IMG/VR virus record: IMGVR_UViG_3300021962_000332
Location: 1-34,966 of that record
Source: a virus
Strand: one strand, 5' to 3'
DNA length: 34,966 nucleotides
Below, piece after piece: positions 1 to 34,966 of this stretch (positions within the stretch are counted from its first letter, which is position 1; each line of letters opens with the position of its first letter). Made by a program: the position numbers and the translations under genes. The notes beneath the pieces are model-generated. The model was not told where the DNA came from. It did not search any database and worked only from the letters and a program-made list of their open reading frames with translations.

Positions 1-730
1 GTATGTGGATATATCAAGCAGCAATGTAAATGCTGCGTTGCCATTTAGCGAAATAGATTACCTGTATAAAGATACGGGAACTATACTCGCTAAGAAATAC
101 AATGAGCTTGTCAATAAGGATTGGGGAGCCATTGATTATGTAGACGATCAGGTGCCTACCGACAGATTTACAGGGGGCATTTATAAGGTTGAGGTTCCGT
201 TCCATCACGCACAGTTTGAGCGTTTGACTGACCTTGATACGGGAAGTCAAACAGAGATAGTGATTGGTAAGTTTGTAGATGATAATACCGACCCTTATTT
301 TGGAAGCCCGTTAGTCTTTTATGCCGTAAGGCATAACATACCCGCTGGATATTCACTTGTAACCGCTGTGAATGCAAATAATGTGCCTACAGCTGTTAGC
401 AATGAGACTTATGCGAATCTACCGTTAAACACACTCGCTTTAAACGAAGTGACAAGCGACAAAAGCATTCACTTCACGGAGGAACTTGGAGAATACAATA
501 ACGTGGTATTTGAAGGGTCGCTATTCGAGGACTACCACAAGACCTATATACAGAATGTTTTTAAGCTAAACAACCGAATAACTAAGGTTACGGCTTACCT
601 GCCCCTTAGAATACTGCTAAACTATACATTGGCAGATAGATTTCAGATAGCGGGAAGGGTATACAAGATAAACAGCATACAAACCAATTTACTTACAGGT
701 AAATCAGAAATAGAACTACTCAATGATTAA
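1..730 (+). CDS. Tail-tip structural protein, C-terminal part (gene wraps around the window ends)
   Basis: This is the 3' part of a gene whose 5' part lies at 33631-34966. The frame is already open at the first bases, so the GTG at position 5 is not a real start. If the GT that both begins and ends the window is counted once, the frames fuse exactly (…DIGE-Y-VDISSSN…) into one protein of 687 residues. The C-terminal part is soluble and beta-rich, without membrane segments or catalytic motifs that I recognise. Its position between other tail genes and upstream of the tape measure gene suggests a tail-tip or baseplate component. That role is inferred from context. The stop overlaps the next small gene (ATG at 723). 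Confidence 0.75.
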   Translation, partial: YVDISSSNVNAALPFSEIDYLYKDTGTILAKKYNELVNKDWGAIDYVDDQVPTDRFTGGIYKVEVPFHHAQFERLTDLDTGSQTEIVIGKFVDDNTDPYFGSPLVFYAVRHNIPAGYSLVTAVNANNVPTAVSNETYANLPLNTLALNEVTSDKSIHFTEELGEYNNVVFEGSLFEDYHKTYIQNVFKLNNRITKVTAYLPLRILLNYTLADRFQIAGRVYKINSIQTNLLTGKSEIELLND

Positions 731-878
731 GAACATTATAGACCTGCTTAACTCCAATGAGTGGTTGGTAGGAGACGAAGATATAGACTTTGCTATGGGA
801 GCTAATAAGCTCCCAAGCACATACAAACAAGCTAAAGAACTAATTAAACGTAGAGGACATGGCAACAGAGGTAAATAA
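723..878 (+). CDS. Small protein between tail-tip and tape measure genes
   Basis: This 51-residue ORF begins MIKNIIDLLNSNEW and ends in a basic tail (KRRGHGNRGK). Its start overlaps the stop of the upstream tail gene, and its last 20 bases overlap the start of the tape measure gene, which is the tight packing of genuine phage genes. I do not recognise a family. A tail accessory or assembly role is possible from position only. Confidence 0.55.
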   Translation: MIKNIIDLLNSNEWLVGDEDIDFAMGANKLPSTYKQAKELIKRRGHGNRGK

Positions 879-2937
879 GATATTACTCGAATTAGAGTTT
901 GATGCCAAGGGGGTAATAACTAACCTTGATCAGGTTCAGAAGAAACTTAAAAGTGTCGGTGTCGACATAGAAAAGACTGGGAAACAGTTTCAGAACTTTG
1001 GCAAGGGTGCCAAACAAGGGGCCGATGCTGCTGGTATTGCGGGTGCTGCTGCTGCGGAATTAGGTAGAACCATCTCGGATTTGCCGTTTGGTATTAATGC
1101 GGTCACAAACAACATCTCTCAGCTTGGTTCGATGTTCTCTCTGCTTGTTGTGAAGACAGGCAGCTTTACCAAGGCCCTTGGTGCCTTGGGAAAAGTAATG
1201 AGGGGTCCTGCTGGAATTCTCATTCTATTTCAGATTGCTGTTGCTGCATTAGAGTTCTTCTCTAAGAGACAGCAAAAGGCGACAAAAGACGTTTTAGACT
1301 TTAACAACTCTGTTGATGCACAGATAGATGGACTCGATGAAGTCGCAAGAGCTTTTGACGATTTAAACGCATCTGAGGCAAAAAGATTGGACCTTCTTGA
1401 GAGATCAAAGGTACTTGGAGATAAAGTTTTAGAAGCATACAAACAGGAGGCCTTAACAAGACAAGAAATTGCCAATCTCGCAGCATTAGAAAGAGATGCT
1501 GCTAAAGCTAAACAAGAATTAGAGAAAAATAATACTAAGCGCACAGAGGAAAGAAAGAAGCTTGAGGAGGAACTTCTTGATATAGCTAAAAGCGAGGAAA
1601 GGCTTGAAACAAGGAGAAATAATCTTAGAAGGCAGGGTATTAGCGAAGAGCAAATTGCCGCAGAGACGGCAAATCAGGCTTTAGAGGTATCAGATGAAAG
1701 GCGTGTAGTTGAGGGACAAATTGTAGAAATAAAGAAGCAGCAGAGATTAGAGGAGGAGGGTATTTATAAGACATTACAAGATGCTCAAAAAATAAGGGAA
1801 CTTGCAGCTCAAAGAATGTCTGCCGAGGAGGAGTTGGCAAAAAAAAGACTTGATCTTCAGTCAAAAATACTTGAACTTGAGAAAAAGAGTCTTAGCGAGA
1901 GTGGCGTTCAAGTTGTAGAGCAGCAGCGTGAAAATCAAAGAAAGATATATGAGCTTGCCTTAAAGAGACTTGATGATGAGAAGAAGAAGGAGCTTCAGAA
2001 CATTACCGATCCAAAGACAATAAGTCTAATTAGGGAAAAATACGAGGTGCTTGCCGAATCAGCGGCATTAGACTTTAAATCTGCAATAGAAGGTATTAAG
2101 TTCGAAAAGATACCTGTAGAGATTCAGCCAATGGTCAGCTTTAAAGACCTTATTGATCCTCCTCAAACGGAGGCTCAAAAATGGGCTTCGGATCAGATAA
2201 AAAAATATGGCAAGGCCATAGAAGGAGAGCTTGTAAAAAGAGAAGAGTCTAAAGGGGAGAGAAACTTCTTCTTAGACACCTTTGGAATAAGTGAAGAGAA
2301 TTTACAAGCGGGAATAGCTGCGGCTCAAACAGCCTTAAGCACGTTAGGTGATGTATTTTCCGCTCAAGCAGAGCGAGAAATTGCCGTAGAGACTAACAGA
2401 ACAAACATGATGAATGACCAGCTAAGGCAAAGGCTGGCCAACGAGCAATTAAGCGCTGATGAGAGAGATAAAATTAATCAGCAAATAGCAAGAAACGAAG
2501 CTGAACTCGTAAGAAAGGAAAATGAGATTAATAAGAAGCGTTTTGAGCAGGAGAAAGCTGTTAATATAGCCTTAGCCACAGTAAATACCTTTTCTGCCGC
2601 TACAGGAGTTCTTAAAGACACTGAGGGAGGTACATTTGCTCGTATTGCAGGAATGATAGCCGTAATTGGGGCTGGTCTTGCTCAAGTGGCAATTATTGCA
2701 AAACAACAGTTTACAGCAAAGGCAATCCCAGCGCCAAACTTATCAGGTCTTGGTGGAGCAGGAGGCGCAGGAGGCGCAGAGCCACAATTCAATGTTATTG
2801 GCGCCACGGGACAGAATCAGTTGGCAGCAGCCATAGCTGCGACCCAACAACAGCCTGTAAAAGCCTATGTAGTGTCTAATGATGTAACCACAGCACAGTC
2901 TCTTGACAGAAACATTGTTGCTGAGGCCTCATTATAG
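859..2937 (+). CDS. Tail tape measure protein
   Basis: A 692-residue protein with typical tape-measure architecture. It has an alpha-helical N-terminus, a glycine/alanine-rich stretch at residues 50-70, a hydrophobic segment at about 117-134, a long charged coiled coil from about 170 to 390, a second helical block, another hydrophobic segment at about 596-615, and a Gly-rich linker near 630-640. Tape measure proteins set tail length and are ejected with the DNA. Known scaling of about 1.5 angstrom per residue would predict a tail near 100 nm, which is an inference. It lies downstream of the tail chaperone and tail-tip genes. It is short for the family but complete. The start at 859 overlaps the small upstream gene. 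Confidence 0.88.
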   Translation: MATEVNKILLELEFDAKGVITNLDQVQKKLKSVGVDIEKTGKQFQNFGKGAKQGADAAGIAGAAAAELGRTISDLPFGINAVTNNISQLGSMFSLLVVKTGSFTKALGALGKVMRGPAGILILFQIAVAALEFFSKRQQKATKDVLDFNNSVDAQIDGLDEVARAFDDLNASEAKRLDLLERSKVLGDKVLEAYKQEALTRQEIANLAALERDAAKAKQELEKNNTKRTEERKKLEEELLDIAKSEERLETRRNNLRRQGISEEQIAAETANQALEVSDERRVVEGQIVEIKKQQRLEEEGIYKTLQDAQKIRELAAQRMSAEEELAKKRLDLQSKILELEKKSLSESGVQVVEQQRENQRKIYELALKRLDDEKKKELQNITDPKTISLIREKYEVLAESAALDFKSAIEGIKFEKIPVEIQPMVSFKDLIDPPQTEAQKWASDQIKKYGKAIEGELVKREESKGERNFFLDTFGISEENLQAGIAAAQTALSTLGDVFSAQAEREIAVETNRTNMMNDQLRQRLANEQLSADERDKINQQIARNEAELVRKENEINKKRFEQEKAVNIALATVNTFSAATGVLKDTEGGTFARIAGMIAVIGAGLAQVAIIAKQQFTAKAIPAPNLSGLGGAGGAGGAEPQFNVIGATGQNQLAAAIAATQQQPVKAYVVSNDVTTAQSLDRNIVAEASL

Positions 2938-2967
2938 AACAAAAAATAATTAATAAGTTATCTTAAT

Positions 2968-4149
2968 ATGGAAGATAAGGTTTACGAACTATTTATAGAG
3001 GACGATAATGAGTTTAGCGGAGTAGAAGCTATCTCTATTGTCGGAGAGCCTGCTATTGAAGAGGATTTTGTTGCGCTAAAGGCGCACAAAATACAAATGG
3101 CAGAGGTAAACGCAGAAAAACGCATCTTAATGGGTCCTGCGCTTATTCCAAACAAGAAAATATACCGCAGAAACGACTTAGGAGACGAATATCACATCTT
3201 TTTTAGCGAAGATACCGTCAGAAAGGCCTCTCAGCTCTTCTTAAGCAGGGGAAACCAGAATAATTCTACTCTTGAGCATGAATACAAGCTAAAAGGTATG
3301 TCTGTAGTCGAGTCTTGGATTGTAGAAGACGAAAACAAAGACAAATCAGCCTTTTATGGGCTGTCTATGCCTAAAGGAACCTGGATGGTCTCTGTAAAGG
3401 TAAATAATGAAGAAGTTTGGGAGGAGTTTGTCAAAACAGGCAAGGTTAAGGGCTTTTCAATCGAGGGGTACTTCTCGGACAACGCTATTAGACCTAAAGA
3501 ACAAGTAGAAGAGGAGCTTTGCAGCGATTGCTTTGAAGAGCTGCAAGCAGAATACGCCCTTTTAGAGGCTGTAGCAGCCTTAGAAGACGTAGAGTTAGAA
3601 TCCTATGGAGGGTACCCAGAAAGTGCCTCTAACAACGCTAAATTAGGTATAGAACGCAATAAAGAGTTAGGTAATAAATGCGCAACACAGGTCGGAAAGG
3701 TAAGAGCGCAACAGCTCGCACGAAAAGAGAAGTTCACGCTATCGACTTTGAAGAGAATATACAGTTACCTAAGCCGAGCAGAAGCATATTACGACCCAGC
3801 AAAGCCAGAGGCTTGCGGTACGATTAGCTATTTGCTATGGGGAGGCAAATCAATGAAGAACTGGGTAGAGTCTAAATTAAAGGGCTTAGACGAGCTTGCC
3901 TCTCAGAAGGTAAGCGATGACTTAGCCATTATAGATGATAGATTGGCTTATGCTTCTAAAGAAATGGCAGAGAAGGCAGCCAAGGACATAGGATGCGAAG
4001 GAGTGCATGAACACGAGTTCGAGGATCAGATGTGGTATATGCCTTGTCAGCAGCATAATCTAAAAGCTCCTTGTCAAGATGGATATGAGCAAATAGGAAT
4101 GAAAGAAAAAGATGGACGTAAAGTTCCTAACTGTGTTCCTATTCAGTAA
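2968..4149 (+). CDS. XkdF-type prohead serine protease with C-terminal extension
   Basis: A 393-residue capsid maturation protease of the PBSX XkdF type. Residues 50-170 carry the hallmark blocks RILMGPALIP, the histidine motif TLEHE (H104), VVESWIVED, PKGTW, and the serine motif KGFSIEGYF (S164). H104 and S164 are the likely catalytic pair. Residues 180-190 hold a CxxC. Residues about 215-310 form a second block (YPESASNNAK … AQQLARKE … LLWGGKSMKNWVESKLKG) often seen fused to such proteases. The last 40 residues hold QDGYEQIGMKEKDGRKVPNC, a signature I associate with Bacteroidota phage head proteins. It probably processes scaffold and capsid protein during head assembly. The scaffold and major capsid genes follow within 3 kb. 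Confidence 0.85.
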   Translation: MEDKVYELFIEDDNEFSGVEAISIVGEPAIEEDFVALKAHKIQMAEVNAEKRILMGPALIPNKKIYRRNDLGDEYHIFFSEDTVRKASQLFLSRGNQNNSTLEHEYKLKGMSVVESWIVEDENKDKSAFYGLSMPKGTWMVSVKVNNEEVWEEFVKTGKVKGFSIEGYFSDNAIRPKEQVEEELCSDCFEELQAEYALLEAVAALEDVELESYGGYPESASNNAKLGIERNKELGNKCATQVGKVRAQQLARKEKFTLSTLKRIYSYLSRAEAYYDPAKPEACGTISYLLWGGKSMKNWVESKLKGLDELASQKVSDDLAIIDDRLAYASKEMAEKAAKDIGCEGVHEHEFEDQMWYMPCQQHNLKAPCQDGYEQIGMKEKDGRKVPNCVPIQ

Positions 4150-4277
4150 TGGCTAAACAGATTATATCTATAAAGATAGAGAAGCCCAAAAAACGAGGGG
4201 TTCAAGCTAAAACTAAGACAAGCACGTCTAAGACATCTAAGAATTATAAGAAACCGTATAGAGGACAAGGTAGATGA
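4149..4277 (+). CDS. Small lysine-rich basic protein
   Basis: A 42-residue, very basic ORF ending in NYKKPYRGQGR. It starts in a TAATG overlap with the protease gene and ends in an ATGA overlap with the next gene, so it sits inside a tightly coupled head operon. The positive charge suggests nucleic-acid or capsid-interior binding, but that is only an inference. The Lys/Arg-rich 'YKKPYRGQG' ending looks familiar from head regions of Bacteroidota phages. No domain can be named. Confidence 0.6.
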   Translation: MAKQIISIKIEKPKKRGVQAKTKTSTSKTSKNYKKPYRGQGR

Positions 4278-4903
4278 TTAAGAACACATCATATAAGGTA
4301 CAGGCAGACGTTAACACAGAATCAGAGCGTCTATATTACCAAATAGAAGAAGGTGCATTTGTGCATACAACCGCAGGTGTATGGACGGTTTTTGACGGGG
4401 AATGGGTAAAGCTCTATCCGCAATCAGGCACAGGTACGGGTCTTGGTTGGACACGCTACGATGACGGACAATTTACTTCAGAAGCCAAGCTGACCTTAGC
4501 TCAAGGCGTAGAAGTAGTCTTGCCAAATAACGCTGCGAGCGTTTACAGAAGCCAAACAGGAATTGATTACTACAACTCTTCTACGCTAAAAGTGTTAGCG
4601 GACAATGAGAACGATACCTACATAATGACTATCGTGTTTAAGTATCAAGCCCCTAATGCGAATCAGACCTACTTAGAGATACATTTCGAGGGAGGGAACG
4701 GAACTCCATACGACAGAATCCGAGATACGATTACCTTCCCTAAAGGAAACGATGCAGCTCACGATTATCATGGAGTATTCCAATACTATGCAGATGCGAA
4801 CTTTATAAGTAATGGCAGTCAATGGAATATAACCGCAGTAGGTGGAGCTGCTCAGATATGGGATATTATTTACTTCATCCAAAAGACACAGAATTATGCG
4901 TAG
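4274..4903 (+). CDS. Putative head decoration or fibre protein
   Basis: A 209-residue, beta-rich protein with many aromatic and small polar residues and no signal peptide, membrane segment or cysteine. The C-terminal half (TYIMTIVFKYQAP … QIWDIIYFIQKTQ) has the alternating hydrophobic pattern of a jelly-roll or trimeric beta fold. Placed between prohead protease and scaffold/capsid genes, it could be a capsid decoration or head-fibre protein. This is inference from position and composition. It is tightly coupled to the genes before and after it. Confidence 0.6.
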   Translation: MIKNTSYKVQADVNTESERLYYQIEEGAFVHTTAGVWTVFDGEWVKLYPQSGTGTGLGWTRYDDGQFTSEAKLTLAQGVEVVLPNNAASVYRSQTGIDYYNSSTLKVLADNENDTYIMTIVFKYQAPNANQTYLEIHFEGGNGTPYDRIRDTITFPKGNDAAHDYHGVFQYYADANFISNGSQWNITAVGGAAQIWDIIYFIQKTQNYA

Positions 4904-5045
4904 ATCACCTTACGGAGAGAAGTGGAGCAGAACAAGCCCAAGGTCAAGCCGTAGGGCTTGTCTATGTGCTAAGAAGAATACCTACAGCAGAAAGTGCTGT
5001 AAGGGCAGAATGATAAACCAAGGAATTGGTTTTATAGGAGGTTGA
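4896..5045 (+). CDS. Small basic Cys-rich protein (CLC…KCC motif)
   Basis: A 49-residue ORF starting at the ATG at 4896, which overlaps the end of the preceding gene. It is rich in Arg and Ser at the N-terminus and has the cysteine pattern ACLC-x7-KCC followed by a glycine-rich end (NQGIGFIGG). I recognise this CLC/KCC/QGIG layout as a recurrent tiny protein in head regions of Bacteroidota phages. The function is unknown. Four cysteines within 15 residues could bind a metal ion. An in-frame longer form from further upstream is unlikely, because it would lie wholly within the preceding gene. Confidence 0.65.
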   Translation: MRRSPYGEKWSRTSPRSSRRACLCAKKNTYSRKCCKGRMINQGIGFIGG

Positions 5046-5096
5046 AAATACAACAAGTAAAAGATTAATAGTTAACCTAATATAAATTAGAATTTT

Positions 5097-5567
5097 ATGA
5101 AAGCAAGTGAAATTGTAGACAAACTCAAGTCTGTTTTGCTTTCTACTGAAGAAGAGCCACAGGCAGAACTTGCCACAGCGCAAGAAACTGCTGAGGCTGC
5201 TGAAGTAGAAGTAAACGAGGCTGTAGAATTGGCCGAATACGAGGACAAAATGGAAGATGAAGTCGTAGACGAGGTCGAAGAAGTAAAAGAAGTAGAGTAT
5301 GTAAGCAAAGATGATTTCGAGAAAGCTGTTGCTGAAATCAAAGCTATGTACGATGCTTTAGTAGAAAAGATGGGATCTGAAGATATGGGAATGGAAGTTC
5401 CTACTGAAGATCTTGCAAAAGAAGAGTTGTCTTCTCAAGAAGACGGTGCAGAGCCAATCGCTCACGCTCCAGAAGCTCAAGCAGCAGCTCCTAAGTTTAG
5501 ATCTTTTGCATCTAACAGGTCACGCAATACTATGGATATTGTGTACGCAAAAATGTTTAATAAGTAA
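5097..5567 (+). CDS. Putative capsid scaffold protein
   Basis: A 156-residue, strongly acidic protein (long Glu/Asp-rich stretch at residues 15-90) with predicted helices and a basic, less charged C-terminus (KFRSFASNRSRNTMDIVYAKMFNK). Acidic helical protein followed by a basic capsid-binding tail, immediately before the major capsid gene and after the prohead protease, is the classic arrangement for a scaffolding protein. The C-terminal basic segment would contact capsid subunits. The identification rests on composition and position, not on a sequence family. Confidence 0.72.
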   Translation: MKASEIVDKLKSVLLSTEEEPQAELATAQETAEAAEVEVNEAVELAEYEDKMEDEVVDEVEEVKEVEYVSKDDFEKAVAEIKAMYDALVEKMGSEDMGMEVPTEDLAKEELSSQEDGAEPIAHAPEAQAAAPKFRSFASNRSRNTMDIVYAKMFNK

Positions 5568-5583
5568 AAATCAATAATTAAAA

Positions 5584-6528
5584 ATGGCAACAACAACTTC
5601 AATTACTACAACCTACGCTGGCCAGTTTGCCAATGAGTATATCTCGGCTGCGTTACTTTCAGGAAAGACCCTGAATGATGGTGCTATCAGCATCAAACCA
5701 AACATCAAGTACAAAGAAGTCATCAAGAAGGTGGCTACTGCTGACATCATCAAAGACGCTACTTGCGACTTTACTGATACAGGAACAGTTACTTTGACTG
5801 AGAGAATCCTTGCTCCAGAAGAATTCCAAGTAAACGTAGAGCTTTGTAAAAAAGACTTCCGTTCAGATTGGGAAGCTATCCAAATGGGAATTGGTGCATT
5901 TGACCAACTTCCTCCTTCATTCGCTGATTTCCTTATCGCTCACGTTGCTGGTAAAGTAGCTGAGAAGACTGAGCAAAACATCTGGGGTGGTGTAAACGGT
6001 ACCGCAGGTGAGTTTGACGGATTCACAGTTCTTATGGCTGCTGACGGAGATGTAAACGATGCTGCTAACGGTGGAGAAACTGCTTTCTCTTCTTCTAACA
6101 TCATCACTCTTTTAGGAAACACAGTTGATGCGCTTCCTTCTGCTGTTTACGGTAAAGAAGATTTGACTATCTATGTTCCAACTGCTGCTTTCCAAGCTTA
6201 CGTTCGTGCATTAGGTGGATTCGGAGCTTCAGGTCTTGGTGCTGCGGGTATCAACGCTCAAGGTACTCAATGGTACAACATGGGTAACGCTTTGGCCTTC
6301 GAAGGAATCAAAGTTCAGTTAGCTCCAGGTATGCCATCTGACCACATCGTTGCAGGTGAGGCCTCTAACCTATACTTCGGTACAGGACTACTTTCTGACC
6401 ATAACGAAGTTAAGGTTCTTGACATGGGAGACCTTGATGGTTCTCAAAACGTAAGAGTAATCATGCGATTTACTTCAGGCGTACAGTACGGTATTGGTTC
6501 AGACCTTGCACTACTTACTTTAGCTTAA
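5584..6528 (+). CDS. Major capsid protein
   Basis: A 314-residue protein beginning MATTTSITTTYAGQFANEYI. It contains repeated Gly/Ala-rich segments, a central block with YVPTAAFQAYVRALGG, and the C-terminal pattern VRVIMRFTSGVQYGIGSDL, all typical of HK97-fold capsid proteins of Bacteroidota phages. Codon choice is visibly more biased than in neighbours (many GCT, GGT, ATC and TTC codons), as expected for a very highly expressed gene. It follows the scaffold gene by 16 bases and is followed by a strong terminator, which suggests that head mRNA ends here and accumulates. Confidence 0.85.
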   Translation: MATTTSITTTYAGQFANEYISAALLSGKTLNDGAISIKPNIKYKEVIKKVATADIIKDATCDFTDTGTVTLTERILAPEEFQVNVELCKKDFRSDWEAIQMGIGAFDQLPPSFADFLIAHVAGKVAEKTEQNIWGGVNGTAGEFDGFTVLMAADGDVNDAANGGETAFSSSNIITLLGNTVDALPSAVYGKEDLTIYVPTAAFQAYVRALGGFGASGLGAAGINAQGTQWYNMGNALAFEGIKVQLAPGMPSDHIVAGEASNLYFGTGLLSDHNEVKVLDMGDLDGSQNVRVIMRFTSGVQYGIGSDLALLTLA

Positions 6529-6550
6529 TAAATAATTGTTCAACAAGAAA

Positions 6551-6586
6551 GGGTAGGTAAGCCTTGAAGCCTACCTGCCCTTTTTT
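6551..6586 (+). terminator. Rho-independent terminator after capsid gene
   Basis: Two 12-base arms (6551-6562 and 6569-6580) pair with one mismatch and one G-U pair around a six-base loop, followed directly by six T. It separates the capsid gene from the tail tube gene. Confidence 0.85.
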
Positions 6587-6606
6587 AATATAAAAAAATA
6601 TAAACT

Positions 6607-7122
6607 ATGGCTTGCAACATTGATACTGGGAGAACGCTTCCTTGTAGAGATTCGGTAGGTGGTCTGAAGAATGTATACTTCATCAATTACGATGCTGCTG
6701 CTTCTCTTCCTCTTGTTACTACAGCAGGAAGTGAAGATACAGTTGCATTTGATGGTGTATGGGATGCTACAAACTACCAATACGCACTCAAAGGGACTTC
6801 CTCTTTAACAACAAATATCCAAGCTTCTCGTGAGAACGGAACCGTTGCTTTCGAGCAAGTATTGGAGCTTACCTTACCTAAGCTATCAAAAGAAGATAAC
6901 TATCAAGTTAAACTTCTTGCTTGGGGAAGACCACGCATCGTTGTAGAAGACTATAACGGAAACTACTTCTTAGTAGGAAGAGAGCATGGTGCTGATGTAA
7001 CAGGAGGTACTATTGTAACAGGAGCTGCTATGGGAGACCTAAGCGGATATACTCTTAGCTTCACAGCTATGGAGCTTACTCCTGCCAACCTTTGCACAGG
7101 AAGCATTGCTTCTCCATCATAG
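6607..7122 (+). CDS. Major tail tube protein
   Basis: A 171-residue protein starting MACNIDTGRTLPCRDSVGG, a beginning I associate with tail tube proteins in phages of Bacteroidota. The rest is beta-rich with alternating polar and hydrophobic residues (FEQVLELTLPKLSKEDN … GYTLSFTAMEL), fitting the tube fold. Codon use is biased like that of the capsid gene, indicating high expression. It is bounded by terminators on both sides (6551-6586 and 7147-7176), so it may be transcribed as its own unit or by read-through, as expected for a protein needed in many copies. Confidence 0.8.
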   Translation: MACNIDTGRTLPCRDSVGGLKNVYFINYDAAASLPLVTTAGSEDTVAFDGVWDATNYQYALKGTSSLTTNIQASRENGTVAFEQVLELTLPKLSKEDNYQVKLLAWGRPRIVVEDYNGNYFLVGREHGADVTGGTIVTGAAMGDLSGYTLSFTAMELTPANLCTGSIASPS

Positions 7123-7146
7123 TAAGGAATAATAAATCTTTACTAT

Positions 7147-7176
7147 AAAAAGAGGCCCTATGAGGCCTCTTTTTTA
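7147..7176 (+). terminator. Rho-independent terminator after tail tube gene
   Basis: AAAAGAGGCC pairs with GGCCTCTTTT around the loop CTATGA, and the 3' arm runs into a T-tract. This is a strong stem ending the tail tube transcript. Confidence 0.85.
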
Positions 7177-7206
7177 TTGCTAATAGAAAACAAAAAATAG
7201 GACTTT

Positions 7207-7219
7207 TAGTTATCCTATT
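7207..7219 (+). promoter_or_regulatory. TAGTTATCCTATT motif abutting the GTG start at 7220
   Basis: The same 13 bases occur at 30892-30904 just before another late-gene start, and ten of them occur at 26871-26880. It could be the core of a late promoter or a protein-binding site. If it is a promoter element, the mRNA would have almost no leader. Confidence 0.4.
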
Positions 7220-7729
7220 GTGATACGATTACAACCGATACAGATACCGCAGACATTTAACATTATTCCATCGTCTTACGATTTGAATACGTTGAATGCT
7301 GCGACAGTAACCCTTGTAGAAAACGGGTTCTCAAAATCCTATGAATACGATGGTGTCGACAAGATATGGTCATCGCTTGCAGATGACTGGAATCTTACAC
7401 AGGAGTATTTTCTCGACTCTGACTATACTTTCGATTTTTCACTATCTAATAACGGCAATTATATACAAGTAGAGTTTCTGGCCCCCATAACCTTAAAGGA
7501 GGGTGAGATATATACTATTACTGTAAAGAGTGACGACAACATATTCTACAAAGACTTAATATATATAGGCGAAAATCAATTCGACTATATATGGTCGTTA
7601 ATAGATGAAGACTGGGACACTACCGAAAAAGATTTCATAGACGTAGAAACAAGTAAAAAAGATGTGTTTACTTTGCCCGACAATTATGACGAGTATAACC
7701 CAGGCAAAACAGAATACATAGTATTATAA
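7220..7729 (+). CDS. Conserved-type protein upstream of portal, unknown function
   Basis: A 169-residue protein beginning at GTG. No in-frame ATG lies nearby, and the motif at 7207-7219 ends right at the start. It contains an internal tandem similarity: IWSSLADDWNLT (near residue 49) and IWSLIDEDWDTT (near residue 127), suggesting two related beta-sandwich units. No membrane segment or catalytic motif is visible. It is spaced one base from the portal gene, so a virion or head-assembly role is plausible. I cannot name the family. Confidence 0.65.
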   Translation: MIRLQPIQIPQTFNIIPSSYDLNTLNAATVTLVENGFSKSYEYDGVDKIWSSLADDWNLTQEYFLDSDYTFDFSLSNNGNYIQVEFLAPITLKEGEIYTITVKSDDNIFYKDLIYIGENQFDYIWSLIDEDWDTTEKDFIDVETSKKDVFTLPDNYDEYNPGKTEYIVL

Positions 7730-7730
7730 T

Positions 7731-9518
7731 ATGGCAAAGAACAGAGTAAGATTAGTAAGCGCAACTCAGCAATCTAAACAATACAGAGACAGTATTAAGG
7801 TTGTTAATCTGAGCGGCTATCAAACACCAGAGGTGATTGAGCAGCACAGCAAAGAATGGGTGCTATATTTAAACGGGGAAGACGGACAGGACTATTTTGA
7901 TGGGCTTATCAATAACTACTTAGGTAGCCCAACAAATTCTTGCTGCATCAACGGTATAACAGAAATGATATACGGTAGAGGTCTTGACGCTACAGACAGC
8001 GCAGACAAGCCAGATATGTATGCCAAGATGAAGCTTCTGCTTCGGCCTCGTGAAATAAGGAGGGTAGTAAATGATTATAAGCTTCTTGGACAAGCTGCAG
8101 TACAGGTTATTTACAACAAGCAAAAGACTGCGATAACTAAGGTATTGCATTTTCCAATGGAGACCTTACGAGCAGAGAAGGCTACAAATGGTCGTATAGG
8201 AGCTTATTACTACCACCACAAATGGTCAGAGTTAAAGCCCTCTGACAAGCCAAAACGTATTCCTACGTTTGGCAACGGAAGCAAGGGCGATCTAATAGAG
8301 CTTTACATATTCAAACCTTATAAGTCTGGATTCTATTACTATGCTCCTGTTGATTATAACGGCTGTCTTCAATATTGCGATTTGGAAGAAGAAGTGGCCA
8401 ACTACCATATCAATAACATCCAAAACGGCCTTCAGCCTTCGCTATTGGTTAACTTCAATAATGGAGTGCCTAACGAGGAGACGCAAGAGCTGATTGAAAG
8501 AAAAATCTATGATAAATTTAGCGGAAGCTCGAATGCAGGTAAGTTCATACTTACGTTCAACGAGTCATCTGAGGACCAAGCGACTATTGATCCGATTCAC
8601 CTCCCTGATGCGCACGCTCAATATCAATTCTTAGCAGACGAGTCAAGAGAGAAGATTATGCTTGGCCACAGAATTGTCTCTCCTATCTTATTAGGTATTA
8701 AAGACAACACAGGCTTTGGTAATAACGCAGAGGAGCTTAGAACGGCCTCTATCATCATGGATAACATGGTGATTAGACCGTTCCAGCAACAGCTTATAGA
8801 CGGCTTTGATGAAATCTTAGCCTTTAACAACGTAGTCCTTAATCTATACTTTGTAACACTACAACCTATTGAATTTACAGAACTTGACAACATCGAGACA
8901 AGAGTTAAACGAGAAGAAGAGACAGGAGAAAAGCTGTCAAAACAAATGCCAGAAGACTTGTCGGATTTGTCAGACGAAGAAGCAGAAGACCTCTTCGACC
9001 AATTAGAAGAAATGGGCGAAGTTATCTCTGACGAATGGGAATTGGTCCACACAGAGGTAGTAACAGACGAGAATGAGGAGTTTGACTTTACTCAGCTTGC
9101 AGAGGTGAAGCGTGATGACGCTGCACCCTCTAAGAAGAGTTCTCAGGACAATAAAGGCTTTAAGGTACGTTATGCTTACATGCCTGTGAGAAAGTCTGCT
9201 GAGAGCCGTCAATTTTGCTCTAAAGTAGAATCTTTAACAGAGAAGGATATAGTATTCCGCTTAGAAGACATCAATCAGATGTCTTTTAGAGGAGTCAATA
9301 AGCAGTTAGGCCATAAAGGCCGTAACTACTCCCTCTTTAAGTATAAGGGTGGTAAGAACTGCCATCATTTCTGGGAGAGAAGAGTTTATAAGAAGAAACA
9401 ACAAGTGCCAGAAGAAGAGGCATTGTCAGAAGGGTTTGTAGCACCAAACAATCCAAGCGAAGTGCCAATTAGACCCATAGATATGCCGAACAAAGGTGCT
9501 TACCCAACAACTAACTAA
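7731..9518 (+). CDS. Portal protein with C-terminal minor-head-like extension
   Basis: A 595-residue protein. Residues about 30-400 show the phage portal pattern: YFDGLINNYLGSPTNSCCINGITEMIYG, a central stem region, and EKIMLGHRIVSPILLGIKDNTGFGNNAEELRTASIIMDN before a last helix. Portals form the dodecameric ring at the head vertex through which DNA is packaged. Residues about 400-470 are very acidic. The last 100 residues (SAESRQFCSKVES … NYSLFKYKGGKNCHHFWERRVYKKK) resemble the C-terminal region of minor head proteins in Bacteroidota phages, so this looks like a fusion. The portal gene lies downstream of the capsid and tail tube genes, an unusual order. Confidence 0.82.
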   Translation: MAKNRVRLVSATQQSKQYRDSIKVVNLSGYQTPEVIEQHSKEWVLYLNGEDGQDYFDGLINNYLGSPTNSCCINGITEMIYGRGLDATDSADKPDMYAKMKLLLRPREIRRVVNDYKLLGQAAVQVIYNKQKTAITKVLHFPMETLRAEKATNGRIGAYYYHHKWSELKPSDKPKRIPTFGNGSKGDLIELYIFKPYKSGFYYYAPVDYNGCLQYCDLEEEVANYHINNIQNGLQPSLLVNFNNGVPNEETQELIERKIYDKFSGSSNAGKFILTFNESSEDQATIDPIHLPDAHAQYQFLADESREKIMLGHRIVSPILLGIKDNTGFGNNAEELRTASIIMDNMVIRPFQQQLIDGFDEILAFNNVVLNLYFVTLQPIEFTELDNIETRVKREEETGEKLSKQMPEDLSDLSDEEAEDLFDQLEEMGEVISDEWELVHTEVVTDENEEFDFTQLAEVKRDDAAPSKKSSQDNKGFKVRYAYMPVRKSAESRQFCSKVESLTEKDIVFRLEDINQMSFRGVNKQLGHKGRNYSLFKYKGGKNCHHFWERRVYKKKQQVPEEEALSEGFVAPNNPSEVPIRPIDMPNKGAYPTTN

Positions 9519-9520
9519 AG

Positions 9521-10039
9521 ATGGCACAGAAAGCACTATTTATTACCATACAAGACGTAAAGCAAAAGTCTATCATTAGCGGGAATGTAGATCCCGACAA
9601 GGTGGTTCAGTTTGTTGAGGTAGCACAAGACACACACATTCAAAACTATCTTGGAGGAACGCTCTACAAGAAGCTACAGACTTTAATACTAAACGGCACC
9701 ATTGATGATGCAGGCAATGCAGATTACAAGACATTGCTTGACGATTACATCAAGCCAATGCTTATCTGGTTCACACAAAGCAACTATTTGCCATTTGCCG
9801 CCTATCAGGTCGGCAATGGCGGTATATACAAACACAGAAGTGAGAATGCAGATACCATAACCACCGATGAGCTTAATATGCTCATCAATAGAGCATCTGA
9901 GACTGCTGAGTTCTATACAAGAAGATTCATGGATTATATGGACTTTAATAGCCAGCTCTATCCAGAGTACACCACAGTAAATACTGAGGATATGCAACCA
10001 GATAAAGATGTAGGATTTCACAGTTGGTATTTAGGATAG
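9521..10039 (+). CDS. Head-tail connector-like protein (DUF6712-like)
   Basis: A 172-residue helical protein (QDVKQKSIISGNVDPDKVVQ … QNYLGGTLYKKL … AEFYTRRFMDYM). The pattern of helices and its place two bases after the portal gene fit the connector/adaptor proteins that dock on the portal ring. I associate it with the DUF6712-type proteins of Bacteroidota phages, which is recognition from memory. No catalytic motif is present. Confidence 0.68.
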   Translation: MAQKALFITIQDVKQKSIISGNVDPDKVVQFVEVAQDTHIQNYLGGTLYKKLQTLILNGTIDDAGNADYKTLLDDYIKPMLIWFTQSNYLPFAAYQVGNGGIYKHRSENADTITTDELNMLINRASETAEFYTRRFMDYMDFNSQLYPEYTTVNTEDMQPDKDVGFHSWYLG

Positions 10040-10042
10040 TAC

Positions 10043-10174
10043 ATGGGAGAGGTAAGAGGTAAATACAAGCCAAAAGAAGAGAACATAAAGAAGCTATTTG
10101 CTTTCTTAAGCAAAGAAGAACAGAAAACAACTAAAGAGGTTATCATTAATAAGAAGCAATGTCAAACACAATAG
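10043..10174 (+). CDS. Small basic protein
   Basis: A 43-residue Lys-rich ORF (MGEVRGKYKPKEENIKKLFAFLSKEEQKTTKEV…). It starts four bases after the connector stop and overlaps the next small ORF by 16 bases. It is predicted to be mainly helical. No family is recognised. The tight packing supports a real gene. Confidence 0.5.
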   Translation: MGEVRGKYKPKEENIKKLFAFLSKEEQKTTKEVIINKKQCQTQ

Positions 10175-10266
10175 ATTGGGGTAAGATTTACTGCTCTACC
10201 TGGTGGGGAGACACTTCCAATGAGGATACACTCCACATTGCAAGTCAACCAACCTGTTTCGTGTAA
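10159..10266 (+). CDS. Small protein with IDWGKIYC motif
   Basis: A 35-residue ORF beginning MSNTIDWGKIYCSTWWGD. The opening SNTIDWGKIYC is one I recognise in tiny genes near tail fibre genes of Bacteroidota phages, which supports coding. Function is unknown. It has two cysteines and two adjacent tryptophans, and sits between the connector and tail fibre genes. Confidence 0.55.
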   Translation: MSNTIDWGKIYCSTWWGDTSNEDTLHIASQPTCFV

Positions 10267-10327
10267 CACGAAGGCAGTTACTATCAAGATGAAATTAACA
10301 TTTGGAAGGATATTTAATAATTAAAAC

Positions 10328-13300
10328 ATGGCAACATTAACAAACAAAAAAATTAAGGACACCTACAAGTCGCTTCTCAAAGTCTCTGACAACGGAAACT
10401 TAGAGGCAGCACTTAAGGAAATTTCTGACGGTGAAGGTAACGCTTCGGGTGTTCAATTAAACACAGCAGGTGATCTTACAGCTTCAGGTACAGTTGCTTT
10501 TGGGTCACTAAAAGACTCAGGAGAAAACATCACCATATCTAAATTCGTAGATGAAGCAGATGGCATTGCGTCTAACGACAACGATACCACTATTCCGACT
10601 TCTGCTGCGGTTAAGAACTATGTAGATACTAAAGTAACTGCGGAAGATTTGGATTTCGGTGGAGATTCAGGAACAGGCTCTGTAGACTTAGACTCACAAA
10701 CATTCACTATTGCAGGAACCGCCAACGAGGTAGTAACTTCCGCCTCAGGACAGACCCTAACTGTAGGACTTCCTTCTACAATTAATGTAGATGTACAAGG
10801 AGACCTAACAGGAAACGTTACGGGTAATGTAAGTGGTAATGTAACAGGAAACGTAACAGGAAACGTATCTGGAGACCTAACAGGAAATGTAACTGCTACA
10901 TCTGTACTTGCCAACGGAGTTACAGCTACTACACAAGCAAGCTCTGATAATTCAACTAAGGTTGCCACTACCGCATTTGTTAAATCAGTAGTAACAGCAG
11001 AGGATTTAGACTTTGCTGGAGACTCAGGAACAGGTGCAGTAGATTTGGATTCTCAGACTTTGAGCATTGTAGGTACAGCTAATGAAATCGTTACCTCAGC
11101 GTCAGGCCAAACTTTAACAGTTGGCCTTCCTTCAAGCATCACAGTAAATGTAACAGGTAATCTTACAGGTAATGTAAGCGGTAATGTAACAGGGGATGTA
11201 ACAGGTAACGCAGATACTGCAACCGCATTAGAGACCTCTCGCACTATTGCATTAAGTGGAGATGTTGTTGGTTCAGGTTCTTTTGATGGAAGCGCAAACC
11301 TTACTCTTTCTACTACTATACAGCCAAACTCTGTAGCCTTAGGAACAGACACCACAGGAGACTATGTATCTAACTTAGGTGCAGGTACGGGTGTAACTAT
11401 TGCGAACAACACAGGAGAAGGTTCTAATCCTACTATTGCGGTGAACTATGGTTCTACCGCAAACACTTCAGTAGAAGGGGATACTTTAGTAACTATTCAG
11501 GGAACTACCAACGAGATTGAAGTTTCAGGTGGAGCAGTTACTTTAGGAGCAGGAGGAACGGTAACAGTAGGACTTCCTGACAATGTTATTATTGCAGGAG
11601 ACCTAACTGTAAACGGAACAACTACTACAATCAATACACAGACTTTATCTGTAGAAGACCCACTTATTGAATTGGCAAATCAGAACGCATCCAATTCAGT
11701 AGACACAGGATTCTTTGCTAATTACTCTTTAGATGCAGGCGTTACTACTAAGTACGCAGGTCTATTTAAGGATTCAAGTGATTCAGATAAATTTAAGCTG
11801 TTTAAAGGCTTAGAGGTTGAGCCTGCTACCACAGTTGATGTTGCAGGAACAGGATATACTAAAGGTGATTTAGTAGTTAATGATTTAGATGCGGTAACGA
11901 TCAGCGGTACACTTTCAACTGCTGCTCAGCCTAATATTACAAGCGTTGGAACGCTTTCTTCTTTAACGGTTGGCGGTGCGTTAAATGCAACGATTAGCAC
12001 AGCAGCGCAGCCGAACATCACTTCAGTAGGTACGTTATCGAGTCTTGCAGTTTCAGGAGATTTAACCGTAGATACTAATACACTATATGTAGATTCTGCA
12101 AACAATCGAGTGGGTGTAAATACGTTAAGTCCCGAAACAGAAATGGATGTTTTAGGTACTTTAACTGTTCAAAGTTCAGCGGCTAATATCATACTTAAAG
12201 ATACAGGTGCAGCCGATAACGAAGATTGGAGAATTGTAGCCAATGGAGGGCCATTACAAATTCAATCAAGAACTAATGCGGGCGTAAATACATCAAGAAT
12301 TCTTTTTGATAATAACGGAGATATTTCTTTCTTTGAAGATACGGGTTCAAGTGTTAAATTATTTTGGGATGCTTCTGCTGAATCGTTAGGGATAGGTACT
12401 TCGAGTCCTGCTTCTTTACTTCACATACAGTCAAATTCTTCTCCTACTTTAACTTTAGACCATACAGAAAAAGCTACTTGGGGAGTAGGGGATGTGATTG
12501 GTAAAATTGATTATTACACTTCTGACGCTTCAGGAAATGCTCCATATAGTACTGCTTTTATTCAATCTGAAAATGAAACAGGTGCAGGAACTTTGCCATC
12601 AGGTGCTTTAGTATTTGGTACTGCCACCTATAATGCAGTTGGAGGAGCAGTAGAACGTTTGCGCATAGACTCTTCAGGACGGGTAGGAATAGGTACTTCG
12701 AGTCCTTCTAATGAACTCACTATTGAATCTGCAAGCGGAGCTACAAGAGCTACTTTAATAAACACCAATAATGCGGTAGGCGGAGCAGGTGTATTCTTAT
12801 CTGTTAAAAACGGAGGAACTCAAGTTTCAAGTGCTACACTAAAAACAGATAACGCAGGTAATTTTAGTGTTTTTACGGGTACTACATCTGAGTCAGAAAA
12901 ACTCCGCATAGACTCTTCAGGACGGGTGGGCATAGGCACTTCGAATCTTAATGCTAAATTAAACATAGATAATGGATATTATTTAAGAACAAATAGCACA
13001 AATACTACTCAAGAAAACATTTTATTACAAGGTGCGGGATATTATATAGGTTCATCTTTATATGGAAATGTTAGTATTCGTTCTGCTTATGACCATACAA
13101 GTAATTATGGTGATTTAAGATTCTATGTTGGTACAGGCGCTACAAACACCTCTGAGGCGATGCGCATAGATAGGTCAGGTAACGTAGGGATAGGTACGAT
13201 TAGTGCAACAGACAGACTTTCGGTCTATACAACTACGGATTATGGTAACAATTCTACATACGCAGATGCTACAATAGGTCTTGGTAATGTAGTGTATCCT

Positions 13301-14479
13301 GTTTCAATAAGGTCTTATAGATATGGTGGTTCTTATCTTAATGGGATGGATTTTTACTACAATAATGGGACTCCGCAACTTGGAATGCGCATAGATTCTT
13401 CGGGTGTAGTACAAGTAAGAAATGAAACTCCTACTATTCAGCTTTACAACACAGACACATCAGTCGCTGCTGCTCAAGAATTAGGAAGCATTGATTTCTA
13501 TACATCAGATATTAGTGCAGCAAGAGTTTCGTCTTATGTTAAGTCGATATTTGATTCTGCTTTTGGTGCATCTTATTTAACATTTGGTACATCAACGGGA
13601 GTATCTGCTCCTACTGAAAAACTCCGCATAGACTCTTCGGGTAACGTAGGGATAGGCGGATCTCCTACTGAAAAACTTCATATTATAGGTGCAACTGATT
13701 CTACTATTAGAATCCAACGTACAGGAGTTCACGAACTGCAATTAAAAAGTGATGGAACTGTTTTAGCAGCAAGTGCAAACTTAAGTTTAACTTCAACTAA
13801 TAGTGTACTTATAAACGCGGGTGGCACAGAAAGAGCGCAAATAACGAGTGGGGGTTACTTAAAGGCGAGTAATAATGGTAGTTATATTGGTTCAACAGGT
13901 TTATATCACGAATTTAACACAAATGATTCTTCAAATGCAACATTTATTGCTTATGGAAACAATGGAAGTTATGGAGGTGCAGGTTTACAATCAAGGATAA
14001 ATAGAACCTCATCGGGAGGTAATTATAGTTTCTTTTCAGCATATGATAGTGCAGGGGCTATCACTCGTTTTGTTGTTCACGATGATGGAGATGTTGAAAA
14101 CGTAAACAACTCTTACGGTGCTATTTCTGATGTCAAACTAAAAGAGAACATTGTAGATGCTTCTCCTAAATTAGACGACCTTTTAAAAGTTAAAATTCGT
14201 AGTTACAATTTAATTGATAGCGGATTAAAACAAATCGGTGTAGTCGCTCAAGAATTAGAGGAGATATTCCCTTCAATGGTAAATGAAAAACCTGACTTTG
14301 AAGAGCGAGAGGTTGTAGATGAAGAAGGAAATGTAACTATTGAAAGGGTTGATTTAGGAACTACTACTAAGTCGGTTAAGTACTCAGTATTCGTACCTAT
14401 GCTAATCAAAGCTATGCAAGAGCAACAAGAAATAATCAACGACCTTAAAGCAAGAATCGAAATCTTAGAAAATAAATAA
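10328..14479 (+). CDS. Giant tail fibre with S74 intramolecular chaperone
   Basis: A 1383-residue receptor-binding fibre. The N-terminus (MATLTNKKIKDTYKSLLKVS) is a probable virion-attachment segment. It is followed by two long near-copies of an AEDLDF…GDSGTG…VDLDSQT…SGQTLTVGLPS unit (about residues 100 and 222), glycine-asparagine repeats of GNVTGNVS type, and at least five copies of a LRIDSSGRVGIGTSSP-like unit between about 690 and 1120. The last 120 residues are a Peptidase_S74 chaperone: S1267 and K1272 in SDVKLKEN match the spacing of the self-cleaving Ser-Lys dyad, then GVVAQELEEIFP and a coiled coil. The tail should trimerise the fibre and then cut itself off. DNA repeats inside the gene invite recombination and host-range change. 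Confidence 0.9.
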   Translation: MATLTNKKIKDTYKSLLKVSDNGNLEAALKEISDGEGNASGVQLNTAGDLTASGTVAFGSLKDSGENITISKFVDEADGIASNDNDTTIPTSAAVKNYVDTKVTAEDLDFGGDSGTGSVDLDSQTFTIAGTANEVVTSASGQTLTVGLPSTINVDVQGDLTGNVTGNVSGNVTGNVTGNVSGDLTGNVTATSVLANGVTATTQASSDNSTKVATTAFVKSVVTAEDLDFAGDSGTGAVDLDSQTLSIVGTANEIVTSASGQTLTVGLPSSITVNVTGNLTGNVSGNVTGDVTGNADTATALETSRTIALSGDVVGSGSFDGSANLTLSTTIQPNSVALGTDTTGDYVSNLGAGTGVTIANNTGEGSNPTIAVNYGSTANTSVEGDTLVTIQGTTNEIEVSGGAVTLGAGGTVTVGLPDNVIIAGDLTVNGTTTTINTQTLSVEDPLIELANQNASNSVDTGFFANYSLDAGVTTKYAGLFKDSSDSDKFKLFKGLEVEPATTVDVAGTGYTKGDLVVNDLDAVTISGTLSTAAQPNITSVGTLSSLTVGGALNATISTAAQPNITSVGTLSSLAVSGDLTVDTNTLYVDSANNRVGVNTLSPETEMDVLGTLTVQSSAANIILKDTGAADNEDWRIVANGGPLQIQSRTNAGVNTSRILFDNNGDISFFEDTGSSVKLFWDASAESLGIGTSSPASLLHIQSNSSPTLTLDHTEKATWGVGDVIGKIDYYTSDASGNAPYSTAFIQSENETGAGTLPSGALVFGTATYNAVGGAVERLRIDSSGRVGIGTSSPSNELTIESASGATRATLINTNNAVGGAGVFLSVKNGGTQVSSATLKTDNAGNFSVFTGTTSESEKLRIDSSGRVGIGTSNLNAKLNIDNGYYLRTNSTNTTQENILLQGAGYYIGSSLYGNVSIRSAYDHTSNYGDLRFYVGTGATNTSEAMRIDRSGNVGIGTISATDRLSVYTTTDYGNNSTYADATIGLGNVVYPVSIRSYRYGGSYLNGMDFYYNNGTPQLGMRIDSSGVVQVRNETPTIQLYNTDTSVAAAQELGSIDFYTSDISAARVSSYVKSIFDSAFGASYLTFGTSTGVSAPTEKLRIDSSGNVGIGGSPTEKLHIIGATDSTIRIQRTGVHELQLKSDGTVLAASANLSLTSTNSVLINAGGTERAQITSGGYLKASNNGSYIGSTGLYHEFNTNDSSNATFIAYGNNGSYGGAGLQSRINRTSSGGNYSFFSAYDSAGAITRFVVHDDGDVENVNNSYGAISDVKLKENIVDASPKLDDLLKVKIRSYNLIDSGLKQIGVVAQELEEIFPSMVNEKPDFEEREVVDEEGNVTIERVDLGTTTKSVKYSVFVPMLIKAMQEQQEIINDLKARIEILENK

Positions 14480-14796
14480 TGGCAACGGTTTACACTTGGC
14501 AAATCAGCGGCTTAAAAGCCAAAGTACAAGACGAAGAAACGGGTCTTGAAAACGTAATTGATACGATTCATTGGAGATACCAAGCAGAAGACGGAGAACA
14601 CTTCGCTGACGTTTACGGTTCAGTAGGATTAGAGTCTCCTGAAGCGGATTCTTTTATTCCTGCGAACGAATTAACCGTAGCTGACGTAGAAGGTTGGTTA
14701 GAGGCTAAACTTGACGTAGGGGCTTTAAAAGAAGGCTTAGACGCACAGATTGAGGCTCAGAAGAATCCAACTCACGTTTCTGTAGAATTAAGCTAA
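14479..14796 (+). CDS. DUF7936-like tail fibre-associated protein
   Basis: A 105-residue protein starting MATVYTWQISGLKAKVQD and ending with a DAQIEAQKNPTHVSVEL helix. The 'YTW.I…' opening plus a terminal 'I..QI.AQKNP' segment is the pattern I know for DUF7936 proteins, which usually sit beside tail fibre genes. It starts inside the stop of the fibre gene (TAATGG). It may be a fibre-bound or assembly factor; the role is inferred. Confidence 0.68.
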   Translation: MATVYTWQISGLKAKVQDEETGLENVIDTIHWRYQAEDGEHFADVYGSVGLESPEADSFIPANELTVADVEGWLEAKLDVGALKEGLDAQIEAQKNPTHVSVELS

Positions 14797-14797
14797 G

Positions 14798-15181
14798 ATG
14801 CTTAGAGACCTAAGACCTATTGTAGTTTATTCTGACAAGATTCTAAACAGACTGTCTGTTCTTATGACAATAGGAGGAATAGCCATATTCCCTTACGTTA
14901 TATTAAGAGAGAAATATCGTGATGGAAAGACCAAGCATTGGGTTAATGCAAATAAGAAAACCATTAACCACGAGTCTATTCACTTTCAGCAAGCCTTAGA
15001 GCTTGGTGTGATACCGTTCTATCTTTTATACGTTTTGGAGTGGATGTTTAAAGTTCCTTTCTATGGCGCAGAAGCTTATTATCAAATATCCTTTGAGAAA
15101 GAGGCTTACGAGAACGAGAAGAACTTAGATTACTTAAATAGCAGAGTAAGGTATAATTGGGTTTTTCGTATCTTTAGCTAA
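14798..15181 (+). CDS. Membrane protein with HExxH metallopeptidase-like motif
   Basis: A 127-residue protein with two hydrophobic segments (about 22-38 and 70-87). Between them is TINHESIHFQQ, an HExxH zinc motif at H58-E59-H62, and further on FEKEAYENE (E100, E102, E105), a possible third ligand as in gluzincin peptidases. Similar short proteins occur in Bacteroidota genomes as far as I recall, without known function. The placement just before the lysis-like cassette could indicate envelope processing. Activity is inferred from the motif only, since the protein is smaller than typical peptidase domains. Confidence 0.7.
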   Translation: MLRDLRPIVVYSDKILNRLSVLMTIGGIAIFPYVILREKYRDGKTKHWVNANKKTINHESIHFQQALELGVIPFYLLYVLEWMFKVPFYGAEAYYQISFEKEAYENEKNLDYLNSRVRYNWVFRIFS

Positions 15182-15196
15182 TTAAAACGTTTTATT

Positions 15197-15424
15197 ATGA
15201 GCAAAATTACAGAAGAAGAGTTAGAACAACTCAAAGACCAAGAATCGAAGAAGTCTGCAATACTGCACGACTTAGGTGTACTTGAAACTCAGAAGCATTC
15301 TTTGCTGCACGTTTATGCTGCTATTCAAGAGGAGCAAAACAAGAGCAAGGTTGAACTTGAGGAGAAGTACGGTAAGATCAATGTAGACTTATCAGACGGT
15401 TCTTACGAAACAATCGAAGAGTAA
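15197..15424 (+). CDS. Small coiled-coil protein
   Basis: A 75-residue, highly charged protein with a continuous heptad-like pattern (EELEQLKDQESKK … LGVLETQKHSLLHVYAAIQEEQNKSKVELEEKYGKINVDLSDGSYE). Proteins with this 'LE.QKH.LL … YG.I..DL.DG.Y' design are common in marine and Bacteroidota phages, without an assigned function. It lacks a signal peptide or membrane segment. It is followed by a strong hairpin. Confidence 0.65.
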   Translation: MSKITEEELEQLKDQESKKSAILHDLGVLETQKHSLLHVYAAIQEEQNKSKVELEEKYGKINVDLSDGSYETIEE

Positions 15425-15434
15425 TCTTTAACAC

Positions 15435-15465
15435 GGTATGGGGGGCTTTAATGCCCCCACATACC
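15435..15465 (+). terminator. Strong hairpin downstream of coiled-coil gene
   Basis: GGTATGGGGGGC pairs with GCCCCC-A-CATACC (one bulged A) around a TTTAAT loop. There is no T-tract, so it may be an RNA-processing or stabilising hairpin rather than a classic terminator. A variant of the dispersed repeat (15425-15438) forms its left edge. Confidence 0.6.
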
Positions 15466-15481
15466 TTAACCAACTAAACTA

Positions 15482-15712
15482 ATGGACAACAAAATATCTT
15501 TTATTGCAGGGTGGTTTTTAACAACAGCAAGCACCATTACTGCAGCAGGCGTACTTAATGCTGTTGTATTGGGATTACTCGGTGGTTTCTTTGGTATCAT
15601 AGGCAAGGAAGCCTATTTCTACATAAGAGACGAATCTAAAAAAGCGTTGCCTAAAATTAAATCTTGGATAGCCTTTAAAGTTGAATCAATCAAAAGTATC
15701 TTCAAGAAATAA
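15482..15712 (+). CDS. Small membrane protein, holin-like candidate
   Basis: A 76-residue protein with a long hydrophobic N-terminal half (about residues 7-46, room for one or two membrane helices rich in Gly and Ala) and a basic C-terminus ending KSIFKK. Size, charge distribution and position at the head of a cassette with an M15 endolysin fit a class II-like holin. The assignment is based on topology and context. It overlaps the next gene by one base (TAATG). Confidence 0.6.
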   Translation: MDNKISFIAGWFLTTASTITAAGVLNAVVLGLLGGFFGIIGKEAYFYIRDESKKALPKIKSWIAFKVESIKSIFKK

Positions 15713-15990
15713 TGGAAGTAAATGAAAGTACTAAAATCACATTAGACTTAAAGACCATTGTTCTTGTTGTTGCAGGGCTAATGTCTTTAATAGGTATGTG
15801 GTTTGCATTGCAGAGAGATATTGAGGAGGCTAAAAAGTTGCCTGCGCCTGAAGTGTCAAGAACAGAGTACGATCTGAAGGATCAACTGATTCGTGAAACC
15901 ATTATGAATACGCAACAAAAGGTACAGGAGAATAGCGAGAAGTTGGACAAGATAGATTCTAAACTATACGAGATAATAGATAGAAAATGA
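15712..15990 (+). CDS. Membrane-anchored coiled-coil protein, spanin- or holin-accessory candidate
   Basis: A 92-residue protein with one membrane segment (about residues 14-28, IVLVVAGLMSLIGMW) and a long charged helix (35-90) with heptad spacing. This N-in, coiled-coil-out layout is that of an inner-membrane spanin or a holin partner. The lipoprotein gene 300 bases downstream could be its outer-membrane partner. Function is inferred from topology. Its end overlaps the next start by four bases. Confidence 0.6.
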   Translation: MEVNESTKITLDLKTIVLVVAGLMSLIGMWFALQRDIEEAKKLPAPEVSRTEYDLKDQLIRETIMNTQQKVQENSEKLDKIDSKLYEIIDRK

Positions 15991-16301
15991 GAAAGCTGCT
16001 TTTCATAGGACTGTTGCTATTTTCATTAAATGCGTTTGCCCAAAGGTGGACTATTGTGCAGATTAATGCAAAATGGAACTCAACAAACAAAGTTAAGATT
16101 CCAAGCATACCAGGAGTAGTAACACAATTTGCTTACTTAGAAGACCAACCTGAATCTGTTAGAAATAAAATAAAAGTAGTTCCCATTGTTATACTGTATA
16201 AAGACGGCTCTCCTGTATACCAATGGAACGCAAACCTTAGCTTTAAGCTAAACATCACGGAAGAAGAAATAAGAAGAGCCTTATTAGAAGCATCTAAATG
16301 A
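15987..16301 (+). CDS. Exported thioredoxin-like protein without catalytic cysteines
   Basis: A 104-residue protein with a clear signal peptide (MRKLLFIGLLLFSLNAFAQ, likely cut after AFA). The mature part looks like a thioredoxin fold: IVQINAKWN occupies the place of the WCxxC strand-turn, LEDQPESVRNKIKVVPIVILYKDGSPV is the cis-proline and beta-hairpin region, and the end is helical (ITEEEIRRALLEASK). No cysteine remains, so it cannot act as a redox enzyme and is more likely a binding or structural protein in the periplasm. It is co-transcribed with lysis-like genes. The fold assignment is from pattern reading. Confidence 0.62.
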   Translation: MRKLLFIGLLLFSLNAFAQRWTIVQINAKWNSTNKVKIPSIPGVVTQFAYLEDQPESVRNKIKVVPIVILYKDGSPVYQWNANLSFKLNITEEEIRRALLEASK

Positions 16302-16558
16302 GAGTATTTATCCTAATTGCAGCCTTAGTACTATCGAGCTGTGCAAGTAAAAAAGTCATCTACGAGAAGGACATTACTGGCGAAACTCAATGGTTAGAGT
16401 CAAGAGAGGATAACCCAATCATCAATGTCATTCAGAAGCATTATGCTAACAATGATGTAGAGGTTATCATTAAAAAAAAACTGACAACTGACTATGTAAA
16501 ATTAAGGTTAAGCAAGCAGGGTAGGACTATTTCTAAAACCACAATCAAGAACCAATGA
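16298..16558 (+). CDS. Small lipoprotein, outer-membrane spanin candidate
   Basis: An 86-residue protein with a lipoprotein signal (MRVFILIAALVLSSCASKK; lipobox LSSC with the acylated Cys at 15). The mature region is small, beta-rich and basic (VIIKKKLTTDYVKLRLSKQGRTISKTTIKNQ). A phage lipoprotein inside the lysis cassette could be an o-spanin that works with the membrane-anchored coiled-coil protein at 15712. It overlaps both neighbours by four bases, so translation is probably coupled. Confidence 0.65.
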   Translation: MRVFILIAALVLSSCASKKVIYEKDITGETQWLESREDNPIINVIQKHYANNDVEVIIKKKLTTDYVKLRLSKQGRTISKTTIKNQ

Positions 16559-17004
16559 CTGAAAAGAAGAAGCTAAAAGATACAGCAGTCGGGAAGTTCT
16601 TAATGAGGAAACTTCCTGAGCTTGCAAGCGCAGCCCTTACTGAAGGCCCTTTAGGAGCTCTTAGAGAGCTTATCGACTCTGACCAGTCTATAGGACCAGC
16701 GGAGAAAGAAAGGCTCCACAATGAGCTTATAGAGGCTTATAAGGCGGAAGTGGCTGATCGGGATAGCGCAAGGAAGCGTGAAGTGGAGATGGCTAAGACG
16801 GGGAAACACGATTGGCTGTTTAACTTGACGGGCATTGTAGGGTTAGGCGCATTTGCCATTATTGTTTGGGCGATACTTGCCCTGGACATCCCAGAGCCAA
16901 ACAAAGAACTCTTTTACCATTTGATCGGTATTGTAGAAGGTGTTACGTTAAGCATCTTTGGTTACTACTTTGGCACGTCCATGAAGGACGATGACAAAAA
17001 GTAA
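16555..17004 (+). CDS. Holin-like membrane protein
   Basis: A 149-residue protein with a charged helical N-terminal domain (residues 1-85, including ADRDSARKREVEMAKTGKHD) and two membrane helices (about 87-110 and 118-140) with a short loop (PEPNKEL) and a charged end (KDDDKK). The RDSAR…REVEMAKTGKHDW segment before the helices is typical of three-helix-type phage holins of Bacteroidota and GTA-related elements as I know them. It directly precedes the M15 endolysin gene and is the best holin candidate in the window. Confidence 0.72.
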   Translation: MTEKKKLKDTAVGKFLMRKLPELASAALTEGPLGALRELIDSDQSIGPAEKERLHNELIEAYKAEVADRDSARKREVEMAKTGKHDWLFNLTGIVGLGAFAIIVWAILALDIPEPNKELFYHLIGIVEGVTLSIFGYYFGTSMKDDDKK

Positions 17005-17006
17005 CC

Positions 17007-17039
17007 TCTTTAACATAGTAAGGGGTCTTTAACATAGTA
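17007..17039 (+). repeat. Two copies of the TCTTTAACATAGTA repeat
   Basis: Exact 14-base copies at 17007-17020 and 17026-17039, separated by AGGGG and followed by GGGG. They fill the gap between the holin-like and endolysin genes. The same motif forms clusters at 26.9 kb and 28.8 kb. Confidence 0.85.
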
Positions 17040-17044
17040 GGGGT

Positions 17045-17431
17045 ATGAAGCTAACAGAGAACTTTGATAGAGAAGAATTTGAATGCACAGATGGCTCAGA
17101 AATGCCAACAGATGTGCAGCTCAACATAGCCGAGTTGGCTGTTCAGTTAGAGATAATCAGAGCGCACTTCAATGCGCCTGTTCACATCAATAGTGCGTAC
17201 AGAAGTTTAGAATACAACAGAAGTATAGGATCAAATGACAGCAGCCAGCACGTCTTAGGTCGTGCGGCTGACATTACCATAAAAGGAGTGTCTCCTGACG
17301 ATGTAGCGGATGCTATAGATTTTCTTATAGCTACAGGGATGCTTAAAGAAGGAGGATTAGGTAGATACAATACCTTTACTCACTACGATATAAGAGGAAC
17401 AAGAGCAAGATGGAACTACAAGACTCTTTGA
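17045..17431 (+). CDS. M15 family peptidoglycan peptidase, probable endolysin
   Basis: A 128-residue Peptidase_M15_3-type protein. It shows NSAYRS (residues 49-54), the zinc motif SQHVLGRAADI (H69, D76) and the second histidine in FTHYDIRGTRARW (H113), which together make the complete H-D-H zinc set. The family cleaves peptide cross-links or stems in peptidoglycan. There is no signal peptide, so export would need the holin. It is the last gene of the lysis cassette and is preceded by two copies of the dispersed repeat. Confidence 0.88.
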   Translation: MKLTENFDREEFECTDGSEMPTDVQLNIAELAVQLEIIRAHFNAPVHINSAYRSLEYNRSIGSNDSSQHVLGRAADITIKGVSPDDVADAIDFLIATGMLKEGGLGRYNTFTHYDIRGTRARWNYKTL

Positions 17432-17475
17432 TATACTTCTCCCCTAATCCGAAGTAATCTTTTCATTGATTTTGT

Positions 17476-17508
17476 TAAGTGGCTCTCGCTTTAAGCTTCC
17501 GCCACTTA
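17476..17508 (+). other. Hairpin TAAGTGGC/GCCACTTA
   Basis: Perfect eight-base arms at 17476-17483 and 17501-17508. The 17-base loop itself contains a GCTT-AAGC inverted repeat. No T-tract follows, so its role as a terminator of the lysis operon is uncertain. Confidence 0.5.
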
Positions 17509-17547
17509 CATAGAATCTAAAAAGCAATGTAAAGTTACGACTTTTTT

Positions 17548-17592
17548 TTGACATTGTCAAGTTTGCATATTCAAAATATTTTACTATCTTTA
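17548..17592 (+). promoter_or_regulatory. Early promoter with palindromic operator candidate
   Basis: TTTG (17562-17565), 19 bases, then TATCTTTA (17585-17592) matches the Bacteroidota promoter TTTG-N17-20-TAnnTTTG except for the last base. Directly upstream is the perfect 6+1+6 palindrome TTGACATTGTCAA (17548-17560), a candidate operator. The region 17432-17690 has no gene. This promoter would drive the early genes from 17691. Confidence 0.6.
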
Positions 17593-17690
17593 CATAACAG
17601 TTGAATAAAAGTAGGCAAAGGGGAGGTTTAGATAATTAGGAAAAAGTATCTAAGTGGGAGCCTCCCCAATGCTTATGAAGTTCTGAAGTT

Positions 17691-18092
17691 ATGAAGTCGG
17701 TACAAGAGAGAGAAGACGAAATAGACAGAGAAGGACTAAGAGTTCTTAGGTGGTCCATGTTTGATTCACCTGACTCTCCTGGTTCTGGATATAAGTTTAT
17801 GGAGCGTGAACCTGTAGTAGCTCTCGATAGAGCTGCGCACAGGTATGAATACAGACCTAATATTATATTGGGATATACATCGGCAAATGTAGCCAACAAG
17901 ATGAGATTGGCAAGCACAGATAGCCATCGTGTAGGACACGCTGTCAGAATACGCTGTGTAGGCTCAAGAAAAAGAATAAAACTTATACGGACTTTAATGG
18001 AGCAAGGGGTAACTCGATTTGCAGTAGACAAAGAGACCTTGTATTTCGATACCGATCCACTAAAGTACCCAGAGTTTAAGTTATGGACCTGA
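17691..18092 (+). CDS. Degenerate M15-like protein (zinc ligands replaced)
   Basis: A 133-residue protein of the M15 peptidase lineage. FDSPDSPGSGYKFM (24-37), a central block ending DSHRVGHAVRIRC (77-89), RKRIKLIRTLMEQGVTRFAV and LYFDTDPLKYPEFKLWT at the end align with typical phage M15 proteins (FDSPD.PGSG … SSH..GLA.DI.C … FIHVD.D … IWT). Key residues have changed: in the HxxGxAxD motif H79 is kept but the Asp position is R86, and the FIHVD histidine is Tyr118. It is therefore probably not a zinc peptidase. It is separated from the lysis genes by an early promoter and followed by a terminator, suggesting a different job, such as binding cell-wall precursors or blocking another lysin. That role is inference. 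Confidence 0.72.
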   Translation: MKSVQEREDEIDREGLRVLRWSMFDSPDSPGSGYKFMEREPVVALDRAAHRYEYRPNIILGYTSANVANKMRLASTDSHRVGHAVRIRCVGSRKRIKLIRTLMEQGVTRFAVDKETLYFDTDPLKYPEFKLWT

Positions 18093-18142
18093 ATCTTTCC
18101 ATTAAGTAGTTTCATTAGTTTTTAGTTAGTTTGTTTGGTTTG

Positions 18143-18168
18143 GAGGGGCTTTGCGGCCCCTCTTTTTT
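18143..18168 (+). terminator. Rho-independent terminator
   Basis: GAGGGGC (18143-18149) pairs with GCCCCTC (18156-18162) around a six-base loop, followed by six T. It ends the transcript of the degenerate M15-like gene. Confidence 0.85.
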
Positions 18169-18196
18169 CCTCAAATGTTAAAGTTTGTTAAAGTAC

Positions 18197-18227
18197 TTGA
18201 CACATTATCAACAATTACATACTTTTA
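18197..18227 (+). promoter_or_regulatory. Promoter upstream of recombination genes
   Basis: TTG at 18197-18199, 20 bases, then TACTTTTA at 18220-18227, close to the flavobacterial TTG / TAnnTTTG consensus. It lies just after a terminator and 18 bases before the ATG at 18245, so it likely drives 18245-21926. Confidence 0.5.
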
Positions 18228-18244
18228 CACAAAACAAATTAATT

Positions 18245-18427
18245 ATGTACAATTTAATGTCATTCAAGGAGGCTCGTATAGAAGCCTTATTAAAAGAGCA
18301 GGAACGGCTTAAAAACCGTATCCAACAACTGGAAACATACATCTTTGAAGTATGTGATCCAGAATGCCCTAAAGTGTATAGGGATGTGGTTATTTCAGAA
18401 GTCTTCAAGACCACAGAAGACGTTTAA
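18245..18427 (+). CDS. Small coiled-coil protein of early operon
   Basis: A 60-residue protein. I place the start at MYNLMSFKEARIEALL because an upstream in-frame ATG at 18185 would lie inside the promoter. Residues 8-32 form a charged helix (EARIEALLKEQERLKNRIQQLE) of leucine-zipper type, followed by a CDPEC motif with two cysteines. No family is recognised. It is the first gene after the promoter, and a DNA-binding or regulatory role would fit the zipper but is unproven. Confidence 0.55.
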   Translation: MYNLMSFKEARIEALLKEQERLKNRIQQLETYIFEVCDPECPKVYRDVVISEVFKTTEDV

Positions 18428-18451
18428 TTTATTTTAACTATATTTACTACA

Positions 18452-19006
18452 ATGGAACTATCATTTCAAGAAAGATTACTAAAGGTCCAATCGGAGCTAA
18501 AGGCTCCGAAGGGACAGTTTAACAACTTCGGGAAGTACAAGTACCGAAATCAAGAAGACATCTTAGAAGCCGTTAAGCCTATATTGGCTAAGTACGGACT
18601 TACTATGATTGTTACTGACACAACCATTGACATTGGCGGACTATTAGTTGTAGATGCCAAAGCAAAGGTTTGGGACTCAGAAGGAACTTCGGTGGAGGTT
18701 CATGCGCAAGCAGGAATCGACATTAACAAAAAAGGTATGGACATCTCTCAGACTTTTGGGTCTGCAAGTTCCTATGCCAGAAAGTATGCGCTTAATGGAT
18801 TGTTCTTAATAGACGATACTAAAGATGCAGACGCTACAAACACACACGATACCACTCAGACTGTCGCAAGACAAAAGCTAAAGCTTGTAAAGACCTCGGA
18901 AGCTTTTGATAAAGTCAAGGAGTATTTGGACAAGGGTGGGAGCCTTGATGAGGTCAAAAAGAAATACGAAATAAGTAAGCAAGTAGAACAATTATTAATT
19001 AAGTAA
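18452..19006 (+). CDS. erf: ERF-family single-strand annealing protein
   Basis: A 184-residue protein with the ERF signature: FNNFGKYKYRNQEDILEAVKPIL (residues 23-45), beta strands through the middle, and KKGMDISQTFGSASSYARKYALNGLFLIDDTKDAD (about 93-127), the most conserved ERF block. ERF proteins anneal complementary single strands and drive phage recombination and circularisation. The C-terminal 50 residues form a helical charged tail. It lies with an SSB-like protein, a RecA-fold ATPase, RusA and a RecE-like nuclease, a coherent recombination set. Confidence 0.88.
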   Translation: MELSFQERLLKVQSELKAPKGQFNNFGKYKYRNQEDILEAVKPILAKYGLTMIVTDTTIDIGGLLVVDAKAKVWDSEGTSVEVHAQAGIDINKKGMDISQTFGSASSYARKYALNGLFLIDDTKDADATNTHDTTQTVARQKLKLVKTSEAFDKVKEYLDKGGSLDEVKKKYEISKQVEQLLIK

Positions 19007-19009
19007 ATT

Positions 19010-19312
19010 ATGAGTGCAACAATCACCTTCAACTTGAATCTAAGTAAATTAGACAAGTCAAAGATCGTTCAAGGAAAGAAAGGATCTTATTACCCATTAA
19101 CGGTATTCGTTAATGACAACACAGACCCTTATGGTAACAATGTAGCTGTCGCTACAGGACTTACCAAAGAGGAACGTGAAGCAGGAGCCAAAACTGAGTA
19201 CATTTCAAATGGAAAAGTAATTAAGACTGATGGCTCTGTTTCAGTAGCAGAAAGAGTAGAAAATAACGCTCCTGCTCAAAAGCAAACCCAAGAAGCAGAC
19301 TTCCCCTTCTAA
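19010..19312 (+). CDS. Small SSB-like protein with acidic DFPF tip
   Basis: A 100-residue protein starting three bases after the ERF stop. The first 80 residues are beta-rich (ITFNLNLSKLDKSKI … SYYPLTVFVNDNTDPYGNNVAVATGL), compatible with a minimal OB-like fold. A short disordered linker (APAQKQTQ) leads to the end EADFPF, which resembles the DDDIPF tip by which bacterial SSB recruits repair proteins. The tip and the recombination context support a ssDNA-binding role. The fold itself is an inference. Confidence 0.6.
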   Translation: MSATITFNLNLSKLDKSKIVQGKKGSYYPLTVFVNDNTDPYGNNVAVATGLTKEEREAGAKTEYISNGKVIKTDGSVSVAERVENNAPAQKQTQEADFPF

Positions 19313-19322
19313 GCTTCCCTTT

Positions 19323-19352
19323 AAGTCAAGGGGGCTTAGGCCCCCAAGACTT
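19323..19352 (+). other. Hairpin between SSB-like and ATPase genes
   Basis: GGGGGC (19330-19335) pairs with GCCCCC (19340-19345) around TTAG, extended by AAGTC/GACTT outside an AA/AA internal loop. There is no T-tract, so it may attenuate or stabilise the mRNA rather than terminate it. Confidence 0.5.
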
Positions 19353-19374
19353 ATTAAACTAAACTAACTATACA

Positions 19375-20244
19375 ATGACTGAAAGACAAAGGCAAGACCG
19401 AGATGCCCTGATAGAGCATCTGGTAATGGAGTGTTATATTGATCCTAACGAAAGAATAGAACATCCTCCTGTAGCTATTAGCTTTGGAGAACATACATAT
19501 AAAACAAGAGAGGGTATTGTTGCTTATCCTACACCGATAGGAACATACGGAAACTTTAGTTTCATACAAGCCCCTCCAAAACATAAAAAGACATTTTTAG
19601 TTAGCTTATTATCAGCAGCTTACTTAGGTGGTAAGTCTAAGCGGTTTGTTGGAGGACTAAAAGGTCACAGAGAAGATAAGTGCTTATACCACTTTGATAC
19701 GGAGCAGGGGAGGTTTCACGCACAGAAAGTATTTAGGCGAGTCTTAGATATGTGTGAATTGGAGGACGAGTGTTATAGTACCTTTGGTCTAAGAGCGCAG
19801 TCTCATGACGAGCGATTAGACATTATAGAATATGTGCTAAAGCACAACAGAGACATAGGAGTATTGGTCATTGATGGAGTGGCCGATTTAGTGAGTGACG
19901 TAAATAACATAGAAGAAAGTAATATGGTAGTAGGTAAGATTATGAAATGGACAGAGATGTATCAATGCCATATCATAACAGTAATACATACGAACCACAA
20001 TTCAAATAAGCCAACAGGGCATTTGGGATCGGCTTTAGAAAAGAAAGCCGAGACACAGATACAGTTAGAGAAGGATGAAGAAAACCCAGACATTATCAAC
20101 GTCAGGTGTAAAGCCAGCCGAAGCAAAAGCTTTGATGACTTTTCTTTCTTTGTCAATGACTATGGCTATCCTGAAGTTGCAGGACAAAATCTCGAAGTCT
20201 TAGATTATATTGGAAATGCACATACACTTAGAAATACCGCTTAG
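19375..20244 (+). CDS. RecA-fold ATPase, RepA/DnaB-helicase-like
   Basis: A 289-residue protein with a RecA-like core. The Walker A region is non-canonical: APPKHKKT at 66-73 instead of GxxxxGK[ST], with K72-T73 kept. Walker B is VLVIDG (162-167, D167), and the later block HTNHNSNKPTGHLGSALEKKAET (205-227) resembles the sensor/arginine region of RepA-type helicases (AAA_25). A KAS-R-S segment near 246-251 may bind DNA. It probably acts in phage replication as a loader or helicase. The variant 'KxxKT' P-loop occurs in mobile elements of Bacteroidota as far as I know, so activity is still possible. Confidence 0.72.
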   Translation: MTERQRQDRDALIEHLVMECYIDPNERIEHPPVAISFGEHTYKTREGIVAYPTPIGTYGNFSFIQAPPKHKKTFLVSLLSAAYLGGKSKRFVGGLKGHREDKCLYHFDTEQGRFHAQKVFRRVLDMCELEDECYSTFGLRAQSHDERLDIIEYVLKHNRDIGVLVIDGVADLVSDVNNIEESNMVVGKIMKWTEMYQCHIITVIHTNHNSNKPTGHLGSALEKKAETQIQLEKDEENPDIINVRCKASRSKSFDDFSFFVNDYGYPEVAGQNLEVLDYIGNAHTLRNTA

Positions 20245-20635
20245 AGCTGTGCCTCATCAGTCTGTTAGAATGACCAGAAGTGGTCATAGCTATCAGCCTA
20301 AAAAGATTACCGATTACAAAGATGCCGTTGAAGAAATGGTCAGGAGTCAACTCCCTGACCATTTTTCTATTATACCCAAAGGAACACCAATACTGATAAA
20401 CAAACTTCATTATCAATTTGAGATACCTAAGAGTTGGAGCAAGAAGAAGAAGGCGGAGGCTCATTGGATGACCTCCAGGCCCGACTTGCACGATAACTTA
20501 AACAAGGCATTATTTGATGCGCTTGAAGGTGTAGTATGGGAGGCAGATCATAATGTAGTAAAGATTGACAATATGGAAAAGTATTACGGAGAAGACAACC
20601 TAATAACAATAGAAATACAATGCTTGAACTCTTAG
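20216..20635 (+). CDS. rusA: RusA-type Holliday junction resolvase
   Basis: A 139-residue protein from the ATG at 20216; a TTG two codons earlier is less likely. It has the RusA signature: an N-terminal strand with basic residues (PHQSVRMTRSGHSYQP), then SRPDLHDNLNKALFDALEGVVWEADHNVVKIDNMEKYYG, which holds the acidic residues that coordinate metal (RPDLxDNLxKAxxDALxGVVW.xD). RusA cuts Holliday junctions to resolve recombination intermediates before packaging. One oddity is 'LHDN' with an inserted His compared with the common 'LDN'. The gene overlaps the ATPase gene by 29 bases and the next gene by 16 bases. Confidence 0.88.
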   Translation: MHIHLEIPLRAVPHQSVRMTRSGHSYQPKKITDYKDAVEEMVRSQLPDHFSIIPKGTPILINKLHYQFEIPKSWSKKKKAEAHWMTSRPDLHDNLNKALFDALEGVVWEADHNVVKIDNMEKYYGEDNLITIEIQCLNS

Positions 20636-21165
20636 CTAAAAACCATAAGCTGTGGATAAAAATGGTAGTTGGGTTTGGCTGTGATGTAGACACCGCAAAG
20701 GACATCGTTCAGTCGATGTACTTGCGTATTCATAAGTATGTTAAAGATGAACAAAAGATAATGTATAATGACGATGAGATAAACCGATTCTTCATTTACG
20801 TTACGCTAAAGAATATGTGGAAGAGTTATGAGAAGGGTGCAGATAAGTTTGTGTTCTTTGAAATAAGAGAAGACGATGCTTTAGACACAGAACTTATGGA
20901 GTTTGCCTTTGATGAGGCTATGGAGGCTGCATTTGAGCGTCTTATGGACAAGATCACACACGAGATGGACTCTTGGCATAAGTACGATAAGATACTCTCT
21001 GAGAAGTACCTTAAAAGCGATTACAGCCTAAGAGATATAGCAAGTGGATCAGGCATTAGTCTGACCAGCATCTTTAACAGCATGAGAGAAAATAAAAGAA
21101 TCCTCAAGGAGAAGTTTGCTGAGGATTACGAAGACTTTAAGAACGGAGACTATAATTTAATTTAA
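20620..21165 (+). CDS. Sigma-70-like transcription factor
   Basis: A 181-residue helical protein. Residues 20-40 (CDVDTAKDIVQSMYLRIHKY) match the start of sigma region 2 (…A.D..Q..F.K…), with further region 2 helices to about 75 (FFIYVTLKNMWKSYEK). The middle is acidic. Residues 130-165 (KYLKSDYSLRDIASGSGISLTSIFNSMRENKRILKEKF) form a helix-turn-helix like sigma region 4. It most likely redirects host RNA polymerase to phage promoters, plausibly late genes. Direct evidence for a target is lacking; the TAGTTATCCT motif is one candidate. Its start overlaps rusA by 16 bases. Confidence 0.72.
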   Translation: MLELLAKNHKLWIKMVVGFGCDVDTAKDIVQSMYLRIHKYVKDEQKIMYNDDEINRFFIYVTLKNMWKSYEKGADKFVFFEIREDDALDTELMEFAFDEAMEAAFERLMDKITHEMDSWHKYDKILSEKYLKSDYSLRDIASGSGISLTSIFNSMRENKRILKEKFAEDYEDFKNGDYNLI

Positions 21166-21171
21166 TTTATC

Positions 21172-21468
21172 ATGACAGAAGAAAAAAAGTACACATTGAA
21201 ATTGGACTATAGCGAAGTTTATGCGCTATGTGATTTTTACGATGAAAAGAAATGGCATTGGTGGAACCATCTTCATGAGCATAAAAACGACATAAATCAT
21301 GTCAATCAATGTTTGGAAATGGTCAACTATTATCAGAATGAAGTCAGCAGAGTTGATGTGGCTAATGGAGGATACACTCCCAATGGTTGGAAGCCATTTC
21401 CTACAGACTTCGAAACTGTAGAGCAGGTTAAAGAATATTTTAATGAATGTGAATTTATAAGAAGTTAA
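21172..21468 (+). CDS. Hypothetical protein rich in Trp, His and Asn
   Basis: A 98-residue protein (MTEEKKYTLKLDYSEVYAL … KKWHWWNHLHEHKNDINHVNQCLEMVNYYQNEV …). A likely long central helix contains HWWNHLHEH, a histidine cluster that could bind metal. The family is unrecognised. It belongs to the early operon, six bases after the sigma-like gene. Confidence 0.6.
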   Translation: MTEEKKYTLKLDYSEVYALCDFYDEKKWHWWNHLHEHKNDINHVNQCLEMVNYYQNEVSRVDVANGGYTPNGWKPFPTDFETVEQVKEYFNECEFIRS

Positions 21469-21470
21469 AT

Positions 21471-21926
21471 ATGGATAGTATTAGTAAATACGAAGAAAAC
21501 AAAGAGTATTATGAAAACTTGGACAAGCGTACTAAAGAGTACAAGAACTACAAGAACTGGAAGGAAAACCAGGAGGCCGCATCAAAGGGCTTGGGAGATA
21601 GCCTTGAGAAGATTTTTGAGGCTACAGGAATTGCAGATGCAGTTAAGTTCATTGCAGGCGAAGATTGCGGATGTGATGAGCGCAAGGCTAAATTAAACAA
21701 GCTTCTACCTTTCAGAAATCCAGAGTGCTTTACAGAAGAAGAGTATGTATGGCTCGCTGAACTATTCGAGAAGCATACCAATGTAGTTGATCGAACCACA
21801 CAGCAAAAGTTGGTTGATACCTACAACAGGGTATTTCACAAGAAGCAGCGTTTAACAAGCTGCGGTTCTTGTATTAGAAGAGTTTATACTGACCTCAAAA
21901 CGTACTTCGATAAGTACAATAGTTAA
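21471..21926 (+). CDS. Conserved-type Cys-containing early protein
   Basis: A 151-residue protein. The core GLGDSLEKIFEATGIADAVKFIAGEDCGCDERKAKLNKLLPF (from about residue 40) and the later TSCGSCIRRVYTDLKTYF are a pattern I recognise in many phages of Bacteroidota, without a known function. CGC near residue 66 and CGSC near 132 could together bind zinc. It is the last gene before the promoter at 21944. Confidence 0.66.
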   Translation: MDSISKYEENKEYYENLDKRTKEYKNYKNWKENQEAASKGLGDSLEKIFEATGIADAVKFIAGEDCGCDERKAKLNKLLPFRNPECFTEEEYVWLAELFEKHTNVVDRTTQQKLVDTYNRVFHKKQRLTSCGSCIRRVYTDLKTYFDKYNS

Positions 21927-21943
21927 TTTCTTGTTAAGAGGTC

Positions 21944-21974
21944 TTGACATATAAACAATTTATGAGTAAGTTTG
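21944..21974 (+). promoter_or_regulatory. Flavobacterial-type promoter
   Basis: TTG (21944-21946, in TTGACA), 20 bases, then TAAGTTTG (21967-21974), a full match to TAnnTTTG. It lies 24 bases before the ATG at 21998 and probably drives the run of genes to terL. Confidence 0.65.
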
Positions 21975-21997
21975 AATAAACATTAAAAGTTAAACGT

Positions 21998-22162
21998 ATG
22001 CCAAAGATTGAAGCTAAAGTCACTCGCCTCAGAGATGACGAGAAAAGGGACAAGAACTGGTACGATGTAGAGATCAAGACCTACAAAGAAAGTATCAGCG
22101 GTAAGTTCGAACATTGGGAGATTAGAAGTCTAATTCAGCAGTTAGACAATGCAATCCGATAG
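21998..22162 (+). CDS. Small hypothetical protein
   Basis: A 54-residue protein (MPKIEAKVTRLRDDEKRDKN … GKFEHWEIRSLIQQLDNAIR), first after the promoter at 21944 and overlapping the next gene by 14 bases. A beta-then-helix pattern is likely. No family is recognised. Confidence 0.6.
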   Translation: MPKIEAKVTRLRDDEKRDKNWYDVEIKTYKESISGKFEHWEIRSLIQQLDNAIR

Positions 22163-22454
22163 GAAGAAGTATCCTGTATTTACAGGGCTTGTTAAGTATT
22201 TTCCTGATGCTATTATGGAAGTAGCCAGATGCTCTTGGGCAGGCAATCAGCAACACCATCCTGATAAGCCGCTACATTGGGATAGAGGCAAGTCTAACGA
22301 CCATTTAGACGCTATGATGAGGCACGCCATTCAGGCGGGCCAGATAGACACCGATGGAGTTAGACACTCAGCTAAAGTAGCTTGGAGAGCGTTAGCGAAT
22401 CTACAGATGGAATTAGAAAAGACGGGTCAAGATAAAATAATATCAAATGAATAA
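22149..22454 (+). CDS. dATP/dGTP diphosphohydrolase-like protein (DUF5664-like)
   Basis: A 101-residue helical protein. FPDAIMEVARCSWAGNQQHHPDKPLHWDRGKSNDHLDAMMRHAIQAGQ … DGVRHSAKVAWRALANL carries the spaced H-W-D-H-RH-H residues of the DUF5664 / dATP-dGTP diphosphohydrolase N-terminal family as I know it. Such proteins probably hydrolyse deoxynucleotides and adjust pools for phage DNA synthesis. I see no PurZ-like gene in the window, so no Z-base pathway is implied. The reaction is inferred from family resemblance. Confidence 0.68.
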   Translation: MQSDRKKYPVFTGLVKYFPDAIMEVARCSWAGNQQHHPDKPLHWDRGKSNDHLDAMMRHAIQAGQIDTDGVRHSAKVAWRALANLQMELEKTGQDKIISNE

Positions 22455-22767
22455 GTGTGCCGCAGTTGAACTAAGAGGTATAGCTAACCACGTTGCCGAA
22501 AAGTTCTCAAATAAGGATAGAGAGGGAAACTACAATGGTGAGCGATTCATAGTCACTCACATATTCCCTATGACAGACACAACTGCTTGTGTGATTATGG
22601 AGAAGAGTTCTGGTAAACAGGCAGCCTTCTTTTTTTATTATATATCAAGAGGTGCGTCTAAGGGTTGGAAGTATTTTGTTCCCTCAGACTCTCATATATT
22701 AGGAATGCAAAACTTTAATAAATACAAATTAGAAGTAGAGTCCTTTAACTATAAACACAATTTTTAA
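22447..22767 (+). CDS. Hypothetical early protein
   Basis: A 106-residue protein with an alpha N-terminus followed by an aromatic-rich beta region (ERFIVTHIFPMTDTTACVIMEKSSGKQAAFFFYYISRG…GWKYFVPSDSHILGM). Its start overlaps the previous gene by eight bases. I recognise no family, signal peptide or membrane segment; the FFFYY patch fits a buried strand. Confidence 0.58.
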   Translation: MNKCAAVELRGIANHVAEKFSNKDREGNYNGERFIVTHIFPMTDTTACVIMEKSSGKQAAFFFYYISRGASKGWKYFVPSDSHILGMQNFNKYKLEVESFNYKHNF

Positions 22768-22769
22768 TT

Positions 22770-22910
22770 ATGCCATTACCAAAACCCAATGCTGACGACA
22801 CCCAGCAGGAGTTCATCAGCCGATGTATGGCCAATCCAAGAATGATTGGCGAGTATCCAGACACAGACCAACGACTTGCAGTTTGCTATGCTCAATGGAG
22901 AGAAAAGTAG
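22770..22910 (+). CDS. Small protein with CMANP…CYAQW motif
   Basis: A 46-residue protein (MPLPKPNADDTQQEFISRCM … DTDQRLAVCYAQWREK). The 'MP.P….E…F..RCM….. EYPD..QRLAVCY.QW' pattern is one I know from many phages, either as a tiny stand-alone gene, as here, or as a terminal domain of head proteins. The paired cysteines are conserved in the pattern. Function is unknown. It ends inside the start of the next gene. Confidence 0.65.
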   Translation: MPLPKPNADDTQQEFISRCMANPRMIGEYPDTDQRLAVCYAQWREK

Positions 22911-23164
22911 GAAAATATAAAATAGAAGCCAACAGCCATATCTTTACCTGGTCTTGGCATTTGCTGCCTTCACTCAGCATTGCCTTTGATGAGGTGGGCT
23001 TTTATATTGCAGCAAGCTTTCTATGTTTTACAGCTAATCTAAGCGTGGAGGATGAAATTAAAGAACAGGAATGGAATGAGCGTATCGGAGCTAAACTCGC
23101 TGCACTCACAGATACAGAAGAAGATGAGGGAGAGGATGATAGCCAACAATTCAGCCTCAATTAA
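22895..23164 (+). CDS. Small protein with hydrophobic segment and acidic tail
   Basis: An 89-residue protein from the ATG at 22895, which overlaps the previous gene; the earlier in-frame ATG at 22823 lies wholly within that gene and is less likely. Residues about 18-48 (IFTWSWHLLPSLSIAFDEVGFYIAASFLCFTANL) are hydrophobic and aromatic, and the C-terminus is strongly acidic (DTEEDEGEDD). It may be membrane-associated or a compact soluble fold. The family is unrecognised. Confidence 0.52.
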   Translation: MERKVGKYKIEANSHIFTWSWHLLPSLSIAFDEVGFYIAASFLCFTANLSVEDEIKEQEWNERIGAKLAALTDTEEDEGEDDSQQFSLN

Positions 23165-23345
23165 ATACCTCGAAGCTATGACGACCATAGGCAATATGGT
23201 GGTCGAAGCAAAGAAGAACAAAGACTCAGAGACGCTAAAGACAATGGCTAAGGCCTTGCAAGAAATTGCGTTCTATGTGAACGCATTAGAGATGGAGAGA
23301 GAGACTCTCTATCTGAATGTCAGAAACAATTACTATTTGATATGA
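23136..23345 (+). CDS. Small helical protein
   Basis: A 69-residue protein from the ATG at 23136; an alternative start at 23124 adds four residues. The GGGAGAGG tract just upstream is a plausible ribosome-binding site and decides for 23136. The sequence is alpha-helical and charged (SIKYLEAMTTIGNMVVEAKKNKDSETLKTMAKALQEIAFYVNALEMERETLYLNV). It overlaps the preceding gene out of frame and the nuclease gene by four bases. No family is recognised. Confidence 0.55.
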   Translation: MIANNSASIKYLEAMTTIGNMVVEAKKNKDSETLKTMAKALQEIAFYVNALEMERETLYLNVRNNYYLI

Positions 23346-24124
23346 TTACATTACTCAACGGAGAACAATGGGAGGAAGCAGACATCTTAGCAAAGATGTA
23401 CGATGACTCTTTTTACTATGGACATTTAGGTCAGAACGCTTTAAGCAGTTCTGCCCTAAAGAAGGTGCTGACAAGTCCCAATGCTTACTTAAAGTCGCTT
23501 AGAGTATCAGATACAGGACAGGCCCTCAGAGATGGTCGGCTGATCCACATGAGCATCTTAGAGAAAGAGAAGCTGTCTGACCTGATTGTTATAGACGGCA
23601 CTAAGGCTAAGAAGGAGTTTAAGGATGCCGTTGAGGAGCATGGAGAACACATGGTCTATACCGAGTCAGAAATGCAGAACGCTTATTGGATAGCAGATGC
23701 GGTGCTTAATAACAATGAGGCGTCCTTTCTATTAGAGGACTGCGACTTTGAACTTCCTGGAGTGGCTATGTTAGACGGCTTGGCCTTCAGGGCCAAAGCC
23801 GATGTTATCTCTAAGGATAGAAGAAAGATCATTGACATCAAGACTACAAGTTCTGATATTCAGGATTTTAGGTATGCTGCAAAGAAATTCTCCTATGACC
23901 TTCAGGCTGCGCTTTATCTAAAGGTCTTTAATGCAGAGGAATTTGTTTTCCTCGTAGTGAATAAGGATACAAAAGATATTGGTATATTTGAGTGTAGCGA
24001 GCAGTTCTTGGAGTGGGGCAATAATGCTGTAGAACACGGAATCAAGATGTACAAGTATTGGCTTGAGGATCCCGTTGCAAGAGCGCAGATTAAACAGAAC
24101 TATGTTATTAGAGGAATTTTATAA
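23342..24124 (+). CDS. RecE/YqaJ-like exonuclease (PD-(D/E)XK)
   Basis: A 260-residue nuclease. LSSSALKKVLTSPNAYLKS (about 34-52) and GRLIHMSILE (65-74) are the N-terminal helical motifs, RAKADVIS has D154, KIIDIKTT gives D165-x-K167, and YDLQAALY (185-192) carries the QxxxY helix. This is the PD-(D/E)XK order of exodeoxyribonuclease VIII-like phage enzymes. It would resect double-strand ends to make single strands for the ERF protein encoded 4.3 kb upstream. It overlaps both neighbours. Confidence 0.82.
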   Translation: MITLLNGEQWEEADILAKMYDDSFYYGHLGQNALSSSALKKVLTSPNAYLKSLRVSDTGQALRDGRLIHMSILEKEKLSDLIVIDGTKAKKEFKDAVEEHGEHMVYTESEMQNAYWIADAVLNNNEASFLLEDCDFELPGVAMLDGLAFRAKADVISKDRRKIIDIKTTSSDIQDFRYAAKKFSYDLQAALYLKVFNAEEFVFLVVNKDTKDIGIFECSEQFLEWGNNAVEHGIKMYKYWLEDPVARAQIKQNYVIRGIL

Positions 24125-24461
24125 CTATGATGGTAAGGAGGATAAATTAATAGCCCAAGACGCTTATCTAAGCACTTTACAATGTTGGTTTTTATACAAT
24201 GAGTTTGACATCTATGAAAGCTTACTGATAACCTTTGAAGAGAAAGAGCAGTACGCAATATGCGAAGGCATCAACAAGGCCTTGTCTCGAATAGAAGAGA
24301 TAATGAATGACAGGTTTGAAGAAGCTGAGAAGTTAAAAGAAACGGAGTTCGAAGTGACTTATACTCACGAAGAACACAAAAGAGTAAGTAGATTAATATT
24401 TGAGGATATATTAAAGGAGGTTTATGAAAAGCAGGTTAGTAAGTATAAAGAGAATAATTGA
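24102..24461 (+). CDS. Hypothetical acidic helical protein
   Basis: A 119-residue protein from the ATG at 24102, overlapping the nuclease stop; a TTG-initiated longer form from 24063 would lie within that gene. It is rich in Glu and helix-forming residues (FEEKEQYAICEGINKALSRIEEIMNDRFEEAEKLKE). No recognised domain. The end overlaps the DnaA-domain gene by 38 bases. Confidence 0.58.
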   Translation: MLLEEFYNYDGKEDKLIAQDAYLSTLQCWFLYNEFDIYESLLITFEEKEQYAICEGINKALSRIEEIMNDRFEEAEKLKETEFEVTYTHEEHKRVSRLIFEDILKEVYEKQVSKYKENN

Positions 24462-24930
24462 GAACGAGATCGGTGAGCGCATAGATACCAGAAACAGAAG
24501 AAAAGATTTAATTTATGCAAGGGCTGTTTTCTGCAAGACTGGAAGAGATATGGGACTTTCCTTGTCTGCTATAGGCAAGGTCATCAATAGAGATCATGCT
24601 ACGGTACTTCATACATTAAACAATGTATACCATCACGCAGAGAAAGAAGTTTACTACAAACGCTTATACGAAGTCCTGAAGGTTGTTGTGGATGAAGGCG
24701 CACAGACAGAAGAAGTAAAGGACAGGTTTGATGCGACTAAGGAGCTGTCTGATATGATTGAGGAGCTTCAGAGAGACAACGATGCGCTTAGATATAAGCT
24801 GGTGCTTATTGAAAGAAACAAAGATAAGTTTACAGAGTTGTTTGAAGGACTTACAGAAGAGGACATTGATGAGGTGTACAATAAATTAAACATCTTTGTT
24901 AAAGTAATAAAAACAAGAGTATATAGATAG
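24424..24930 (+). CDS. Stand-alone DnaA domain IV-like DNA-binding protein
   Basis: A 168-residue protein. Residues 10-70 match the C-terminal DNA-binding domain of DnaA: RNRRKDLIYARAVFCKTGRDMGLSLSAIGKVINRDHATVLHTLNNV, with the helix-turn-helix and the DnaA signature 'RDHATVLH' (compare RDHTTVLH in bacteria). The rest is a coiled coil (about 100-130) and a helical tail, with no AAA+ domain. It could bind origin or regulatory boxes on phage DNA, recruit host factors or compete with host DnaA. It precedes the terminase genes, so a packaging-site role is also open. Confidence 0.8.
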   Translation: MKSRLVSIKRIIENEIGERIDTRNRRKDLIYARAVFCKTGRDMGLSLSAIGKVINRDHATVLHTLNNVYHHAEKEVYYKRLYEVLKVVVDEGAQTEEVKDRFDATKELSDMIEELQRDNDALRYKLVLIERNKDKFTELFEGLTEEDIDEVYNKLNIFVKVIKTRVYR

Positions 24931-25214
24931 TGCCTAAGAAAAGAAGCTATCCTTATAGATTGGGCAGTCCTAAGACGCCCAATCCAATGAAGGAGATGAG
25001 TTGGTGCTTTAGCAAGTACATTTATGTGAGTTGTGAGATAGAGGCGTTTAAGGTAGGTAGGTACTGGGAGATGGGCGATAAGTACAAAATAACCATTAGG
25101 CAAGGCAGCAAGTACAGCGAGACGCCTTATGAGTACACTAAAGAGAATGTGATGGATGCGATATACGACACCTATAGAAAACTATACGAAATGAATTATG
25201 TCAAAGAAGAATAA
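24930..25214 (+). CDS. Hypothetical protein before terminase genes
   Basis: A 94-residue protein from a GTG overlapping the last base of the upstream stop. It is rich in Tyr and Lys; after a basic N-terminus (MPKKRSYPYRLGSPKTP) comes a beta-rich part (FKVGRYWEMGDKYKITIRQG) that resembles a small SH3-like barrel, then a helix (ENVMDAIYDTYRKLYEM). Fold and role are guesses. It overlaps the next gene by 17 bases. Confidence 0.58.
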   Translation: MPKKRSYPYRLGSPKTPNPMKEMSWCFSKYIYVSCEIEAFKVGRYWEMGDKYKITIRQGSKYSETPYEYTKENVMDAIYDTYRKLYEMNYVKEE

Positions 25215-25647
25215 GTCAGACGAAATACGATCAACTGATGGCAGGAAGTATAACAAACGACTGCCATCTAAAGTAAAGCTAAAGCAGGAGATCACTTCTA
25301 AACCTCCAGCAATGAACCAAGCCAAGAAAGACAGAGTAGGTAAGTTTGCTATCAATGCTATTAAAAAGATATATGGTAGCGAGGCAGGAGCAATGGAGAA
25401 GCTCGCAGAGCTATCTGGAGAGAGTTTCCAGCACTTAAAGTTGCTATTGGAGTACGCCTATGGTAAGGCAGGAGAAAACGTAGGAGAAGTAGCCCCAAGA
25501 AGAACTAACGCCCCTGTGATTAACTTCTTTAACACGGAGCTGCAACAAGGCAACAAAGAAGACGATACTATAGACATTGAGGCTGAAGAAATAGAAGACA
25601 TACAAGACATAGAAATAGATGAAGACACAGATAGCTCTACATCCTAA
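25198..25647 (+). CDS. Putative terminase small subunit
   Basis: A 149-residue protein directly overlapping the large terminase gene. The N-terminal 50 residues are very basic and likely disordered. Residues about 50-95 are helical (VGKFAINAIKKIYGSEAGAMEKLAELSGESFQHLKLLLEYAYGKA), and the C-terminus is extremely acidic (EAEEIEDIQDIEIDEDTDS). Basic DNA-binding part, helical oligomerisation part and acidic tail, placed at this position, fit a small terminase subunit. There is no clear sequence signature, so the call rests on context. Confidence 0.6.
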   Translation: MSKKNKSDEIRSTDGRKYNKRLPSKVKLKQEITSKPPAMNQAKKDRVGKFAINAIKKIYGSEAGAMEKLAELSGESFQHLKLLLEYAYGKAGENVGEVAPRRTNAPVINFFNTELQQGNKEDDTIDIEAEEIEDIQDIEIDEDTDSSTS

Positions 25648-26833
25648 GTACCAACCATTGTTCACTTCTGACTCCAGGTACTTTATAGTAACTGGAGGAA
25701 GAGGCTCAGGAAAGTCTTTTGGTGTGGCTGTGTTTCTGCTCAGCCTCACCTACGAAGAAGGCCACAGAATACTCTTTAGCAGGTACACGATGTTATCTGC
25801 TCAGACTTCTATTATCCCTGAGTTTATTGAGAAGATAGATATGATGGGCCTACAGTCTGACTTTCGTATTACTAAGGATGAGATCATAAATATGACCACT
25901 AAGAGTACTATAATGTTCAAAGGTATCAGAACGTCAAGTGGCAACCAAACGGCTGCCCTGAAGTCTCTAAATGGCGTTACGACCTTTGTATTGGATGAGG
26001 CTGAGGAATTAGTGGATGAGAATACGTTTGACAAGATAGATTTCTCCGTTAGAACACAAGACAAGCCCAACAGGTGTATTATGATTATGAACCCTGCTAC
26101 GAAAGAGCATTGGATATACCAACGCTTCTTTCAGAATATGGGAGTGCCTGAATCTTACAATGGCGATGAGAAGAATGTAACTTACATTCATACAGACTAC
26201 AGAGACAACGCAGAGAATCTGTCTCCGTCTTTCTTACAGCAGATCAGAGAGATGAAGGTCAAGAGGCCTGATAAGTACCAGCACGCTATATTGGGTGGGT
26301 GGCTTAGTAAGGCCGAAGGTGTGGTCTATAAGAATTGGAGAGTAGGAGATTACGAGCATAAGGAATTTAGCTGTTGGGGACTGGATCCAGGATTTGCTCA
26401 GGATATTACTGCGCTTGTACAGATAAGCGTAGATAATGAAAGTAAGAAGTTGTGGGTTAAGGAAGGCTTCGGAAATAAGAACCTAACGACTTCTCAGATA
26501 GCAAGCAAGTGCAGGCAGCTATGCGGTATTGATTTGATTATATGCGATAGTAGTGAGCCAAGGCTAATCACAGAGCTAAAGAACCAAGACATTAATATCA
26601 GGGGAGCCATAAAGAAGAAAGGGTCAATTCTGTCAGGAATTGCCCTTGTCCAAGATTACGAGATGATTGTTGATAGACACAGTCATGGAATCATTAGGGA
26701 GCTTAACAACTATATCTGGCAAGAGAGAAACGCAAAGCCTATAGATAATTACAACCACTTTATGGATGCGCTGAGGTATGCGCTTCAGTTCTTAGTGCAA
26801 GGAAAATCTTTAGGTAGATATGTGATTAGATAG
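25619..26833 (+). CDS. terL: Terminase large subunit
   Basis: A 404-residue packaging ATPase/nuclease of the PBSX/Terminase_3 type. Walker A is GGRGSGKS (26-33), Walker B VLDEAEE (124-130, D126-E127), and the coupling motif lies near MIMNPA (155-160). The nuclease domain has its acidic residues at GLDPGFAQD (D256), IICDSSEP (D310) and NHFMDALRYAL (D383). The enzyme pumps DNA into proheads and cuts concatemers. It overlaps the putative small subunit gene by 29 bases. It is far from the portal gene on the map (about 16 kb around the circle). Confidence 0.93.
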   Translation: MKTQIALHPKYQPLFTSDSRYFIVTGGRGSGKSFGVAVFLLSLTYEEGHRILFSRYTMLSAQTSIIPEFIEKIDMMGLQSDFRITKDEIINMTTKSTIMFKGIRTSSGNQTAALKSLNGVTTFVLDEAEELVDENTFDKIDFSVRTQDKPNRCIMIMNPATKEHWIYQRFFQNMGVPESYNGDEKNVTYIHTDYRDNAENLSPSFLQQIREMKVKRPDKYQHAILGGWLSKAEGVVYKNWRVGDYEHKEFSCWGLDPGFAQDITALVQISVDNESKKLWVKEGFGNKNLTTSQIASKCRQLCGIDLIICDSSEPRLITELKNQDINIRGAIKKKGSILSGIALVQDYEMIVDRHSHGIIRELNNYIWQERNAKPIDNYNHFMDALRYALQFLVQGKSLGRYVIR

Positions 26834-26870
26834 AATATTATTTGTATATTTACTAAGTCAACATTACGGT

Positions 26871-26880
26871 TAGTTATCCT
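26871..26880 (+). promoter_or_regulatory. TAGTTATCCT motif, third copy
   Basis: This copy matches the first ten bases of the 13-base motif found before the starts at 7220 and 30907. Here it is followed three bases later by a terminator hairpin rather than a gene. Confidence 0.35.
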
Positions 26881-26882
26881 GT

Positions 26883-26919
26883 GGGGGCAGCGAACAATAG
26901 TAGCTGCTCCCATTTTTTT
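26883..26919 (+). terminator. Rho-independent terminator after terL
   Basis: GGGGGCAGC (26883-26891) pairs fully with GCTGCTCCC (26903-26911), including one G-U pair, around an 11-base loop. An A and seven T follow. The gene-free stretch 26834-27160 holds this terminator, a repeat cluster, a palindrome and a promoter. Confidence 0.85.
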
Positions 26920-26933
26920 ATCTGCAATCAGGA

Positions 26934-27020
26934 TCTTTAACATAGTACCCTCTTTAACATAGTAGGGGTACTCTTCCTCTTTAACATAGTATCCCCCTCA
27001 CTACCCCCTTTAATAGCGTA
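26934..27020 (+). repeat. Repeat cluster: three exact TCTTTAACATAGTA copies plus one variant
   Basis: Exact 14-base copies at 26934-26947, 26951-26964 and 26978-26991, and a diverged copy (CTTTAATAGCGTA) at 27008-27020. They are flanked by C-runs or G-runs; TACCC and GGGTA around the second copy can pair so that the conserved motif forms the loop. Confidence 0.85.
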
Positions 27021-27027
27021 TCCCCCC

Positions 27028-27059
27028 TCTAAATTGTTTTGTATAGCAAAACATTTAGA
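27028..27059 (+). promoter_or_regulatory. Large palindrome upstream of accessory promoter
   Basis: TCTAAATTGTTTTG faces CAAAACATTTAGA around a five-base centre, with a single base missing in the right arm. It is a candidate operator or RNA hairpin in the leader region. A shorter palindrome with the same TTTAGA core occurs at 28879-28895. Confidence 0.5.
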
Positions 27060-27091
27060 AGGTTGTTAAAATTTTGTTAAAGTCAAAAAAG

Positions 27092-27125
27092 TTTGAGTTT
27101 TTACTGAAAAATGTTTTTACGTTTG
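27092..27125 (+). promoter_or_regulatory. Promoter of accessory operon A
   Basis: TACGTTTG (27118-27125) is a perfect TAnnTTTG. TTTG at 27092-27095 is 22 bases upstream, slightly longer than the usual spacing. The first ATG follows 35 bases later. Confidence 0.6.
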
Positions 27126-27160
27126 TAATGCAATAGTGCAACAACTAAAAACAAACAGAA

Positions 27161-27298
27161 ATGAAATCAGAACAATTCAAACACAACTTAGCTAAACACA
27201 AAAGACAAGCTAAGGCACAAAGAGAAGAAGATAGCAGACTAAAGGATTTGTTTGCAGACTTCGGCAAAATCTATTCAGCAACTTATAAAACTAAATGA
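27161..27298 (+). CDS. Small basic helical protein
   Basis: A 45-residue protein (MKSEQFKHNLAKHKRQAKAQREEDSRLKDLFADFGKIYSATYKTK). It is highly charged and helical, first in the accessory operon after the promoter at 27118. It might bind nucleic acid, given its basic first half. No family is recognised. Confidence 0.55.
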   Translation: MKSEQFKHNLAKHKRQAKAQREEDSRLKDLFADFGKIYSATYKTK

Positions 27299-27299
27299 C

Positions 27300-27524
27300 A
27301 TGAAACAGAAAGAAAAACAATTAGCGCTTAACTTGTATGACTTGCACACAGTAGCGTTAAACGAAACAGACCAAGACATTCTTCTCGTTGGCAACTCTTA
27401 TCATAATGGCGAGCCTATTGAATTAATGGTAGTATTAAAAGATATAGACTTTCTTGAGTTTATATCACACCACGAAATAAATAGGATTAAAGAGAATCTA
27501 AAGAAACGAATTGACGAACTATAA
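27300..27524 (+). CDS. Hypothetical accessory protein
   Basis: A 74-residue protein from the ATG at 27300, one base after the upstream stop; a longer form from 27252 would overlap the upstream gene. Pattern: helix, two strands (DQDILLVGNSYHNGEPIELMVVLKD) and a basic helical end (EINRIKENLKKRIDEL). The family is unrecognised. It is probably co-transcribed with its neighbours. Confidence 0.55.
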   Translation: MKQKEKQLALNLYDLHTVALNETDQDILLVGNSYHNGEPIELMVVLKDIDFLEFISHHEINRIKENLKKRIDEL

Positions 27525-27536
27525 AACTGAATAACT

Positions 27537-27989
27537 ATGAAAACTATTGAAGTAAAACTATTTGAGTTTAGCGAGCTTTCAGAGCGAGCTAAAGAAAATG
27601 CTATTAATCAGGTAAGAGAATCAAGGTGGGAATATGATTGGTCTGGTGAAGTCTTATTAGGTTTAGAAAACTTCCTTAACGAAATAGGCGCATACATAAC
27701 AGACTACTCTATTGATTGGCAATACCCAAGTCGCTCTTATGTTAAAGTAGATTCTTCTAACGTAAATTTTGACTTTGAGTTTGAATCAGACGATTATTCT
27801 CTAACTGGTTACTGCATGGATTATCCTTTGGTCAAGACTTGGAATGAAACTAAAGATATTCAGGATTCTATTTATGCTTGGCTAATTGACTGCGCTAAGG
27901 ATTATGAATATCAAATATCAGACGAAGGTATAGCGGAGTTTATTGAGTGTAATGAATATGAATTTACAGAACAAGGCAAAATATATTGA
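27537..27989 (+). CDS. Acidic phage/plasmid-type accessory protein
   Basis: A 150-residue acidic protein with many Tyr and Trp. The opening MKTIEVKLFEFSELSERAKENAINQVRES … and the closing IAEFIECNEYEFTEQGKIY are a pattern I know from phages and plasmids ('LFEF.ELSE.AKE.AI' … 'N.YEF.E.G.IY'), sometimes annotated as antitoxin-like without proof. It could be a DNA-mimic or inhibitor given its acidity, but that is speculation. Function is unknown. Confidence 0.62.
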   Translation: MKTIEVKLFEFSELSERAKENAINQVRESRWEYDWSGEVLLGLENFLNEIGAYITDYSIDWQYPSRSYVKVDSSNVNFDFEFESDDYSLTGYCMDYPLVKTWNETKDIQDSIYAWLIDCAKDYEYQISDEGIAEFIECNEYEFTEQGKIY

Positions 27990-27990
27990 C

Positions 27991-28101
27991 ATGAACAATA
28001 AAAGTTTTGGATTGATGCTCGCCATTTACTTAGGAGCATTTATAGTAACGATAACTACATTTATTAACCTGATTGGCTTAGCCGTCTTAATTTGTTGGTA
28101 A
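27991..28101 (+). CDS. Single-span membrane microprotein
   Basis: A 36-residue protein that is nearly all one membrane helix (FGLMLAIYLGAFIVTITTFINLIGLAVLIC). It starts one base after the upstream stop and overlaps the next start (TAATG). The arrangement of two adjacent membrane microproteins suggests a pair. Function is unknown. Confidence 0.55.
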   Translation: MNNKSFGLMLAIYLGAFIVTITTFINLIGLAVLICW

Positions 28102-28205
28102 TGGATAACAAAGAATTTAGCGCAATGGTAGTAACTATATGCTTGGGCATATTCGGTGTACTGCTACTATTTAGAGTATTAACCTTAATAATTAATTTGA
28201 TATGA
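28101..28205 (+). CDS. Second single-span membrane microprotein
   Basis: A 34-residue protein (MDNKEFSAMVVTICLGIFGVLLLFRVLTLIINLI) with a short polar N-terminus and one membrane helix. It overlaps both neighbours by one and four bases. With its upstream partner it may form a small membrane complex. No family is recognised. Confidence 0.52.
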   Translation: MDNKEFSAMVVTICLGIFGVLLLFRVLTLIINLI

Positions 28206-28396
28206 GAGCTTTAACAAGTAATGAAATGGAGTTTTTAGCAGAGGCCTCAGAAGAGGCTTTAAAATTGGTTATCTCAAATCCTTATTATACTGCTGAAGAT
28301 AATTGCGACTATCTAACTGAAGAAGCTGAGGCAATCTTCAACAAGATATATGACGAGATAGAACATTCTTATATAACCTTAATTGTATTAGGATAA
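28202..28396 (+). CDS. Small acidic protein
   Basis: A 64-residue acidic, helical protein (MRALTSNEMEFLAEASEEALKLVISN … LTEEAEAIFNKIYDEIEHSYITLIVLG). It is coupled to the preceding microprotein by an ATGA overlap. The family is unknown. Confidence 0.55.
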   Translation: MRALTSNEMEFLAEASEEALKLVISNPYYTAEDNCDYLTEEAEAIFNKIYDEIEHSYITLIVLG

Positions 28397-28397
28397 T

Positions 28398-28571
28398 ATG
28401 ATACAGAACATAAAAGAAAGGTTAATTCACTATTATGAGATTGACTTAAATAACTGCAATATGAGTCAAGAAGATTGGGTTGATGAATTGGCTAAGGCAA
28501 TGAGCGACCCTAATTATTTAGAAACATTTAATAAGGAATATAAACGATACCTAAACACAATTAATGTATGA
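28398..28571 (+). CDS. Small hypothetical protein
   Basis: A 57-residue protein (MIQNIKERLIHYYEIDLNNCNMSQEDWVDELAKAMSDPNYLETFNKEYKRYLNTINV), charged and helical. It starts one base after the upstream stop and overlaps the next gene by ATGA. The opening MIQ-IK resembles that of the next gene, but I see no convincing duplication. No family is recognised. Confidence 0.55.
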   Translation: MIQNIKERLIHYYEIDLNNCNMSQEDWVDELAKAMSDPNYLETFNKEYKRYLNTINV

Positions 28572-28774
28572 TACAGATAAAAAGCATAAAGGAATTTGAC
28601 ACACATAACTTGACTGCAAAAGATGCGTGTCGCATCTTCAGCAACAACAAGCCCTTCTTAGTTAGGATAGAAGACAGCATACACTTCACCAAAGACTTTC
28701 AAGGATTAATCGCCAGAAAATATCCAGACGTTTCTCCAGACCTGGTAGAAGTTTATTTGCTGAATAATTTGTAG
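28568..28774 (+). CDS. Small hypothetical protein, end of accessory operon A
   Basis: A 68-residue protein (MIQIKSIKEFDTHNLTAKDACRIFSNNKPFLVRIEDSIHFTKDFQGLIARKYPDVSPDLVEVYLLNNL) of mixed alpha/beta pattern. It is followed within 20 bases by a second cluster of the dispersed repeat, whose strong hairpin may end the operon. No family is recognised. Confidence 0.55.
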   Translation: MIQIKSIKEFDTHNLTAKDACRIFSNNKPFLVRIEDSIHFTKDFQGLIARKYPDVSPDLVEVYLLNNL

Positions 28775-28789
28775 CTCAAAATTATTTTC

Positions 28790-28865
28790 TCTTTAATATA
28801 GTAGCCCCCCTCTTTAACAGAGTGGGGGCTACCCTCTTTAACATAGTATCCTCTTTAACATAGTA
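28790..28865 (+). repeat. Repeat cluster: two exact and two variant TCTTTAACATAGTA copies with strong hairpin
   Basis: Exact copies lie at 28835-28848 and 28852-28865, with variants at 28790-28803 (TCTTTAATATAGTA) and 28811-28823 (TCTTTAACAGAGT). The variant at 28811 sits in a hairpin whose nine-base arms pair perfectly: GTAGCCCCC (28801-28809) with GGGGGCTAC (28824-28832). The CAGAG change lets CTCT/AGAG extend that stem. Confidence 0.85.
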
Positions 28866-28878
28866 CCCCCCTATATTG

Positions 28879-28895
28879 TTTAGAATGATTCTAAA
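28879..28895 (+). promoter_or_regulatory. Palindrome TTTAGAA-TGA-TTCTAAA
   Basis: Perfect seven-base arms around TGA, about 65 bases upstream of the TAACTTTG box. It is placed like the palindrome at 27028-27059 and is a candidate operator. Confidence 0.5.
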
Positions 28896-28960
28896 TAGTA
28901 TAAAAGTGTTAAAATTGTGTTAAAATCTAAAAATGTAAAAAAGTAGGGCAAAATTGTTTT

Positions 28961-28968
28961 TAACTTTG
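28961..28968 (+). promoter_or_regulatory. -7 box of accessory operon B promoter
   Basis: TAACTTTG fits TAnnTTTG and lies 25 bases before the ATG at 28993. I see no good TTG at the expected upstream distance. The preceding leader resembles the one at 27.0-27.1 kb. Confidence 0.5.
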
Positions 28969-28992
28969 TCTACATATTCAAAAACTAAAAAC

Positions 28993-29082
28993 ATGAAAAA
29001 AAAATTAACCTACATTTTAGAAGTCCTATTTTTATTAGGCCTTTTTTCTTTTACCTATTTATTAATCTTAATTTTTCACTAA
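28993..29082 (+). CDS. Membrane micropeptide, first ORF of GP88 cassette
   Basis: A 29-residue ORF (MKKKLTYILEVLFLLGLFSFTYLLILIFH): three lysines followed by one membrane helix. It has the shape of an uncleaved signal anchor. It is the first ORF after the promoter at 28961, and the next start comes two bases after its stop. It is small, so coding is only moderately supported. Confidence 0.45.
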   Translation: MKKKLTYILEVLFLLGLFSFTYLLILIFH

Positions 29083-29084
29083 TT

Positions 29085-29267
29085 ATGAATTTCAAAAAAC
29101 CAATATTAACACGGTTCGCAGTAATTGAACGAAATACCGGCCGTGAAATTGAAATTACGGCCGGGTACTATAAAAGGCCTTTTGCTACAAAAGTTTATAA
29201 ACAATTACTAAAGGGACTCAAGTCCGGGAAATATACCCATGTTGTTACAAGTCCCGTATCAATTTAA
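29085..29267 (+). CDS. Small basic protein of GP88 cassette
   Basis: A 60-residue basic protein (MNFKKPILTRFAVIERNTGREIEITAGYYKRPFATKVYKQLLKGLKSGKYTHVVTSPVSI). The pattern is two strands, a helix and a strand. Codon use is unlike the rest of the genome (ACC GGC CGT, GCC GGG, CGG), as in the two genes after it. No family is recognised. Confidence 0.58.
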   Translation: MNFKKPILTRFAVIERNTGREIEITAGYYKRPFATKVYKQLLKGLKSGKYTHVVTSPVSI

Positions 29268-29288
29268 TTAACCTAAAAATTAGCCGTA

Positions 29289-30008
29289 ATGAAATACACA
29301 ATACCAAAAAATCTTTTATCTAAAGGAACAAGTAACACAAAGACCGCTAAAAATAGTCTAAAGACCTTTATACTATATTTAGCCCCGTATACATATAATT
29401 CAAAAGGTATTAATCTTTGTCCTATGGCCGGTAATTGCGCTTTAAATTGTCTTTATACTGCGGGCCGGGGTAAATTCTCATACGTTCAAAAGGCCCGTAT
29501 CAATAAGTCTAATTATTTCGTATACGATAAGGAACGTTTTATATTGCAATTAGCCGGTGAATTAATTAAGATTAATAAAGCAGCAATAAAGACCGGTGAA
29601 CAAGTTGCAATAAGATTAAACGGGACAAGTGATATAGACTTTATATACTTGCTAAAAAAGTACGCTCAATTAGACCCGTTTGAATTGGATCACTTAATTT
29701 ATTATGATTATACAAAGATACCCGGCAAAGTTAAAAAGTACTTGAACGAACCCCGCTATATTTTAACTTTTAGCCGTGATGAAAAAAACGCAGAATTTAT
29801 ACCGGACCTTTTAAAGCTTGGTGCAAATATTTCCGTAGTCTTTAAAGGCCAATTACCCAAAGTACATTGGGGCCGTCCCGTAATTGACGGTGATAAAAGC
29901 GATATAGTAATGATTTATAATAAGGGTTCAATTTTGGGACTGCGTGCAAAAGGTGACGCAAAAAAAGATACTACAGGCTTTGTAGTTGATACTAATTTAA
30001 ATTTTTAG
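29289..30008 (+). CDS. GP88-family (DUF7227-like) putative metal-binding protein
   Basis: A 239-residue protein with signatures I associate with phage 'gene product 88': a C-x5-C-x3-C cluster (C44, C50, C54) in NLCPMAGNCALNCLYTAGRG, SYVQKARINKSNYF (64-77), AIRLNGTSDIDF (107-118), YYDYTKIP (138-145), YILTFSRDE (157-165), and VIDGDKSD (198-205). The strand-turn repeats suggest a barrel-like enzyme, and the cysteines could hold a metal or iron-sulfur cluster, though the spacing is not the radical-SAM CxxxCxxC. Function is unknown for the family. Arg codons here are seven CGN to one AGA, while terL uses mostly AGA/AGG, so recent acquisition is likely. The cassette has its own promoter and terminator. 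Confidence 0.78.
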   Translation: MKYTIPKNLLSKGTSNTKTAKNSLKTFILYLAPYTYNSKGINLCPMAGNCALNCLYTAGRGKFSYVQKARINKSNYFVYDKERFILQLAGELIKINKAAIKTGEQVAIRLNGTSDIDFIYLLKKYAQLDPFELDHLIYYDYTKIPGKVKKYLNEPRYILTFSRDEKNAEFIPDLLKLGANISVVFKGQLPKVHWGRPVIDGDKSDIVMIYNKGSILGLRAKGDAKKDTTGFVVDTNLNF

Positions 30009-30012
30009 CACT

Positions 30013-30216
30013 ATGTTTTTACCAATAAAAGACTTTACACAATTAGACCAAGCGGACTTGAATATACGTCAAGCTTTAAGAATCAACCGGACTCGAAAAA
30101 AGTACGCAGTAATTAACGGTGATAAATTGCACTTGATTAACAATTTAGACCGCTTTATATTTGATACATTAGCCGCAAAAGACCTTTATAATATTGAAAT
30201 ATACCAATTGAAATAA
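30013..30216 (+). CDS. Small basic protein downstream of GP88 gene
   Basis: A 67-residue protein (MFLPIKDFTQLDQADLNIRQALRINRTRKKYAVINGDKLHLINNLDRFIFDTLAAKDLYNIEIYQLK) of mixed fold. It lies four bases after the GP88 stop, shares its codon use, and is the last gene before the terminator at 30240. No family is recognised. It may be a partner of the GP88 protein. Confidence 0.58.
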   Translation: MFLPIKDFTQLDQADLNIRQALRINRTRKKYAVINGDKLHLINNLDRFIFDTLAAKDLYNIEIYQLK

Positions 30217-30239
30217 AGTAGCTTAAAACGCTTAAAAAC

Positions 30240-30265
30240 GGCCCCAATTTAGGGGCCTTTTTTTT
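30240..30265 (+). terminator. Rho-independent terminator of GP88 cassette
   Basis: GGCCCC (30240-30245) pairs with GGGGCC (30252-30257) around AATTTA, followed by eight T. Confidence 0.88.
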
Positions 30266-30414
30266 GTCCTATATTTTTCTAAAGATATTGGAACTCAATA
30301 GAGGTAGAAATTGGGTATAGAAACAAAGAAAACTTTTTCTACTATGCAATGCAAAGTACTATACATCAGCCCTTTAATATGGTTAACGTAAAATGTATGA
30401 ACATCGGTAAATCT

Positions 30415-30532
30415 AATTTTTGGGGTGTTAAGTTATTCAATTCGATGAATTCAACGTGAATTGTCGTAAGGAGAATTTTTGGTGGGGTAAGTTATTCAAT
30501 TCAATGAATTCATCAAGTCCTGTCGTGATCCT
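30415..30532 (+). repeat. Two imperfect 59-bp tandem repeats
   Basis: Each unit starts AATTTTTGG, then shares AAGTTATTCAATTC and ATGAATTCA, and later TGTCGT. Units begin at 30415 and 30474. Each holds an AATTC…GAATT inverted repeat. The length is not a multiple of three, which argues against repeated coding sequence. Confidence 0.75.
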
Positions 30533-30552
30533 ATCAACCTCAGCGTGCCCAT

Positions 30553-30585
30553 TTGCCCCGCTCCCCTCAAAGGGGGCGGAGGCAA
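30553..30585 (+). other. GC-rich hairpin
   Basis: TTGCC-CCGCTCCC pairs with GGGGGCGG-A-GGCAA: 13 base pairs including one G-U and one bulged A, six-base loop CTCAAA. No T-tract follows, so it is not a classic terminator. Confidence 0.7.
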
Positions 30586-30623
30586 GTTATAGTGAGTAGA
30601 ATACAGATAGGGATAGGGGAATA

Positions 30624-30700
30624 TGCGCCCCCCTAATAGCTCTAAAATAAATGATAATGCTGGTCAGTCTGTATGTTGGTGGGGCGCACACAAGAGCTAT
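30624..30700 (+). other. Pseudoknot-type pairing: two interleaved 8-bp stems
   Basis: TGCGCCCC (30624-30631) is the reverse complement of GGGGCGCA (30681-30688). ATAGCTCT (30636-30643) is the reverse complement of AGAGCTAT (30693-30700). The order A-B-A'-B' is that of a pseudoknot, and both spacers are four bases long. Confidence 0.65.
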
Positions 30701-30835
30701 AGAAGAGTACCAACGCAGTTACTGAGCAGACTTAGTTTAGCTGAACCAACTATGTCTCCATAGAAGTTTAGGACCATAAGCTATCCTCGCTGTATAAAGA
30801 TAACTAAAAAGGTTTAAATCTGTTCATAGATAATC

Positions 30836-30851
30836 CTTATGGTGCCATAAG
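30836..30851 (+). promoter_or_regulatory. Palindrome CTTATGG-TG-CCATAAG with extra half-site
   Basis: Perfect seven-base arms with a two-base centre, 55 bases before the late gene start at 30907. ACCATAAG also occurs at 30773-30780 and can pair with 30836-30843. It is a candidate operator or alternative RNA fold. Confidence 0.5.
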
Positions 30852-30869
30852 ATTTTATTATGCCTTAGT

Positions 30870-30904
30870 TTTGGTACAAAATAAAGAAATGTAGTTATCC
30901 TATT
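30870..30904 (+). promoter_or_regulatory. Candidate late promoter with TAGTTATCCTATT motif
   Basis: TTTG (30870-30873), 18 bases, then TAGTTATCCTATT (30892-30904). The 13-base motif is identical to 7207-7219 and ends two bases before the ATG at 30907. It may be read by the phage sigma-like factor. Confidence 0.4.
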
Positions 30905-30906
30905 AT

Positions 30907-31632
30907 ATGAGTAGAACAGTACAATTACAGTTAACTATACCGCAACGACTATCAGACATTTCACTTGAGAAGTACCAAAGGTACGTTCAGGTGTTAAAGG
31001 GCATTGAAGGTGCTACAGAGGAAGCGGGGGAGTTCTTAAATATGAAGGCCCTTGAGATATTCTGTGGTGTTGAATTAAAGGAGAGCTATAAAATACCTAT
31101 GGCCTCCTTCTCAGGGATCTTGGAAAAGATAGCCGATTGCCTGCAAGAACCTACACCGCTTATAAAGCGGTTTTGGTTCAGGGGGACTAATAATGTGGAA
31201 GTAGAGTTTGGTATGATACCAGACCTAAAAGACATATCGTTTGGTGAGTACATAGACTTAGACAAGTATATCGGGGACTGGAAACAGATGCACAGAGCGA
31301 TGGCTATACTATTTAGACCCATTACAGCTAAGAAAGGCGAGTTCTACGAGATAGAGGACTATGAAGGGTCTGACAAGTATGCAGGCCACATGCAACACAT
31401 GCCCACAAGCGTAGCCCTTGGAGCGTTGGTTTTTTTTTATCGTTTAGGAATGAAATTGTCGAAACATACGATGGACTATTCACTCAAACAAATGACGGAG
31501 GAGCAGCTCCAGCAAGTAGAGAGCAGGTTTTTGGAAGCAAATGGGGTTGGTATCAATCACTTTATGCAGTCGCTGGAGGAGATGTCACACGCTTTAACAA
31601 GGTTGCCGAAGAGCCACTCACCAAGTGCTTAA
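30907..31632 (+). CDS. Tail assembly chaperone, short form (G-like)
   Basis: A 241-residue protein, first of the tail operon. Domains: a basic strand-helix start (SRTVQLQLTIPQRLSDISLEKYQRYVQVL), an EFGMIPDLKDISFGEYIDLDKYIGDWKQMHRAMAILFRPI block (about 100-140), and a helical end (DYSLKQMTEEQLQQVESRFLEANGVGINHFMQSL). This is the pattern of Bacteroidota phage tail-assembly chaperones, which coat the tape measure during tail building. Nine T at 31430-31438 contain a T-TTT-TTT slip site in frame, giving the longer form described separately. Both overlapping frames look like real protein. Confidence 0.8.
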   Translation: MSRTVQLQLTIPQRLSDISLEKYQRYVQVLKGIEGATEEAGEFLNMKALEIFCGVELKESYKIPMASFSGILEKIADCLQEPTPLIKRFWFRGTNNVEVEFGMIPDLKDISFGEYIDLDKYIGDWKQMHRAMAILFRPITAKKGEFYEIEDYEGSDKYAGHMQHMPTSVALGALVFFYRLGMKLSKHTMDYSLKQMTEEQLQQVESRFLEANGVGINHFMQSLEEMSHALTRLPKSHSPSA

Positions 31633-31709
31633 CTTGGTTAGTGTTTGAGAAGGAGAAGAACGAATTAGAAGAGAAAAGAATAAAAGACTCATATAACAGA
31701 AACAGATGA
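30907..31709 (+). CDS. Tail assembly chaperone, -1 frameshift form (GT-like)
   Basis: A -1 slip at T-TTT-TTT (31431-31437) after residue 177 opens the other frame to a stop at 31707-31709, giving 267 residues. The 90-residue extension contains VFGSKWGWYQSLYAVAGGDV and CLTWLVFEKEKNELEEKRI, which is clearly protein-like and helical, with a 'W.W..S.Y..A.GD…F' signature I know from the T domain of phages of this phylum. It resembles lambda gpGT, made in lower amount to recruit tail tube subunits. The new stop overlaps the next gene start (ATGA at 31706), as expected for a real gene end. Confidence 0.82.
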
Positions 31710-32170
31710 CAAGTGTATACGATGTAATCACGACTATAAAGACATTCCTAAGGAATCACCCCATAGTCAACTATGTGACTTATGGGGATATTACTCAGGT
31801 GGACCTCAACAAGACAGTTATGTTTCCACTAACCCACTTCTTTATTGGGAACGTGGCGATCACCGAACACGCCATGCGTGTAACGGTGTCGTTATTGTTC
31901 TTGGATATTGTGGATTACACAAAGGACTATAACGCTAATGACTTAGGTGATAGACAAGATGCAAGCACCCTGATTGATGTTTACAATACGCAGCTACAAA
32001 TCGCCAACGCCTTGGTTCAAAACCTAAGGCGAGGCGATCTCTACAGAAACGAATATCAGTTAGTGGGCAATCCTGTTTGTGAGCCGTTTAAGGACAGATT
32101 CGAGAATGAGCTTGCAGGATGGTCAATGGATATAACGATAGATATACCTAACGATATTTCTGTTTGCTAA
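31706..32170 (+). CDS. Putative tail terminator or tail completion protein
   Basis: A 154-residue alpha/beta protein (MTSVYDVITTIKTFLRNHPIVNYVTYGDITQVDLNKTVMFPLTHFFIGNV … MRVTVSLLFLDIVDY …). A helix, then strands, then an acidic helix with WSMDITIDIPNDI at the end fits tail terminator proteins, which cap the tube. Its place between the chaperone gene and a gp10-like gene supports a neck/tail joining role. Identified from pattern and context. Confidence 0.62.
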   Translation: MTSVYDVITTIKTFLRNHPIVNYVTYGDITQVDLNKTVMFPLTHFFIGNVAITEHAMRVTVSLLFLDIVDYTKDYNANDLGDRQDASTLIDVYNTQLQIANALVQNLRRGDLYRNEYQLVGNPVCEPFKDRFENELAGWSMDITIDIPNDISVC

Positions 32171-32667
32171 TGAACGAACTAAATGCACAGCTTGAGATCC
32201 TGATGGAGATGTATGGCGAGAAGATCGTAAACGATATGATCGCCAAGATGAATGAGGATGGCACCGTTCATACAATGAATGCTGCTAAAAAACTGAGGTA
32301 TGCTTCAACAGCAAATTATTTAGCCATTGTCGGTCCTTCTTATATAGAACAAATCAGTATGGGTCGGAGAGCGGGTGCAACCCCGCCTCCGCCCAGAAAC
32401 TTAGAGAGATGGGTGCAGGATAAGATGGGAGAGAACGATCCTAAGAGGATAAGAAGTCTCTCTTATGCGCTATCTAAGACCATAGGAAGAAAGGGAACTA
32501 TAGAAAGATTTGGTTATCAAGGAACAAATCTATTTACCTATGTGGTAAACAACAACATAGCACCAATAAGCAGAGACGTAGCAAGAATATTGTTGCAGTC
32601 AGCTAATGAACAAATAAAAGCAAGTATAAAAGCAAGATATAGCAGCCGTATGGGAACAGCGGTGTAA
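32170..32667 (+). CDS. HK97 gp10-like neck/tail completion protein
   Basis: A 165-residue protein starting at the ATG at 32170, in a TAATG overlap; a TTG two codons earlier is unlikely. It is basic and helical, with LERWVQDKMGENDPKRIRSLSYALSKTIGRKGTIERFGYQGTNLFTYVVNN in the middle and SANEQIKASIKARYSSRM at the end. The 'R.G..G..R.G..G.NL…' part resembles the gp10-type proteins that join head and tail. There is some uncertainty over the exact family. Confidence 0.62.
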   Translation: MNELNAQLEILMEMYGEKIVNDMIAKMNEDGTVHTMNAAKKLRYASTANYLAIVGPSYIEQISMGRRAGATPPPPRNLERWVQDKMGENDPKRIRSLSYALSKTIGRKGTIERFGYQGTNLFTYVVNNNIAPISRDVARILLQSANEQIKASIKARYSSRMGTAV

Positions 32668-32683
32668 TAATAAAACTAAACAA

Positions 32684-33631
32684 ATGGCAAACAACGTAGG
32701 AGTAAGGAGTCCGTACTTTTTTTACACAACCGCAGGCGGTTCTGTAAAGTTGGAGATATATATAGACGATGGTGTTGGAAGCGTTTTAAGGTATACGCTA
32801 CTTAAAGATGTTGACTCAAGTGGTTATGCAACCTTTGAAATTGCAGAACTCATAAGAGACTACATAGACATTACCTATATAGGTACCTTGAAATCCGCAG
32901 CATCGTTAAGTGTTAGCGTAGACCTGTACTATACTACCTATACAGGATCAAATGGAACAGGAACTGCTGTTGGGCCGACACTTGACATCTCTTTTAGTGC
33001 TTTTGACGGATATGCTTTTTATACAGATGACGATGCCACATTCTTTTATCCTACCACAGCACCTTTGTTGAGCAACTATGTAATTTGGGCACCTCAAAAC
33101 ACAACAGGATTCTTTTATTATACTTCCTCTGGCGTAGCCAGTAGACTTGATTATGTTGCGGGGTTTGAAGGAACCTTTACAACAGCAGGTCAAACAATGG
33201 AAATCAGAAGATTTCCTTGCAGTAAGTACACTCCCATACAGGTTGTATTCTTAAACAGGTATGGGGTACTTCAGCAGCTATGGTTCTTTAGTAAAATGGT
33301 TGAGAATATAACCTCAACCAAAGAGACATATAAATCAAGTAAAATAAATGTAGACGGTACCTACTTAGCAGAAAGTCATCAGATAAAGACATTTAATGCG
33401 AATGGCAAGCAGAGATACACGCTAAACACAGGGCATATATCTGAGGATTATAACGAATCTATGAAGGAGCTATTATTGTCAGAGCAAGTATGGGCGCATA
33501 TTGACGGACAGGTACTGTCTGTTAACGTAGTTAGCTCAGATGTTACTTATAGGACTTCGTTAAACGACAAACTTGTTGATTACAGCATTCAGATAGAGCA
33601 GGCGAATGATCTAATCTCAACTATGCGCTAA
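32684..33631 (+). CDS. Tail-tip structural protein
   Basis: A 315-residue, beta-rich protein (MANNVGVRSPYFFYTTAGGSVKLEIYIDDG…). Repeated Tyr/Phe-rich strands and no cysteine pair, signal peptide or membrane segment point to a virion protein. It has PCSKYTPIQVVFLNRYGVLQQLWFFSKM near 200 and SEDYNESMKELLLSEQVW near 260; these resemble distal-tail proteins of phages in this phylum as far as I can judge. It is followed at once by the 687-residue tail-tip gene (TAATG overlap). Confidence 0.62.
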   Translation: MANNVGVRSPYFFYTTAGGSVKLEIYIDDGVGSVLRYTLLKDVDSSGYATFEIAELIRDYIDITYIGTLKSAASLSVSVDLYYTTYTGSNGTGTAVGPTLDISFSAFDGYAFYTDDDATFFYPTTAPLLSNYVIWAPQNTTGFFYYTSSGVASRLDYVAGFEGTFTTAGQTMEIRRFPCSKYTPIQVVFLNRYGVLQQLWFFSKMVENITSTKETYKSSKINVDGTYLAESHQIKTFNANGKQRYTLNTGHISEDYNESMKELLLSEQVWAHIDGQVLSVNVVSSDVTYRTSLNDKLVDYSIQIEQANDLISTMR

Positions 33632-34966
33632 TGCAGTCGATTCAGCTATACATAGAAGGCACAAGGGTGGATATGTTTGACGATGAGTCTGTGTCTATAA
33701 CACAGACCATCAAAAACGTAAAGGATATAGAGAAAGTCTTTACTTCCTTTACTAAGCAATTTACTTTGCCCGCATCTAAGACTAATAACAAGCTTTTTAA
33801 GCATTACTACAATTTTAATATAGTAGGAGGCTTCGATGCAAGAAAGAAGGTAGATTCTAATATCGAGCTAAACCACCTGCCCTTCAGAAAGGGCAAGTTG
33901 AAGCTTGATGGAGTCGAAATGAAAAACAATGTCGCTTACGCTTACAAGGTTATCTTTTATGGAGACACCGTTAGCCTAAGAGATCTTATTGGGGACGATA
34001 AGCTATCGGACCTTGACTTTGGCAGCGACTTTGATGGAATAAAGTACGATTCCGCTACTATAAAGACCTACTTAACTACTAAAAATCCAGCCACCTCAAC
34101 AGAAGACTTAATAGTTCCTTTAATAACACACTCCCAGATCCCCTTTTATGATTCTGGGTCTACTGGAAATCCAAACAATATGGATTATGTTTCTTCAACA
34201 ACATATCAGGGAGTATTTTGGAATGAGCTTAAATACGCAATCAGACTAAATCGCATTATTGAAGCCATAGAGGACACTTATAGCATTTCCTTTAGCGATG
34301 ACTTCTTTAAGGACACAGCCAACACAAGGTTCTTTAATCTGTTTATGTGGCTGCACAGAAAGAAAGGTCCTGTAGAGACAGAGAGTGGAGAGGCAGAGAA
34401 CTTCGTAAACAACTTTACATCCAGCAGTTCTGACCTTTATTTCCAGATGACTTCAGGTGCGCTTATAGCTACCTTGGACCCAGCAAGGCTTACAAGCATG
34501 AGTGTTACTATAAATCCTGCGACTACCGATCCCTATAAGATAAAGATTGTCAGAAACGATACTACAACAGTATACCTTTCTGGAAACGTGACGGGCACTC
34601 AAACAATAACAGAAGGATCTAACTTCACTTATGGTTACGGAACCTATAAGGTGTATTTGATTACAGCAATATCAACTATTACCATTATAAGCGTTACCTG
34701 GAATATTACTTATGACGGAGTTACATCACTCATATTCCCCACATCAGGATCTTTTAATATAGCATCCGACATTCCCTTTGTTATTTCTCAGCAGATACCA
34801 AAGATTGGTGTAATAGACTTCCTTACGGGACTATTTAAGATGTTTAACTTGGTAGCTGAGGTGGAAGAGGACGGAACCATCTATGTAGACACCTTAGATA
34901 CTTATTATGCGACTATAGCCTCTGGCGGAAAACGCAGTCAAGACGCTCCATACGATATTGGCGAGT
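33631..34966 (+). CDS. Tail-tip structural protein, N-terminal part (continues at position 1)
   Basis: Open from an ATG at 33631 to the window end: 445 codons plus one base. It begins MQSIQLYIEGTRVDMFDDESVSITQTI and contains FTKQFTLPASKTNNKLFKHYYNF, a pattern I associate with large tail-tip or baseplate proteins of Bacteroidota phages. The C-terminal part is at 1-730; joined through the shared GT, the full protein has 687 residues. The protein is soluble, beta-rich and without visible catalytic motifs. It may form the tail tip around which the tape measure protein ends. Confidence 0.78.
   Translation, partial: MQSIQLYIEGTRVDMFDDESVSITQTIKNVKDIEKVFTSFTKQFTLPASKTNNKLFKHYYNFNIVGGFDARKKVDSNIELNHLPFRKGKLKLDGVEMKNNVAYAYKVIFYGDTVSLRDLIGDDKLSDLDFGSDFDGIKYDSATIKTYLTTKNPATSTEDLIVPLITHSQIPFYDSGSTGNPNNMDYVSSTTYQGVFWNELKYAIRLNRIIEAIEDTYSISFSDDFFKDTANTRFFNLFMWLHRKKGPVETESGEAENFVNNFTSSSSDLYFQMTSGALIATLDPARLTSMSVTINPATTDPYKIKIVRNDTTTVYLSGNVTGTQTITEGSNFTYGYGTYKVYLITAISTITIISVTWNITYDGVTSLIFPTSGSFNIASDIPFVISQQIPKIGVIDFLTGLFKMFNLVAEVEEDGTIYVDTLDTYYATIASGGKRSQDAPYDIGE

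Follow-up and report, generated by a model that had tools for sequence, protein, structure and literature searches.

A triple-pseudoknot candidate noncoding RNA carried by Bacteroidota phages and chromosomal islands

GOLLD and ROOL are large structured noncoding RNAs of phages and prophages, which contain pseudoknots and whose function is unknown (PMC12286853). The phage ICP1 produces an abundant noncoding RNA from an ORF-less gap of about 1 kb, and its satellite PLE has an abundant noncoding RNA too (PMC7567579). With regard to topology, a survey from 2012 found the ABCABC pattern of helices in 51 RNAs versus 1688 with the ABAB pattern (PMC3390330). The ABCABC arrangement, referred to as a pseudotrefoil or triple knot, is already known, but uncommon. 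The put RNA of phage HK022 is a structured leader that lies 5' of a long co-directional phage operon, is made up of two hairpins and acts on transcription read-through.

The gap and its phage

The RNA described here was found in an IMG/VR virus record of 34,966 bases, the whole of which was analysed and is referred to as the window. Its gene order is that of a tailed phage, with a tape-measure-like gene at 859 (named by length and position), followed by genes for the portal (7731), an Erf-like protein (18452), an exonuclease (23342) and the large terminase (25619). Since the nearest relatives are uncultivated records and the chromosomal copies of the RNA are located in Bacteroidota, we infer a host within this phylum. 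The phage is of marine type. One 168-aa protein of the window (24424-24930) includes the C-terminal DNA-binding domain of DnaA (PF08299, E 9e-9), in a phage where DnaA was not otherwise noticed. A 181-aa protein (20620-21165) has a weak match, below the cut-off, to YlxM/UPF0122, which resembles sigma region 4 (E 0.004), and might serve the phage as a late-gene sigma factor. In the gap that follows the large terminase (26834-27251) there is a hairpin resembling a terminator, and CTCTTTAACATAGTA occurs three times between C-rich runs.

The gap of interest extends over 690 bp (30217-30906) and is the longest in the window, where the next longest is 418 bp; it contains no ORF of at least 60 aa on either strand. 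Within its first 49 bp sits the intrinsic terminator of the upstream gene block (30240..30265, + strand), a 6-bp GC stem followed by T8 that forms the left border of the region. On the other side the first gene of the tail block (30907..31632, + strand) encodes a 241-aa protein that matches phrog_32199 (E 4e-13), a family annotated as of unknown function, so that the RNA is positioned 3' of a terminator and 5' of the tail genes. The initial annotation had described a gene-free structured element of 640 bp at this place. The lack of ORFs holds, but the covarying core occupies only about 30624-30714, with further structure reaching to about 30900.

All of the elements that make up the RNA and its flanks are read on the + strand. 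Furthest to the left are two 53-nt direct repeats (30415-30467 and 30474-30526), 81% identical and 59 bp apart, which contain TAAGTTATTCAATTCRATGAATTCA and GTAAGTTATTCAATTCRATGAATTCA. They have counterparts 5' of the tail gene in seven related loci (L002, L003, L004, L024, L026, L028 and L032) and a more diverged one in L044, and are kept in phages of the group whichever RNA comes after them. They may be late promoters or operators arranged in tandem. At its 5' side the RNA carries a GC-rich hairpin of about 15 pairs (30551..30587), which was recovered by folding and confirms one already noticed in the initial annotation; hairpins of other sequence take the equivalent place in L002, L003, L031 and L032. 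Following the core, a hairpin CTATG-tctc-CATAG (30750..30763) varies in both arms among members, where it appears as CTATA/TATAG, CCATA/TATGG or GTAGC/GCTAC. The leader is finally closed by a helix between GATAACTA (30799..30806) and TAGTTATC (30892..30899), the latter ending 7 nt before the ATG of the tail gene. A nested fold of 30545-30900 is mildly unusual in energy (z = -2.2) and recovers unaided the 5' hairpin, one helix of the core (helix C, below), the hairpin at 30750 and the closing helix. A further hairpin, D (CAG...CTG, 3' of the core), was dropped; it is absent in L031 and L125.

Three crossing helices and their covariation

The core had been noted as two eight-base pairings with interleaved arms, and these are exact in position and perfect in complementarity. 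The 5' arm of helix A (TGCGCCCC, 30624..30631) pairs with GGGGCGCA at 30681..30688, and the 5' arm of helix B (ATAGCTCT, 30636..30643) pairs with AGAGCTAT at 30693..30700, with spacers of four bases on both sides, between A and B as well as between A' and B', just as described. The pseudoknot topology proposed for them was correct in that both crossing helices are real, but it overlooked a third interleaved helix, C, which is newly recognised here. This helix is formed by GTTGGT (30675..30680), which abuts A', and ACCAAC (30709..30714), which lies just 5' of a conserved GCA. The order of the helices is A-B-C-A'-B'-C', and sequence comparison, rather than a three-dimensional structure, indicates that every helix crosses the other two. 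The segment between B and C, TGCTGGTCAGTCTGTAT (30658..30674), consists of columns that are invariant or nearly so in alignments A5, A6 and A9, and a second conserved segment, GCAGTTACTGAGCAGACTTAG...CTGAACCAAC (30715..30750), follows the knot on its 3' side in alignments A5 and A9.

Taken by itself, the pairing of A and B is borderline. When the 641-bp region was shuffled with its dinucleotides preserved, 102 of 2000 shuffles held at least one pair of perfect 8-bp helices that interleave within 110 nt. This amounts to a chance of about 5%, and hence a comparison with relatives was needed.

The search started from the downstream tail protein, which led to close relatives; among these L003 retains the segment at high identity, and in L002 and L004 the gap is filled differently. 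Searching with a profile of this protein then gave 80 loci, of which several (L026, L027, L028-L030, L031 and L032) display the same arrangement with different letters in the arms. Scanning viral and bacterial collections for motifs yielded L104, L107, L112 and L114, and the conserved unpaired segments, used alone as the query, brought in 19 further virus loci. Two covariance models, R1 and R2, were run on approximately 1,600 genomes, mostly of Bacteroidota, and identified chromosomal copies in G001, G002, G317, G840, G804, G1124, G1154 and G1148. Such copies are rare in a scan whose first-look filter may miss weak ones, and a search of the genomes for the tail gene found no relatives. In total, about 30 virus records of IMG/VR and 8 assemblies of Bacteroidota contain homologs of the core.

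A number of candidates were rejected along the way. L008, picked up by a motif of 17 bases that adjoins an HNH gene, is a chance match that lacks the helices, and 12 of the 13 stretches returned by the first gapped pattern were due to chance. L119, from a scan for helix order, is coding sequence, and L110, L111 and L113, from a pattern scan of genomes, are coding or unrelated.

The window and 12 homologous loci gave no family match at gathering score against Rfam 15, which includes GOLLD, ROOL, HEARO, the group I intron, ribozymes and riboswitches; at E<=10 there were weak matches far below the gathering scores, mostly on the terminator. Five family members used as blastn queries, for which this program is weak, gave only chance-level matches among GenBank phages, so that no named phage is known to carry the RNA. 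The family is absent from Rfam and from the open-access literature searched, and its novelty should be read as "not found" rather than as "proved new".

Helices A, B and C are formed by all 23 of the distinct sequences tabulated, and for each of the 23 the observed A/B/C pairing was reached by 0 of 200 shuffles. Members have 14 versions of A and 15 each of B and C, with arms that are wholly different yet complementary, while the spacers usually measure 2-6 nt between A and B, 4-6 nt between A' and B' and 7-8 nt between B' and C'. Helix C, for instance, is GTTGGT/ACCAAC in the window, ATCTGT/ACAGAT in L031, GCTAG/CTAGC in L104, CTTAT/ATAAG in L112, AACTGTT/AACAGTT in L118 and GTTAG/CTAAC in L139. 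As the arms of A and B were picked by complementarity, only helix C, whose arms were placed solely by the flanking conserved sequence, provides a wholly unbiased count. Over 14 versions it has 69 of 70 Watson-Crick pairs, versus 31.1 +/- 4.8 when the arms are permuted, a level of pairing attained in 0 of 100,000 permutations. On an alignment made by MAFFT from sequence only, helix C is 98.8% paired with changes on both sides at 5/5 pairs, and the covariation score is 0.415, compared with 0.183 +/- 0.019 for shuffled and 0.09-0.13 for slid partners. As judged from these comparisons, compensatory change is shown to maintain the helices across the virus records and assemblies. The recurrence of the same knot in different letters from record to record argues for a real RNA family, and the structured phage noncoding RNA with a pseudoknot put forward in the initial annotation is strongly supported, the covariation suggested there as a check being decisively present.

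Genomic contexts and competing explanations

In the phage of the window and in most of its relatives the RNA lies immediately 5' of the tail gene, behind the terminator, and no further terminator was found between the RNA and the tail operon. This commonest position would be accounted for by a cis-acting leader of the tail (late) operon, which as it is being made would bind RNA polymerase or ribosomes and in this way set read-through or translation, the put sites of HK022 being the precedent for transcription. Such a role would also fit the covarying closing helix so close to the ATG, as well as the finding that phages without the triple-knot core have another conserved paired leader in the same place, as is the case in the L033 group. 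What is common to all the tail leaders is, however, the closing helix, which is also present in phages with another RNA at the site, and not the knot. Moreover, every gene that flanks the RNA in L130 and L139 lies on the opposite strand, the copy in L124 has a block of reversed genes after it and that in L118 converges with an integrase gene, so that the RNA is not in every case upstream of, and co-oriented with, an operon. In L142 it precedes the tape-measure-like gene. The antisense copies, together with those in chromosomal islands, indicate that the RNA is more than a leader for the tail gene, and the cis-acting explanation is considered possible but rather unlikely.

Among the chromosomal copies, those of G317 and G1154 adjoin a tyrosine integrase gene and a gene for a protein of 107-114 aa, and that of G840 sits in an island with an integrase and a DUF5681 gene. 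Further copies are found in islands beside tRNA-Met, of which the G804 island has genes that by eye resemble type I restriction genes. Identity between G804 and G1124 is 95% in the RNA region and about 73% in the shared neighbouring genes, a disparity that suggests transfer or strong constraint. The RNA is conserved independently of any single downstream gene, and no partner protein is constant across the contexts. The island proteins that adjoin it can be likened, weakly, to small terminases or sigma factors; one of them, in island L150 (8314-8763), has a weak sigma-like match (E 0.002). In the same island, repeats of about 180 nt (9864-10045 and 17865-18095) flank RNA-adjacent cargo with genes resembling a type I restriction system, and similar repeats flank cargo in L148 (8280-8462 and 11875-12055). 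Around the RNA islands in L120 (17538-17602 and 19069-19133), L151 and L152, the terminal 65 nt of an integrase gene recur several times, as if the 3' end of this gene had been the target of repeated insertion by elements.

The place 5' of the tail gene can be filled in other ways. In L033-L050 a region about 200 nt 5' of the tail gene has a GC hairpin and a 7-bp helix that changes from GATAATC/GATTATC to GATAACC/GGTTATC. L002 (280-1080) and L024 (1600-2500) share a different conserved, hairpin-rich filler, possibly another RNA class, and the gap of L004 holds a GIY-YIG gene on the other strand. The gap variants have in common the repeats on the left side and the closing helix on the right, and since the fillers in between differ, the locus looks like a site where elements can be exchanged for one another, the triple-knot RNA among them.

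As the fold is kept while neighbouring genes and their orientation change, the most plausible reading of the locus is an RNA gene that stands on its own. We favour, with moderate confidence, a structured noncoding RNA of phages and islands that would be transcribed and probably acts in trans. The gap would encode this RNA from about 30550 to at least 30790, with a core folded as an ABCABC pseudoknot whose conserved segments, between B and C and after C', would be single-stranded. Transcription would take place on the + strand, in the window presumably as the opening few hundred nucleotides of a tail-operon transcript that is made behind the terminator, and elsewhere under the control of the RNA's own promoter. 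With less certainty, it may act in trans during the lytic cycle as a compact RNA or RNA-protein particle, in the manner of other phage and satellite noncoding RNAs, rather than controlling the adjacent gene only. More tentatively, the family may represent a hitherto undescribed class of trans-acting ABCABC RNAs common to Bacteroidota phages and to small chromosomal islands, possibly satellites, with a function that both need, such as supplying the RNA of a particle that takes part in the lytic cycle or in their mutual competition.

Caution about the RNA identity comes mainly from the scarcity of G-U pairs, which is odd for an RNA. Helix C has none in 85 cells and A and B have nearly none inside, their cores being almost purely Watson-Crick, which fits the pairing of single-stranded DNA better. 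The element might then be an origin, packaging or recombination signal that acts as a folded single strand of DNA, and islands, which carry the element, would need cis signals of this sort for replication or packaging. Against this, the conserved motifs are strand-specific, and U-G pairs do occur in the closing helix (in 11 of the 18 sequences, the outer pair being G-C in 8/18 and U-A in 8/18). The origin or packaging site suggested in the initial annotation has no positive evidence, as no replication or packaging function maps there and the terminase genes are 4-5 kb away. A packaging RNA of the phi29 type binds the packaging motor and is required to package DNA; here the terminase genes are located elsewhere. 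The strand-specific motifs and the place behind a terminator favour RNA, and a DNA element appears improbable.

It is also quite improbable that the locus encodes a catalytic or mobile RNA, either a ribozyme that cleaves itself or an RNA mobilised together with homing endonucleases. The compact knot with its conserved unpaired segments would suit such an activity, as would the endonuclease genes found near some copies. GIY-YIG genes lie in or beside the RNA gap in L004 (2262-2711) and L124 (6509-7273), and ORFs with HNH-like zinc motifs, recognised by eye, in L125 (379-975) and L139 (8724-9257), in each case on the strand opposite the RNA. Most copies, though, have no endonuclease gene, no ribozyme, intron or HEARO model of Rfam matches and no splice or cleavage site is known; the endonucleases are perhaps homing enzymes that simply target the conserved sequence of the RNA locus. 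Chance pairing in a junk spacer, for which the interleaved helices in shuffled sequence might have spoken, is refuted by the covariation over 23 distinct sequences with 14-15 versions per helix and is of negligible probability.

Comparison with known systems

With a core of about 90-110 nt, the triple-knot RNA is small enough for probing, crystallography and mutagenesis, and its rare topology together with its presence in phages and islands would make the function of a structured phage RNA testable. With its covariance model, long gaps that seem "empty" in Bacteroidota phages known only from uncultivated records could be annotated.

The closest counterparts are GOLLD and ROOL, whose shapes are known, but the triple-knot RNA differs from them in sequence, in its smaller core and in its topology, and none of the Rfam models, theirs included, matches it. 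Unlike them, it has not been observed close to tRNA islands of phages. Structured RNAs accompanied by HNH or GIY-YIG genes include the HEARO/IscB guide RNAs and group I introns, as are some of the loci described here, where, however, the endonuclease is optional and of mixed type. In comparison to the two hairpins of HK022 put, the present RNA forms a triple pseudoknot and occurs additionally in antisense and standalone contexts. With the ABCABC RNAs already described it shares an identical order of helices, a likeness of topology. The resemblance to ICP1 and PLE, which belong with a different host phylum, lies in a noncoding RNA carried by both phage and satellite, that of the phage in an ORF-less gap. 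The noncoding RNAs of ICP1 and PLE are not described as homologs of one another, whereas the phage and island copies of the triple-knot RNA are homologs.
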